From the IMG/VR virus record IMGVR_UViG_3300029319_007473, positions 1 to 42,020 of that record: a stretch of DNA of 42,020 nt, one strand, 5' to 3'. Numbering within the stretch: position 1 is the first letter of the stretch; every line of letters begins with the position of its first letter. Position numbers and translations under genes: made by a program. The notes under the pieces are model-generated. The model was not told the DNA's origin. It saw only the letters and a list, made by a program, of their open reading frames with translations, and ran no database searches. Shown here in pieces: positions 1-42,020 of the stretch. Source of the DNA: a virus.

Positions 1-140
1 ATTTGTTCAAATGACTCTCGACCATCAGTCCAAGTCACATCAGCCCAAGTCTCGTAGGGCCAAGCATTGTCGCTCCAGAGCTTTGTTATGATCCCCACAA
101 CTGGTGAGAGCCTGTGTTGTACTAAATCGCCTATCTTCAT
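1..140 (-). CDS. SH3/KOW-like GDLV mini-protein, 3' end cut by window edge
   Basis: The ATG at 138-140 follows a GAGGTC ribosome site that overlaps the stop of the gene at 148-354. The visible 46 residues begin MKIGDLVQHR, then GIITKLW and ADVTWTDG, the three blocks that define the small GDLV family filling this region. The reading frame is still open at base 1, so the C-terminus is missing. No function is known to me. The spacing of the hydrophobic blocks suggests a small beta-barrel, which is inference. Confidence 0.8.
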   Translation of the reverse strand, partial: MKIGDLVQHRLSPVVGIITKLWSDNAWPYETWADVTWTDGRESFEQ

Positions 141-147
141 AGTGACC

Positions 148-354
148 TCAATTTTTGAATGAGTTATGTAATCTGTTTATCTGGTCTGCTATGTATTGCA
201 GGTCAATATGATCCTTGACCGCTACAATCATCTTACCTTGCGACTCTATGTTGCGAACCCACAATATAGCGTCCTCCGGTAGTAGGGATGTAATGGCAAG
301 GTATCCTTCCATGTCAGTCTCAAAGACCTTGATAACTTTGATGAAATCGTTCAT
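148..354 (-). CDS. hypothetical protein, 68 aa
   Basis: This short frame starts at an ATG preceded by GAGGTCAAT. It lies 12-13 nt downstream of a predicted -10 box (TATATT, 367-372) whose promoter carries the 15-bp dyad at 396-410. The protein is mixed alpha/beta with an amphipathic C-terminal helix (DLQYIADQINRLHNSF). It lacks the GDLV signature, and I do not recognise the family. It is the first gene of a short transcript that continues into the GDLV gene at the window edge. Confidence 0.75.
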   Translation of the reverse strand: MNDFIKVIKVFETDMEGYLAITSLLPEDAILWVRNIESQGKMIVAVKDHIDLQYIADQINRLHNSFKN

Positions 355-366
355 ATTGACCTCTAC

Positions 367-395
367 AATATATAGCTTTCACCTCTGGTTGTAAA
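367..395 (-). promoter_or_regulatory. Promoter with upstream dyad, gene at 148-354
   Basis: TTTACA (390-395), 17-nt spacer and TATATT (367-372). The GGACA-A5-TGTCC dyad (396-410) directly abuts the -35. Confidence 0.7.
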
Positions 396-410
396 GGACA
401 TTTTTTGTCC
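396..410. promoter_or_regulatory. GGACA-A5-TGTCC operator, copy 1
   Basis: 15-bp dyad with 5-bp arms and a 5-nt A tract, immediately upstream of a -35 hexamer. Confidence 0.7.
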
Positions 411-412
411 GT

Positions 413-1225
413 TTATAGTGTTATGTTGTGAGCATGCTTCGCATAGTCAACAAAACCTTCAACTTTGCGAAGGAAGCTTGAGAGCTTCTGCTTATTCCAC
501 TTTTTCACAGCATAGTCTATGTCTTTGGGATACGCTTCGATCCATTCCTGTGGATAAACATAGTTGCTTTTACCTAGCACCTCAATCCTCTCAATCGAAG
601 ACCACCCATAGCCAGAGAACAAGTATTGCCTATCTGAATGATTGCTTGGTACAAAGTCCTTTGGGCGAATGGTTTGTAGATTTTCACCGGTCAAGGGTAT
701 CTGAACCTCTTGCCTCATGTCGTAATCGTCAGCCATAGCAAAAATGTTTAGGTTCTCTGGCATTTCGTTACCTACAAGGGAAATGAAACTGGCTACACCC
801 ATGTGTCTTTGAGAGTACCAAGACTCCATAGTGACCTTAATAAGCGAAGCCGGAGCGAAGCCATAGTCTACCGCTGACTTGGCCCAGAACTCTCGCCATA
901 TCTTGTTAGCGTCATGAAGCCTTTGCTTGACCGCCTTAAGCTCTCCGCAGTGCCTACGGTTGTGTCCCTCGCTCCCACAGAAGCCACATTTTCTAGCCTT
1001 TCGGGGGGTAGTACGGTTGGAGCGTCTTGTCGCTATCTCTTGGTTCTTATGCCACCTCTGTAGGGCATAGTTCTCCATATAGTTTAGCACCTGACCTAAA
1101 TCTGCTTTCTTTTGTGCTTTCGCACCATCGACAGAGATCTGTGGGCAGTGTTGGACTGAGTGTCCTTCTTTGTTACAATATCTACAAGATATTGTTCTTT
1201 TATATTTACTTGCGTTGATAGCCAT
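413..1225 (-). CDS. Protein with two CCHC zinc knuckles, 270 aa
   Basis: Two retroviral-nucleocapsid-type zinc knuckles (C-x2-C-x4-H-x4-C) are visible: C14, C17, H22, C27 and C80, C83, H88, C93, the second in the context CGFCGSEGHNRRHC. Between them lies a basic linker rich in Arg and Lys. The C-terminal two thirds (about 100-270) has no motif I recognise and ends in a lysine-rich helix. Such knuckles bind single-stranded nucleic acid or RNA in known families. Nucleic-acid binding here is inference. The start is supported by AGGAGG 7 nt upstream. The gene has its own promoter at 1258-1285, inside the end of the preceding gene. Confidence 0.85.
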   Translation of the reverse strand: MAINASKYKRTISCRYCNKEGHSVQHCPQISVDGAKAQKKADLGQVLNYMENYALQRWHKNQEIATRRSNRTTPRKARKCGFCGSEGHNRRHCGELKAVKQRLHDANKIWREFWAKSAVDYGFAPASLIKVTMESWYSQRHMGVASFISLVGNEMPENLNIFAMADDYDMRQEVQIPLTGENLQTIRPKDFVPSNHSDRQYLFSGYGWSSIERIEVLGKSNYVYPQEWIEAYPKDIDYAVKKWNKQKLSSFLRKVEGFVDYAKHAHNITL

Positions 1226-1257
1226 GATTGGCCTCCTTTGTTGTTGATTATGTTTAT

Positions 1258-1285
1258 ATTATAACTTGTTTGTTTTATTTGTCTC
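1258..1285 (-). promoter_or_regulatory. Promoter of the zinc-knuckle gene
   Basis: GAGACA (1280-1285), 16-nt spacer and TATAAT (1258-1263). It lies inside the end of the last array gene. Confidence 0.65.
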
Positions 1286-1480
1286 GGTCATTTTTTGTCC
1301 GTATTCTTGCAGAAAGCCTAATGGAAGCCAACCGATAGCTTGGGCCTCACCTACTAACTGGAGGTGGCCAAGCCACCCATCCTCATCGTTCCACTCTATA
1401 CCTATGATCAGAAACATCCCTTCGATGCCAAAATGCTTGACCTCTACGAGATCTCCAATCTTCAAGTCGAGTTCGTACAT
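1259..1480 (-). CDS. GDLV-family mini-protein, last unit of the tandem array, 73 aa
   Basis: The ATG follows GGAGGCGGT. The family core DLKIGDLVEV is at residues 5-14, followed by GMFLIIGIEW and a WLGHLQLVG strand. It overlaps the upstream unit by 19 nt. The C-terminal tail TETNKTNKL is low-complexity because it encodes a promoter: its codons cover the -35 and the TAA stop lies in the TATAAT of the promoter for the zinc-knuckle gene. Confidence 0.85.
   Translation of the reverse strand: MYELDLKIGDLVEVKHFGIEGMFLIIGIEWNDEDGWLGHLQLVGEAQAIGWLPLGFLQEYGQKMTETNKTNKL
1286..1300. promoter_or_regulatory. GGACA-A5-TG(A)CC operator, copy 2
   Basis: The same dyad with one substitution (TGACC), again directly upstream of the -35. 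Confidence 0.65.
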
Positions 1481-1647
1481 ACCGCCTCCAAATCATATTC
1501 TTCTTCAAGTGTGTCCTTTAAAGGACAACACTCGCCTATCCAATGGACTCGCCAATAGCGAACTCCTATGTTGTAAGTACATTTCATTAGGATACCAAAG
1601 TGCTTTCCGTTGAGCCACTTTGATCTAACTAAATCACCCACTTTCAT
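1462..1647 (-). CDS. GDLV-family mini-protein, array unit, 61 aa
   Basis: It begins MKVGDLVRSKW and continues HFGILMKCTY and YWRVHWIGE, giving all three family blocks. The GAGGTG ribosome site lies within the last codons of the upstream unit, which it overlaps by 14 nt (ATGAAAGTGGGTGA). The C-terminus DLEAVCTNST is encoded across the start region of the next unit. Function unknown. Confidence 0.87.
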   Translation of the reverse strand: MKVGDLVRSKWLNGKHFGILMKCTYNIGVRYWRVHWIGECCPLKDTLEEEYDLEAVCTNST

Positions 1648-1801
1648 TTATCACCTCTACATTCCAACTCGACATGATACAAACATCACCATCATTCCAG
1701 TGAACCTCTATTTCATCATCGTCACCGACCTGCTCTGGATCTATACAGGTAACTATACCGATATATCCTTGATCGTGCCTTACTAAATCACCTACTTGCA
1801 T
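1634..1801 (-). CDS. GDLV-family mini-protein, array unit, 55 aa
   Basis: The translation begins MQVGDLVRHDQGYIGIVTCI, then has EIEVHWNDGD and ends WNVEVINESG. Residues EVINESG are encoded by the ribosome site and start of the next gene. The unit overlaps its upstream neighbour by exactly 10 nt. It is too short for most gene callers, but start, ribosome site and family pattern all agree. Confidence 0.88.
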   Translation of the reverse strand: MQVGDLVRHDQGYIGIVTCIDPEQVGDDDEIEVHWNDGDVCIMSSWNVEVINESG

Positions 1802-1962
1802 GATACCACCTTTAAATTACGCATACGCTCTTTGTATGTCCTGTTCTCATCATTCCATAACACATCAGCCCAATGACTGTCGTGGGGAAAGATGTGGATC
1901 GCTGTAACGATACCAATAGCCTTGCTGTCTCTTATGTGCATTACTAAGTCACCTACTTGCAT
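1792..1962 (-). CDS. GDLV-family mini-protein, array unit, 56 aa
   Basis: The translation starts MQVGDLVMHIRDSKAIGIVT, continues HWADVLWNDENRTY and ends NLKVVSCK. It overlaps both neighbours by 10 nt, and its last residues (VVSCK) are encoded by the GGTGGT ATC ATG start region of the next unit. The start has GGAGGTATT in front. Confidence 0.88.
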   Translation of the reverse strand: MQVGDLVMHIRDSKAIGIVTAIHIFPHDSHWADVLWNDENRTYKERMRNLKVVSCK

Positions 1963-2144
1963 AATACCTCCAAATCTTCTTCATCTTCTACTGTATATTG
2001 CATTGGTGGGTTAGAGTTTATCCATAGGATCTCCCAAGCCACCTCATAGATCAGATCTTCATCATCATAATATTCACCAACTAGTTGGTGAACGACACCA
2101 ATCGTATATCTCCACCTGTCCGTTACTAATGATCCTACTCGCAT
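1953..2144 (-). CDS. GDLV-family mini-protein, array unit, 63 aa
   Basis: I place the start at the ATG of MRVGSLVTDRW because GGAGGTAAT sits directly upstream and the family N-terminus begins here. A longer in-frame start at 2177 has no ribosome site and would run through the previous gene. The core is YTIGVVHQL and VAWEILWINS, and the end is EDLEVLCK. Both neighbours overlap by 10 nt. Confidence 0.87.
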   Translation of the reverse strand: MRVGSLVTDRWRYTIGVVHQLVGEYYDDEDLIYEVAWEILWINSNPPMQYTVEDEEDLEVLCK

Positions 2145-2281
2145 ATTACCTCCACTAGAAAAGGATATGTATTCCACTTGTGCCCATCTGTCATGATGAA
2201 GGTGAGCTTGTGCTCACCAACCCAGATTACGACTCCAATGCCATCATGGTCTTTATGCCTTACTAATGATCCTACTCGCAT
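2135..2281 (-). CDS. GDLV-family mini-protein, shortest array unit, 48 aa
   Basis: The protein reads MRVGSLVRHKDHDGIGVVIW, then KLTFIMTDGHKW and ends FLVEVICE. It is the shortest unit, with one strand-loop apparently trimmed relative to its neighbours. The overlaps on each side are again 10 nt. The start region is nearly identical in DNA to that of the unit beginning at 2144. Confidence 0.87.
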   Translation of the reverse strand: MRVGSLVRHKDHDGIGVVIWVGEHKLTFIMTDGHKWNTYPFLVEVICE

Positions 2282-2445
2282 ATTATCTCCATCTGGTTCT
2301 CTGTCCATTGGGTTGTGAAATCGTAGTCGATCTCAAGCCCATCAGACCATGTGATAAAGGTTCTGGCTTCTTCGATCTTTGTAACCACACCAAAGAAGAC
2401 TATATCTGGATACTCTGTCCATTTAACTAAGCTACCTACTCGCAT
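2272..2445 (-). CDS. GDLV-family mini-protein, array unit, 57 aa
   Basis: The start is at MRVGSLVKWTEY behind GGAGGTAAT. A longer in-frame start at 2502 lacks a ribosome site and covers the upstream gene. The body has VFFGVVTKI and RTFITWSDG, and the C-terminus QMEIICE is encoded by the ribosome site and start of the next unit. Both overlaps are 10 nt. Confidence 0.87.
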   Translation of the reverse strand: MRVGSLVKWTEYPDIVFFGVVTKIEEARTFITWSDGLEIDYDFTTQWTENQMEIICE

Positions 2446-2606
2446 ATTACCTCCAGTTGATCTCTGCGGTATATTGCCCCACCGAAATCGCAGTTGATCC
2501 AACGAACGGTCACTCGACCAAAGACCTTGTCTACAACCACACCTATTCTATTTAGCTCATCCACATATATCTCTGTGTTGAGCCTTACTAAACTGCCTAC
2601 TCGCAT
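2436..2606 (-). CDS. GDLV-family mini-protein, array unit, 56 aa
   Basis: It begins MRVGSLVRLNTEIYVDELNR, then IGVVVDKVFGRVTVRWINCD, and ends DQLEVICE. It is a close paralogue of the neighbouring units with 10-nt overlaps on each side. The ribosome site is GGAGTTAAT, one base off the GGAGGTAAT found elsewhere in the array. Confidence 0.87.
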   Translation of the reverse strand: MRVGSLVRLNTEIYVDELNRIGVVVDKVFGRVTVRWINCDFGGAIYRRDQLEVICE

Positions 2607-2764
2607 ATTAACTCCAACTTGTGTTTAACCCTACCTATAGAGTATTCATTCTCATCACCGTCAGCCCATGTGACAGCTATGCACCATTCATCTATATATG
2701 TGATCAGGCCCAAATACTCTTGACCGTTGTCTTCTATCCATTTAATAATGCTGCCTACCTGCAT
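2597..2764 (-). CDS. GDLV-family mini-protein, array unit, 55 aa
   Basis: It begins MQVGSIIKWIEDNGQEYLGL, continues CIAVTWADGDENEYSIG and ends HKLELICE. The start lies in the last codons of the first array gene (10-nt overlap). Unlike the others, only a weak purine stretch precedes the ATG, so it probably depends on translational coupling. Confidence 0.85.
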   Translation of the reverse strand: MQVGSIIKWIEDNGQEYLGLITYIDEWCIAVTWADGDENEYSIGRVKHKLELICE

Positions 2765-2955
2765 ACTTTAACCCACTTGCCATGCTGGATCATTTCACTG
2801 GCTGTTTCGTAGTCTATATCTATTGTTAGATCGCACTTGGCGAGCCGACAGCCAAGCTGTTCTTTCTCATCGTCCTTGTGCATTATTAAAATATGGTTCC
2901 CGTTTATGGCCACATGAATGAGATCCCCAACACATATATCTTTTATTCTAAGCAT
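2755..2955 (-). CDS. First gene of the tandem array, diverged GDLV-family protein, 66 aa
   Basis: The start is supported by AGGAGG about 6 nt upstream. The protein has VGDLIHVAINGN near its N-terminus, a diverged family core, then ITIDIDYETASEMIQ and ends HGKWVKVCR. Its tail again encodes the next start by a 10-nt overlap. As the promoter-proximal unit, it follows the dyad-marked promoter at 2986-3013. Confidence 0.85.
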   Translation of the reverse strand: MLRIKDICVGDLIHVAINGNHILIMHKDDEKEQLGCRLAKCDLTIDIDYETASEMIQHGKWVKVCR

Positions 2956-2974
2956 AGAAGCCTCCTATTTTTTC

Positions 2975-3003
2975 TTGACAAATATAACATAACCGGTTAT
3001 GAT
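2975..3003 (+). promoter_or_regulatory. Possible plus-strand promoter opposite the array head
   Basis: TTGACA (2975-2980), 17-nt spacer and TATGAT (2998-3003), with ATAACCGGTTAT palindrome at 2989-3000. It would make an antisense RNA to the gene at 3010-3231. Confidence 0.4.
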
Positions 3004-3013
3004 AAATAATCAA
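2986..3013 (-). promoter_or_regulatory. Promoter of the tandem array
   Basis: TTGATT (3008-3013), 16-nt spacer and TATGTT (2986-2991), with the dyad copy 3 at its 5' edge and a palindrome in the spacer. Confidence 0.55.
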
Positions 3014-3231
3014 GGACATTTTTTGTCCGCTTTTTTCAATCGAACTCGGTGAACAACCGTTTTCGTATTGTGTCTCAGCCACAGGATCTCAAAGAGATCA
3101 TGACCTAGTGCTTGGTTTACTACACCAAGCTGAAAGGCAACTCGCTGAGACTCGACTCCTTCGACTGGTGTGAAGAACACCATCTGAACAAGGTCGCCAA
3201 CTCTAAAAGAGGTATTATGTTTCAAACTCAT
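3010..3231 (-). CDS. GDLV-family mini-protein, 73 aa
   Basis: I choose the ATG of MSLKHNTSFRVGDLVQM because GGAG lies 5 nt upstream. An upstream in-frame ATG at 3255 has none. The core is RVGDLVQMVFF, FQLGVVNQAL and LFEILWLRHN. The last residues ADKKCP are encoded by the GGACA-A5-TGTCC dyad of the next promoter. The N-terminal leader LKHNTS resembles the thrice-repeated leader in the next gene upstream. Confidence 0.85.
   Translation of the reverse strand: MSLKHNTSFRVGDLVQMVFFTPVEGVESQRVAFQLGVVNQALGHDLFEILWLRHNTKTVVHRVRLKKADKKCP
3014..3028. promoter_or_regulatory. GGACA-A5-TGTCC operator, copy 3
   Basis: Perfect copy, abutting the -35 of the array promoter and overlapping the C-terminal codons of the upstream gene. 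Confidence 0.7.
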
Positions 3232-3255
3232 GATTACTCCATCGGTTTCAATCAT

Positions 3256-3284
3256 ACTGTATCAAGATGGTTCAGAGAAAGCAA
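3256..3284 (-). promoter_or_regulatory. Promoter of the gene at 3010-3231
   Basis: TTGCTT (3279-3284), 17-nt spacer and TACAGT (3256-3261), with dyad copy 4 upstream. Confidence 0.55.
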
Positions 3285-3299
3285 GGACATTTTTTGTCC
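3285..3299. promoter_or_regulatory. GGACA-A5-TGTCC operator, copy 4
   Basis: Perfect copy, abutting the -35 of the promoter for the gene at 3010-3231. Confidence 0.7.
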
Positions 3300-3305
3300 G
3301 CAAAC

Positions 3306-3746
3306 TCACAAATCGTCACTCTCATGTGCGTGTTCCTTATTTATAGGGATCAAAACCTTCTCATCTATGAAAAGGGTTAACGATGGTTGGTCAATCCAGT
3401 TGACTTTGAAAGCTTTGTACTCTGGGTGTTTCTCAACAACAAGGCCCAAGCCGAGCGGATGCTCGCTGTGTGTTACAAGGTCGCCAAGTTTGGGTTGTAT
3501 TGAACTGTTAAGTTTAAGCTTCATTTTTTCAACACCTTCTATTGAACTGTTAAGTTTAAGCTTCATTTTTTTCACCTCGTTGATTGAACTGTTAAGTTTA
3601 AGCTTCATTTTTTTGTAATCGGGGTGCGTTTCGCTTGGCAAGACTATCCACTGCTGCTTCTTGTCTCCCTTCGCATCCCAACCATCGACAAAGAATATTC
3701 TATTCACTATACCAGCAATTTTTTGTTGTCGTTTGTTTATTTTCAT
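3306..3746 (-). CDS. GDLV-family protein with three 14-residue tandem repeats, 146 aa
   Basis: The N-terminal 45 residues resemble the second half of a GDLV unit (IAGIVNRIFF ... WIVLPSETHP). Then come three copies of KMKLKLNSSI at a 14-residue period, then a complete unit (PKLGDLVTHSEHPLGLGLVV ... VNWIDQ). The repeats are almost perfectly conserved at DNA level (31 nt every 42 nt). Each repeat contains an ATG, so internal starts, such as the one at 3524, may produce a shorter protein. No ribosome site precedes the first ATG, which lies about 12 nt from the predicted transcription start. The gene could be a fusion of two units. Confidence 0.75.
   Translation of the reverse strand: MKINKRQQKIAGIVNRIFFVDGWDAKGDKKQQWIVLPSETHPDYKKMKLKLNSSINEVKKMKLKLNSSIEGVEKMKLKLNSSIQPKLGDLVTHSEHPLGLGLVVEKHPEYKAFKVNWIDQPSLTLFIDEKVLIPINKEHAHESDDL
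3499..3613. repeat. Three 31-nt direct repeats at 42-nt period
   Basis: ATTGAACTGTTAAGTTTAAG and the following bases recur at 3499, 3541 and 3583. In-frame they encode KMKLKLNSSI-type repeats of the gene at 3306-3746. The AT-rich units look like iterons as well as coding repeats. Confidence 0.85.
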
Positions 3747-3765
3747 ACTTAAATCTCATGTATAT

Positions 3766-3793
3766 AATATAACACGTCATGCATAATTGTCAA
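3766..3793 (-). promoter_or_regulatory. Sigma70-type promoter of the gene at 3306-3746
   Basis: TTGACA (3788-3793), 16-nt spacer and TATATT (3766-3771), directly after the stop of the gene at 3795-4121. Confidence 0.75.
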
Positions 3794-3794
3794 G

Positions 3795-4121
3795 CTAAAA
3801 ACGATTATAAATATACTTTTTCCAATAATTGTTTTTTGAGGCCCAAGCGTCGATTTCATCGTATGTGATGTGCAAACGGAGCGCATCCAAATACATTTCA
3901 AAGTAATCCACTAATATTAATTTTTTTTCCATCTTTTCACGAAGAGGCTCAGTCTCAATATTGTTACCAAAGTAGCACTTCATGTTTAGATACTCCGACC
4001 ATAGTTCCATAACTTGGTCGTCGAGCCATAAAAAATAAACTATCTTATCACTTTTCGATTTAGGAAGAGGGATAAGTCTTAGCTCTGCTTCATATTCAGC
4101 GGAGAATTCCTTCACCCTCAT
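3795..4121 (-). CDS. hypothetical protein, 108 aa
   Basis: The gene overlaps its upstream neighbour by 4 nt (ATGA), suggesting translational coupling. The protein is rich in aromatic residues, charged and largely alpha-helical by eye, with no domain I recognise. Its TAG stop is followed directly by the CTTGACA of the next promoter. Confidence 0.75.
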   Translation of the reverse strand: MRVKEFSAEYEAELRLIPLPKSKSDKIVYFLWLDDQVMELWSEYLNMKCYFGNNIETEPLREKMEKKLILVDYFEMYLDALRLHITYDEIDAWASKNNYWKKYIYNRF

Positions 4122-4393
4122 TGGCCGACCCCCCCAGTAGTAGGGTAGGAGGGGGGTAGTAGGGTAGTAGTACCGGAGGAGGATATAATTTTTATTTTGT
4201 CATCCTCAACAAGTCTAGCAAATGCTTTGACACCTATGATCGTTGTGATCCCATCAAAATAATGTATCTCATAGTTGTCTCTCCAACTTAAAATGTCATT
4301 GTCAAAGTTCATTTTTCCCATTCTTATGACACGAGTAATGACACCAATCTTACCATTGTCCTCAATCAGAGTCCCGACTTTTAGAATCTTCAT
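4118..4393 (-). CDS. GDLV-like small protein with low-complexity tail, 91 aa
   Basis: It begins MKILKVGTLIEDNGKIGVIT and has YEIHYFDGIT, the family pattern with T for D in the GDLV core. The last 20 residues are Thr/Pro/Gly-rich and come from a repetitive tract (CTACTACCC repeats, 4138-4172) with no counterpart in the relatives. The ATG overlaps the protease gene by 32 nt, with GAGGG directly before it. The tail may be a recent slippage product. Confidence 0.75.
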   Translation of the reverse strand: MKILKVGTLIEDNGKIGVITRVIRMGKMNFDNDILSWRDNYEIHYFDGITTIIGVKAFARLVEDDKIKIISSSGTTTLLPPSYPTTGGVGQ

Positions 4394-5081
4394 CCCTCAA
4401 AATCCCCAAAATGTCTTTTCTTTCTAAATCATAAACTCTATGGACAACAACGATGGTTTCAATAAACTCAGGCCCACCATGAAATGGATTTAACTCCATC
4501 GTTATTGCATGAACAATACCAACTGCCCTTCCAGATTGGTCAAAAACTACAGAGCCACTGGCTCCGAACCATGCGTTTGACTGCATTATGATTCTCGAAT
4601 AATCAGTACTGCTGACAAAGCCTTTGATTAAAAGTCCATCATGATCACTTGGGTAGCCATGAAAATAAAGACTTTTGCCATCTAGATCTTTGTTCTTGTT
4701 GTTGACATAGCTAGACGGTTTCGTTTGTTTTAAAGAATTTAAGGGAACTAAGATAGCAACATCGCTGTGCAAGTTTGCCCACACAACTTTGGCGGGAACC
4801 ATGTTGCCACCTTGCTCAGTTACAACGACCCTTTGGTGTCCCTCAATCACATGCGATGCTGTGATGATAAAGCTTCTGCTGCCTATTCTAAATAGGTTAC
4901 CAGATCCATGTCCGATTCTGTATCCGTCACCATAAATATCTACTCTTACCGATGAATCTATTGCCCTATTTATACCTGTGTTATAACTGTTAGAGACTTT
5001 CGCTACTTCTAGCTCTTTGGTTGTCTTGTCCTCATAATAAAAAACTTGACAAGCAAATAAAATTAAATAAAACCATACCAC
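4362..5081 (-). CDS. Trypsin-like serine protease, probable lipoprotein
   Basis: The S1-type catalytic triad is recognisable: His in FIITASHVIEG, Asp in HSDVAILVP and Ser in WFGASGSVVFD, followed by GRAVGIVHA. This is the fold of HtrA-like and other bacterial trypsin-family proteases. No PDZ domain follows, and the length of 239 aa fits a lone protease domain. The N-terminus MVWFYLILFAC is a very short hydrophobic segment ending in Cys, so the protein may be a lipoprotein outside the inner membrane. The start is GTG with AGGAGG 8 nt upstream. It diverges from the plus-strand amidohydrolase. A role in host-envelope remodelling or superinfection control is possible but unproven. Confidence 0.85.
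   Translation of the reverse strand: MVWFYLILFACQVFYYEDKTTKELEVAKVSNSYNTGINRAIDSSVRVDIYGDGYRIGHGSGNLFRIGSRSFIITASHVIEGHQRVVVTEQGGNMVPAKVVWANLHSDVAILVPLNSLKQTKPSSYVNNKNKDLDGKSLYFHGYPSDHDGLLIKGFVSSTDYSRIIMQSNAWFGASGSVVFDQSGRAVGIVHAITMELNPFHGGPEFIETIVVVHRVYDLERKDILGILRDEDSKSRDSD
5046..5073 (+). promoter_or_regulatory. Candidate promoter for the plus-strand amidohydrolase
   Basis: TTGACA (5046-5051), a 16-nt spacer and TAAAAC (5068-5073) lie inside the start of the divergent protease gene. It would place the structured element at 5099-5156 in the leader of the amidohydrolase. Confidence 0.45.
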
Positions 5082-5098
5082 ATCGCTATCCTCCTAAA

Positions 5099-5156
5099 GT
5101 AACTAGGAGCAGGATGTGTAAAACGCATCGTGGTTTTCAAACACACGTCTAGTTAC
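5099..5156. other. Three-way-junction-like inverted repeat between divergent genes
   Basis: GTAACTAG (5099-5106) is perfectly complementary to CTAGTTAC (5149-5156). Between them are hairpin GATGTGT/ACGCATC (5113-5129, one G-T pair) and a weaker hairpin at 5130-5144. The element fills most of the 79-bp intergenic space, ending just before the plus-strand ATG and just upstream of the protease ribosome site. It could be a structured 5' leader or an operator. Confidence 0.5.
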
Positions 5157-5160
5157 ACTA

Positions 5161-6105
5161 ATGTCTTTATCAGATTTAAAATCAAAATTAACCAATGGAT
5201 TAATAAACTGTCACGCACACATTGACCGGGCAGGAACAATCAAATATACAAACAAAGATTTAATAAAAAGACCCTTACAACACAAGTGGAATTTGGTCAA
5301 CGATGTTAAAAAAAATATAAGTTGTGAAGATTATTACAAGAACATATATGAAGCATGTATACAACAAGCAAACTTTAACACCAGAAAAATAATATCATTT
5401 ATTGATCTCGACTCGGTTGTAGAGGACAAAGCACTCAGAGGTGCGATAAAAGCAAAATCAGAACTAGCGAAGAAAGGAATTGATTTGTATATAGGCAACC
5501 AAACTGTTGGTGGTTTTACACCTAAAAACCTTAAGTTGTTTGAGGACAATATAGAACATTTAGATTTCCTAGGTGGGCTTCCAAAATCAGATGAAAATCC
5601 TAATAGGCACTTGGACATTTTATTCTCAGTTGCAAAGAGTACAGGCAAGAAAGTCCATGTGCATGTTGATCAGCTTAACACCTCTGAAGAGCAAGAAACG
5701 GAGTGGTTAGCTTTGAATACTTTGAGGCACGGTTTGCACGGTCAGGTTGTTTCAGTGCATTCTATCTCGCTTGCCTGTCATAGAAAGGATTATAGGGATT
5801 ATGTATACCAATTGTCGAAAGACGCTGGGTTACAATTCGTTTGTTGTCCATCTGCTTGGATTGATCACCAACGGACAGAACGACTAAGCCCCACTCATAA
5901 CTCTCTCACACCGATAGATGAGATGTTAAAGTGGGGCTTGACTGTTGGCATTGGCACTGATAATATTGAGGATATTTATAAGCCGTTTTGTAATGGCGAC
6001 ATGATGTTTGAAGTTAGATTGGCACTAGAGGCATATAAAATTTATGAAATTGATCTTCTTTTAGATCTCTGCTATAACAATGGGTTGAAAATAATTAAAT
6101 CTTAA
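5161..6105 (+). CDS. CodA-like metal-dependent amidohydrolase (possible deaminase)
   Basis: This is the only gene on the plus strand. It shows the TIM-barrel amidohydrolase pattern of cytosine deaminase and atrazine chlorohydrolase-type enzymes: NCHAHID near residue 18, HVHVDQLNTSEEQ near 176, VSVHSISL near 207 and GIGTDNIED near 269. That gives the HxH, His, His and Asp metal ligands in the right order. The length of 314 aa is shorter than CodA (about 427), with the N- and C-terminal beta-sandwich parts missing. The substrate is unknown; a pyrimidine or modified base is a guess. No clear ribosome site precedes the ATG. The 3' end overlaps the convergent gene by 11 nt. Confidence 0.85.
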   Translation: MSLSDLKSKLTNGLINCHAHIDRAGTIKYTNKDLIKRPLQHKWNLVNDVKKNISCEDYYKNIYEACIQQANFNTRKIISFIDLDSVVEDKALRGAIKAKSELAKKGIDLYIGNQTVGGFTPKNLKLFEDNIEHLDFLGGLPKSDENPNRHLDILFSVAKSTGKKVHVHVDQLNTSEEQETEWLALNTLRHGLHGQVVSVHSISLACHRKDYRDYVYQLSKDAGLQFVCCPSAWIDHQRTERLSPTHNSLTPIDEMLKWGLTVGIGTDNIEDIYKPFCNGDMMFEVRLALEAYKIYEIDLLLDLCYNNGLKIIKS

Positions 6106-6703
6106 ATATCAAATACCATTCACCAAGCACTGAGCAATCATATCCATCAAAGTATTTAATATCTTCTTTGTTTTTAGTAACTGCTAACAGAGTATTGGCT
6201 GATGTTAGGGATGTCTTTTCCTTTATTGATAAGTAAGTCAAGTCTTGAAATACAAAATCGTTTAAGTTCTTCTGATTGCATGTTATTTTAAAATTTGGCA
6301 GTGATGGTACGCGATTGGCACTAGAGTTAATTGGAAGGCTGTAAACAAACGGGCCCATCAAATGATGCTCAGCACTTCTTACGCATAAGTTATAGACCGC
6401 TGTTGCTGTCACCATTGGAAACTTTTTTGTTTTGGACAGCTCCAAAGACGACTCATAATTTTCATCGATCATGTGTCTTTTAAAATACTCAAAAAAAATC
6501 TTTGGATGATCTCTTATATAAACCCATATCATAAAAAATACTTGCTGTTCAAAGTTAAAAACAACATTGCTATTTTCTGCTAATACTAAACCAAAGTGAC
6601 AATCAGAAGCGTAAGGAATGTTAATCTTGCTATCCGTTTTAAAAGTTCTTAAGAAAGAAACCAAATCTTTGGTATCGTGTCTCTGTTTAACAATATTGTA
6701 CAT
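6095..6703 (-). CDS. hypothetical protein, 202 aa
   Basis: This is a convincing frame, 1 nt overlapping the next gene upstream and converging with the amidohydrolase. A central block (VFNFEQQVFFMIWVYIRDHP) and a later Asn/Ser-rich segment faintly recall D12-class adenine methyltransferases, but there is no glycine-rich SAM motif and no DPPY. I therefore leave the function open. It is not membrane-spanning overall. Confidence 0.7.
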   Translation of the reverse strand: MYNIVKQRHDTKDLVSFLRTFKTDSKINIPYASDCHFGLVLAENSNVVFNFEQQVFFMIWVYIRDHPKIFFEYFKRHMIDENYESSLELSKTKKFPMVTATAVYNLCVRSAEHHLMGPFVYSLPINSSANRVPSLPNFKITCNQKNLNDFVFQDLTYLSIKEKTSLTSANTLLAVTKNKEDIKYFDGYDCSVLGEWYLIFKI

Positions 6704-6978
6704 TAGTCCCTTAAGATTTGTCTTCTGTTTGGTTTAAGCTTTTCGGTGATTTCATTAGGTGATCCAATGACTATAAATTTATCAAATCCAGAGTTAGTTG
6801 ACATAACAATCTCTGAGAATGTGACTCTAGAATCTAAACCTATATCTATCTTTCCTTCATTGAGCATTTTTTTATATTCTATATGTTCACGAATTGTTGA
6901 TATATGTCCGGCATTAACTACCACCTTTCCAAGATGAAAGTTGTCTCCTATATTATAAATTGTTATTAATTCAAGCAT
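6703..6978 (-). CDS. Small hypothetical protein, 91 aa
   Basis: I favour the ATG of MLELITIYNIGDN, which has AAAGGT 7 nt upstream and overlaps the previous stop by 8 nt. An ATG at 6999 is an alternative. The sequence looks like two beta-strand blocks with NAGHISTI and FDKFIVIGSPNEI. This is the layout of the small FlbD-like beta proteins common in phages, but the match is weak. Confidence 0.65.
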   Translation of the reverse strand: MLELITIYNIGDNFHLGKVVVNAGHISTIREHIEYKKMLNEGKIDIGLDSRVTFSEIVMSTNSGFDKFIVIGSPNEITEKLKPNRRQILRD

Positions 6979-7210
6979 CTTGTTTACCTTTAATTTCATA
7001 TACAAACCTTATCGGTATTGTCCAGTCACCATCACTAAAAGAAACGAGACACTGACCGTTATCTAAATATTCTCTGAATAACCCAACCATCGGTTGCTCT
7101 GTTTTTTTAATAGCAGAGAAAAAATCTAATTGCATATCGGCTTTTTTAAATCTGTATACCTCGGACGGTATATGTACCAAATCACCCGTCTTCAGGTTGT
7201 GGTTCATCAT
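6971..7210 (-). CDS. GDLV-family mini-protein, about 79 aa
   Basis: The ribosome site AAGGAG lies 6 nt before the ATG of MMNHNLKTGDLVHIPSEVYR. The start must therefore be inside the end of the upstream gene (29-nt overlap), not the in-frame ATG at 7291. The second block MVGLFREYLDNGQCLVSFSD fits the family. It is a dispersed relative of the units at 1259-2955. Confidence 0.75.
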   Translation of the reverse strand: MMNHNLKTGDLVHIPSEVYRFKKADMQLDFFSAIKKTEQPMVGLFREYLDNGQCLVSFSDGDWTIPIRFVYEIKGKQDA

Positions 7211-7484
7211 GTTCATCTCCTTCTTGATTTCGTTCAAGCAATCCGATATATCCTTGTAAGATGGAAAAACAGTCTTCAAGCGTTTGGTCATATCTTGCTA
7301 GCTCCTGTCTGGTTAAGTCTATTTCTTTTGCTACACGATAAATATCTTCTTCGGCAAATTCATCTCGTGCCCTATGCAGTTTGCCTACTTGGTCTTGAAG
7401 TCTCGATTCATATTTGTTTAATAGTCTCTGGACCTCGCTTATAATGTCTTCCACTTCAACGGAATAACTTAATCTTACTCTCAT
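7182..7484 (-). CDS. Conserved phage-type helical protein, 100 aa
   Basis: The start at MRVRLSYSVEVEDI is fixed by AAGGAGG a few bases upstream. A longer frame from 7520 has no such site. After a short beta-type N-terminus the protein is one long charged coiled-coil region (about 15-90) and an acidic tail. N-termini of this MRVRLSYSV type are frequent in phage hypothetical proteins. Function unknown. Confidence 0.75.
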   Translation of the reverse strand: MRVRLSYSVEVEDIISEVQRLLNKYESRLQDQVGKLHRARDEFAEEDIYRVAKEIDLTRQELARYDQTLEDCFSILQGYIGLLERNQEGDEHDEPQPEDG

Positions 7485-7500
7485 AAAACCTCCTTGTATG

Positions 7501-7764
7501 TTAAGAGAGAAATCCACCATATAGTGTTGTTGTAACTAAGCCAACAACGGTGGTTATAACTATCCACATCAGCTTGGATGTGGTTTCTTTCCACTGTTCT
7601 AATGCTTTTATTCTAGCATACAGCCCTTGTTCTGGATCATAAACGGCTTGTTTTATTTGTTTAACATCGTCTACCATCTCTTCTTGCTTCTCTGCCATTC
7701 TTTCTAGATTCATTTTCATTTCCAGAATAGCAGTTGTTAGTTGTTGTAGTTGATCATCAGTCAT
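7501..7764 (-). CDS. Coiled-coil protein with C-terminal membrane segment (XhlA-like layout)
   Basis: Residues 1-50 form a charged coiled coil, then RIKALEQWKETTSKL leads into one hydrophobic segment (LMWIVITTVVGLVTTTLYGG) at the C-terminus. The 87-aa length and layout match phage XhlA-type lysis accessory proteins, which sit in the inner membrane near holins. A lysis role is therefore plausible but not shown. The gene follows groEL by 15 nt and lacks a clear ribosome site. Confidence 0.7.
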   Translation of the reverse strand: MTDDQLQQLTTAILEMKMNLERMAEKQEEMVDDVKQIKQAVYDPEQGLYARIKALEQWKETTSKLMWIVITTVVGLVTTTLYGGFLS

Positions 7765-7779
7765 AGTAAAATAAATAGT

Positions 7780-9348
7780 TTAATGCTTAACTATGGCGTG
7801 ATTTGTAGTGATCAAAGTTGAAGCAACTGATACAGCGTTTTGAATCGCAGAAATTGTAACCTTAACCGGATCTATAACACCACAAGAAAAAAGATCTTCT
7901 GTGTTCCTAGTCATAAAGTTATAGCCATGACCGTCAGCCGATGAGGAAACATGTTGGTAAATTATATCAGACGATTCACCTGCGTTCAAACACATCTGGT
8001 TTAGTGGTGCTCTGCATGATTGAAACACAATATTGATTCCAAGCTGTTGCTCACCGTTACCTACCAGAAGCTTTGAGTCACTCATCTTAGCCAATACTGA
8101 ACCACCGCCGGCAATCATTCCCATCTCCTGACCGGAACGAACAGCCTCTAGTGCGTCTTCAACACGGTGCTTCTTTTCAATCATCTCGATTTGAGATGCC
8201 GCACCAACTCGTATGACAGCCACGCCAGATGCAAGCCTAGTAATCCGCTCTTGTAAGCGTTCACACTCTTTGAGAGAATCCGTTTGGCTAATCTCTGTCT
8301 TGATCGCTTCGATTCTTTTGTCGATTTCATCATGATCTGCTTTGCCTCCAACTATTGTTGTCCATCCTTTGTTTATAGATATCGATTTAGACTGTCCAAA
8401 GTGCCCTAATTGTACATCTTTTAGTTGCAAACCATCTTCCCTAGTCAATAGGGTTGCTCCGGTTGACAAGCACAAATCTTTTAGTATATTGCGACGTTCT
8501 TCACCATATCTGGGTGCTTTTACCGCTGCTATCTTCATAGTTCCACGAACACAATTCATTATGAGGGCAGCGAGAGCTTGTCCTTCGACCTCGGAGGCCA
8601 CAATAAGTAATGGTCGGGACTCTCTCGCTGCTAACTCTAATGTTGGATAAATCTGCTCGACAGTCTCAACCTTTTGATCTGTGACCAAGATCAAAGGCTC
8701 ATCGTACTCCACACAACCTGTTCTTTCATTTGTTATGAAAGCGGTAGCAGCATAGCCAGAGTCAAATCTGAAACCCTCAATAAGGTCTAAAGAGGTCTTC
8801 ATTGATCTTGCTTCCTCAATCAAAACAGATCCATCTTTACCTGCTGAGTCTACCGCTGTGGCTACTAGATTTCCAATCGTTTCATCATTATTCGCAGAAA
8901 TGGTTGCGATATGCATGATGTCTTCTTTAGAGCGAATAGGTGTTGCTTGTTCTTTGAGCTTATCAACGATAAACTCACAGGCTACATCCATCCCTCTCTT
9001 GAGTTCAATAGGAGACACGCCAGTCGCAATGTACTTTTGTGCTCCTTTGATCATCGCTCGTGCCAGAACAGTTGTTGTAGTCGTTCCATCACCAGCGGTG
9101 TTTGCGGATTGTTCTGCTGCTTGCTTGACGATCTGTGCTCCGACGTTTTGGATTGGGTCGTCAAGCTCAATAAACTTTGCTATTGTTACTCCGTCTTTTG
9201 TAACAACCGGAAGGTTCTCTTCTCTGTGGTAGAGGATGACGTTTCTTCCTTTTGGTCCGAGGGTTGACCCGACATTGTCGGCGAGTATATCAACTCCTTC
9301 GATTATCTTTTGGCTTAGCTCGTAGCCATTCACGTAGTGTTTGCTCAT
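7780..9348 (-). CDS. groEL: GroEL-type chaperonin, 522 aa
   Basis: This is a full-length group I chaperonin: TLGPKGRNV at 29-37, KDGVTIA at 51-57, the ATP-binding GDGTTT at 86-91 and the late GVIDPVKV block carrying the catalytic-type Asp. It is slightly shorter than cellular GroEL (about 548) and ends NHAIVKH, with no GGM tail. I place the start at MSKHYVNGYE because GGAGG precedes it. A GTG at 9369 is in frame but lies almost on the predicted transcription start. A GroES-like gene exists 22 kb away at 31805-32095. It probably folds phage proteins such as capsid or polymerase subunits, as inferred for other phage chaperonins. Confidence 0.95.
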   Translation of the reverse strand: MSKHYVNGYELSQKIIEGVDILADNVGSTLGPKGRNVILYHREENLPVVTKDGVTIAKFIELDDPIQNVGAQIVKQAAEQSANTAGDGTTTTTVLARAMIKGAQKYIATGVSPIELKRGMDVACEFIVDKLKEQATPIRSKEDIMHIATISANNDETIGNLVATAVDSAGKDGSVLIEEARSMKTSLDLIEGFRFDSGYAATAFITNERTGCVEYDEPLILVTDQKVETVEQIYPTLELAARESRPLLIVASEVEGQALAALIMNCVRGTMKIAAVKAPRYGEERRNILKDLCLSTGATLLTREDGLQLKDVQLGHFGQSKSISINKGWTTIVGGKADHDEIDKRIEAIKTEISQTDSLKECERLQERITRLASGVAVIRVGAASQIEMIEKKHRVEDALEAVRSGQEMGMIAGGGSVLAKMSDSKLLVGNGEQQLGINIVFQSCRAPLNQMCLNAGESSDIIYQHVSSSADGHGYNFMTRNTEDLFSCGVIDPVKVTISAIQNAVSVASTLITTNHAIVKH

Positions 9349-9377
9349 TTGGCCTCCATGGTTTAACACTTATTTAT

Positions 9378-9406
9378 ATTATAACTTGTTTTGTGATGTT
9401 TGTCAA
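9378..9406 (-). promoter_or_regulatory. Sigma70-type promoter of groEL
   Basis: TTGACA (9401-9406), a 17-nt spacer and TATAAT (9378-9383) are perfect matches. The TGA in TTGACA is the stop codon of the upstream 681-aa gene. Confidence 0.85.
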
Positions 9407-11448
9407 GAATTATTTTTCAATACTTCAAGGATCAATTTATCGAGTTGGGCGAACTTGGATTCTGTTACTTGCATTTGTTTAAATAACCCAGATTTTCCAC
9501 TTTCGCCAGCTAATGCAGACTTCAGTAAGCTGTGGTTTTTCATTGCCTCTTTTGAATAATAGTGCATGTCGTGATCATCATCTTGCCTTAAAACATAATC
9601 ATCAATGTTTGATTTCATTTCTGACATATACAGCATTGCTTTTTCTAATTGCTCACTGATGTCTCTAACTATTAATCCAGAATAATCTTCAAATTCATCC
9701 ACCTGTAGGAAAATAAGATTAACGACACCAGTAGGATTTGCTCTAATTTCATCTGATGGTATATAAATATCAATTCTGTCATCACTATCTATGGGTACCA
9801 GTTTTCCGCCTGAAGGCGTTGAGTTGTCATCGGTAGGAGTGAAACCAACGGGACCGCTCTGGCAATTTTTTTTGCTCGTCCTAACAATATCAAATACATA
9901 CATTGTTAATTTACCAGTTCGATCTGCTTGAGTTGTTGGTCCAAACTCACCAGTGTCAGTCACAGTTTGCTTTTCTCCAACGACATATCTAACTCTAGAA
10001 CCAACAGCTGGGTGAATTGGCCAATTTTTAGTGCTTTGACTACTTTTATCTTTTTGTAAAAGCTTTGCACTTCCTTCTATCTGGTTTCCGCCATCATTTA
10101 TACTAAAATCGCCCGCACCATAGGATGCGCCAATGGCATTACCATGTGCCATAAAGGCAAGAAAAGACTCGAAAACCCAACCTGCTGATGACGCTTCGAA
10201 AGCGTATAATATTTGTTGCATTAAGTCAAGTGTTATAAATCTAGAAAATTTTTCTCCCATAGATCCTTCAATCTTTTCTTTAGGATCTGAAATAAACCTT
10301 GCAACACTACCGACATAATCGTTAAACTGTTGCAACCTCTCTGCGAAAGTATTGGCGCCGAAAGCTTTGCTGAAAGCATCTATAATCTGCACATCTATTT
10401 TTGCATCACTGGCTGAGCGTGAAGTTATGGTATAGCCTGATAGCGTTCCTTGTGAAGTTCTGGTTGCTGCTGTCTCTCGATATTTTTTAATTAAAGCGGA
10501 TACAACGTTCTTTAAATTTAGATAAGGCTCGCCATCAGGTATTTGATTGTAAAATTGTTTAAGCCTCTGCTCCATCTCTGCTCCATCTTTTGGTGAGTAG
10601 CTTCGCTGTATTTTGTTTATCTCATCAGCGTTCGGAGTATTGTCGGGCACTTGTTCTGGTGCCAAAGCGGCGTCAAAGTAAATATCAAAATCGATTGGTT
10701 CAAGCTTATCTTTCACCTCTGCGATTCCTTTGATTTTATTTAGTAGTGTTTCACTTCCTCCAAAAACGATTCGTTTAAATTTTTGAAGAATTTGTTGTTT
10801 AGAATTGTTATCAACCTGCAAGCCGTTTATTGCAACATCTATTATATCTAAGTCATCTGAAACGCCTAGCCTTTCCTCTGGTTTTGTTCTTCTTGGTGCT
10901 GTTTTTTCATCGGCTGCTAACTTTAATGGAGATGCAAATTCATCGATTTTGCTGAGGTTAGTTTTGATAAATTCCATAACTTTTTCTGGATCGACTGGGC
11001 TTGTAAAATCATCACCCTTTTTCAAAGGCTGCAAGGCAGTTTTAAATACCGTGCTGGCGGGGCGCCCATCAGATGAAATCACTCGTTTATCCAAGATCCT
11101 AAGATCTAGTCCCAATGTCCTTGGCATGCCGCCAAAAACGTCTTTAATCTTTGTAATATCCCTAGGGGCCGTTGAATCCAGATTGATGCCATCAGAATTC
11201 AGCTTGTCTGCTCTTGCTTTCAAAGTGCCTAAGAATACTTTGTAAAAATTAAAATTGCTATTTTTATGTATATCAAATCTGTCGTTAGCGCTTCTTACAA
11301 GATAAGTGCTAAAATCTTTTTTTAAAGACTCAAGTTTACTATCTCCTTGTATCGCCTTTATTTGATCTTTTAATGTATCGTCAACTTGTGATTCACTTAA
11401 CACCTCTCTAATTAATTTTTCTAATGCTTTTTCATCTAATTTAGCCAT
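9403..11448 (-). CDS. Large uncharacterised protein, possibly virion or head-associated, 681 aa
   Basis: I do not recognise this family. The N-terminus has a basic/acidic helix (DEKALEKLIREVLSE) like those of two other large proteins here. The middle has SSAGWVFESFLAFMAHGNAI followed by a GASYGAGDFSI block and Gly/Ser-rich strands. The C-terminus ends in another LDKLILEVL helix. It has no signal peptide or membrane segment. It is coupled to the endolysin gene by an 8-nt overlap, which suits a late or structural role, but that is inference. Confidence 0.75.
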   Translation of the reverse strand: MAKLDEKALEKLIREVLSESQVDDTLKDQIKAIQGDSKLESLKKDFSTYLVRSANDRFDIHKNSNFNFYKVFLGTLKARADKLNSDGINLDSTAPRDITKIKDVFGGMPRTLGLDLRILDKRVISSDGRPASTVFKTALQPLKKGDDFTSPVDPEKVMEFIKTNLSKIDEFASPLKLAADEKTAPRRTKPEERLGVSDDLDIIDVAINGLQVDNNSKQQILQKFKRIVFGGSETLLNKIKGIAEVKDKLEPIDFDIYFDAALAPEQVPDNTPNADEINKIQRSYSPKDGAEMEQRLKQFYNQIPDGEPYLNLKNVVSALIKKYRETAATRTSQGTLSGYTITSRSASDAKIDVQIIDAFSKAFGANTFAERLQQFNDYVGSVARFISDPKEKIEGSMGEKFSRFITLDLMQQILYAFEASSAGWVFESFLAFMAHGNAIGASYGAGDFSINDGGNQIEGSAKLLQKDKSSQSTKNWPIHPAVGSRVRYVVGEKQTVTDTGEFGPTTQADRTGKLTMYVFDIVRTSKKNCQSGPVGFTPTDDNSTPSGGKLVPIDSDDRIDIYIPSDEIRANPTGVVNLIFLQVDEFEDYSGLIVRDISEQLEKAMLYMSEMKSNIDDYVLRQDDDHDMHYYSKEAMKNHSLLKSALAGESGKSGLFKQMQVTESKFAQLDKLILEVLKNNS

Positions 11449-12319
11449 TCTTTATTTCCTCAATAAGTTGTGCTATGTCCAGTCCAGCACAATCGATCTT
11501 AGTCTTCTTAAGATGATAATGAGAGATAAATCCCCTATAAGTGCCTCTGGTTGCTGTACTATAAGTAGTTGTTGAATCAGGTGTTTTCAAAGGAATTTCG
11601 GCTGCTTTATGCACGGCTTGCATAAGTGCCTTTAGTGCTTCAAGCTGAACGGGATAAAAACCCAAGAAAGGTTTAAGGGTTGAGCCATGAACCTTAGCGT
11701 TGTCCCAGATAGGTCTTTCACCAAATCCATTCTTGACATACCATGCTTGATGCTTTGGGTAGTAAGCGTTTGCGATCTCCACACCAACAGACGCTGCGTT
11801 CCACTTGGATGATCCTGCATGGTATCCGATGTGGTTCATGTCCAGTGGTTGGTAAATGGTTCCGTCGTTGTCTATGAGAAAGTGAACCGACAGTCCACGG
11901 TTCTGCAAGACTCGAAAGGTGGACTTGGAGTTGAGACAAACGTCCCAATGACATACGAAATTATTGATGGGTCTCTTTTCGATCACCCTCTTGTATCCTT
12001 TCGTAAGCTTCATTCCTCCTTGCATAAACGGAAGAACGACCTTTGGCCAATCAATGTCAAAGTAGTCGTTGTTGTAGATGATGCTGGTGTTCTTGTGCTC
12101 TGGTACGTTCTCCTGAAGATATTCAAGTGATGCTTCTCGGTCAGTCCAGATCAGCCTGTAAGTACCTGGTCCACAAAGACCGTCGGCTTTCACACCGGCT
12201 CTTTTTTGATATGCTTTGATTGCCTTCGTCAGTTCCTCGTCAAATTCAGAACATCCGAACCAATCGGGTGTCCATCCAAGTTTTGCTGCGGAGGCTTCAT
12301 TGTAAAATTCTGCGTCCAT
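11441..12319 (-). CDS. Endolysin: peptidoglycan-binding domain plus N-acetylmuramoyl-L-alanine amidase
   Basis: An N-terminal PG_binding_1-like domain (about 15-65, with IKAYQKRAGVKADGLCGPGT) precedes an Amidase_2 / T7-lysozyme-like domain (about 110-285). Zinc-ligand candidates are His in NNFVCHWDV and the later GFISHYHLKKTKIDCAG, with NAASVGVEIAN between. This enzyme cleaves the bond between N-acetylmuramic acid and L-alanine of host peptidoglycan. It has no signal peptide, so a holin would release it. Its stop-start junction with clpP is TAATG. Confidence 0.9.
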   Translation of the reverse strand: MDAEFYNEASAAKLGWTPDWFGCSEFDEELTKAIKAYQKRAGVKADGLCGPGTYRLIWTDREASLEYLQENVPEHKNTSIIYNNDYFDIDWPKVVLPFMQGGMKLTKGYKRVIEKRPINNFVCHWDVCLNSKSTFRVLQNRGLSVHFLIDNDGTIYQPLDMNHIGYHAGSSKWNAASVGVEIANAYYPKHQAWYVKNGFGERPIWDNAKVHGSTLKPFLGFYPVQLEALKALMQAVHKAAEIPLKTPDSTTTYSTATRGTYRGFISHYHLKKTKIDCAGLDIAQLIEEIKNG

Positions 12320-12993
12320 TATATTACCTCATCTGCTAAACCGTATTCAACAGCTTCCTCCGCTGTTAGGTATACGTTAACCTTTTGATCCAAAATCTTT
12401 CTGATCTGTCGTTTAGTCATGTTGGTTTCATTAGCCAAAGCTGAAACATACATCTCTTGCAAGTGTTGGATCTCTTCAAGCTCATTCTCAAGGTTGTGAA
12501 TAGTTCCCAAGTTTCCTGCGGATACCGAGTGAATCATCACACGACAGTTCTTAAAAATCTTTCGCTTACCTTTGGTTCCCGATGCGAGAAGCAAAGTTCC
12601 TGCTGACATGATCTTGCCCATACCAATGGTTTCGATATCGCAGTCTTGCTTTACAAATCTCATAACATCGTGAACGGAGAACATGTCGTCCGCTGATCCT
12701 CCGTAAGTTGATATGTAAAACTTGATCGAATTGTCAGCGTCCTCTTCTTCTTTGCGATGTCCATGAAGCATCAACAAACCAGCGACCATATCACCGGCTC
12801 GTTCTTCATTGACGTCTCCGTACAACATCATGGTTCGTAAGTCCTTGCCGTCAGCACCACCGCCCAGCATTTCTAGCATTTGAACTGCTGCTGCGTCTGG
12901 TGTGTCCTCTTGGGCCTCTTCTTGGGCCTCTTCTTGGGCCTCCTTAATAGGCACGGGCTTTGCCTTTTTCTTCTTATCTAATACTGTAAACAT
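12319..12993 (-). CDS. clpP: ClpP-type serine protease with Asn at the catalytic Asp position
   Basis: Ser130 (GKIMSAGT), His155 (RVMIHSVSAG) and YLTAEEAVEYGLADEVI fit ClpP. Alignment by eye puts Asn206 (KVNVYLTA) where cellular ClpP has the triad Asp (RDRFLSA). A similar Asn is known in Listeria ClpP1, which depends on its partner for activity. An N-terminal extension of about 45 residues is Ala/Glu-rich and includes three QEEA-type repeats from a 12-bp DNA repeat. It may act as a prohead-type protease, mix with host ClpP, or pair with the ClpS encoded at 20559. Confidence 0.93.
   Translation of the reverse strand: MFTVLDKKKKAKPVPIKEAQEEAQEEAQEDTPDAAAVQMLEMLGGGADGKDLRTMMLYGDVNEERAGDMVAGLLMLHGHRKEEEDADNSIKFYISTYGGSADDMFSVHDVMRFVKQDCDIETIGMGKIMSAGTLLLASGTKGKRKIFKNCRVMIHSVSAGNLGTIHNLENELEEIQHLQEMYVSALANETNMTKRQIRKILDQKVNVYLTAEEAVEYGLADEVI
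12907..12942. repeat. Three 12-bp direct repeats within clpP
   Basis: TGGGCCTC recurs at 12911, 12923 and 12935, with the intervening bases repeated. The repeats encode the QEEAQEEAQE stretch in the ClpP N-terminal extension, a likely slippage site. Confidence 0.8.
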
Positions 12994-13374
12994 TTAGCCT
13001 CCTTTTTTAATTTGCTTTTCAATGTTTTTTACTAAAGAATCCCAACTATCAAAGTCTACTAAATGAGAGAAAGCATGTGGGAAATTAGATTTTATTGTTC
13101 TAACAATCTTTCTTTTGAATATGTTTATTTCTTTTTCATCAATTCTTTTTTGCAGTTCTAACTGCTTTTCTGTCTTGCCTGATTTTACTAGTTCAAATCT
13201 TTTAAGCTCTTGTAGGCTGTAGACGTCTTGAACCACATTGGCTACAAACAAAAGAGTCTCTGCAAGAACTCTCTTCAAGAGCATCACAGAAGACCCAAGG
13301 CTAAAGATATAAATAAATATTGTATGTGAGATCCAGCCAATTCCAAACACACATATAAAAGATAAAAAAGTCAA
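12994..13374 (-). CDS. Small membrane protein, 126 aa
   Basis: I set the start at TTG (13372-13374), which has GGAGG 4 nt upstream. The ATG at 13429-13431 would lie within the promoter and terminator. The first 45 residues are strongly hydrophobic (two membrane segments around FLSFICVFGIGWI and SLGSSVMLLKRVL). The rest is a charged helical cytoplasmic domain. Its last residues KKGG are encoded by the AAAGGAGG ribosome site of clpP. A holin or holin-like role next to the endolysin is possible. Confidence 0.7.
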   Translation of the reverse strand: MTFLSFICVFGIGWISHTIFIYIFSLGSSVMLLKRVLAETLLFVANVVQDVYSLQELKRFELVKSGKTEKQLELQKRIDEKEINIFKRKIVRTIKSNFPHAFSHLVDFDSWDSLVKNIEKQIKKGG

Positions 13375-13383
13375 AGTGCCTCC

Positions 13384-13418
13384 AAAAAAACAAAAGGATG
13401 GGTTAATACCACCCATCC
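13384..13418 (-). terminator. Intrinsic terminator overlapping a promoter start
   Basis: On the minus strand GGATGGGT pairs perfectly with ACCCATCC around a 7-nt loop (13396-13418), followed by TTTTGTTTTTTT. The predicted start of the promoter at 13422-13450 lies within the 5' arm. Read-through RNA would therefore form the whole hairpin, but RNA begun at this promoter would lack part of it. Confidence 0.8.
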
Positions 13419-13421
13419 TCC

Positions 13422-13450
13422 ATTTTACCATACTATTTCAGGTTTGTCAA
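13422..13450 (-). promoter_or_regulatory. Sigma70-type promoter before the clpP-endolysin genes
   Basis: TTGACA (13445-13450), a 17-nt spacer and TAAAAT (13422-13427). It would serve the membrane protein, clpP, the endolysin and the 681-aa gene. Confidence 0.7.
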
Positions 13451-13451
13451 G

Positions 13452-14069
13452 TTATTTTCTTCTTGAGTTTCCAATAGCACGATCATATTTTGCTTTGGCT
13501 TTCTTTGCCTCTGCAATTCGTCGAGCAACTCTTTTGGCTACTTCGCTAATGATTTCATCCTTAGATGCTTCATAGCTTACACCTTCAAGTGCTAGATCGA
13601 TTTCTGATTCTTCGATGATATCATCTTCCATAAGTTCTTTTTCATCTTCTTCTGGTGCATCAGCCATTGGCATGTCATCAGCAGGAGCATCATCCATGTC
13701 CATTTCTGCTCCACCAAGAGCGTCTAAGAGTGCTTGTACGTCTTTGAGACCTCTCAAGGCATCTTGCACCAAATCTTCTTCAACTTCAACTTGCTCATCG
13801 TCCATGTCCATATCCATATCGGGTTCATCACCTGCGTCCATGTCCATGTCTTCATCAGCTTCCATGTAGTTGCCTTCTTCCATTTTCTTATCTTCATCGC
13901 CATGCATAGCTTCCATGGCTCCGTGTTCTTCCTCTTTGTACATGCCTTCTGTTGGCTCATCTTTTTCGTCTCTCTTATAATAAGATCCACCCATTTCTTG
14001 AAGTGGGGTGATGCTAGCGAGACTCTGGAAACGACGAATTTGAGCCTCAGACAAAAGTTTTTTAGACAT
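13452..14069 (-). CDS. Acidic Met/Asp-rich protein, 205 aa (scaffold-like)
   Basis: After MSKKLLSEAQIRRFQSLA the protein is extremely acidic, with alternating Met-Asp runs such as DMDMDAGDEPDMDMDMDDE. A helical segment follows (DALRGLKDVQALLDALGG) and then a basic C-terminus (VARRIAEAKKAKAKYDR). This charge layout and lack of a catalytic domain recall phage scaffold or head-core proteins, which is inference. A ribosome site AGGAG precedes the ATG, and the gene is closed by the terminator at 13384-13418. Confidence 0.8.
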   Translation of the reverse strand: MSKKLLSEAQIRRFQSLASITPLQEMGGSYYKRDEKDEPTEGMYKEEEHGAMEAMHGDEDKKMEEGNYMEADEDMDMDAGDEPDMDMDMDDEQVEVEEDLVQDALRGLKDVQALLDALGGAEMDMDDAPADDMPMADAPEEDEKELMEDDIIEESEIDLALEGVSYEASKDEIISEVAKRVARRIAEAKKAKAKYDRAIGNSRRK

Positions 14070-14126
14070 TATATAATCTCCTTAAAATGTTATAACACAA
14101 TAAATAGAACTAAGAATACAAAAAGT

Positions 14127-14450
14127 TTATAAATCTGGGTGTTCTTCGGCAATTAAATCAAAAATATTATCTAGTTCAGAGTCTTTGATTCCAAACCTCT
14201 CCATGAGATCATCGCTTGCTTTGTCCTCTTTTTGTAGAACCTTTGCATCTCGTTTTCGTCCTATCTTTTTTTGCTCTTTATATTTCCTAACATATTTTAT
14301 AAAATCAGGATCTTCATCAATCATGCCAGTAAGACATGCTCTGAAGAATTCAGCCTGTGAGATAGACTCTCTTTCAAGCTTGATTTTCAACTGAGCATGT
14401 CTTACATCGGTGTCAATGAATTGCACCTTTTTCTTCACAAAATCGGCCAT
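14127..14450 (-). CDS. Conserved phage-type small protein, 107 aa
   Basis: The segment KKKVQFIDTDVRHAQLKIKL followed by SISQAEFFRACLTGMI resembles small phage proteins with a ribbon-helix-helix-like start. DNA binding is only a suggestion. The C-terminus is a charged helix. It starts 3 nt after the dUTPase stop, and no other motif is visible. Confidence 0.8.
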   Translation of the reverse strand: MADFVKKKVQFIDTDVRHAQLKIKLERESISQAEFFRACLTGMIDEDPDFIKYVRKYKEQKKIGRKRDAKVLQKEDKASDDLMERFGIKDSELDNIFDLIAEEHPDL

Positions 14451-14453
14451 GAT

Positions 14454-14870
14454 TTAATTAGTTCCGGTAGAGCCAAAACCACCAGAGCCACGTTCGGAAT
14501 CAGACAATTGATTAACCTCAACATATTCTATCTGTGGATAGGGCAAGATCATAATTTGACCAACCCTATCTCCGGCTAAATAACTACCTGCTTCACCGCT
14601 GAACTTCAGCATGATAGGTCCTCTGTAACCAGAGTCAATTACACCCACAGAATTTCTGAGTGTAAGTCCGGTTTTTGATACTGATGATCTTGGAAACACA
14701 AGACCAACATAACCTTCAGGTATCTCCATAGCGATTTGTGTGTCATACACTTGATTGCCATACTTATCAATAGTGTGGCTTACAGCGTACAAGTCCATAC
14801 AAGCATCGCCTGATTTTGCATACCTAGGAACTTTAGCATCGGGGCTAAGCTTCTTTATTTTGACTTTCAT
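14454..14870 (-). CDS. dut: dUTPase (deoxyuridine triphosphatase)
   Basis: All five trimeric dUTPase motifs are present: SGDACMDLYA, FPRSSVSKTG, NSVGVIDSGYRGP, GDRVGQIMI and GSGGFGSTG. The 138-aa length is typical. The enzyme converts dUTP to dUMP and pyrophosphate, keeping uracil out of DNA and supplying ThyX with substrate. The ATG follows GGAGGTAATAA, which is also the coding sequence for the C-terminus of the GDLV gene upstream. Confidence 0.96.
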   Translation of the reverse strand: MKVKIKKLSPDAKVPRYAKSGDACMDLYAVSHTIDKYGNQVYDTQIAMEIPEGYVGLVFPRSSVSKTGLTLRNSVGVIDSGYRGPIMLKFSGEAGSYLAGDRVGQIMILPYPQIEYVEVNQLSDSERGSGGFGSTGTN

Positions 14871-15039
14871 TTATTACCTCCAAATGTGATTCGTGCATTA
14901 TGTTGTATCTACCTAGCATCAGAAACTGCACGTGGTTTCCATGCTTTAATGGTATAATCGCTGTGATGATACCAATGTTGTTTTCAAGGGCAAAGCCCTT
15001 GGGGTATCCGACAACCCGAACTAAATCACCCACCTTCAT
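14845..15039 (-). CDS. GDLV-family mini-protein coupled to dUTPase, 64 aa
   Basis: It begins MKVGDLVRVVGYPKG and has NIGIITAIIPL, then ends HLEVINESQNKEA. It overlaps the upstream stop by 14 nt (ATGAAGGTGGGTGA), almost the same junction as in the array at 1634-1647. Residues LEVINES are encoded by the dut ribosome site and start. It looks like the same cassette dropped in front of an unrelated gene. Confidence 0.85.
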   Translation of the reverse strand: MKVGDLVRVVGYPKGFALENNIGIITAIIPLKHGNHVQFLMLGRYNIMHESHLEVINESQNKEA

Positions 15040-15289
15040 TTTGTTCTGATTCATCCGTCGTTTCTTCTTTTGGATTAAGCGCTTTCAATACTAGATCGAA
15101 CTTTATAAAACTTGATCTGAGCGTGTTCATAGAGGTTTCCATCTCTTCTTTTGATAAATCACCATAATCCTCAGATTGATAGCGATCTACATATGAATTA
15201 AAAACTTCTGATATTGAATAGCTTGCTACGGCTAAATCTTTTTTTGTAAGAACAATTGGTTGTTCTTCGTTTTCATTTGTTGCTTCCAT
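15026..15289 (-). CDS. hypothetical protein, 87 aa
   Basis: This small acidic, mostly helical protein contains ASYSISEVFNSYVDRYQ and ends TTDESEQNEGG. It is not recognised. The ATG has AGGAG upstream. Its end carries the start of the GDLV gene. Confidence 0.75.
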   Translation of the reverse strand: MEATNENEEQPIVLTKKDLAVASYSISEVFNSYVDRYQSEDYGDLSKEEMETSMNTLRSSFIKFDLVLKALNPKEETTDESEQNEGG

Positions 15290-15300
15290 TTTTTACTCCT

Positions 15301-15618
15301 TTAATTAAATGTTCCTCTGCTAAACATTGAACCGAATGGTGGGTCCTCTGTGTCAGCATCTGGGTTGACTAACAAAATTTCTTCCTCTTCTTCTTGATCG
15401 TAGGGGCTTTTACCTGTTAACAGAGCCTCTTCAACCATCCAGAGTGCCTTATCTTCATTTACACCTTCGTAATCCAGTATAACTGCTGATTGATTAGAAA
15501 GGTACAATACGACACTGTGGTCGTTATGATGGTATTCAATTGACACAACTTGTGACGGGTTTATAAGTTTAACGTTATAAAACTTATCCATAAATTTTAC
15601 AAATTTTAAATTATTCAT
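15301..15618 (-). CDS. Small beta-rich hypothetical protein, 105 aa
   Basis: The first half (FYNVKLINPSQVVSIEYHHN ... SVVLYLSNQSAVILDYEG) has the strand pattern of FlbD-like small proteins. The second half is acidic (QEEEEEILLVNPDADTED). Start by ATG after AGGAGG, from the promoter at 15643-15671. Function unknown. Confidence 0.75.
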   Translation of the reverse strand: MNNLKFVKFMDKFYNVKLINPSQVVSIEYHHNDHSVVLYLSNQSAVILDYEGVNEDKALWMVEEALLTGKSPYDQEEEEEILLVNPDADTEDPPFGSMFSRGTFN

Positions 15619-15642
15619 TTTTCCTCCTTTTTGTATAAAATA

Positions 15643-15671
15643 ATTATAACATGTTTGGTATCAGTTGTCAA
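15643..15671 (-). promoter_or_regulatory. Sigma70-type promoter of the dut cluster
   Basis: Perfect TTGACA (15666-15671), 17-nt spacer and TATAAT (15643-15648), with an extended TGTTATAAT -10. Confidence 0.85.
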
Positions 15672-15674
15672 GCT

Positions 15675-18600
15675 CTAACCTAACAAAACCCACGAATCAT
15701 TTATAGCTCCGTAAGTAGAGAATCCCCAAGTTTCATTGTACTTAGGTCTGATTATATACGGCCTATTAATATGAACCTTGTCCCTTTTTGGACTTATAGA
15801 CCAACATCTAATTTGTGTTTCCACCGAATTAGAGTCGATAACTTTAACTACATAGAAGTCTTTACCATTTCTTGATTTCTTCTTAGTGATCGACCTTGGT
15901 ATGCACCAACATACCTTAAGATCATAATCATATTCCGATATAGGCGGAACAGCCATGGCATCAAGCTTCTTTTGTATATCGTGTGAAATCACTTGTGACA
16001 ATGGAAAAATTCCAGAGAGGTCTGCTATAAACTCTATCTTCTCCTCTTCAGTGAAGGAGCCCTCTGGTCTGTACGTTTCTATATTTTCATCGAACTTCTT
16101 CTTAGTTCTTGGTTTATCAACAGCAACAGCAGACCAGAAGTGTTTATCACCTGTGAATCTTTCATCTATTAGATCATTCATGGCACCAGCCCTACAAAGA
16201 ACATCAAACGCTTTTTTGTTAAGCTTGTTGTACTTTACCTCCGGATGAAACAACATTTCCTCAATTGTGTTAAAAGGTCTATGCATCATGATTTGTTCTA
16301 AAGCGGAGTCGCCTAAACCCTTGATAGTCGTCAGAGGTGCAATCAAAGTTTGGTCGTCCTCTATTTTCCAACTGCCTTCTGAATAATTTACATTCAGCGG
16401 CTTTATTTCATAGCCATGTTGCTTTGCCAAGTTAATCGCTTTCTCCTTACGAGTTTCTGGTTCTTTATCTAGGAACGAGGCCATCCATTCTACTGGGTAA
16501 TAGTGGCATAACCAAGCACATTGATACGAGATAACAGAATACGAGACAGCGTGAGACTTGTTAAATCCATAGCCAGAAAAGTATTCAAACGTTTGCCAAA
16601 GCTTACGAGCATCACGCTCTTTGATACCTTTCTGTATACAGCCAAAAACAAACTTGTCGAATATAGCATCTTTAACTTCATTACCTTTACCAGTTCCTTT
16701 CTTTGTAAGGATCTTACGGAGTAGGTTAGCTTCATCCATTGTAATTCCCTCTCCAAGTCTATAAGCCAACATGGCAATTTGTTCTTGAAAAATAAGAAAC
16801 CCGTATGTCTCAGATGTTACTTCCTCAATAATCGGGTGAAGATACTTAACACTCATAGGATCATTTGTTGCATCAACATAATCTTTATCGACACCGGCTG
16901 ACAGTGGGCCAGGTCGATATATCGAAGTGATAGCGGCTAGATCAATAATTGATTTTGGTTTAACTTGTTTTGCAAATGTTTGAGCACCGGACTCAGTGAA
17001 CTGAAAGATACCAACCCACTTACCTTTCTCAAAGATGTCCTTATATACTTTTTGGTTTTCTAGATCTATTCTATCTGGATGTAAGTTCTGATCATAGAAA
17101 GACTTGATCTGGTCGAATGTTGGATTTTCAATATCATGATGGCGACGAAGAATCTTTGTTACACACTCTTCAATCATTCGCAATGTAGACAACCCAAGGA
17201 TATCAAACTTAATGAACCCCATAGGCTCTAATTGACGAACATTTTGACCTTCAGACCAAGGGGTCTGTCTTACCCCTTTGGAAGAGATTAAGGGCATAAA
17301 GTTGTCTAATTGTTCACCGATTACAACTCCACCGGCGTGTCTAGAGCACGACCTGTATGAACCATGCAGTGCCTTAACGTGAGTCTCAACATCAGGATAT
17401 TTTCTAAAGAAATCCTGTAGTGTTTCAGAGAACTCTACGACCTCATCAAAGGTTGGAGTATAAACCCCTGCTTTGATACCATGCTTCTTCTTGGCGATTG
17501 GTGTGGCTTCGGCCAACATTCTACTGGTGACGTTGTTTACCTCACGAAACTCAATCTCATAGAACTTGGAGATATCTTTAATCAGCGAACGAAGCTGAAG
17601 AGTGTTCCAGTTAGAGATAGGAACAACCGTCGAGTCGCCCCACTCATCGATTAGAATATCTTTAAGTACCATAGGATCGGATACATCATAATCAATATCA
17701 GGGTAATCAGTCGCATCCGATCTAAGGAAGCGTGAGAATAAAAGACCATACTTAATTGGATCAATTTGAGTAATGCCCAAAGCATAAGCGACAAGAGAAC
17801 CAGCCGCAGAACCGCGACCAGGTCCAGAGAGTTGTACTTCATTTGTTTTATCCGATATTGCTTTCATAGTTAGAAAGTATTTTGAAAAACCACGGTCAGC
17901 AATAACCTTGAGTTCGTCCTGTAGTCTTTTCTCATACTCATACACTAATGACCTAGACTTAGTCTGCTTCTGGGTCAGTCCTTGTTCCTTAAGGATAGAG
18001 AACAAACCCTTTGAAGCGAGACGCTCAAGATAAGAGTCTTCCTCATATCCTGCTGGGACGACAAAGTCAGGAAGGCGAACTGTGGTGTCCGGCAAGAAGT
18101 CTTCGCATCGCTCCATGGCAATGTGATATGACTCCTCGATGGATTGTTCTACCAAAGCATCGTCATACTCTTGATCGCATGCTTCGGAATACTCACAGTA
18201 AGCTTCCCACATTTGGAATCCGTTCTTAGGATATAATTCATACTCCATCTCTTGAACGTCAGTTGGTATGTTCATGTCGAGCCATTCAGGCTTTCCTTTT
18301 CCAATCCAACCAAGCCGCTTGTACAACTCACGGTCCTTCCAAGCATCTGGGTTTGGGTAGTGAGAGTCAGCGGTTGATACAAGCTTGAGGTCGAACTCTT
18401 TAGCAATACGAATGATGTATTGATTGAGTTCGTGCTGTTCAGGCACAGCATTCCACTGGAGTTCGCCATACCAACGATCACCGAAGATCGCTTGCATCTT
18501 GCGAGTTTGTTCTCGCATACATTGCATTACAGCCTCATCGCCATTCTCTCGCTCTTGCCAGTAGCATCCGGCATAGACGCCACCAAGACAAGCTGACATG

Positions 18601-19121
18601 GCGATGACGCCCTCATTGTACTTAGACAACAAGCCATAATCAATACGTGGCTTACGATAGAAATAGTCACCATTATAAGACTCGGAAACCATCTTGAAGA
18701 TGTTGTTGAGTCCTGTCTGGTTCATTGCAATAAGAACTAAGTGGCGCGTCCTGTTGATGTCCGACTTAGACATGCCTTTAGACTCACCATCGGCTTCAAT
18801 GTTTGTACCAGAACGACCAGCATCAATCTGCTTGGCTTTCTTTTTATCCTGACGATATTCTTCAATCTTGACTTTCCATTCGTCAACTGATGGAATGAAG
18901 TAAGCCTCCACTCCAAATATCGGTTTGAAGTTTTTACCTGCTGCTTTCATCTTCTTTGCATGCAGGACTTGATAAGCAAAGCCGTTCATGTTACCATGAT
19001 CGGTCAATGCGAGAGCTTCGCAACCGTTATCATATGCGAAGTCCATGTGTTCTTGCGGATAGCCAAACCCATCAAAGGGTGAGCCTACACCGCTGTGTGC
19101 GTGTAAGTTTACAAATTTCAT
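15675..19121 (-). CDS. dnaE: DNA polymerase III alpha subunit (DnaE-type), 1148 aa
   Basis: This is the replicative polymerase. An N-terminal PHP domain keeps its metal residues: H7, H9, D17, H42, E72, then His in RHLVLIA, Cys in SACLGG and Asp/His in TADSHYPN. An active PHP nuclease and proofreading are therefore possible. The catalytic Asp pair is in TDYPDIDYDVSD and the third Asp in IKFDILGLSTL. HAGGVVIGE and YRPGPLSAGVDKDY are canonical. The length is that of cellular DnaE1 (about 1160), and tau or beta partners are not seen here. The start ATG follows CGGAGGATTAAT, 24 nt from the -10. The TAA/TAG region at 15675 runs directly into the next promoter. Confidence 0.97.
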   Translation of the reverse strand: MKFVNLHAHSGVGSPFDGFGYPQEHMDFAYDNGCEALALTDHGNMNGFAYQVLHAKKMKAAGKNFKPIFGVEAYFIPSVDEWKVKIEEYRQDKKKAKQIDAGRSGTNIEADGESKGMSKSDINRTRHLVLIAMNQTGLNNIFKMVSESYNGDYFYRKPRIDYGLLSKYNEGVIAMSACLGGVYAGCYWQERENGDEAVMQCMREQTRKMQAIFGDRWYGELQWNAVPEQHELNQYIIRIAKEFDLKLVSTADSHYPNPDAWKDRELYKRLGWIGKGKPEWLDMNIPTDVQEMEYELYPKNGFQMWEAYCEYSEACDQEYDDALVEQSIEESYHIAMERCEDFLPDTTVRLPDFVVPAGYEEDSYLERLASKGLFSILKEQGLTQKQTKSRSLVYEYEKRLQDELKVIADRGFSKYFLTMKAISDKTNEVQLSGPGRGSAAGSLVAYALGITQIDPIKYGLLFSRFLRSDATDYPDIDYDVSDPMVLKDILIDEWGDSTVVPISNWNTLQLRSLIKDISKFYEIEFREVNNVTSRMLAEATPIAKKKHGIKAGVYTPTFDEVVEFSETLQDFFRKYPDVETHVKALHGSYRSCSRHAGGVVIGEQLDNFMPLISSKGVRQTPWSEGQNVRQLEPMGFIKFDILGLSTLRMIEECVTKILRRHHDIENPTFDQIKSFYDQNLHPDRIDLENQKVYKDIFEKGKWVGIFQFTESGAQTFAKQVKPKSIIDLAAITSIYRPGPLSAGVDKDYVDATNDPMSVKYLHPIIEEVTSETYGFLIFQEQIAMLAYRLGEGITMDEANLLRKILTKKGTGKGNEVKDAIFDKFVFGCIQKGIKERDARKLWQTFEYFSGYGFNKSHAVSYSVISYQCAWLCHYYPVEWMASFLDKEPETRKEKAINLAKQHGYEIKPLNVNYSEGSWKIEDDQTLIAPLTTIKGLGDSALEQIMMHRPFNTIEEMLFHPEVKYNKLNKKAFDVLCRAGAMNDLIDERFTGDKHFWSAVAVDKPRTKKKFDENIETYRPEGSFTEEEKIEFIADLSGIFPLSQVISHDIQKKLDAMAVPPISEYDYDLKVCWCIPRSITKKKSRNGKDFYVVKVIDSNSVETQIRCWSISPKRDKVHINRPYIIRPKYNETWGFSTYGAINDSWVLLG

Positions 19122-19144
19122 ATTAATCCTCCGAGATTGTTTAT

Positions 19145-19173
19145 ATTATAACACAAAACCCCTTGTTTGTCAA
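19145..19173 (-). promoter_or_regulatory. Sigma70-type promoter of dnaE
   Basis: Perfect TTGACA (19168-19173), 17-nt spacer and TATAAT (19145-19150). The -35 and spacer are also the hairpin of the terminator at 19155-19183. Confidence 0.85.
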
Positions 19174-19183
19174 GGGGTTTTTT
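19155..19183. terminator. Bidirectional intrinsic terminator inside the dnaE promoter
   Basis: CCCCTTG and CAAGGGG (19159-19165 and 19171-19177) form a 7-bp hairpin with TTTTTT on the plus side and TTTT on the minus side. It closes the HNH nuclease transcript while leaving dnaE transcripts unaffected. Confidence 0.8.
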
Positions 19184-19187
19184 AAAT

Positions 19188-19745
19188 TTATGCTCGACCT
19201 TCAATTACCTCGCATTTATGTATGAAGTCTTTCCATTTTTTTGATTTGAAAAGCTTCTCTCTGTTTACTAAAACCTGTTTGAATCTTTGTTTTGTCACAT
19301 CTGATATATGCACGCATCTAAAGAATAGATCACATGTTAATGAGTTCTTAAGAAACTGATTGGCGTTTGGGGAAAGAAACTGAATGTTTTCTAATGAATC
19401 TTTTCCACCAGCGTTTGTAGGCTCAACATGATCTATTTCGTACTTTAGCTGATCTTGATACCATGCTTTGCCTGGTCTGTGCCAATGAGTTCCAATCTGA
19501 CCTTCTTTTGTGGGCACATACATACTACAGTGGTTATCTTGTGTTTCAAAAATCATTTCGACAAATTCTTTGATGATATCAGGTCTTCCGCCACAGATTG
19601 GATATCCAGCTTTTTTGAAATATCTACCGTACTTTTCGTTACCTTTGTTGGATAGTCTATAAACCAAAGAGTCAACATTGTCGCTGTTAGCTTTTGCGTT
19701 CTGGTCTATTTGTTTTAAGTGTTCTGTTATTGTTCTTTTAGTCAT
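19188..19745 (-). CDS. HNH-type endonuclease, 185 aa
   Basis: The motif YEIDHVEPTNAGGKDSLENI, followed by PNANQFLKN, is the beta-beta-alpha-metal HNH core (DH ... N ... N). The N-terminal part has a charged helical region and HCSMYVPTKEGQIGTHWHRP. Phage HNH proteins of this size are often homing nucleases or packaging nucleases. Which one applies is not clear. It is a single-gene transcript between promoter 19771-19798 and the terminator. Confidence 0.85.
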   Translation of the reverse strand: MTKRTITEHLKQIDQNAKANSDNVDSLVYRLSNKGNEKYGRYFKKAGYPICGGRPDIIKEFVEMIFETQDNHCSMYVPTKEGQIGTHWHRPGKAWYQDQLKYEIDHVEPTNAGGKDSLENIQFLSPNANQFLKNSLTCDLFFRCVHISDVTKQRFKQVLVNREKLFKSKKWKDFIHKCEVIEGRA

Positions 19746-19770
19746 AGTTATCTCCTTTTTTGATATTAGT

Positions 19771-19798
19771 AATATAACACGTTTGTGTTATTTGTCAA
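19771..19798 (-). promoter_or_regulatory. Sigma70-type promoter of the HNH gene
   Basis: TTGACA (19793-19798), a 16-nt spacer and TATATT (19771-19776). The spacer contains the inverted repeat AACAC-GTTT-GTGTT. Confidence 0.8.
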
Positions 19799-20087
19799 GT
19801 GGATATTTTATTAATTCGTAAATATTTCCAAACGGATCTCGTTTGTATACCGAGATAGTGCCATCTCTGTGTTCTTTAACGCAATCTCCTTCCTCAAAGC
19901 CATCGACCTCAAACGCAATATGTTCAGGGTGCTGAGACTTGACGACAAACGCTAGCTTGATGTTCTCCATCTGTACGAAGCTCCAAGTCTCGTCCGCATA
20001 GAGTATCTCGCCTTCAAAGTTGTCACGATACCACTCTGCTGCTTCTTTTGGATTTTCAACTTGCAATGCTATGTGATCAATCTTCAT
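19788..20087 (-). CDS. VOC (glyoxalase-like) domain protein, 99 aa
   Basis: The single-module VOC pattern is clear: IDHIALQVENPKEAAEWYRD at the N-terminus, a central HIAFEVDG strand and DPFGNIYELIKYP at the C-terminus. Such proteins bind metals or small electrophiles. Family members include glyoxalase I, fosfomycin-resistance proteins and bleomycin-binding proteins, so the substrate cannot be named. The gene overlaps its upstream neighbour by 11 nt, and its last codons hold the -35 box of the HNH promoter. Confidence 0.87.
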   Translation of the reverse strand: MKIDHIALQVENPKEAAEWYRDNFEGEILYADETWSFVQMENIKLAFVVKSQHPEHIAFEVDGFEEGDCVKEHRDGTISVYKRDPFGNIYELIKYPLDK

Positions 20088-20562
20088 TCTTCCACTCCTT
20101 TTTCATTTTTAAATATGTTTTATCTGTTCTCGCCTCAACCCACGCTGCTTTAAATATCTTGGCTGACTTGGCTTTGTCACAAGTCATTGCATCTGGTTCT
20201 TGTGGGAGAACTTCCCAGCTTCCGGAGTCTTTTGTCCACTTGCGACCACTACGGTGATTAGCATAGCGTCGGGAACGTGTAAAGCCCATGTGCAGAAACT
20301 TCTTTGCCATATCAGCACCAACAAAATCACCTTCGTTAAGGTAATCATAGAACATAGCCAAGATGGTTTGTGATGACTGTTGAGCAAGCTCAGGAGTTTT
20401 AAATCGCCAATGCTGGCATATCTCGGACTTGTAAGGCTCGCAAGTCAAAACTCCTTGTTGCCCTCTGCCGACATGATAAAGGTGTGGATTCTTTCGATAG
20501 TCCACACCCGCTTTCCATTTGTATGACTTCTCATCAAAGTCAACATAACTTGGTTGTTTCAT
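20077..20562 (-). CDS. DUF4385 family protein, 161 aa
   Basis: The protein contains the DUF4385 signature: LYHVGRGQQGVLTCEPYKSE, HWRFKTPELAQQSSQ, then GDFVGADMAKKFLHMGFTRS and RRYANHRSG. I start it at MKQPSYVDFDEKSY, which has GGAGGAAGA in front and overlaps clpS by 4 nt. The family is found in phages and large viruses, and its activity is unknown to me. Confidence 0.88.
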   Translation of the reverse strand: MKQPSYVDFDEKSYKWKAGVDYRKNPHLYHVGRGQQGVLTCEPYKSEICQHWRFKTPELAQQSSQTILAMFYDYLNEGDFVGADMAKKFLHMGFTRSRRYANHRSGRKWTKDSGSWEVLPQEPDAMTCDKAKSAKIFKAAWVEARTDKTYLKMKKEWKNED

Positions 20563-20885
20563 TCTTCCTCCATCGTCACTAACAAAGGGTGACTTAGCTT
20601 TCTTGCCCAATCCATTGCTTGAATTACTTTCATTTCTGCTACCTCTCTGGAGTATACTCCTGCTATCCCCTTGCCCGTATTGTGAACAGAGTCTGTCAAG
20701 TATCTAGCTTCCACTTCTGACTTGTAAAACACCTCTCGCAATATCATTACGACATCTGGTGCGTATGTATAATCATCATTCCAGATGATAACTTTGTATT
20801 TGCTGGGTGGTACGACCTTTTCTCGGTCCATCGTTCCGACTCCGGCTCCTACGCCATGTTTCTTATCTTTTTTTCTTTGTGTCAT
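20559..20885 (-). CDS. clpS: ClpS-type adaptor protein
   Basis: The ClpS core is unmistakable: PPSKYKVIIWNDDYTYAPD, then SVHNTGKGIAGVYSREVAEMK and HPLLVTMEEE. Cellular ClpS binds N-degron substrates and delivers them to ClpAP. The N-terminal extension is about 25 residues. The ATG overlaps the GIY-YIG gene stop (TAATG). Together with phage ClpP it could redirect host proteolysis, which is inference. Confidence 0.93.
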   Translation of the reverse strand: MTQRKKDKKHGVGAGVGTMDREKVVPPSKYKVIIWNDDYTYAPDVVMILREVFYKSEVEARYLTDSVHNTGKGIAGVYSREVAEMKVIQAMDWARKLSHPLLVTMEEE

Positions 20886-21469
20886 TATTCCTCCTTGTTG
20901 TCAATAAAATTTGTCAAATTGTATAAACTTATGCCTTTTTTTCTCATTTCTGAAATAATTCGCTCTTCATTTTCTTTCAATAAAGCATGGTTTTCTATGT
21001 GTAAGATTGTTGTAAACTCAAAACAATCAGCACCATAGTCAAGCCAATCCGCCTGTAGTAAACAATTAATATGAGAACCTCTGTTAAGGTGATTTTTGTG
21101 GCTTTTAATACGATGTGGGATCGACTTCGACATGCCTATATAAACAATACCGTTTTGTGTATTTTTTATTTGATAAATACCTGAGTCTTTGACACTATAA
21201 ACTATGCTACTTCTCCTACTGTTTTTAGGAATCATATTAAGTTCTCTCAATTGTTTCAAGCACCTATGAACTCCTCTTTTAGAAATTTTTAACTCTTCCG
21301 CTAGCGTCTTTGGAGAGGGTTGTGTATCTTCTTCTGTATTGTAGCCAACGCTTTTTAAGTAAAAATATAGCGCCATAGAACTAGCACTGGCCCTACAATT
21401 TTGTAGGGTCTTGAGTGCTTGGTAAGCAGAGCTATAGTCCAGTTGTTTTTGATTATTTTTTAATGCCAT
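20885..21469 (-). CDS. HTH-GIY-YIG nuclease-like protein, 194 aa
   Basis: The C-terminal half has a GIY-YIG core: SGIYQIKN, GIVYIGMS, then HRIKSHKNHLN and a Glu-rich NEERIISEM segment. The first 90 residues hold a winged-helix-like segment (PSPKTLAEELKISKRGVHRC) that may bind DNA. A start is chosen at MALKNNQKQL with AGGAGGTAAC upstream. The combination resembles homing or DNA-processing proteins but could also be a regulator. The ADA stop is part of its ribosome site. Confidence 0.82.
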   Translation of the reverse strand: MALKNNQKQLDYSSAYQALKTLQNCRASASSMALYFYLKSVGYNTEEDTQPSPKTLAEELKISKRGVHRCLKQLRELNMIPKNSRRSSIVYSVKDSGIYQIKNTQNGIVYIGMSKSIPHRIKSHKNHLNRGSHINCLLQADWLDYGADCFEFTTILHIENHALLKENEERIISEMRKKGISLYNLTNFIDNKEE

Positions 21470-21470
21470 G

Positions 21471-22364
21471 TTACCTCCTAAACAGGGCTTGGCGACCCCA
21501 ATCGTATGTTTTTTGTAGGTCCTTATCAGTAAGTCCACAAAAATACTTTGTATTCATGATTTCTACTGATAGGTCTGTGTTGGACATAAGAGTATTGTCT
21601 GCACAGATGGAAACCGGTATATCTTGTTTTATCCATTCTTTGATAGGATGATCACCAAAGTTATCTATAACGCTTGTATGTACATTGGACGTTATACAAG
21701 CCTCTAGAACCACGTTCTTTTCTCTGACAAGATCTACGACTTTTTGGTCTTCGAGTATCGTTGTTCCATGTCCGATCCTTTGAGCATGAAGAAAGTTGAT
21801 TGCAACCTCAATCTCTTTTGGAGATCTACCTTCGGCTGCATGGACTGTACGTCCTATACCGTGCTTCCTAGCCAACTCAAATGGCTCAATGTAATCAAAC
21901 ATGCTCCACTTGTGGGTAGGCAAAGGCCCACCGGCTAAATCAATACCAACAACCCTTGGCCTTGTTTTTGCGACATCAACGAGGGTACTGAGTATCTCCG
22001 GTGGTTCTCCATACAATCCGCAGAGAATAAGGTTCGCATTAGAGTCCAACCCATCAATCGCTGCATCAACTATTCTATCTATAGATGCACCGCAATGCAA
22101 CTGGGGTGCAAACCTTATTTCTAGACTATGCACTCCTGTTAACTCAGCGTCTTGACATATTTCACGAGCAACTCTCGTTACCGCTTTTGGTTGTTGTAGA
22201 ACCGACAGCGTCAGTTGAAATTTTTTCAGGGCTGTTTCTAAGCTCATACCCTTATGGAAGCCAACTTCTCTCGGTATCGGTATGGGTTTACCCTGACGGA
22301 CTGCTAATTTCTGTAGAGTGTTGAAGCGCAGAGATCCATCTAAATGACAATGTAATTCAATCAT
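21471..22364 (-). CDS. add: Adenosine deaminase-like amidohydrolase, 297 aa
   Basis: The adenosine deaminase family layout is present: ELHCHLDGS at 3-11 (metal ligands H5 and H7), HAAEGRSPKEI with the catalytic Glu-type segment, then RIGHGTTILE and SICADNTLMSN. The metal-binding Asp is kept in ADN. The second Asp of the usual TDD, which contacts the purine, is Asn here, so the substrate may differ (adenosine, deoxyadenosine, N6-modified forms). The ribosome site AGGAGG precedes the ATG. It could feed purine salvage toward IMP for the PurA-like enzyme. Confidence 0.88.
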   Translation of the reverse strand: MIELHCHLDGSLRFNTLQKLAVRQGKPIPIPREVGFHKGMSLETALKKFQLTLSVLQQPKAVTRVAREICQDAELTGVHSLEIRFAPQLHCGASIDRIVDAAIDGLDSNANLILCGLYGEPPEILSTLVDVAKTRPRVVGIDLAGGPLPTHKWSMFDYIEPFELARKHGIGRTVHAAEGRSPKEIEVAINFLHAQRIGHGTTILEDQKVVDLVREKNVVLEACITSNVHTSVIDNFGDHPIKEWIKQDIPVSICADNTLMSNTDLSVEIMNTKYFCGLTDKDLQKTYDWGRQALFRR

Positions 22365-22372
22365 CTTTCCTC

Positions 22373-23413
22373 CTACTTGTCAATCACAAAAAAGTATTCA
22401 ACCAAGTTCTTTTGTTGCTTTTTCATTTGCTTTGGCTGCATGCAAATTTTATGATCCTGATCGTATACTGTAACACTGCCGTGCTTCTGGCATATCAATA
22501 ATAAATCAGCAAACGATATAGCGTTTCTTGTGCCGTTGCTATAAGATAGAATTATTCTCTTACAATCAAACTGGCCTAGCAAGTTGTTAAAATCTTCATG
22601 CACTGTTTTTTTCATGTAAAATGAACCAGCACACTTTTGATTCTTTTTAAAACAAACTCGATCTGGTCTTGGTAGTGCGAATGAATTATCAACAGTTGGT
22701 TTGTCCCACAGGGCCACAGAATCATTTAAATGATAACAAGCATCATAAAGAACTCCGGTGGTATACGGTGGGTCTAGATAAACCACATCAACCTCTAGAT
22801 TTGTAGAACTAAAGATATCACAGTTTTCAACCGTACCTTGAATACCACTTATTAGTGTTGGCATCTCTAATTTAACTAATTTTTTAGACGATGAAGACCA
22901 CTCTTTTAGTGAACTTTTTTGATCATTCGTTCCGTTAAAAACTTTATTCATAGCAATAATCGCACTAAACAATAGTGCATCTTTCTCATGAGAGTTTGGC
23001 ATATTATGAATATAATCAAATATTGCATCAAGCTTCTTGCCATTATCGGTTGTAAACGCTCTTGGTCTCCATTGTGGCGAAGTTTCTCCCCTAACGGGTC
23101 TTAAAAAATTGCCAGAATAGTTTTTGTAGATCCACCCTTGTGTTCCCGACAGAGAGTTTATATTCTTTATTTCTGACTTCACAATATCTTGATCAAATCC
23201 GTTTAAAAAAACTCTGGCGTACAAAGCAGCTGAAGGAGACTTGTCGCTGGAGAATACCTCCAAGCCATTCTGTCTCATGTGGGCAGATACAATGCCTGAA
23301 CCTGAGAAGCCATCATAAAATGTTTCTGCGTCTTCGACCTCAAGTGTGAGATCGGTAATTGTTTTCAATAATTTTCTTTTGGATCCCTTGAATCCAACCG
23401 TATTATATTTCAT
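22373..23413 (-). CDS. D12-class N6-adenine DNA methyltransferase, 346 aa
   Basis: The SAM motif FYDGFSGSG near residue 37 and the catalytic VVYLDPPYTT near 215 identify a Dam-like D12 methyltransferase. RIILSYSN follows in the C-terminal half. I start it at MKYNTVGFKG with GGAGGAAAT before it, because a frame from 23446 would overlap the promoter. No matching nuclease is adjacent, so protection of phage DNA against host restriction is the simplest role. Confidence 0.9.
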   Translation of the reverse strand: MKYNTVGFKGSKRKLLKTITDLTLEVEDAETFYDGFSGSGIVSAHMRQNGLEVFSSDKSPSAALYARVFLNGFDQDIVKSEIKNINSLSGTQGWIYKNYSGNFLRPVRGETSPQWRPRAFTTDNGKKLDAIFDYIHNMPNSHEKDALLFSAIIAMNKVFNGTNDQKSSLKEWSSSSKKLVKLEMPTLISGIQGTVENCDIFSSTNLEVDVVYLDPPYTTGVLYDACYHLNDSVALWDKPTVDNSFALPRPDRVCFKKNQKCAGSFYMKKTVHEDFNNLLGQFDCKRIILSYSNGTRNAISFADLLLICQKHGSVTVYDQDHKICMQPKQMKKQQKNLVEYFFVIDK

Positions 23414-23434
23414 ATTTCCTCCGATGATAGTATT

Positions 23435-23462
23435 ATTATAACACAATTTTAAAATTTGTCAA
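23435..23462 (-). promoter_or_regulatory. Sigma70-type promoter of the D12 methyltransferase cluster
   Basis: TTGACA (23457-23462), 16-nt spacer and TATAAT (23435-23440). The TAA stop of the small gene upstream lies in the -10. Confidence 0.8.
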
Positions 23463-23663
23463 ATTGTTTTTTGATATTTTTATCTCGTTTATATTGCCCA
23501 CCACAGGATATTCGAAATACAGGTAAATAAAACCTTCTGTCTCCCAGAGACAATAGCACCTCATGCCTGTTTTAAGGATGCCAAAGTCTTTTATTACAAC
23601 AAAGTGGTTTCCGGTGTAATTCATATTGTAATTAGCTTTTGAATTTTTGAAACAATTGTCCAC
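23436..23663 (-). CDS. Small hypothetical protein, up to 75 aa
   Basis: A GTG at 23663 gives 75 aa. An ATG at 23624 gives 62 aa starting MNYTGNHFVVIKDFG and avoids overlap with the 30-aa peptide. The body is beta-rich (FGILKTGMRCYCLWETEGFI, YLYFEYP), loosely like the GDLV units but without the motif. Its stop lies inside the next promoter. Confidence 0.55.
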   Translation of the reverse strand: MDNCFKNSKANYNMNYTGNHFVVIKDFGILKTGMRCYCLWETEGFIYLYFEYPVVGNINEIKISKNNLTNFKIVL

Positions 23664-23724
23664 CTACCAAAATCAAAAATGAGCAGGTTGCTATTGTAAA
23701 CAATATTGTGTGTGCTGTAAACAT
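23632..23724 (-). CDS. 30-aa single-span membrane peptide (candidate)
   Basis: The frame begins MFTAHTILFTIATCSFLILV and ends FQKFKS. It is one hydrophobic span with a basic end. The ATG immediately follows the TAG of the upstream gene and has GGAG 6 nt before it. It is small, so coding status is provisional. Confidence 0.5.
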   Translation of the reverse strand: MFTAHTILFTIATCSFLILVGGQLFQKFKS

Positions 23725-24009
23725 CTAATTCTCCAATTTAATAATCATACTTTCATCTAGAAATTCATAACCTGTGTTATCAATCCATTCAACCTTATAT
23801 TCTGTTACATAGTTTACTGAGTATGCAGGGTGAAAGGACTCTTGAACAAAAAATTTAATACCTGTTACTAAACCAATTTTGCCAAACCCTATCCAGTTGT
23901 ATGATTTATAGTCTGAATATATGTGCTCTTGCACTAAGTCTCCAATTTTATATTTGGCGTTTACTCCGTCCGGTCTTTTATCAATTTCTACGTATCTGAA
24001 TTCTTTCAT
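23725..24009 (-). CDS. GDLV-family small protein, 94 aa
   Basis: After a 19-residue lead the core KYKIGDLVQEHI appears, then FGKIGLVTGIKFF and TEYKVEWIDNTG, the full family pattern. The ATG directly abuts the stop of the zinc-ribbon gene. It is longer than the array units because of insertions between strands. Confidence 0.8.
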   Translation of the reverse strand: MKEFRYVEIDKRPDGVNAKYKIGDLVQEHIYSDYKSYNWIGFGKIGLVTGIKFFVQESFHPAYSVNYVTEYKVEWIDNTGYEFLDESMIIKLEN

Positions 24010-24405
24010 TTAGTAATATGTGTTACCAAAGCAGCGAGTGCATTGTTTAGGAGTAAATGATCCTGTTTGTATCTTTTGTTCTCCATATGAACCACAGGTG
24101 TTGCACAGCTTTGAACATTGCACTTCAGCCATTTTAATAACTCCTCTTAAAAAATCATCATTATTGTCAACATAAAATCTAAGACCACCAAATTTATTTT
24201 TGACTTGCTTGACTTCATAGTTGACATCACCGTTCCACTCCTCTCTTTTCTTCATTATCACAATAACCTCTGCTATTACAATATTCCAAGTGGAAACCGG
24301 TGAATAATCAAAACAACTTTCGAACTTTTTGTAAACAAATTCTTTGTAAGATTCGTCTAAATACTTTGATAATGAATTCCATACTCTTTCTTTTACATCT
24401 TTCAT
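24010..24405 (-). CDS. Zinc-ribbon-like phage protein with KFGGLRFY motif, 131 aa
   Basis: The segment VKNKFGGLRFYVDN, followed by a helix IKMAEVQCSKLCNTCGSYGE and a second CTRCFG, matches a common phage hypothetical family with four Cys in a ribbon. Function is unknown. It overlaps the upstream gene by 4 nt (ATGA). Confidence 0.82.
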   Translation of the reverse strand: MKDVKERVWNSLSKYLDESYKEFVYKKFESCFDYSPVSTWNIVIAEVIVIMKKREEWNGDVNYEVKQVKNKFGGLRFYVDNNDDFLRGVIKMAEVQCSKLCNTCGSYGEQKIQTGSFTPKQCTRCFGNTYY

Positions 24406-24641
24406 TGTTTTACCCTCTCCAGCTCATATTCTATCGCATTGACTTCCTCTAGTCCATCAGTTAGAAGGTAATCATATACACTACATTCTTCAGGACCTTT
24501 ATTTATATATTCTTTTATAATCCACATCTTTTTTCTTTCATAGAGATACAGATCGACAGCGTTACTTTTAAACTTGACTAAGTCACCTATGTCGTAGTTT
24601 AAATTGTTTTTAATCTTAATATGTTGTGTGCTCTTATCCAA
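24402..24641 (-). CDS. GDLV-family small protein, 79 aa
   Basis: Only a TTG start fits (24641), and the preceding gene overlaps by 43 nt. The core YDIGDLVKFKSNAV, KKMWIIKEY and a C-terminal LERV fit the family. Its ending overlaps the zinc-ribbon start. Confidence 0.65.
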   Translation of the reverse strand: MDKSTQHIKIKNNLNYDIGDLVKFKSNAVDLYLYERKKMWIIKEYINKGPEECSVYDYLLTDGLEEVNAIEYELERVKQ

Positions 24642-24778
24642 GTCTTCTTCCCTTCTTTTATATTATATACAGATATATAAAACATCAATGCTTGGTTGCA
24701 AGTTAAGACCATACCTAAAGATATCAAGCCAGTGAGTGGGCATCTATATTCCACTATGTCACCGCTTTTTATGGGCAA
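24599..24778 (-). CDS. GDLV-family small protein with TTG start, 59 aa
   Basis: A TTG at 24776-24778 gives a protein starting (L)PIKSGDIVEYRCPLTGLISL, then FYISVYNIKEGKKTWI. A longer frame from 24862 would run through the Cys-rich micro-gene, so the short version is preferred. A G-rich run lies upstream. The core has SGDIV in place of GDLV. Confidence 0.6.
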   Translation of the reverse strand: MPIKSGDIVEYRCPLTGLISLGMVLTCNQALMFYISVYNIKEGKKTWIRAHNILRLKTI

Positions 24779-24845
24779 TGTATGCCCCCCAGCCACAGTC
24801 ACACGGGTCGCACTGGCAAACTGGGCATGGCTCTTCACTATCCAT
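24759..24845 (-). CDS. 28-aa cysteine-rich micro-protein B
   Basis: The frame begins MDSEEPCPVCQCDPCDCGWG and ends AYIAHKKR, with five Cys in 11 residues (C7, C10, C12, C15, C17). The ATG overlaps the preceding Cys-rich gene by 8 nt. The spacing suggests metal binding. Not recognised as a known family. Confidence 0.6.
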   Translation of the reverse strand: MDSEEPCPVCQCDPCDCGWGAYIAHKKR

Positions 24846-24915
24846 GTCTGCAACAGTCGCATTCACATTGTGAGGGGTTGCATCCGCAACATTTACATGT
24901 TTCTTGATTTGACAT
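24838..24915 (-). CDS. 25-aa cysteine-rich micro-protein A (metallothionein-like)
   Basis: The frame reads MSNQETCKCCGCNPSQCECD and then CCRHG. Eight of 25 residues are Cys (C7, C9, C10, C12, C17, C19, C21, C22), the CxC/CC density of metallothionein-type peptides. AGGAG lies 6 nt before the ATG. Coding status is supported by this ribosome site and by the overlap with micro-gene B. Confidence 0.65.
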   Translation of the reverse strand: MSNQETCKCCGCNPSQCECDCCRHG

Positions 24916-24934
24916 AATATTCTCCTATCGTTCA

Positions 24935-25822
24935 TTAGTAAATAGTCCCCGTTCCAATCACTTCCCAACTCATGTGTGTCTCAATATATGAATTGTTGAT
25001 ACTCGTTTCAACTAAATTTACTTTATGTCTCTCTAAGTGAATCGCCGCTAAAGAGCCAGCTTGATATGATTGTAAATATTGTGCTGGAATAACCATCGAC
25101 CCATTATCTGGACCAGAACATGTTACATAACCCAAAAACTGACTTCCGTCCCAAGAGTATATCGCTATAGTGATCATAAAGGTTGAATCGATGCTGGTGG
25201 GTGCCCAAGTAAATGTAGCACCAGACCTATATATAGGTGCTTCAAACGCATAGATGGGATCAACCCAAAGCATTGTGTACGGCTCGATAAAATCAAAGCC
25301 ATGTGTCGATATAAAATCATATTCACCCTGTTGGGTTTGCACTTGATACAAAGTATCTCTTTGTAGTTGCGATTCCCATATACTAGTTGTTTCATAGACA
25401 CCATTGGAAATTTGCTCCGCTCCAAAGTTGTGCACACCAGAATCAATAGTGATGCTAGGTCCGACGCTTATTGGGTTGGTCGATGGACTAACTCCTATGA
25501 GGTTGGTGGTGCATTGACCGCTAGCAGGAATCCACTCCGTATGGTTGTCTGATATCGGCTGATGAAATTGTGCTGTAAATGTTATTGAAATCTCTTGAGA
25601 TTCTCCCATGCAAGCTGGGCATGCAACTTGTCTAAGGTGCAAATTAGTATACCCTGTAACTCCTGATCTTTCTGGCTCTACTAAAGGCTCCTCGGTTGGT
25701 TGTGCTGAGGGTTCGTTCACTATCGCTTGTGTATCTTTCACAGCAGAATCAGCAGGTTTGTCGTAAACCTTTACAATTCCTATATCTCCTTGTCGGCAGG
25801 AAAGTAATATTAATAATATCAT
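24935..25822 (-). CDS. Lipoprotein of unknown function, 295 aa
   Basis: The N-terminus MILLILLSCRQGDIG is a very short signal peptide with a lipobox (LLSC). A Pro/Glu/Ala-rich linker (about 20-55) follows, then beta-rich Ser/Thr-rich domains with VRQVACPACMGE-like Cys pairs. It resembles envelope lipoproteins of Gram-negative bacteria. I find no catalytic motif. AGGAG precedes the ATG, and the promoter is at 25845-25873. It could be an exclusion or envelope-modifying factor. Confidence 0.8.
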   Translation of the reverse strand: MILLILLSCRQGDIGIVKVYDKPADSAVKDTQAIVNEPSAQPTEEPLVEPERSGVTGYTNLHLRQVACPACMGESQEISITFTAQFHQPISDNHTEWIPASGQCTTNLIGVSPSTNPISVGPSITIDSGVHNFGAEQISNGVYETTSIWESQLQRDTLYQVQTQQGEYDFISTHGFDFIEPYTMLWVDPIYAFEAPIYRSGATFTWAPTSIDSTFMITIAIYSWDGSQFLGYVTCSGPDNGSMVIPAQYLQSYQAGSLAAIHLERHKVNLVETSINNSYIETHMSWEVIGTGTIY

Positions 25823-25844
25823 AATAACTCCTTTTTATAAAACT

Positions 25845-25873
25845 ATTATAACATGTTTATTTACTGTTGTCAA
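25845..25873 (-). promoter_or_regulatory. Sigma70-type promoter of the lipoprotein gene
   Basis: Perfect TTGACA (25868-25873), 17-nt spacer and TATAAT (25845-25850). The -35 encodes the VDN residues of the upstream gene's C-terminus. Confidence 0.85.
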
Positions 25874-26762
25874 CACCTATTCTATTAAATTCAGAATATT
25901 TCATATGCTTTGGTCTTTTGATAACCTCTGATAGATCGGACGACAGGTATTTTTTATATTGTTGCCAGCTTCTCAGATCAAAAAATACTGGGGTGCTAAT
26001 TGAATTTTCATTATTTACATCAAGATCAAAAAACACATCCTTTATATCAAACCAACGCGCTGAATACCTTTCCTCCAAAGGTAATCTCTCAGTTGGTGCT
26101 AATTTACCGTCTTCAACAACGTTTTTAAATTCACCAGTGCCTTTTCTGATTTGTCTGCGAAATCTCACAAACTCGTCTTTTCCAAAGGTAAAAGAGATTG
26201 GAAGATTGTTTTCTGCTGACATGCTATTGTAGGTGACATAAAAGTTGCGAGACGATGATATACTTTTTCTATGCTGTCTCAAGATCATTGGATTATATAG
26301 GCCATATGGAAATGATACAAAATACTTATCTGGTATGAGCCACTTAGATATATTGGCAGAAACCTTAAAAGCATTTAGTGCTCCGTATATTACCGACCAG
26401 CTTAAACAATCCCTTCTGTCTCTGTCTTTAGGGTGAACAGGAACATAGTAAATTGGTATTCGGATCTTGTGCTCAGATGGAAAAGCTTCGTGCTTTCTAT
26501 GAATCCATACGGGATCTTGCACAAAATCTCCTATACGTTGTCTAACAAACCTAGCGGTGTCGTGATGCATGCATAGCCATATTGTATCACATCCTGCGTA
26601 AGCACACTCAAGTATCGCTGCTTCTAGCATGGTATAATTTGGGGCGACAGGCATCATAAAATCAGGCCACTCCATACCATATTCAAGCGGCTGTCCTGCA
26701 CATGGAACTATTCCGGCAAGGTGAAAGCCATGTCCCTTAAAAGGTTTGTCGTTAATTTCCAT
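25857..26762 (-). CDS. Nucleotidyltransferase-like protein, 301 aa
   Basis: The N-terminal segment FHLAGIVPCAGQPLEYGMEW, then MMPVAPNYTMLEAAILECAY and AGCDTIWLCMHHD, matches the layout of sugar-1-phosphate nucleotidyltransferases (pyrophosphorylase-like fold). I cannot name a substrate. The gene overlaps the previous one by 55 nt without a strong ribosome site. Confidence 0.65.
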   Translation of the reverse strand: MEINDKPFKGHGFHLAGIVPCAGQPLEYGMEWPDFMMPVAPNYTMLEAAILECAYAGCDTIWLCMHHDTARFVRQRIGDFVQDPVWIHRKHEAFPSEHKIRIPIYYVPVHPKDRDRRDCLSWSVIYGALNAFKVSANISKWLIPDKYFVSFPYGLYNPMILRQHRKSISSSRNFYVTYNSMSAENNLPISFTFGKDEFVRFRRQIRKGTGEFKNVVEDGKLAPTERLPLEERYSARWFDIKDVFFDLDVNNENSISTPVFFDLRSWQQYKKYLSSDLSEVIKRPKHMKYSEFNRIGVDNSK

Positions 26763-27523
26763 AAGTCACTGTTTTGATCCAATTTTAATTCTAATAAGTC
26801 AGACACTTGTGGTTTGTTGTGATATTTGTGTCTTACCTCTCGATACATGTGTTCAATTTTGATTGCGTAGTGCAATTGAAGACCTTTTTTATTATAACCG
26901 TTTGATTGTCCTCTAATGCCTTGTTGCTTCATAAGCTGTAAAACCCTCATTCTAACATAGGTCTCAGACCAATCGATATCATTAATTTCTGACTCTGGTA
27001 TTTCTGATATTGCGCAGACATCTTTCATATCATTTCTTGTTTTAGCTCTAGTTGATGGGTGAAATAGTAAGGTGTGAACAAAATCCGTGTCAGGAACCTT
27101 AATCAATTGGTGTTCATGTCTTGCACCTGATCTAACTGCGAACCAATCACAAACAATTAAGTTCTCGTCTTTGTCTCGATCAAACTCTATGATCTCGTTG
27201 TAAGAAACTTTAAACCTTTGGTTATTGTTCATTATGATAGACAAAACACCCTCTTCTTGTCTAAAACTTTGGATATTATTGGGAAAAATAACCATACCAG
27301 ACATTGATAGTAAGAATACTAGTCTATCCCATATTTGACTCTTTTTATGGGTCAATTTAGAAGAAAATCCGATAAAACTAAAATCCCAATGGTTTGGGCA
27401 ATCATCAAGTTGAAAAGGAACATGTGCCCTGTCTATTATGATTGGTAGGTTGTGCTTGTAGGCATACAACAAAGCAGTAAGAGATCCACCAACAACAAGC
27501 TTGTCAAAGGCCAGATGGTTCAC
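26708..27523 (-). CDS. Unknown protein with possible nucleotide-binding N-terminus, 271 aa
   Basis: The N-terminus FDKLVVGGSLTALLYAY has a Rossmann-like glycine turn, suggesting FAD or NAD binding. The rest is unrecognised. The start is GTG with GGAGG 5 nt upstream, inside the previous gene's last codons (GTGA overlap). Confidence 0.65.
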   Translation of the reverse strand: MNHLAFDKLVVGGSLTALLYAYKHNLPIIIDRAHVPFQLDDCPNHWDFSFIGFSSKLTHKKSQIWDRLVFLLSMSGMVIFPNNIQSFRQEEGVLSIIMNNNQRFKVSYNEIIEFDRDKDENLIVCDWFAVRSGARHEHQLIKVPDTDFVHTLLFHPSTRAKTRNDMKDVCAISEIPESEINDIDWSETYVRMRVLQLMKQQGIRGQSNGYNKKGLQLHYAIKIEHMYREVRHKYHNKPQVSDLLELKLDQNSDLWKLTTNLLRDMAFTLPE

Positions 27524-29190
27524 AGGAACCTCCGGAAGACCTCGCTTAGTGGTGTCGGTTGTCCTATGAACTGTGGTGAGTTGGGATTGTTTTGTCTATT
27601 CAAACCCTTGCCTACAAGTATTTGATATGCTTGAGACATCGTTCTCATGTTTTTCTGTCCAATGTATGATTTGAACGAGTCGGGAAATAACGGAAAAAGA
27701 TAATGAAATGATTCTGCTAGCTCCATGATATCCTCTTCGATCCTTTGATCAGACGGTCCTTCTGGTTCAGGCTCAACTGGGATAGGGTAAGGCTCGATAC
27801 CTAGTTTTTCTTGTGCGATTCTTAGGAATTGTATATATTGTATTCTCTGTTCAAGGTTCACAGCCGCATCTGTTATTTGTCCTGCTTCTAAAGCAGCATC
27901 CACCTTTGATATATATGTAGTTGCTTTCCTAACGACGTTAGTAGCAGGTTTCTCCTTCTCGCTCTCTAGTCTGATCATTTCCAACTTTGTTGGATATGCT
28001 TTTTTCATTTGTCTATTTTTTTGCTGGATAGATCTGGGAAGTGCCTCTTGCAACGATTTACTTGGATATGCATTCGCTACCATAAGCAACTCTGATAGTA
28101 GTTCCCCAGAAACAAGAGACGCCAGTCTTCTGTATCTTTGGTCTATCGATTGAGGTGTGTATTGGTCTACGGGCGCTTGAAGTAACATTTGAAATCTTGT
28201 GAGGAATGTTCCCAAATCTTTTCCTTCAAGAACAGCACCAGTGCCTTTCATTAGCTCTGAGTCTTCAATATCTTTTCTTCTCTTTCTCGCAGCGGCAACA
28301 GTTGAAACATCAACATAGTTAGACGCAAACTCATCGTAAGATAACCTAGGCACTTGAGTGGACTCTTGGTGATTTTCAGAATAAGAAACTGCGTATCTGT
28401 ATATATCTTCTAGGTCTATGTTTTTTGTTGAGAAAATTTTAAAAAGCTCTGATTCGTTTGATGGACTGAGGTTGTTATACAACAAAAAAACCGCCATGGC
28501 CATGGGAAAATATGGTGAAAAGACAAAATGATGCTCTGGTGGAATGTTGTGCATTTCTGGGCTGTCTTTATACATAAAGTCTTGATTCACAAAACTAACA
28601 GGCTTTGAGCCAGCACCAATGGAGCTGACTGAGAACGACATTTCTGGTCCGATTGAATATTTGGCAGCGTCCGATCTTACTACATCGTCATCTTGGACAA
28701 CTCCTTGTTGGCTTAAGAAATCAGCTCTTGTTTGTTTAAACTCGTCATACCTCTCACTAATCATGTGAAAGTCACTGAGGAAGACGTCCTTTCCTATTTG
28801 GTTACCAGAGAAATGTTTTATAAAATCTAAAACCTTAGTACCGGTTAACTTAAGTGCTGAGTTAATATTCTTCTCGTCCATCAACTGGCCTGTGTTTGGA
28901 TCAACTCCCATATAAGCATAGTATAAGAATGGAACCTGTCGACCTTTTGCTACTATGTTTTTTAATTTTGTTATGTGAGGCCATGAGGCCGGATCACTTG
29001 GAGCATCACCTTCAGGGTCCTCCTCTTCTATATCTTGCTTGATATCGTTGTCTAATTTTGGAGAAAGCACTGCTCTGTCAAACGCCACGGCGACTCCAAC
29101 TCTTGCTCGTTCTATTTCTTCAGGATCTACATCCAAAGCATAGTTAACTTCTACTAAGAACTGTCTCCATTTTTTATACATGTTATTCAT
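27520..29190 (-). CDS. Large unknown protein, 556 aa (possible virion protein)
   Basis: Begins MNNMYKKWRQFLVEVNYAL, a short helical tag similar to one in the 240-aa gene at 29588. The middle is acidic and mixed alpha/beta, with PSDPASWPHITKLKNIVAKG near residue 65 and a helical Arg/Lys region at 300-400. No known domain is visible. It is not membrane-embedded. A structural or packaging role is inference. Confidence 0.7.
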   Translation of the reverse strand: MNNMYKKWRQFLVEVNYALDVDPEEIERARVGVAVAFDRAVLSPKLDNDIKQDIEEEDPEGDAPSDPASWPHITKLKNIVAKGRQVPFLYYAYMGVDPNTGQLMDEKNINSALKLTGTKVLDFIKHFSGNQIGKDVFLSDFHMISERYDEFKQTRADFLSQQGVVQDDDVVRSDAAKYSIGPEMSFSVSSIGAGSKPVSFVNQDFMYKDSPEMHNIPPEHHFVFSPYFPMAMAVFLLYNNLSPSNESELFKIFSTKNIDLEDIYRYAVSYSENHQESTQVPRLSYDEFASNYVDVSTVAAARKRRKDIEDSELMKGTGAVLEGKDLGTFLTRFQMLLQAPVDQYTPQSIDQRYRRLASLVSGELLSELLMVANAYPSKSLQEALPRSIQQKNRQMKKAYPTKLEMIRLESEKEKPATNVVRKATTYISKVDAALEAGQITDAAVNLEQRIQYIQFLRIAQEKLGIEPYPIPVEPEPEGPSDQRIEEDIMELAESFHYLFPLFPDSFKSYIGQKNMRTMSQAYQILVGKGLNRQNNPNSPQFIGQPTPLSEVFRRFL

Positions 29191-29446
29191 CTGTTTTTAC
29201 CTCTTCTAAAAAAGTCTCTGGCATCATTTTAACTAGCTTGCCTCCTACGAAAATATCGTAAGTCCAATATTCAAAATAAAACAAATCTGTTACTAAATGA
29301 GAGTGGGTCGTGGTTTTAAAAACATAAGGACCATCTGCTATAATTCCCAAATCAGAAACAGAATCTACTATCAGTAATCCAAAGTTATTAATATAAACAA
29401 GATCACCTATCTTAAATTTTGGGGGCTCAATGTCACTATTCTTCAT
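29183..29446 (-). CDS. GDLV-family small protein, 87 aa
   Basis: I use the ATG at 29446, which overlaps the previous gene by 11 nt (ATGAAGAATAG); a GTG at 29452 is an alternative. The core FKIGDLVYINNFGLLIV matches the family, and later FEYWTYDIFVGGKLVKMMP aligns only loosely. The stop lies 8 nt into the next gene. Confidence 0.75.
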   Translation of the reverse strand: MKNSDIEPPKFKIGDLVYINNFGLLIVDSVSDLGIIADGPYVFKTTTHSHLVTDLFYFEYWTYDIFVGGKLVKMMPETFLEEVKTDE

Positions 29447-29576
29447 ACTCACTTAGAAGCTCAATGAGCCTATCGTCAAATGGTGCTTCAATTTTTGGCT
29501 CTTCATGTTTGTTAAGTAAATAACCATTGAGGCACCCAAGTGCAAAACTCCCAATGTAAAATAATATCTTTTTCAT
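29436..29576 (-). CDS. 46-aa single-span membrane protein
   Basis: The frame is MKKILFYIGSFALGCLNGYL, then a charged tail ending IELLSEYEE. AGGAGAAATT precedes the ATG. The hydrophobic N-terminus is a membrane anchor or atypical signal peptide (FALGC). Function unknown. Confidence 0.75.
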   Translation of the reverse strand: MKKILFYIGSFALGCLNGYLLNKHEEPKIEAPFDDRLIELLSEYEE

Positions 29577-29587
29577 AATTTCTCCTG

Positions 29588-30310
29588 TTAATCGTATTGT
29601 ATTAGAACTTTTAATTGACCAAGTTCTGATTGCAGTTGATTTGCATTATCAAACCCTGCTGCTTTTGCTATTTTTTCTAACTCTTCGGGATTATCCACGG
29701 CTCGTTCAAAGTTTTCAATTGCTGTTATAGTTTTATCCCTGAAAACATCATACATAACAGACCAAGACGGTGGAAGAACTTGTTGCCCATCCTTAATATG
29801 AAATGGTGCTCTTGAGTCTCCCTGTATGTTGTATGCCCACTTACCAGATGTACCATACAGCATCTCCCTAAGCTCTAGCAACTTAAATTGATCGCTAAAC
29901 TTTTTATAATCTTGCACTGTGACAGAAACCATTGGTAATTGAACATTATCAGGGAGTTCAAATGCTGGGATGTAGGATAAGCCATCACTTGCTGGTGCTG
30001 GGATTACACTATCACCATAAGTTATATCTATCATATTGATTACCCTTTGTCTTGCATCTTGATTTCCTGATCCAATGCCAAAAGAAGGAAGGTCTGATAG
30101 GTTTATGTCCTTTGTAACTTTATCAAGATTCTTTTGAATTTGTTGTTGAGTAACTTCCTCGTCATTCATCATCTGTGATAACATGGCCGTTCCACCGGCG
30201 AATAATGAAAGTGTTAGAATTACTTCTCGAAAACCTTCTTTCAAAATATCAGGGTCTTTTTGCTCAGAAAATTTATTCCAATTTTCCATAATTGTTTTCA
30301 TATCATTCAT
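29588..30310 (-). CDS. Unknown phage protein with hydrophobic N-terminal segment, 240 aa
   Basis: It begins MNDMKTIMENWNKFSEQKDP, a tag-like helix, then a hydrophobic segment (VILTLSLFAGGTAMLSQMM) and a long soluble domain. The end has a helical AKAAGFDNANQL. It overlaps thyX by 8 nt. Possibly a head or internal virion protein. Confidence 0.7.
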   Translation of the reverse strand: MNDMKTIMENWNKFSEQKDPDILKEGFREVILTLSLFAGGTAMLSQMMNDEEVTQQQIQKNLDKVTKDINLSDLPSFGIGSGNQDARQRVINMIDITYGDSVIPAPASDGLSYIPAFELPDNVQLPMVSVTVQDYKKFSDQFKLLELREMLYGTSGKWAYNIQGDSRAPFHIKDGQQVLPPSWSVMYDVFRDKTITAIENFERAVDNPEELEKIAKAAGFDNANQLQSELGQLKVLIQYD

Positions 30311-31031
30311 TTTTTTGTTCCCTATACGAGCTTACTGCTACTGGCCAAAGGTCCGATGCTATATCTAAACATGCCTCGGCGACTTTTTGTATCTCCCACT
30401 GTGCTCCTTCATGTGTACGAAGGTCTATAAACTTAAGTAGATTTGAAAGATTACAAGTACCATAGTATTCTGTGTATAAATTTTGGGGAAGTATCATTCT
30501 TGCTTGCTCTCGACAAACACCCTTTTCTAATAAAGTTTTATAAGTCTCCAGACACTCATTGGTTTTTATCTCCAGCAACTCAGACATTGTCATGTTGTAT
30601 GTTGACATTTGTCCCCAACCTTCTTCCCAAACACCAGGATTTATTAGTTCATCTGGGTTGGAGGCTTGTCTGTTTGATCTGTGTTGTGTTCTGAACTGCC
30701 TCGGTAAGTAAAAATCCATATTCTTGTCCGTATATCTTCTACTAATTTCATTATAACTCCACGTTCTATGGCGATGGTGCTGAGAACGAATAAAGAGAGG
30801 AACAACAAATTTAAAAGTGACCACGTTATGCTCAAATGTTGAAGTGTGTTTGTGCTTAACGAGAAATTTAATAAGTCGTCTATCCTTATCACTAAGTTCA
30901 GTTTTTCTATTACCAAAGCTAACACGAGCACTATTGACAATGGTAAGGTCAGTACCCATATGAGCAACGAGACTAACCGAACCAATCTTATCATCATAGA
31001 TATAAATTGTTCGACCCGCTTCTTCACTCAC
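30303..31031 (-). CDS. thyX: Flavin-dependent thymidylate synthase (ThyX), 242 aa
   Basis: The ThyX motif RHRTWSYNEISRRY is intact, and the surrounding HTSTFEHNVVTFKFVVPLFI and QARMILPQNLYTEYYGTCNL blocks match. It makes dTMP from dUMP using folate and FAD. The start is GTG in the end of the upstream gene, with GAGGTGAAAG in front. With dUTPase and ribonucleotide reductase it completes a dTTP pathway. Confidence 0.97.
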   Translation of the reverse strand: MSEEAGRTIYIYDDKIGSVSLVAHMGTDLTIVNSARVSFGNRKTELSDKDRRLIKFLVKHKHTSTFEHNVVTFKFVVPLFIRSQHHRHRTWSYNEISRRYTDKNMDFYLPRQFRTQHRSNRQASNPDELINPGVWEEGWGQMSTYNMTMSELLEIKTNECLETYKTLLEKGVCREQARMILPQNLYTEYYGTCNLSNLLKFIDLRTHEGAQWEIQKVAEACLDIASDLWPVAVSSYREQKNE

Positions 31032-31818
31032 CTTTCACCTCGTAAAATCCACGAACTTGGCGCTCTCCGCCTTCTGGATCGGTTATTGTCATTTTTCCAC
31101 CTGCGGGACCTACGTTTCTAAGTTTGTCAGGTTCATACTGATCTAGAAAGAATGGAATGAGAACCTTAACGTTATCAAATCTGGAGAAGTTATCTGTTCT
31201 TGCTTGTATTGATTTATCGCTTAAAACAACATCTTTCACATCTGTTGTTTCAGATCCTCTGTATTTTAGACCTTTCTCTGGATACAGATTAATAAATTCA
31301 AACCTATAATTTATCACTGGGCCTTTTTTATACTCTGGTTTTTTTGGTGTTAAATTTGGGTTGTACTGAGGACTTTTTGGATCTCGCTCAGGATCATATT
31401 CTGGTTCTTTCATTGCGATGTTCATGGAAGTCAACTTTTCACCCCAGATCACTGAGTCTTGCAAAAAACTTTTTCCTAGTTCAACAATTGTTGATCTATT
31501 GATTCCAAATACAATGAAAGATGGTTCAGTTACTCCCATGTAAGTACCTTCAATCTCTGCATAACGGTGACCTCCGGCCTGAAGTAGCTTTTCTAGTTCG
31601 GCCATTTTTGTTGGATCGTGCCAACCATCTGGCTTATTGGGTGGGTTTGCAGCCGAAACAAATCCGACACTATCTGAACCACCTTTTTCATACTGTTGCA
31701 TCAGGATTTGCAAAGCTCGTGGCGCACCAACATCTTCTTCACTCAGAGGATTAACAAGGTTGTCCTCGTTGAGAACCTCTAAAATAAGAGATTTCAGCAC
31801 CTTTTTACTTAATTTCAT
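31024..31818 (-). CDS. DUF3293-like protein with phage N-terminal tag, 264 aa
   Basis: Residues about 50-130 (VGFVSAANPPNKPDGWHDP, LLQAGGHRYAEIEGTYMG, EPSFIVFGINRS and LGKSFLQDSVIWG) match DUF3293. The N-terminus MKLSKKVLKSLILEVLNE is the same type of tag as in the 681-aa gene. The C-terminus is a beta-rich region. Function unknown. Confidence 0.75.
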   Translation of the reverse strand: MKLSKKVLKSLILEVLNEDNLVNPLSEEDVGAPRALQILMQQYEKGGSDSVGFVSAANPPNKPDGWHDPTKMAELEKLLQAGGHRYAEIEGTYMGVTEPSFIVFGINRSTIVELGKSFLQDSVIWGEKLTSMNIAMKEPEYDPERDPKSPQYNPNLTPKKPEYKKGPVINYRFEFINLYPEKGLKYRGSETTDVKDVVLSDKSIQARTDNFSRFDNVKVLIPFFLDQYEPDKLRNVGPAGGKMTITDPEGGERQVRGFYEVKGE

Positions 31819-32095
31819 TTTTTAAACTCCCATAGACATAGTTTTCTAATATTAAATAGTAAGTTTGATCCATTATGTCTATTGTTTCAATCATAGATCT
31901 TTGAACAATAATTTCCATATTTGTAGTTATATCTATCTTGCAGTCGTCAGCAAAGTTTCTAACTTTACAAAGAACATAAGGTGATTTTTGTTTTTTATAG
32001 TCATCAGGTAGCAAGAAAGAGTGTTCTTGCTCTTGTTCATCCTCTTCTAAAACATCAATAAGGATGTGTCTGTTAAACGGTGTGAAATTGCTCAT
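31805..32095 (-). CDS. GroES-like co-chaperonin, 96 aa
   Basis: The co-chaperonin pattern is visible: FTPFNRHILIDVLEED at the start, then a mobile-loop-like EQEHSFLLPDDYKK, a VLCKVRNF strand, MEIIVQRSMIETI and YYLILENYVYG at the end. Its length matches GroES (97). Together with the phage GroEL it could form a dedicated machine, as T4 gp31 does with host GroEL. GGAGGTAAC precedes the ATG, and a terminator-like hairpin and palindromic operator lie just upstream. Confidence 0.8.
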   Translation of the reverse strand: MSNFTPFNRHILIDVLEEDEQEQEHSFLLPDDYKKQKSPYVLCKVRNFADDCKIDITTNMEIIVQRSMIETIDIMDQTYYLILENYVYGSLKNEIK

Positions 32096-32105
32096 GTTAC
32101 CTCCA

Positions 32106-32144
32106 ATAAAAAAAGCCCGTCACGTAAATAAAGTTACTACGGGC
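32106..32144 (-). terminator. Intrinsic terminator-like hairpin in the GroES-like gene leader
   Basis: GCCCGT and ACGGGC (32115-32144 on the minus strand) form the base of a hairpin, with GTAA/TTAC extending it, followed by TTTTTTTATT. It lies about 38 nt after the predicted transcription start and just before the ribosome site. This suggests attenuation. Confidence 0.75.
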
Positions 32145-32172
32145 ACTGTCTCTAACATAAAAGAAACAGCAA

Positions 32173-32207
32173 ATCCGTTATATGCTATATTATAACACAT
32201 AACGGAT
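32173..32207. promoter_or_regulatory. Palindromic operator over the GroES-like promoter
   Basis: ATCCGTTAT and ATAACGGAT, 9-bp perfect arms, 17 nt apart, bracket the -10 box of the promoter at 32189-32217. The geometry suits a repressor site. Confidence 0.65.
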
Positions 32208-32217
32208 CGTTTGTCAA
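32189..32217 (-). promoter_or_regulatory. Sigma70-type promoter of the GroES-like gene
   Basis: Perfect TTGACA (32212-32217), 17-nt spacer and extended TGTTATAAT (-10 at 32189-32194). Confidence 0.85.
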
Positions 32218-32224
32218 GCTTTGT

Positions 32225-32410
32225 TTAAGGATTATTTTTCTTATCTTGAACTTCTTTTCTAAGATCTGCTAACTCGTTTCTGCATTCTTGCATAACCTTT
32301 CTAGCACGAACTGCTGCTGATTTGTATCCGTACAAATGAGCATCAACTTTGTCTAACTCGACAAGTATGCCTTCAAGTTTTTCGATCATTTCTTTTAGTT
32401 GTTCTCGCAT
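32225..32410 (-). CDS. Hc1-like basic helical protein, 61 aa
   Basis: The segment LEGILVELDKVDAHLYG, then YKSAAVRARKVMQECRNELA and DLRKEVQDKK, resembles the N-terminal half of chlamydial histone-like Hc1 (KxAAxRARK followed by a helical Lys-rich run). It may bind DNA. The ATG follows AGGAG. Confidence 0.6.
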   Translation of the reverse strand: MREQLKEMIEKLEGILVELDKVDAHLYGYKSAAVRARKVMQECRNELADLRKEVQDKKNNP

Positions 32411-32419
32411 AATTTACTC

Positions 32420-34276
32420 CTATGTAATTTCGCAAGCTCCACCGGCACAAGCGGCTTCGCCTTTTAGATCTGTGTTATCTTCAAGTTCGATGACATTATC
32501 TAAGTTAACTAGTTTTAAACTTGGAAGTAGCTTGTTGTAGGTATCTTCGTCACAATCTTCAAACGGTGCTTGAACATAAGTGCCACCGTCATAAGGAAGA
32601 ACAGATAGTCCATTATAATTATTTTTATTGTTCCACATCCACTCTCCAACTTCAGGCCACTCTTCAGGTTTAATTGTAATAGTTGCCGAAACGTTATTTG
32701 TGTTTTGTCCGTTTCGGTGTCCTTTCTTTACCCAATTTAGATGAACTGCTTTAACTCTTTCTAAAAGATCCAAAGCTGACTCGTGACGTGTGATAGAGCC
32801 TTCTGGTGCTTTTTGTGGAACTGAAATGATTGCTGTGTCATGTGGTCTAAAATAATCATCCTCGATCATTTCTGGATGATTGATTTGTAGGTAAGAGTAT
32901 ATCGCCTCGTTCTTGCCAACTCTCAAGCGTCTGATGTAATAATCATTGTGCCAAGCATGAATACCAGAACTTGTACCAAGAGTCAAGGATGTTGTTCCTG
33001 CTGGTTTTACAGTTGTGCAACGTGCTGCTGGTTTGATTCCTATTTTCTCCGCAATTTTTGCGTTGGTTAGTTTCACAATCCCCGCAGCTTGAGGCATATC
33101 CAGCTTCAGAACGTTTCCAGAGGCTATTCCAGTCATAGAGACACCTATTAGGTAATCTTTCTCTGTGTTTCTTTGCCAAACTGGTCGCAAGTAATGAAAG
33201 TCTGTGTAGCTGGCTTGCAGGGTTCCGATGATCGTTGCGGCTCTTGCTCGGTTTTCAAGGTCGATTTGTGTTTCGACATTCGAGACATTAATCTCGGTGA
33301 GGTTGCAGAATTGGAAAGGACGGAGAGAAATTTCACAGCAAGGATTACAGCCGTAATCTTTGTCGTTAGTGAAATAGAAACCAGGCTCGCCAGCACCAGA
33401 CTGTTTAACTCTGTCCCATAGATCCATAAAAGTGGACTTGTCAATTCTATGGCGCATAATAACCACAGAGTTGTTTGAGCGCCCTCTCTGAGGGTTAGTT
33501 TCCCACCAATTGCCACTCTTGGCAGCAAGCATAGCTTGATCGTCAGCAGAAAAAAGAGAGATAAGAGCAGCGCGGCGAATCCCACCAGCAAGAACGGCAT
33601 CTGCAATATGACAGACAATATCGTGGACTTCGATAGAGCTAAGCTGGTCGCCTTCATCTTTAGAATCAAGTATTCCTTCAACTTTAACAAGACACTCTCT
33701 CAATGGTTGTGGTCCGGGTGCTTTACCGCCTGATGTAACTAGTCTTGCGCCTTTTGGACGGATATCAGAGAAGTCAAATCTTATGCGGCTTGTTCCTTTA
33801 AAATAAGACTTAATAAGAATATTAACAGCATCAGCCCATCCCTCTATAGAATCTCCAATCAAATAACGTCGTGCTCTTTTTGGATTTGGTTTATTGATAG
33901 AAGGAAGCTTCTCAATGTGACTAGTTTGTACAGAATATCCAACACCTGTGCCTCCGAGAAGCAAAAACATTATCTCACCAAATACACGAATATCATCAAC
34001 TGGGGCGTATGCACAGTTGAATACACGATTAGGAGAAACCTCTATAGGTTTTCCTCCAAATTGCATTGATCGCATTGATGGCAATACTTGTTTGTCGTAT
34101 ACATACTCGTATGCCCAGTCAATATCGTCTTTTAAACTGGGAAATTTTTTGAGATGCATTTCCTTATTTCTGGTAACTAATTCGTGCCAGTTTTCTCTTC
34201 TTTGTTTCTCTGGTAGATACCTAGCATACTTCATGTGTACTGTTATATCTGATAAAATTTCATTCTCTATTGCCAT
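32420..34276 (-). CDS. nrdJ: Class II (cobalamin-dependent) ribonucleotide reductase, 618 aa
   Basis: It matches the monomeric NrdJ / RTPR family: NCAYAPVDD, GGTGVGYSVQ, the active-site NPCCEISLRPFQFCNLTEIN, VKPAGTTSLTLG and a C-terminal redox pair C610/C615 (CAGGAC). It reduces ribonucleotides to deoxyribonucleotides using adenosylcobalamin, so no oxygen or radical-activating partner is required. A host supply of B12 is implied. It is a little shorter than the Lactobacillus enzyme (739). The ATG has GGAG upstream. Confidence 0.95.
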   Translation of the reverse strand: MAIENEILSDITVHMKYARYLPEKQRRENWHELVTRNKEMHLKKFPSLKDDIDWAYEYVYDKQVLPSMRSMQFGGKPIEVSPNRVFNCAYAPVDDIRVFGEIMFLLLGGTGVGYSVQTSHIEKLPSINKPNPKRARRYLIGDSIEGWADAVNILIKSYFKGTSRIRFDFSDIRPKGARLVTSGGKAPGPQPLRECLVKVEGILDSKDEGDQLSSIEVHDIVCHIADAVLAGGIRRAALISLFSADDQAMLAAKSGNWWETNPQRGRSNNSVVIMRHRIDKSTFMDLWDRVKQSGAGEPGFYFTNDKDYGCNPCCEISLRPFQFCNLTEINVSNVETQIDLENRARAATIIGTLQASYTDFHYLRPVWQRNTEKDYLIGVSMTGIASGNVLKLDMPQAAGIVKLTNAKIAEKIGIKPAARCTTVKPAGTTSLTLGTSSGIHAWHNDYYIRRLRVGKNEAIYSYLQINHPEMIEDDYFRPHDTAIISVPQKAPEGSITRHESALDLLERVKAVHLNWVKKGHRNGQNTNNVSATITIKPEEWPEVGEWMWNNKNNYNGLSVLPYDGGTYVQAPFEDCDEDTYNKLLPSLKLVNLDNVIELEDNTDLKGEAACAGGACEIT

Positions 34277-34287
34277 GTTTGCTCTCC

Positions 34288-35643
34288 TTATTGTTTATGC
34301 TTGGCGTAGGTCTGTCTCAATCTACTTAATGTATCTGTTGTGCTTTCAATTTTTGATTCTCCATCATCAGGGTCATCTAATATCTTAATTTTTATGTTAG
34401 ACCAGTCAACGAAAGCATGATATATTATACCGTCTGGTCCGTTTCTATTTTTGGCGACAAATATTCGACCCTTGTTCGCTTGTTTGTCATTCGGTGTTCT
34501 TGATAAAGAAAATATAAAATCTGCTACAAAGCACTTGTTAAACGCCTCAGATATAGATTCCATTGTGATTACTTCAGCGTTCAGCCCGCCTCGGTTGGTC
34601 TGAGATGCTGTGACAACAGAGCAGTCATTTTCTTGTGCAATAGCACGTAGTTCTTCATAAATGTTTTCAAGCTCATGTCTTTTCTCTGTTGATGATGAAA
34701 TTGGTCTTAAAAGATCTGCGTAGTCTACGAGTATTAAATCAGGATAGATGCCTTTTTTCTTGAGCTTTTCAATATGATTCTTTATCGTTCTAGTTGATGC
34801 GGATTTTGTAGGGTACTCTTTGATAATTAGTTTACCTGGTATATCTTTTATTCTGTCAATCACAATTTGCTTTGAATAGTTGAGATCTTGAAGTGGAACA
34901 TCTGTTATACATGAATCATACCTTTGTCCAACTACTGTGTCGGCAAGCTCCAAAGTATAGTGGACAACAGTCTTTCCAAGCTTCAATGCTTCAGAGCCTA
35001 AATGAACTAGTATCATTGATTTTCCTGCTCCGGTTGGTGCTATTACAACTCCAAGCTCACGACAACCAAAACCACCTTTTGTGATATCATCAACACGAGG
35101 CCAGCCAGTGGTTATAGGTTTCCTAGATTTAATTACAAAGCGATCCTCTACATCTTTCATCCAATCGTGACCAAAGTTGTTATCAGTCCCTAGTGTTAGG
35201 GCTTTTTGTATAACTTTTTGTATCTCATCGAATGATGAGGTTTTAATAAGACCAACAGACTCCATCATTGCTTTTTTCAAAACTTGTTTGCGACAAAAAT
35301 CAATCGCTTTATCTTTGACCCATTCAGAATCAGATATTTCACCCTGAGAGGCTAGAACTCTTGCATAAAATTCTCTTATTTGAGTTTGCACAGATCTGTC
35401 ATAGCTATCTAGGTCTCCTTTGATTTTCATCTCTAGCAAATCATACTTTGGATGTATGCCTCTCTGCTCACGATAATTTAAAACAATTTCAACCATACCT
35501 CTAAGGTATGCTAGTTCAAAAAATTCTAAATCAATCACCTCTTCCATTTGATCACAAAAGCTGCGATCTTCAATCATTAATTGACAAAGTTTTTCTTGAA
35601 AGGTCTTGCCATACCTCATAAAAGTTTCTTGTTTTTTATCCAT
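34288..35643 (-). CDS. DnaB/gp41-like replicative helicase, 451 aa
   Basis: Walker A APTGAGKS and Walker B LILVDYADLL, with TASQTNRGG and an Arg-rich end (VAKNRNGPDG), place it in the RecA-like DnaB helicase family. The first 170 residues are a helical N-terminal domain. The start is the second ATG at 35643, because GGAGG lies 5 nt from it and only 2 nt from the first. Confidence 0.93.
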   Translation of the reverse strand: MDKKQETFMRYGKTFQEKLCQLMIEDRSFCDQMEEVIDLEFFELAYLRGMVEIVLNYREQRGIHPKYDLLEMKIKGDLDSYDRSVQTQIREFYARVLASQGEISDSEWVKDKAIDFCRKQVLKKAMMESVGLIKTSSFDEIQKVIQKALTLGTDNNFGHDWMKDVEDRFVIKSRKPITTGWPRVDDITKGGFGCRELGVVIAPTGAGKSMILVHLGSEALKLGKTVVHYTLELADTVVGQRYDSCITDVPLQDLNYSKQIVIDRIKDIPGKLIIKEYPTKSASTRTIKNHIEKLKKKGIYPDLILVDYADLLRPISSSTEKRHELENIYEELRAIAQENDCSVVTASQTNRGGLNAEVITMESISEAFNKCFVADFIFSLSRTPNDKQANKGRIFVAKNRNGPDGIIYHAFVDWSNIKIKILDDPDDGESKIESTTDTLSRLRQTYAKHKQ

Positions 35644-35665
35644 CATGTCCTCCGAATATAGAATA

Positions 35666-35693
35666 ATTATAACACGTCACGACCAAATGTCAA
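35666..35693 (-). promoter_or_regulatory. Sigma70-type promoter of helicase, nrdJ and following genes
   Basis: TTGACA (35688-35693), 16-nt spacer and TATAAT (35666-35671). TGA of TTGACA is the stop of the exonuclease gene. Confidence 0.85.
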
Positions 35694-36640
35694 GAAATAA
35701 TTTTCTTGATCGCAACGTATAGATTGTCTAGTTTAATGGTTATTTGACCATCTTCCATCAATAACTTTGTAAAATTTAATTTATTAAACTCTGGTTCAAA
35801 ATTTTCAACAATATAGTTTATTGAACGCTTATTTACACCAGATATTTGCGGTTCATACAACTGCATTATATCATAATTTTTTTGTACTACATCAAGATGC
35901 TCAAGGATCTTTCGATGACAGCCAAGCTGTTTGTCCACTTTTCCGCAATGTTCGGCAAGTGTTTCAACGGTCTGAACGTCTTTCCCAGCCATAAAAGGAA
36001 AGCGACTTTTAATTGTGCCAAGACCAACGCGGGGCACGCCTTCCAAATTGTCTGACTTGTCTCCTGCCACAGCGCGAGCAAGGGCAAAATTATTGGGATG
36101 AATACCATATTCATCCAGAAGATGATCTTGGGTAACAAGCTTTTTCTGAATTGGTCGATAAAGGCTTGTTCGCTCTCCGACGAGTTGGAAGAAATCTCTA
36201 TCGCTTGAAATAATATACTTGTGCCAGTCTCGATACTTAGAGTGTCCATTAAGAACAGCGATAATATCATCGGCTTCCACATAGTCAATAACGATTTGCA
36301 TAATTGGTAATTCATTTAAGTACTCCATGAGTCTAACGTGTTGATAAGCTTTATTGTGTTCTTGCTCTACATCTGAGAGTTCAAACATTCTTCTGTTGAA
36401 ACGAACAGGCTTTCGACCAGCTTTATAGTCTTTGTTCATTTCCTTGCGCTTTTGAGAGCCTCCTTGACCATCCCAAGCGATTATGACCTCGTTTGGTTTG
36501 AAGTCATTACAGACCTTTTGTAGGGATTTAAGAAACCCGACTGAGCCTCCGATCAAATTACCTTTTGGGTCCATTGTAGGATTTATTATATACGATCTCA
36601 AAAACATATTGAGACCATCAATAATCACGACTTTTCTCAC
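35690..36640 (-). CDS. 5'-3' flap exonuclease (T4 RNase H / PolA N-terminal type)
   Basis: The metal-ligand pattern IDGLNMFLRSYI, AWDGQGGSQKRKEMNKDYKA, VIDYVEADDIIA, IISSDRDFFQLV and AGDKSDNLEGVPRVGLGT is that of FEN-type nucleases, which remove RNA primers and flaps. The gene is 316 aa. The start is GTG with GGAGG in front, overlapping the UvsE stop (GTGA). Confidence 0.93.
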   Translation of the reverse strand: MRKVVIIDGLNMFLRSYIINPTMDPKGNLIGGSVGFLKSLQKVCNDFKPNEVIIAWDGQGGSQKRKEMNKDYKAGRKPVRFNRRMFELSDVEQEHNKAYQHVRLMEYLNELPIMQIVIDYVEADDIIAVLNGHSKYRDWHKYIISSDRDFFQLVGERTSLYRPIQKKLVTQDHLLDEYGIHPNNFALARAVAGDKSDNLEGVPRVGLGTIKSRFPFMAGKDVQTVETLAEHCGKVDKQLGCHRKILEHLDVVQKNYDIMQLYEPQISGVNKRSINYIVENFEPEFNKLNFTKLLMEDGQITIKLDNLYVAIKKIIS

Positions 36641-37569
36641 GCTGCCTCCATAAGTTGACGCATCTTGAAGAGCGCCAGTTCTTTGTGCTTTGCTTCAAGC
36701 ATAATGTCCATTTCACGTCCGTAAGTATTTATTGGTCGGACGTAGGAGTCTGAGTGGGCTTGTGGTTTGATCTTGGGATCGTTATGTTCATCTGCTCTAG
36801 ATTCTGAGTAGTGGACAACAGGACGAATATCCACAGGCCAAGTAGAAAGAGCCATGTCAAGAGCTTCTTTCTCGGCTTGACCTCCATCATGAAGATCGTG
36901 GTGATGATAGTCAAATACCACAGGAATGCCAATGCTTTTATAGATATTATCATATAGTTCCCTCGTTGTATATAGTGACGGCTTGTCGTCATTCTCTACA
37001 GTTAGTCTTGTTTTGACCGCTTCCGACAACCTTTGAAAATTCTTGCAAAAGTTATTAATGGCCATAGATTTGTCATCATACGCTGCTCCTACGTGTATAT
37101 TAATTTTAGCAAATGGTGATCGCTCAAGAAACATGAGATCAAAGATCTCGCCATGAATCTCAAGATCACGGATAGTATTTAGTATCACAGACTCTTTTGG
37201 ACTAGTCAACTTGTTGAAAGGGCCAGGATGACTTGTAATACGTATATTATTCTCAGCAGCAAACAGTCCTGCTTCATACAATGCCTCTGAAATGGCATCG
37301 AAATCTGGCAGTGCTGAAAGCTGGTACTCAGATGCCCAAGGGAATATGTTTGAAGATAAACGAAAGAAACGAATATCGTTCTGGTTATTCCACTTAAGAA
37401 TCTCAAGTAAATCCTTGCAATTTTGAAGTGCAAGCTCCGAAGCATAAGGTAAACCCTTCTCTTGAAAGGTTCGCTTAATCATGCTTCTGTTTGTTGTAAT
37501 GCGCTTGTTTTTAGGTCTCTGTGAGAAACCATGGTTAATACAAGCATAACCCAAATTGTAATTGGTCAT
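36637..37569 (-). CDS. uvsE: UV DNA damage endonuclease (UvsE/UVDE), 310 aa
   Basis: Family markers are present: LGYACINHG, RFFRLSSNIFPW, ITSHPGPF, INIHVGAAYDDK, TVENDDKP, VVFDYHHHD and VVHYSESR. It nicks 5' to UV photoproducts, the start of alternative excision repair. An ATG start is kept. It overlaps the exonuclease gene by 4 nt. Confidence 0.95.
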   Translation of the reverse strand: MTNYNLGYACINHGFSQRPKNKRITTNRSMIKRTFQEKGLPYASELALQNCKDLLEILKWNNQNDIRFFRLSSNIFPWASEYQLSALPDFDAISEALYEAGLFAAENNIRITSHPGPFNKLTSPKESVILNTIRDLEIHGEIFDLMFLERSPFAKINIHVGAAYDDKSMAINNFCKNFQRLSEAVKTRLTVENDDKPSLYTTRELYDNIYKSIGIPVVFDYHHHDLHDGGQAEKEALDMALSTWPVDIRPVVHYSESRADEHNDPKIKPQAHSDSYVRPINTYGREMDIMLEAKHKELALFKMRQLMEAA

Positions 37570-37588
37570 AACTTCCTCCGATGTATAT

Positions 37589-37616
37589 ATTATAACACGT
37601 TGATGTGCTTTGTCAA
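37589..37616 (-). promoter_or_regulatory. Sigma70-type promoter of uvsE-exonuclease
   Basis: TTGACA (37611-37616), 16-nt spacer and TATAAT (37589-37594). The purA TGA stop lies within the -35. Confidence 0.85.
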
Positions 37617-38611
37617 ATTATTTCTGGGTGTTTTGAGAAAATAATTTCATTTACGTGGTTATCTGATGTTTTTAAAAAACACGCAATGTATTGTCTAAAT
37701 AATTTGTAGTTTTCAAAGCTCTTAAGCGCACCATCGTGAAATAGTTTATAAGTTCCAGTGCCTATAAGTATGTCTACCTTATTTACTATGATGTCAGTTG
37801 CACCGCTGATATTTATTGCCTTTATTAGTAAATCTAAGTTTAGCCAGTTAACCTTTCTTCGTCTCCCAGTGGTTACTCCATATTCCTGTCCTTTGTCTGC
37901 TATCTTTAGTAATTCAGGATCATTTAGCAGTTCATCGGGAAACATGGGGTCAACACCCGACCTAGTATCATAAGCCTTACAAGTTCCGTAAATACGCCTT
38001 ATTTTCTGTGGTGGGAAGCCAAGAGAACACGCACCATATGGCAACGTTGTCGATGATGTAACATATGGATAGTTTCCTTGGTCAACATCCAGATAGAAAC
38101 CCTGTGCGCCTTCACACAATACCTTGCCATAAAGTTTTTCATCCCACATCATCCAATATGGCAACACATCTTTGGCAAGAGTTCCTTTACGAGCCATTTT
38201 ATCAGCATAACAAGGTGCTATACCCTTAGATGTTGTCCCAAGCTTGTCAGCAAGTCTTTCTATATCTTCATCTATGTGAAGCCTACTCACAATGTGTGCT
38301 CTTGGTGAAACCCTTACTTTTGATATATCAAAGCCATTTTTCTCTAAGTATCTAAGCTCTGCTGTTAGGGAATTCTCATGAACAACACAACCTGGTCCTA
38401 TAACTGATGTAACTCCGTGAAATACACCACTTGGTATCAGGTGGGTTTTATATTTCTTACCATCGACAAAGACCGTATGACCTGCATTGTTACCACCAGC
38501 CCATCGGCATACAAAGTCATATTCACCTTGTTTTACAAGGGCTGAGGTGACTTTGCCTTTTCCAGTATCTCCCCAAGAAAGATCTGCTACTATATCTGCG
38601 TACTCAATCAT
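37613..38611 (-). CDS. purA: Adenylosuccinate synthetase-like enzyme, PurA with PurZ-like feature, 332 aa
   Basis: The N-terminal nucleotide loop reads SWGDTGKGK (12-20). The catalytic Asp15 of PurA is kept, but the usual following Glu is Thr, the residue found in the phage PurZ motif GSTGKG. NAGHTVFVDGKKYKTHLIPS, LCEGAQGFYLDVDQGNYPYV and TTGRRRKVNWL are PurA-like. NKVD keeps the guanine-binding signature, so GTP is expected as donor. The length of 332 aa is that of archaeal PurA/PurZ-type enzymes, not bacterial PurA (about 430). I start it at MIEYADIVAD with AGGAGG before it. It overlaps the DNA methyltransferase by 4 nt. Confidence 0.9.
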   Translation of the reverse strand: MIEYADIVADLSWGDTGKGKVTSALVKQGEYDFVCRWAGGNNAGHTVFVDGKKYKTHLIPSGVFHGVTSVIGPGCVVHENSLTAELRYLEKNGFDISKVRVSPRAHIVSRLHIDEDIERLADKLGTTSKGIAPCYADKMARKGTLAKDVLPYWMMWDEKLYGKVLCEGAQGFYLDVDQGNYPYVTSSTTLPYGACSLGFPPQKIRRIYGTCKAYDTRSGVDPMFPDELLNDPELLKIADKGQEYGVTTGRRRKVNWLNLDLLIKAINISGATDIIVNKVDILIGTGTYKLFHDGALKSFENYKLFRQYIACFLKTSDNHVNEIIFSKHPEII

Positions 38612-39369
38612 TGTTCCTCCTTTTGTTTGATTGCTTTTTCTATGTTCTTGCAACATAGATCAAAATATTCAGGATCTCGTTCTATCCCTATAAATCTTCT
38701 GTTGTGCTTTACAGCAACAACAGCAGTGGTGCCAGACCCCATATAAGGGTCTAATATAAGATCTTCTTCTTCAGTAGTTGGCAGAATACAATTCTCCACT
38801 AGCTTCTCTGGGAATGTACAGACATGGCCTTCATTTCTACTTGGTGGAAATCGCCAAATATTAGTTAGTTTTAAATCTTTATTGTCCCATTTTTTAGGCT
38901 TTTGAATTTGATATATTCTTTCCTCTTGGATATGATATCTCCTACTTGGATTTCCGATCCCACATCGATCCCAAATAATCTCACACCAGATTGGAAATTT
39001 GTGCAACCAATGCATTGGATGATGAAGATTGCTATTTGTCCTGTAGATGTTTCTATTGTGCCAAGCGAAGCGAACCTTGTGGTTATAAAATATAGAACTC
39101 CTACAAACCCTTATTAGTTCGAACATCATAGCTTGTTGTTGTCCTTGATATTGCCACTCAGGAAGATCATCTGAATACCATTTCTCGTACTTTTCCGTCA
39201 TAGATGTTGATGTTTTTGAGTGCTTGTAGTCTGAGTATCTTTTACACAAATTGTACGGTGGGGATGTAACAGCAACCTCGACAGAATTTCTGTCGAGGCT
39301 TGGAAGAACTTCTAAGCAGTCACCCAAATACATTGTACCGTATTTAAAGTCTTTCTTAGTAAAGCTCAT
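38608..39369 (-). CDS. DNA methyltransferase with TSPPY motif (probable N4-cytosine), 253 aa
   Basis: Motif IV TSPPYN at 35-40 and the SAM-binding LILDPYMGSGTTAVVAV near residue 213, followed by RFIGIERDPEYFDLC, identify a beta-group methyltransferase. SPPY is typical of m4C enzymes, though some m6A enzymes share this order. It overlaps the upstream nuclease by 4 nt (ATGA), indicating a two-gene unit. AAGGAG precedes the ATG. Confidence 0.92.
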   Translation of the reverse strand: MSFTKKDFKYGTMYLGDCLEVLPSLDRNSVEVAVTSPPYNLCKRYSDYKHSKTSTSMTEKYEKWYSDDLPEWQYQGQQQAMMFELIRVCRSSIFYNHKVRFAWHNRNIYRTNSNLHHPMHWLHKFPIWCEIIWDRCGIGNPSRRYHIQEERIYQIQKPKKWDNKDLKLTNIWRFPPSRNEGHVCTFPEKLVENCILPTTEEEDLILDPYMGSGTTAVVAVKHNRRFIGIERDPEYFDLCCKNIEKAIKQKEEQ

Positions 39370-40037
39370 TTTTGCTCCTTATACATTTGTGCATGTGTCT
39401 TTTTGTGAGCCCTAAAAGCAGTTCCACGATTTTTTCCTGTTCTTGCTCTAAACTCTACGACAATATCGCCATTTTCAATCATTCTCCAAACAGATTCTTT
39501 AACTATACCACTGTGTGATGTGACTGATGAAACTACCGATCCATCATGCTCGATGAGAACTACGTTACTAAGCTTCTTTTCAAACCTTTTCCATAGCTTG
39601 TCTAGTGGCCAATGAGCTACAAGCTCATCATTGACACCATATATGCAAAGCCTTTGATCGCTTTCTTTTCTCTTATCTGTTTCAAGAGAAAGATACAACC
39701 CTTTGTTATTGGCTTTGCCAGATCTAAAGGTTGTATTGCACCTTTTTATATTACCAGTGACAGAAGTTGTATAAGCGTCAATAATATCTGTCATTCTTTT
39801 GTAACCACGATCTTTGTTTCTTACAGGTTCGCAAGAAAATAGTGTTGTTCTACACTTGCTTTTTTTATTTTTGGTTTTTATCTCTTTACCATTAATATCC
39901 GCACCTGTGCTGTTGTTCTCTTCAATGCCTAGCATATTTTCAACAATGCGACCATTTTCTCCGTCATCATTTGGTCTATGCTCAGTATCTGTTGAGTCCA
40001 ATCGTCTTCCGACTAAATTTTTTATTTCTTTATCCAT
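39366..40037 (-). CDS. MvaI/BcnI-like restriction endonuclease, 223 aa
   Basis: The segment GRIVENMLGIEENNSTGADI, then NGKEIKTKNK and TTLFSCEP, matches the MvaI/BcnI family, whose PD-(D/E)xK residues would be D47, E52 and K54, with E33 before them. These enzymes cut CC(W/S)GG-type sites in known cases. The target here is not deducible. Its methyltransferase partner follows in the same transcript. The preceding terminator and a TTGACA promoter isolate the pair from recA. AGGAGG lies 5 nt before the ATG. Confidence 0.85.
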   Translation of the reverse strand: MDKEIKNLVGRRLDSTDTEHRPNDDGENGRIVENMLGIEENNSTGADINGKEIKTKNKKSKCRTTLFSCEPVRNKDRGYKRMTDIIDAYTTSVTGNIKRCNTTFRSGKANNKGLYLSLETDKRKESDQRLCIYGVNDELVAHWPLDKLWKRFEKKLSNVVLIEHDGSVVSSVTSHSGIVKESVWRMIENGDIVVEFRARTGKNRGTAFRAHKKTHAQMYKEQK

Positions 40038-40093
40038 ATTTGCCTCCTTGGAATGTTAAAATAAATTGATACTTTATTAGTATCAGTAGATAT

Positions 40094-40121
40094 ATTATAT
40101 CACGTTCTGTTCTTTTGTCAA
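40094..40121 (-). promoter_or_regulatory. Sigma70-type promoter of the endonuclease-methyltransferase-purA genes
   Basis: TTGACA (40116-40121), 16-nt spacer and TATAAT (40094-40099), directly after the recA terminator. Confidence 0.85.
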
Positions 40122-40123
40122 GC

Positions 40124-40158
40124 AAAAAAAACAAAAAAAACCCCGACAAAAGTCGGGG
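40124..40158 (-). terminator. Intrinsic terminator after recA
   Basis: CCCCGAC and GTCGGGG (40141-40158) pair around AAAA. On the minus strand the hairpin is followed by TTTTTTTTGTTTTTTTT, a strong terminator closing the hydroxylase-recA transcript. Confidence 0.9.
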
Positions 40159-40181
40159 CAATTAAATACGCAAGAATAGAT

Positions 40182-41276
40182 TTAATCTTGTTCGAGTTTA
40201 ATGCCTCGAACCACAGCATCATCCATAATTTCAAGTACAGACTCTTTAAAAACTTTATCTTGCAACAGCATGATCCAGTTTGTTGCTTGGAATTTTTTAG
40301 ACTTACCGTTGTTAAGTTCAATTGTATACCAAGCACCAGATTGCTTCAGTTTATCTGTTCCTGAAAGCTTGATGGCAGTAAACCAAGATTCCTCATCTTG
40401 AATACCAACACCGTCTCCCCACATAATTTTAAAAGTACAGTTTGCCTTTAAAGATCCAAATCGAGATTTTTGGATTGTTGCTTTGACCTCAGAACCGACT
40501 ACTCTGCCGACCTCGTCATAAATATAAGAGGCCTTAGACTTACGTCCTGTTAGCCATACCCTTAGAGAACTAAAGTACTCAATTGCTTTTCCGCCAGGCG
40601 CAATATAAGGTGTGGTCATCGCCTCAGCAACATTCGTGGTAATGTTGGTTTTAAGTTGATTAATCAAAAGCAAGGCACACTGGTTGTTCGCTAGTGGAAT
40701 AGTGAGCTTGGGAAATGCTTTTGAAAAGATTCTTGGCTTAACAGCCATCGTGCTTTGTGGGTTGAAGTCTGATTCTAACTCCTTCTCGGAAGAAGTCGCA
40801 GCGATAGAGTCCCAGATGAATAGAAATCTTTGCTGTGGATAGGTATCCATAAGCATCTCGATAGATTCCAACACCTTTTCAACTGAAATTGCTTGGTAGT
40901 ACAAGAAATTCTCATCTACGTTACAACCTGATTGTTGAAGAAACTCTGGATCGACGGCGGACTCTGCATCAAAGTATACGACAAAAATGCCTTTCTTTTG
41001 AGCGTTCGATGCGATCTGTGCTGCCATATAGGATTTCCCAGTTCCTGACAGTCCAGCTAGTTCTGTTATTTTTCCGATTGGAATACCAGCCATACCCTTG
41101 ATCGATATGATCGAGTCTAGCCAGCGGGATCCTGTTGGGATCCAATCAACAACGGACGACGGATCGTTACCGTTGCCAAGAGAGTGGGCGACTTCAAGGC
41201 CCGCTTTCTTGTTAAGTTTTTTCTTCATTTCGTTTATATCAATTTTACCGGGTTTCATTTTAATTACTTCTCCCAT
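40182..41276 (-). CDS. recA: RecA/UvsX recombinase, 364 aa
   Basis: Walker A is GLSGTGKS (about 74-81), Walker B is RFLFIWDSIA, and LLLINQLKTNI with PGGKAIEYFSSLRVWL forms the DNA-binding loop region typical of RecA. An N-terminal acidic/basic helix is short. It promotes strand exchange in repair and replication restart. Its ATG has GGAG upstream and overlaps the hydroxylase gene by 17 nt. Confidence 0.95.
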   Translation of the reverse strand: MGEVIKMKPGKIDINEMKKKLNKKAGLEVAHSLGNGNDPSSVVDWIPTGSRWLDSIISIKGMAGIPIGKITELAGLSGTGKSYMAAQIASNAQKKGIFVVYFDAESAVDPEFLQQSGCNVDENFLYYQAISVEKVLESIEMLMDTYPQQRFLFIWDSIAATSSEKELESDFNPQSTMAVKPRIFSKAFPKLTIPLANNQCALLLINQLKTNITTNVAEAMTTPYIAPGGKAIEYFSSLRVWLTGRKSKASYIYDEVGRVVGSEVKATIQKSRFGSLKANCTFKIMWGDGVGIQDEESWFTAIKLSGTDKLKQSGAWYTIELNNGKSKKFQATNWIMLLQDKVFKESVLEIMDDAVVRGIKLEQD

Positions 41277-41787
41277 TTGTTCTCCTTTTATTTAGTCTAT
41301 TGATTCTTCTTTGTGTATCTTTTGTTTCTTTCTCTGTTCCGACATACACTAATCGGGTTTTAAATAGTCTATCAAATTTATCAGTTGTCACTCCCCAATT
41401 CATCTCTTGTGTTGTTGCCATATGGTGGGCATAATGCCATGGATAGTGTTTCTTACACCACTCCGGCTCTAAATGTGCTCTCCGGTGTACATAATAGTAT
41501 CGAAGAGCACCGACGGTTATTCCGCCGTATAGAGCAAAGGAGAATGCTATGACTGGTAAATGTAAAATAACTAAAAATAAAATGGATAGGGTTTCTTTTA
41601 TTGATGGCTCATCTTGAAAAAGATTATTTCTTGATGTCCTATGGTGTTCGTAGAAATGATAAGCAAAAAATTTGTTCTTTCTATCTTTACCTAGCCTGTG
41701 TAAAAGATGTTTATGAATCAACCACTCAAGCAATTGAGCATAAACAAACCCTAAATAAAACAAACCACAAACTAGCAAAACTTCCAT
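41260..41787 (-). CDS. Fatty-acid/sterol-hydroxylase-like membrane protein, 175 aa
   Basis: Histidine boxes HKHLLH, HFYEHH and HRRAH ... HYPWHYAHH match the di-iron FA_hydroxylase family, with hydrophobic segments near 1-25 and around 70-95. A substrate cannot be named; a host lipid or carotenoid is possible. The ribosome-site region AAGGGG pairs with an upstream CCCC, so translation may be regulated. Confidence 0.8.
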   Translation of the reverse strand: MEVLLVCGLFYLGFVYAQLLEWLIHKHLLHRLGKDRKNKFFAYHFYEHHRTSRNNLFQDEPSIKETLSILFLVILHLPVIAFSFALYGGITVGALRYYYVHRRAHLEPEWCKKHYPWHYAHHMATTQEMNWGVTTDKFDRLFKTRLVYVGTEKETKDTQRRINRLNKRRTNGRSN

Positions 41788-41792
41788 ATTTT

Positions 41793-41820
41793 AAACCCCT
41801 TTTAAATAACTATGGGGTTT
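41793..41820. promoter_or_regulatory. Hairpin overlapping the hydroxylase ribosome site
   Basis: AAACCCC (41793-41799 on the plus strand) pairs with GGGGTTT (41814-41820). On the minus-strand RNA this masks the AAGGGG used by the hydroxylase gene. No T-run follows on the minus strand, so it is not a good terminator. Confidence 0.4.
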
Positions 41821-41827
41821 TGAAGCG

Positions 41828-41968
41828 TTATTCCTCAGCTTCTTCAGATTCTTCTGCTGAATCTTCAGGCTGTGCTTCTTCTTGAGCAGAATCAACAACT
41901 TCAGCTGGTTCCTCTGCTACTTCTTCTTCGTCGCTGCATGCGAATAGTAATGCTGAAAATAATATCAT
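41828..41968 (-). CDS. 46-aa acidic lipoprotein
   Basis: Begins MILFSALLFACSDEEEVAEE: a 10-residue hydrophobic segment with an LFAC lipobox, then a tail made almost entirely of Glu, Ala, Ser and Pro. AAGGAG is upstream of the ATG. It is similar in its start to the protease and lipoprotein signal peptides here. The frame is open upstream to the window edge, but the lipobox favours this start. Confidence 0.75.
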   Translation of the reverse strand: MILFSALLFACSDEEEVAEEPAEVVDSAQEEAQPEDSAEESEEAEE

Positions 41969-42020
41969 TTTTGCGTCTCCTTGGTTAATGATATGCCCCC
42001 CTACAAAGCCGGAGGGCGCG

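Follow-up and report, generated by a model that had tools for sequence, protein, structure and literature searches.

Within the window, the 42,020-nucleotide stretch of viral DNA that was analysed as a whole (positions 1–42,020 of IMG/VR virus record IMGVR_UViG_3300029319_007473), the ORF list contains ten head-to-tail ORFs of 48–73 codons on the minus strand, running from 2955 to 1259. The first seven consecutive junctions (start/stop 2764/2755, 2606/2597, 2445/2436, 2281/2272, 2144/2135, 1962/1953 and 1801/1792) all have an overlap of exactly 10 nt, and these coordinates agree with the gene count and overlaps given in the preliminary description. The last two junctions overlap by 14 nt (1647/1634) and then 19 nt (1480/1462). 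The genes had been called nested, which is wrong, since they overlap head to tail; the junction string that they were said to share is indeed present, as exact GGAGGTAATATGCGAGTAG at two junctions (2445 and 2144) and as close variants at the others.

The first gene of the operon, ORF 1 (2755–2955, 66 aa), carries the start of ORF 2 embedded in its last codons (TATGCAGGTAG). Units 2 (2597–2764, 55 aa), 3 (2436–2606, 56 aa), 4 (2272–2445, 57 aa), 5 (2135–2281, 48 aa), 6 (1953–2144, 63 aa), 7 (1792–1962, 56 aa) and 8 (1634–1801, 55 aa) each overlap the preceding gene by 10 nt, with units 4 and 6 having the exact GGAGGTAATATGCGAGTAG junction. Unit 9 (1462–1647, 61 aa) has a 14-nt overlap (ATGAAAGTGGGTGA), the class that is commonest among relatives, and the array ends with unit 10 (1259–1480, 73 aa), which has a longer N-terminus and the 19-nt overlap.

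A family profile built only from other contigs, with the window sequences excluded, recovers nine of the ten array ORFs, with E-values from 8e-24 to 0.0018 (3e-6 for unit 2 and 0.0018 for unit 10). The earlier reading of ten paralogues therefore stands for these nine and fails for ORF 1, which the profile does not recognise (E=5.3). ORF 1 is not a proven member of the family on its sequence, despite having the same junction as the array units and a VGDLI motif. The profile also finds relatives elsewhere on the minus strand of the window: a member truncated by the window edge (1–140, E=7e-11), a longer member with three tandem KMKLKLNSSI repeats ahead of its GDLV domain (3306–3746, E=3e-5), a weaker member (4118–4393, E=0.0013), a lone member (14845–15054, E=8e-12) and another outside the array (23725–24009, E=1e-5). 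Each KMKLKLNSSI repeat is in frame and has its own ATG; the repeats are perhaps duplicated start segments. The LEVINES codons of the lone member at 14845–15054 are also the ribosome site and start of a dUTPase-like gene (14454–14870, minus strand), and this joint-like arrangement indicates that a non-family gene is able to follow a unit.

Searches of Pfam, NCBIfam and PHROG gave no named family, all window units falling below the curated cut-offs. The best PHROG, 1690, is of unknown function and matches 9 of 70 members (E 2e-5); the same number of members searched against the PADLOC anti-phage defence models gave one weak hit only, and an Rfam scan of the window found nothing. The units have no common theme in charge, with pI values from 4.2 to 10.0.

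Ahead of the array, at 2980–3029 on the minus strand, a hairpin, CGGACAAAAAATGTCC, is followed directly by a sigma70-like promoter, TTGATT-16-TATGTT, and this element is likely to be the promoter of the array. An imperfect second copy (GAGACA-16-TATAAT; 1258–1301, minus strand) lies within the end of unit 10, before a zinc-knuckle gene. Copies of the element are found on the minus strand of the window at 3300, 3029, 1301 (the imperfect one) and 411, and the hairpin core thus occurs four times where 0.12 would be expected. The repeated form is CGGACAAAAAATGTCC-TTGA(C/T)-16/17-TATATT, and it is also present in the array-bearing loci L005/L149, L042, L063, L141, L145, L147 and L150. These elements appear to split the region into transcription units, which the joints split in turn into genes. 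Read-through of the element can end proteins in -DKKCP.

Substitutions in the units fall at codon positions 1, 2 and 3 in numbers of 474, 348 and 1167, and the median dN/dS is 0.16 (94 independent pairs), from which we conclude that the units are real, selected proteins; that they are translated is what the dN/dS would imply. AlphaFold models of two window units, 8 and 3, are five-stranded SH3-like barrels (pLDDT 93.5 and 91.1, respectively), in support of the earlier guess of a small β-barrel. Their nearest solved folds by Foldseek are the KOW domains of Spt5, NusG and eS4 and the Tudor domains of PHF1 and PcrA/UvrD, with query-normalised TM-scores of about 0.65–0.83; no match in this search of solved folds falls under an E-value of 0.001. 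The array units are alike in fold to these KOW and Tudor barrels, to which their profile similarity is weak, and differ from them in being free-standing proteins of 48–73 aa encoded in arrays. Among viral models the closest is A0A516MBH7, with 67% identity. In the models the joint lies directly after strand 5 and directly before strand 1, so that exchange at this point would respect the domain.

Family genes were called on at least 127 contigs, mostly from T4-type phages (uncultured marine relatives of T4), and number at least about 1,600. The IMG/VR loci listed, together with the window, gave 1,401 distinct units, which were called by their start motif, so that a few calls are expected to be false and members lacking the motif are missed. 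Most loci were retrieved with the joint pattern, and the matches listed for its 14-nt form are a lower bound. All 17 of the large array-bearing contigs tested encode a gp23-type major capsid protein (the window is a fragment with no capsid gene), and all 18 records tested encode a RecA-family protein. The T4-type array-bearing contigs are 185–293 kb in length and have 10 to 31 units apiece by profile. The window, a 42-kb virus record, encodes a DnaE-type polymerase, a DnaB-type helicase, a RecA-type recombinase, ClpP, ClpS, adenosine deaminase and adenylosuccinate synthetase; its polymerase shares 63–74% identity with the polymerases of ten further contigs that bear arrays. Arrays are present too on contigs binned into marine MAGs. 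One locus from a bacterial genome scan, L158, had no units. One record titled as a candidate division WOR-3 chromosome (L159, CP070664.1) contains a joint and several units and is a provirus or a mis-binned phage. Cultured phages gave only short partial hits and no convincing match at either the protein or the joint-DNA level, and our literature search found no description of such arrays.

The overlaps between neighbouring units fall into few classes. In the listed loci, 584 of 814 adjacent joints overlap by 14 nt, 99 by 4 nt and 65 by 10 nt, proportions that are not population frequencies because most loci were fetched by the joint pattern. The 10-nt class that prevails in the window is thus a minority among these relatives. 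Together the three classes account for 748 of the 814 joints, a pattern that is not expected by chance; neither is it made by the retrieval, since the same three classes (71, 8 and 19 joints of 14, 4 and 10 nt) recur in loci that were fetched on protein similarity alone.

The origin of these classes can be traced to the conserved start, M(K/Q/R)VGD, which as spelled places a stop in one or both of the other frames within 14 nt. Where AAR comes after the ATG, one frame ends at once in ATGA (4 nt); ATG-CRA-GTA-G (ATGCRAGTAG) gives a stop at 10 nt in the frame that ATGA closes; and GTC-GGT-GA (ATGMAAGTCGGTGA) closes the remaining frame at 14 nt. All three overlap classes stem from this one start device. 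Both other frames are closed by 813 of 1,051 family starts, and neither by only 11. Even units that lead an array close both in 252 of 346 cases, and their Gly codon is GGT in 275 of 344 (80%), compared with 31% in unit cores, a spelling that exceeds what the protein needs. The ribosome site is likewise embedded in coding sequence, as the last β-strand of the preceding protein, where LEV is spelled TTGGAGGTN (ttGGAGGTn); it is separated from the start by 6–7 nt at joints of 14 nt and by 4–5 nt at those of 10 nt. No RNA structure was found at the one window joint that was folded (-2.7 kcal/mol, z 0.1), and structure-guided exchange at the joint was rejected on this result. It may be chiefly the fold that keeps LEV and VGD conserved, in which case part of the overlap could be exaptation and not selection for exchange.

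The C-terminal tails of the units follow the same logic. Among 580 units of the listed loci that end in [EA][SGN]R-stop, a start codon is present at -14 in 576, being that of a called unit in 533 and an ATG or GTG in 43; the other four have a displaced start, and the next VGD domain still follows. The SR-stop tail is spelled AGTCGGTGA in 416 of 521 cases, although six codons are available for Ser and six for Arg. An identical unit ends REVK-stop before a 4-nt joint (L046) and RIVNESR-stop before a 14-nt joint (L094), and the tail of window unit 8, VINESG-stop, is VICK-stop in its 80% orthologue (L004). We conclude that tails such as -ESR-stop and -CK-stop are, as their spelling indicates, by-products of the next gene's start and not a matter of protein function.

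Comparisons of unit number and order in relatives show that copy number and slot content vary at the joints. Two contigs with 100% identity along stretches of 8.4 and 2.6 kb (L024 and L026) differ by one 176-nt unit, the difference between L078 and L082 is one 175-nt unit, and in L108 and L130 different units occupy one slot. Many net differences between near-identical contigs are not multiples of 3 and leave the frames intact, because each unit brings its own start and closes the preceding unit. Of the 135 homology breakpoints among relatives at 93% identity or above, 120 fall no more than 30 nt from a unit start, where 27% would be expected (binomial p 3e-51); stretches of homology open at -20 to 0 and close at +10 to +30. 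The prediction that units could be added or removed at the junctions with no harm to the frames is thus borne out, and the modular-cassette reading is supported at the level of these genome sequences.

Neighbour relationships decay with falling identity. Orthologous units keep their neighbours in 170 of 186 cases at 99–100% identity, 12 of 81 at 90–99%, 23 of 189 at 75–90% and 14 of 468 at 50–75%; the other genes of those loci, taken as a control, keep theirs in 54 of 54, 6 of 9, 43 of 82 and 637 of 1303 cases, respectively. Orthologues of unit 8 in L004 (80%) and L005 (75%), for example, have different neighbours.

We consider it very probable that the array is an operon of interchangeable SH3-like barrel genes that are traded at joints built from their own starts. 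The unit start, in its M(K/Q/R)VGDLV spelling, would be a universal acceptor, in which the other two frames are usually stopped at once, so that an upstream gene arriving in either of them would be closed within 14 nt, while the last strand of the incoming gene, LEV, would supply the next ribosome site. Homologous exchange inside the 20–40-nt joint could then add, remove or swap a whole domain gene of any length, at a fold boundary and with every frame kept. Translation is probably coupled along the operon, and a RecA/UvsX-type or annealing recombinase probably performs the exchange.

An alternative is that the array arose by tandem duplication and divergence, the overlaps being inherited relics with no later exchange. 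This would account for the origin of an array with one family, one joint and one strand. Paralogues within a contig are, however, highly diverged, with only 34 same-contig pairs giving a BLAST match; close relatives of single units stand next to other genes when they occur in other contigs; and indels of one unit and swaps within a slot separate contigs that are otherwise near-identical. Simple tandem duplication is already largely refuted by this shuffling of neighbours, and we regard it as improbable.

Less probable still is ordinary compact packing, in which the overlaps would serve translational coupling only and the apparent shuffling would come from short repeats that were assembled chimerically. 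Phage genes commonly have short overlaps, the nin genes of lambda being ATGA-linked (PMC8022706), and the joints do have 20–40 nt in common; all loci are metagenomic assemblies, and chimeric assembly at repeats of this length could mimic some swaps. Against this, the agreement of neighbours at 99–100% identity (170/186) disfavours widespread chimerism, and the 166 of 189 cases in which neighbours differ at 75–90% identity place the exchange long before assembly. The 14- and 10-nt overlaps also outnumber the usual 4. A programmed-frameshift polyprotein, in which a change of frame at each joint would yield several barrels in one fused chain, has in its favour the ribosome-site-like sequence just ahead of the stop, which known frameshift sites also have, and is ruled out, to near certainty, by the opposite shifts that the 14-nt class and the 4- and 10-nt classes would need, by the well-spaced ATG or GTG of its own at every joint (6–7 or 4–5 nt) and by the unstructured RNA of the one joint folded.

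The exchangeable units of the array invite comparison with other modular systems. In phage lambda, the ninR region was termed a 'chain of interlinked genes' (Kroger and Hobom 1982, as described in PMC8022706), which consists of small non-essential genes, chained by overlapping stops and starts, that are mosaic among relatives. The overlap of stop and start in consecutive small genes is common to the present arrays (748/814 joints). The nin genes differ in that they have ATGA joints and belong to different families, whereas here 4-nt joints make up only 99 of 814 and a single family motif and profile runs through the units; the joint in these arrays, where 14- and 10-nt overlaps dominate, also carries a ribosome site, a start and stops for the other frames. 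Integron cassettes are similar in being a pool of promoterless single-gene units that are gained, lost and reordered, but in the arrays the acceptor is coding sequence, and no attC-like structured site is present at the one window joint folded. Promoter early stem-loop (PeSL) cassettes of T4-like phages have reportedly been described by Arbiol in 2010 and Comeau in 2014. The window resembles them in having a hairpin and then a promoter, once in front of the array and three times elsewhere. Small-gene shuffling in T4-type phages is a further likeness, and PeSLs sit between transcription units whereas the unit joints lie inside coding sequence (a comparison based in part on PMC4503421). A stem-loop with a promoter is absent from the overlapping unit joints and present at the operon borders.

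More tentatively, and with somewhat less than even confidence, we suggest that the start as acceptor constitutes a general format for trading genes with no dedicated recombinase, in which one-domain genes are swapped from a shared pool and the SH3-like barrels form a fast-evolving arsenal against host defences or machinery. Apart from this proposal, the joints provide a concrete sequence rule by which phages can reshuffle single genes with frames unbroken, account for the conserved tails as a trace left by the start of the following gene and not as protein function, and allow the modular evolution of phages to be tested nucleotide by nucleotide. They also mark a very large group of small proteins from marine phages as exchangeable members of one fold, probably modules of host interaction. 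That the units serve as a set of binding modules in host takeover or counter-defence, directed at host or rival targets early in infection, is a more doubtful proposal, consistent with their fold, the divergence of paralogues, the constraint on orthologues and the rapid turnover.

Several other genes of the window were also recorded. A protein with two CCHC zinc knuckles adjoins the array (413–1225, minus strand); it has no Pfam match, and 10 of 13 contigs that bear arrays encode a homologue, which in L005 lies near units. The same 42-kb stretch encodes a trypsin-like protease (4362–5081), a GroEL-like protein assigned by eye (7780–9369), ClpP (12319–12993) and ClpS (20559–20885). Adenosine deaminase (21471–22364) and adenylosuccinate synthetase (37613–38656) are both on the minus strand in this one region, and the synthetase keeps the aspartate of WGDxGKGK, which would suggest that it is PurA-like rather than the PurZ of modified-base phages.
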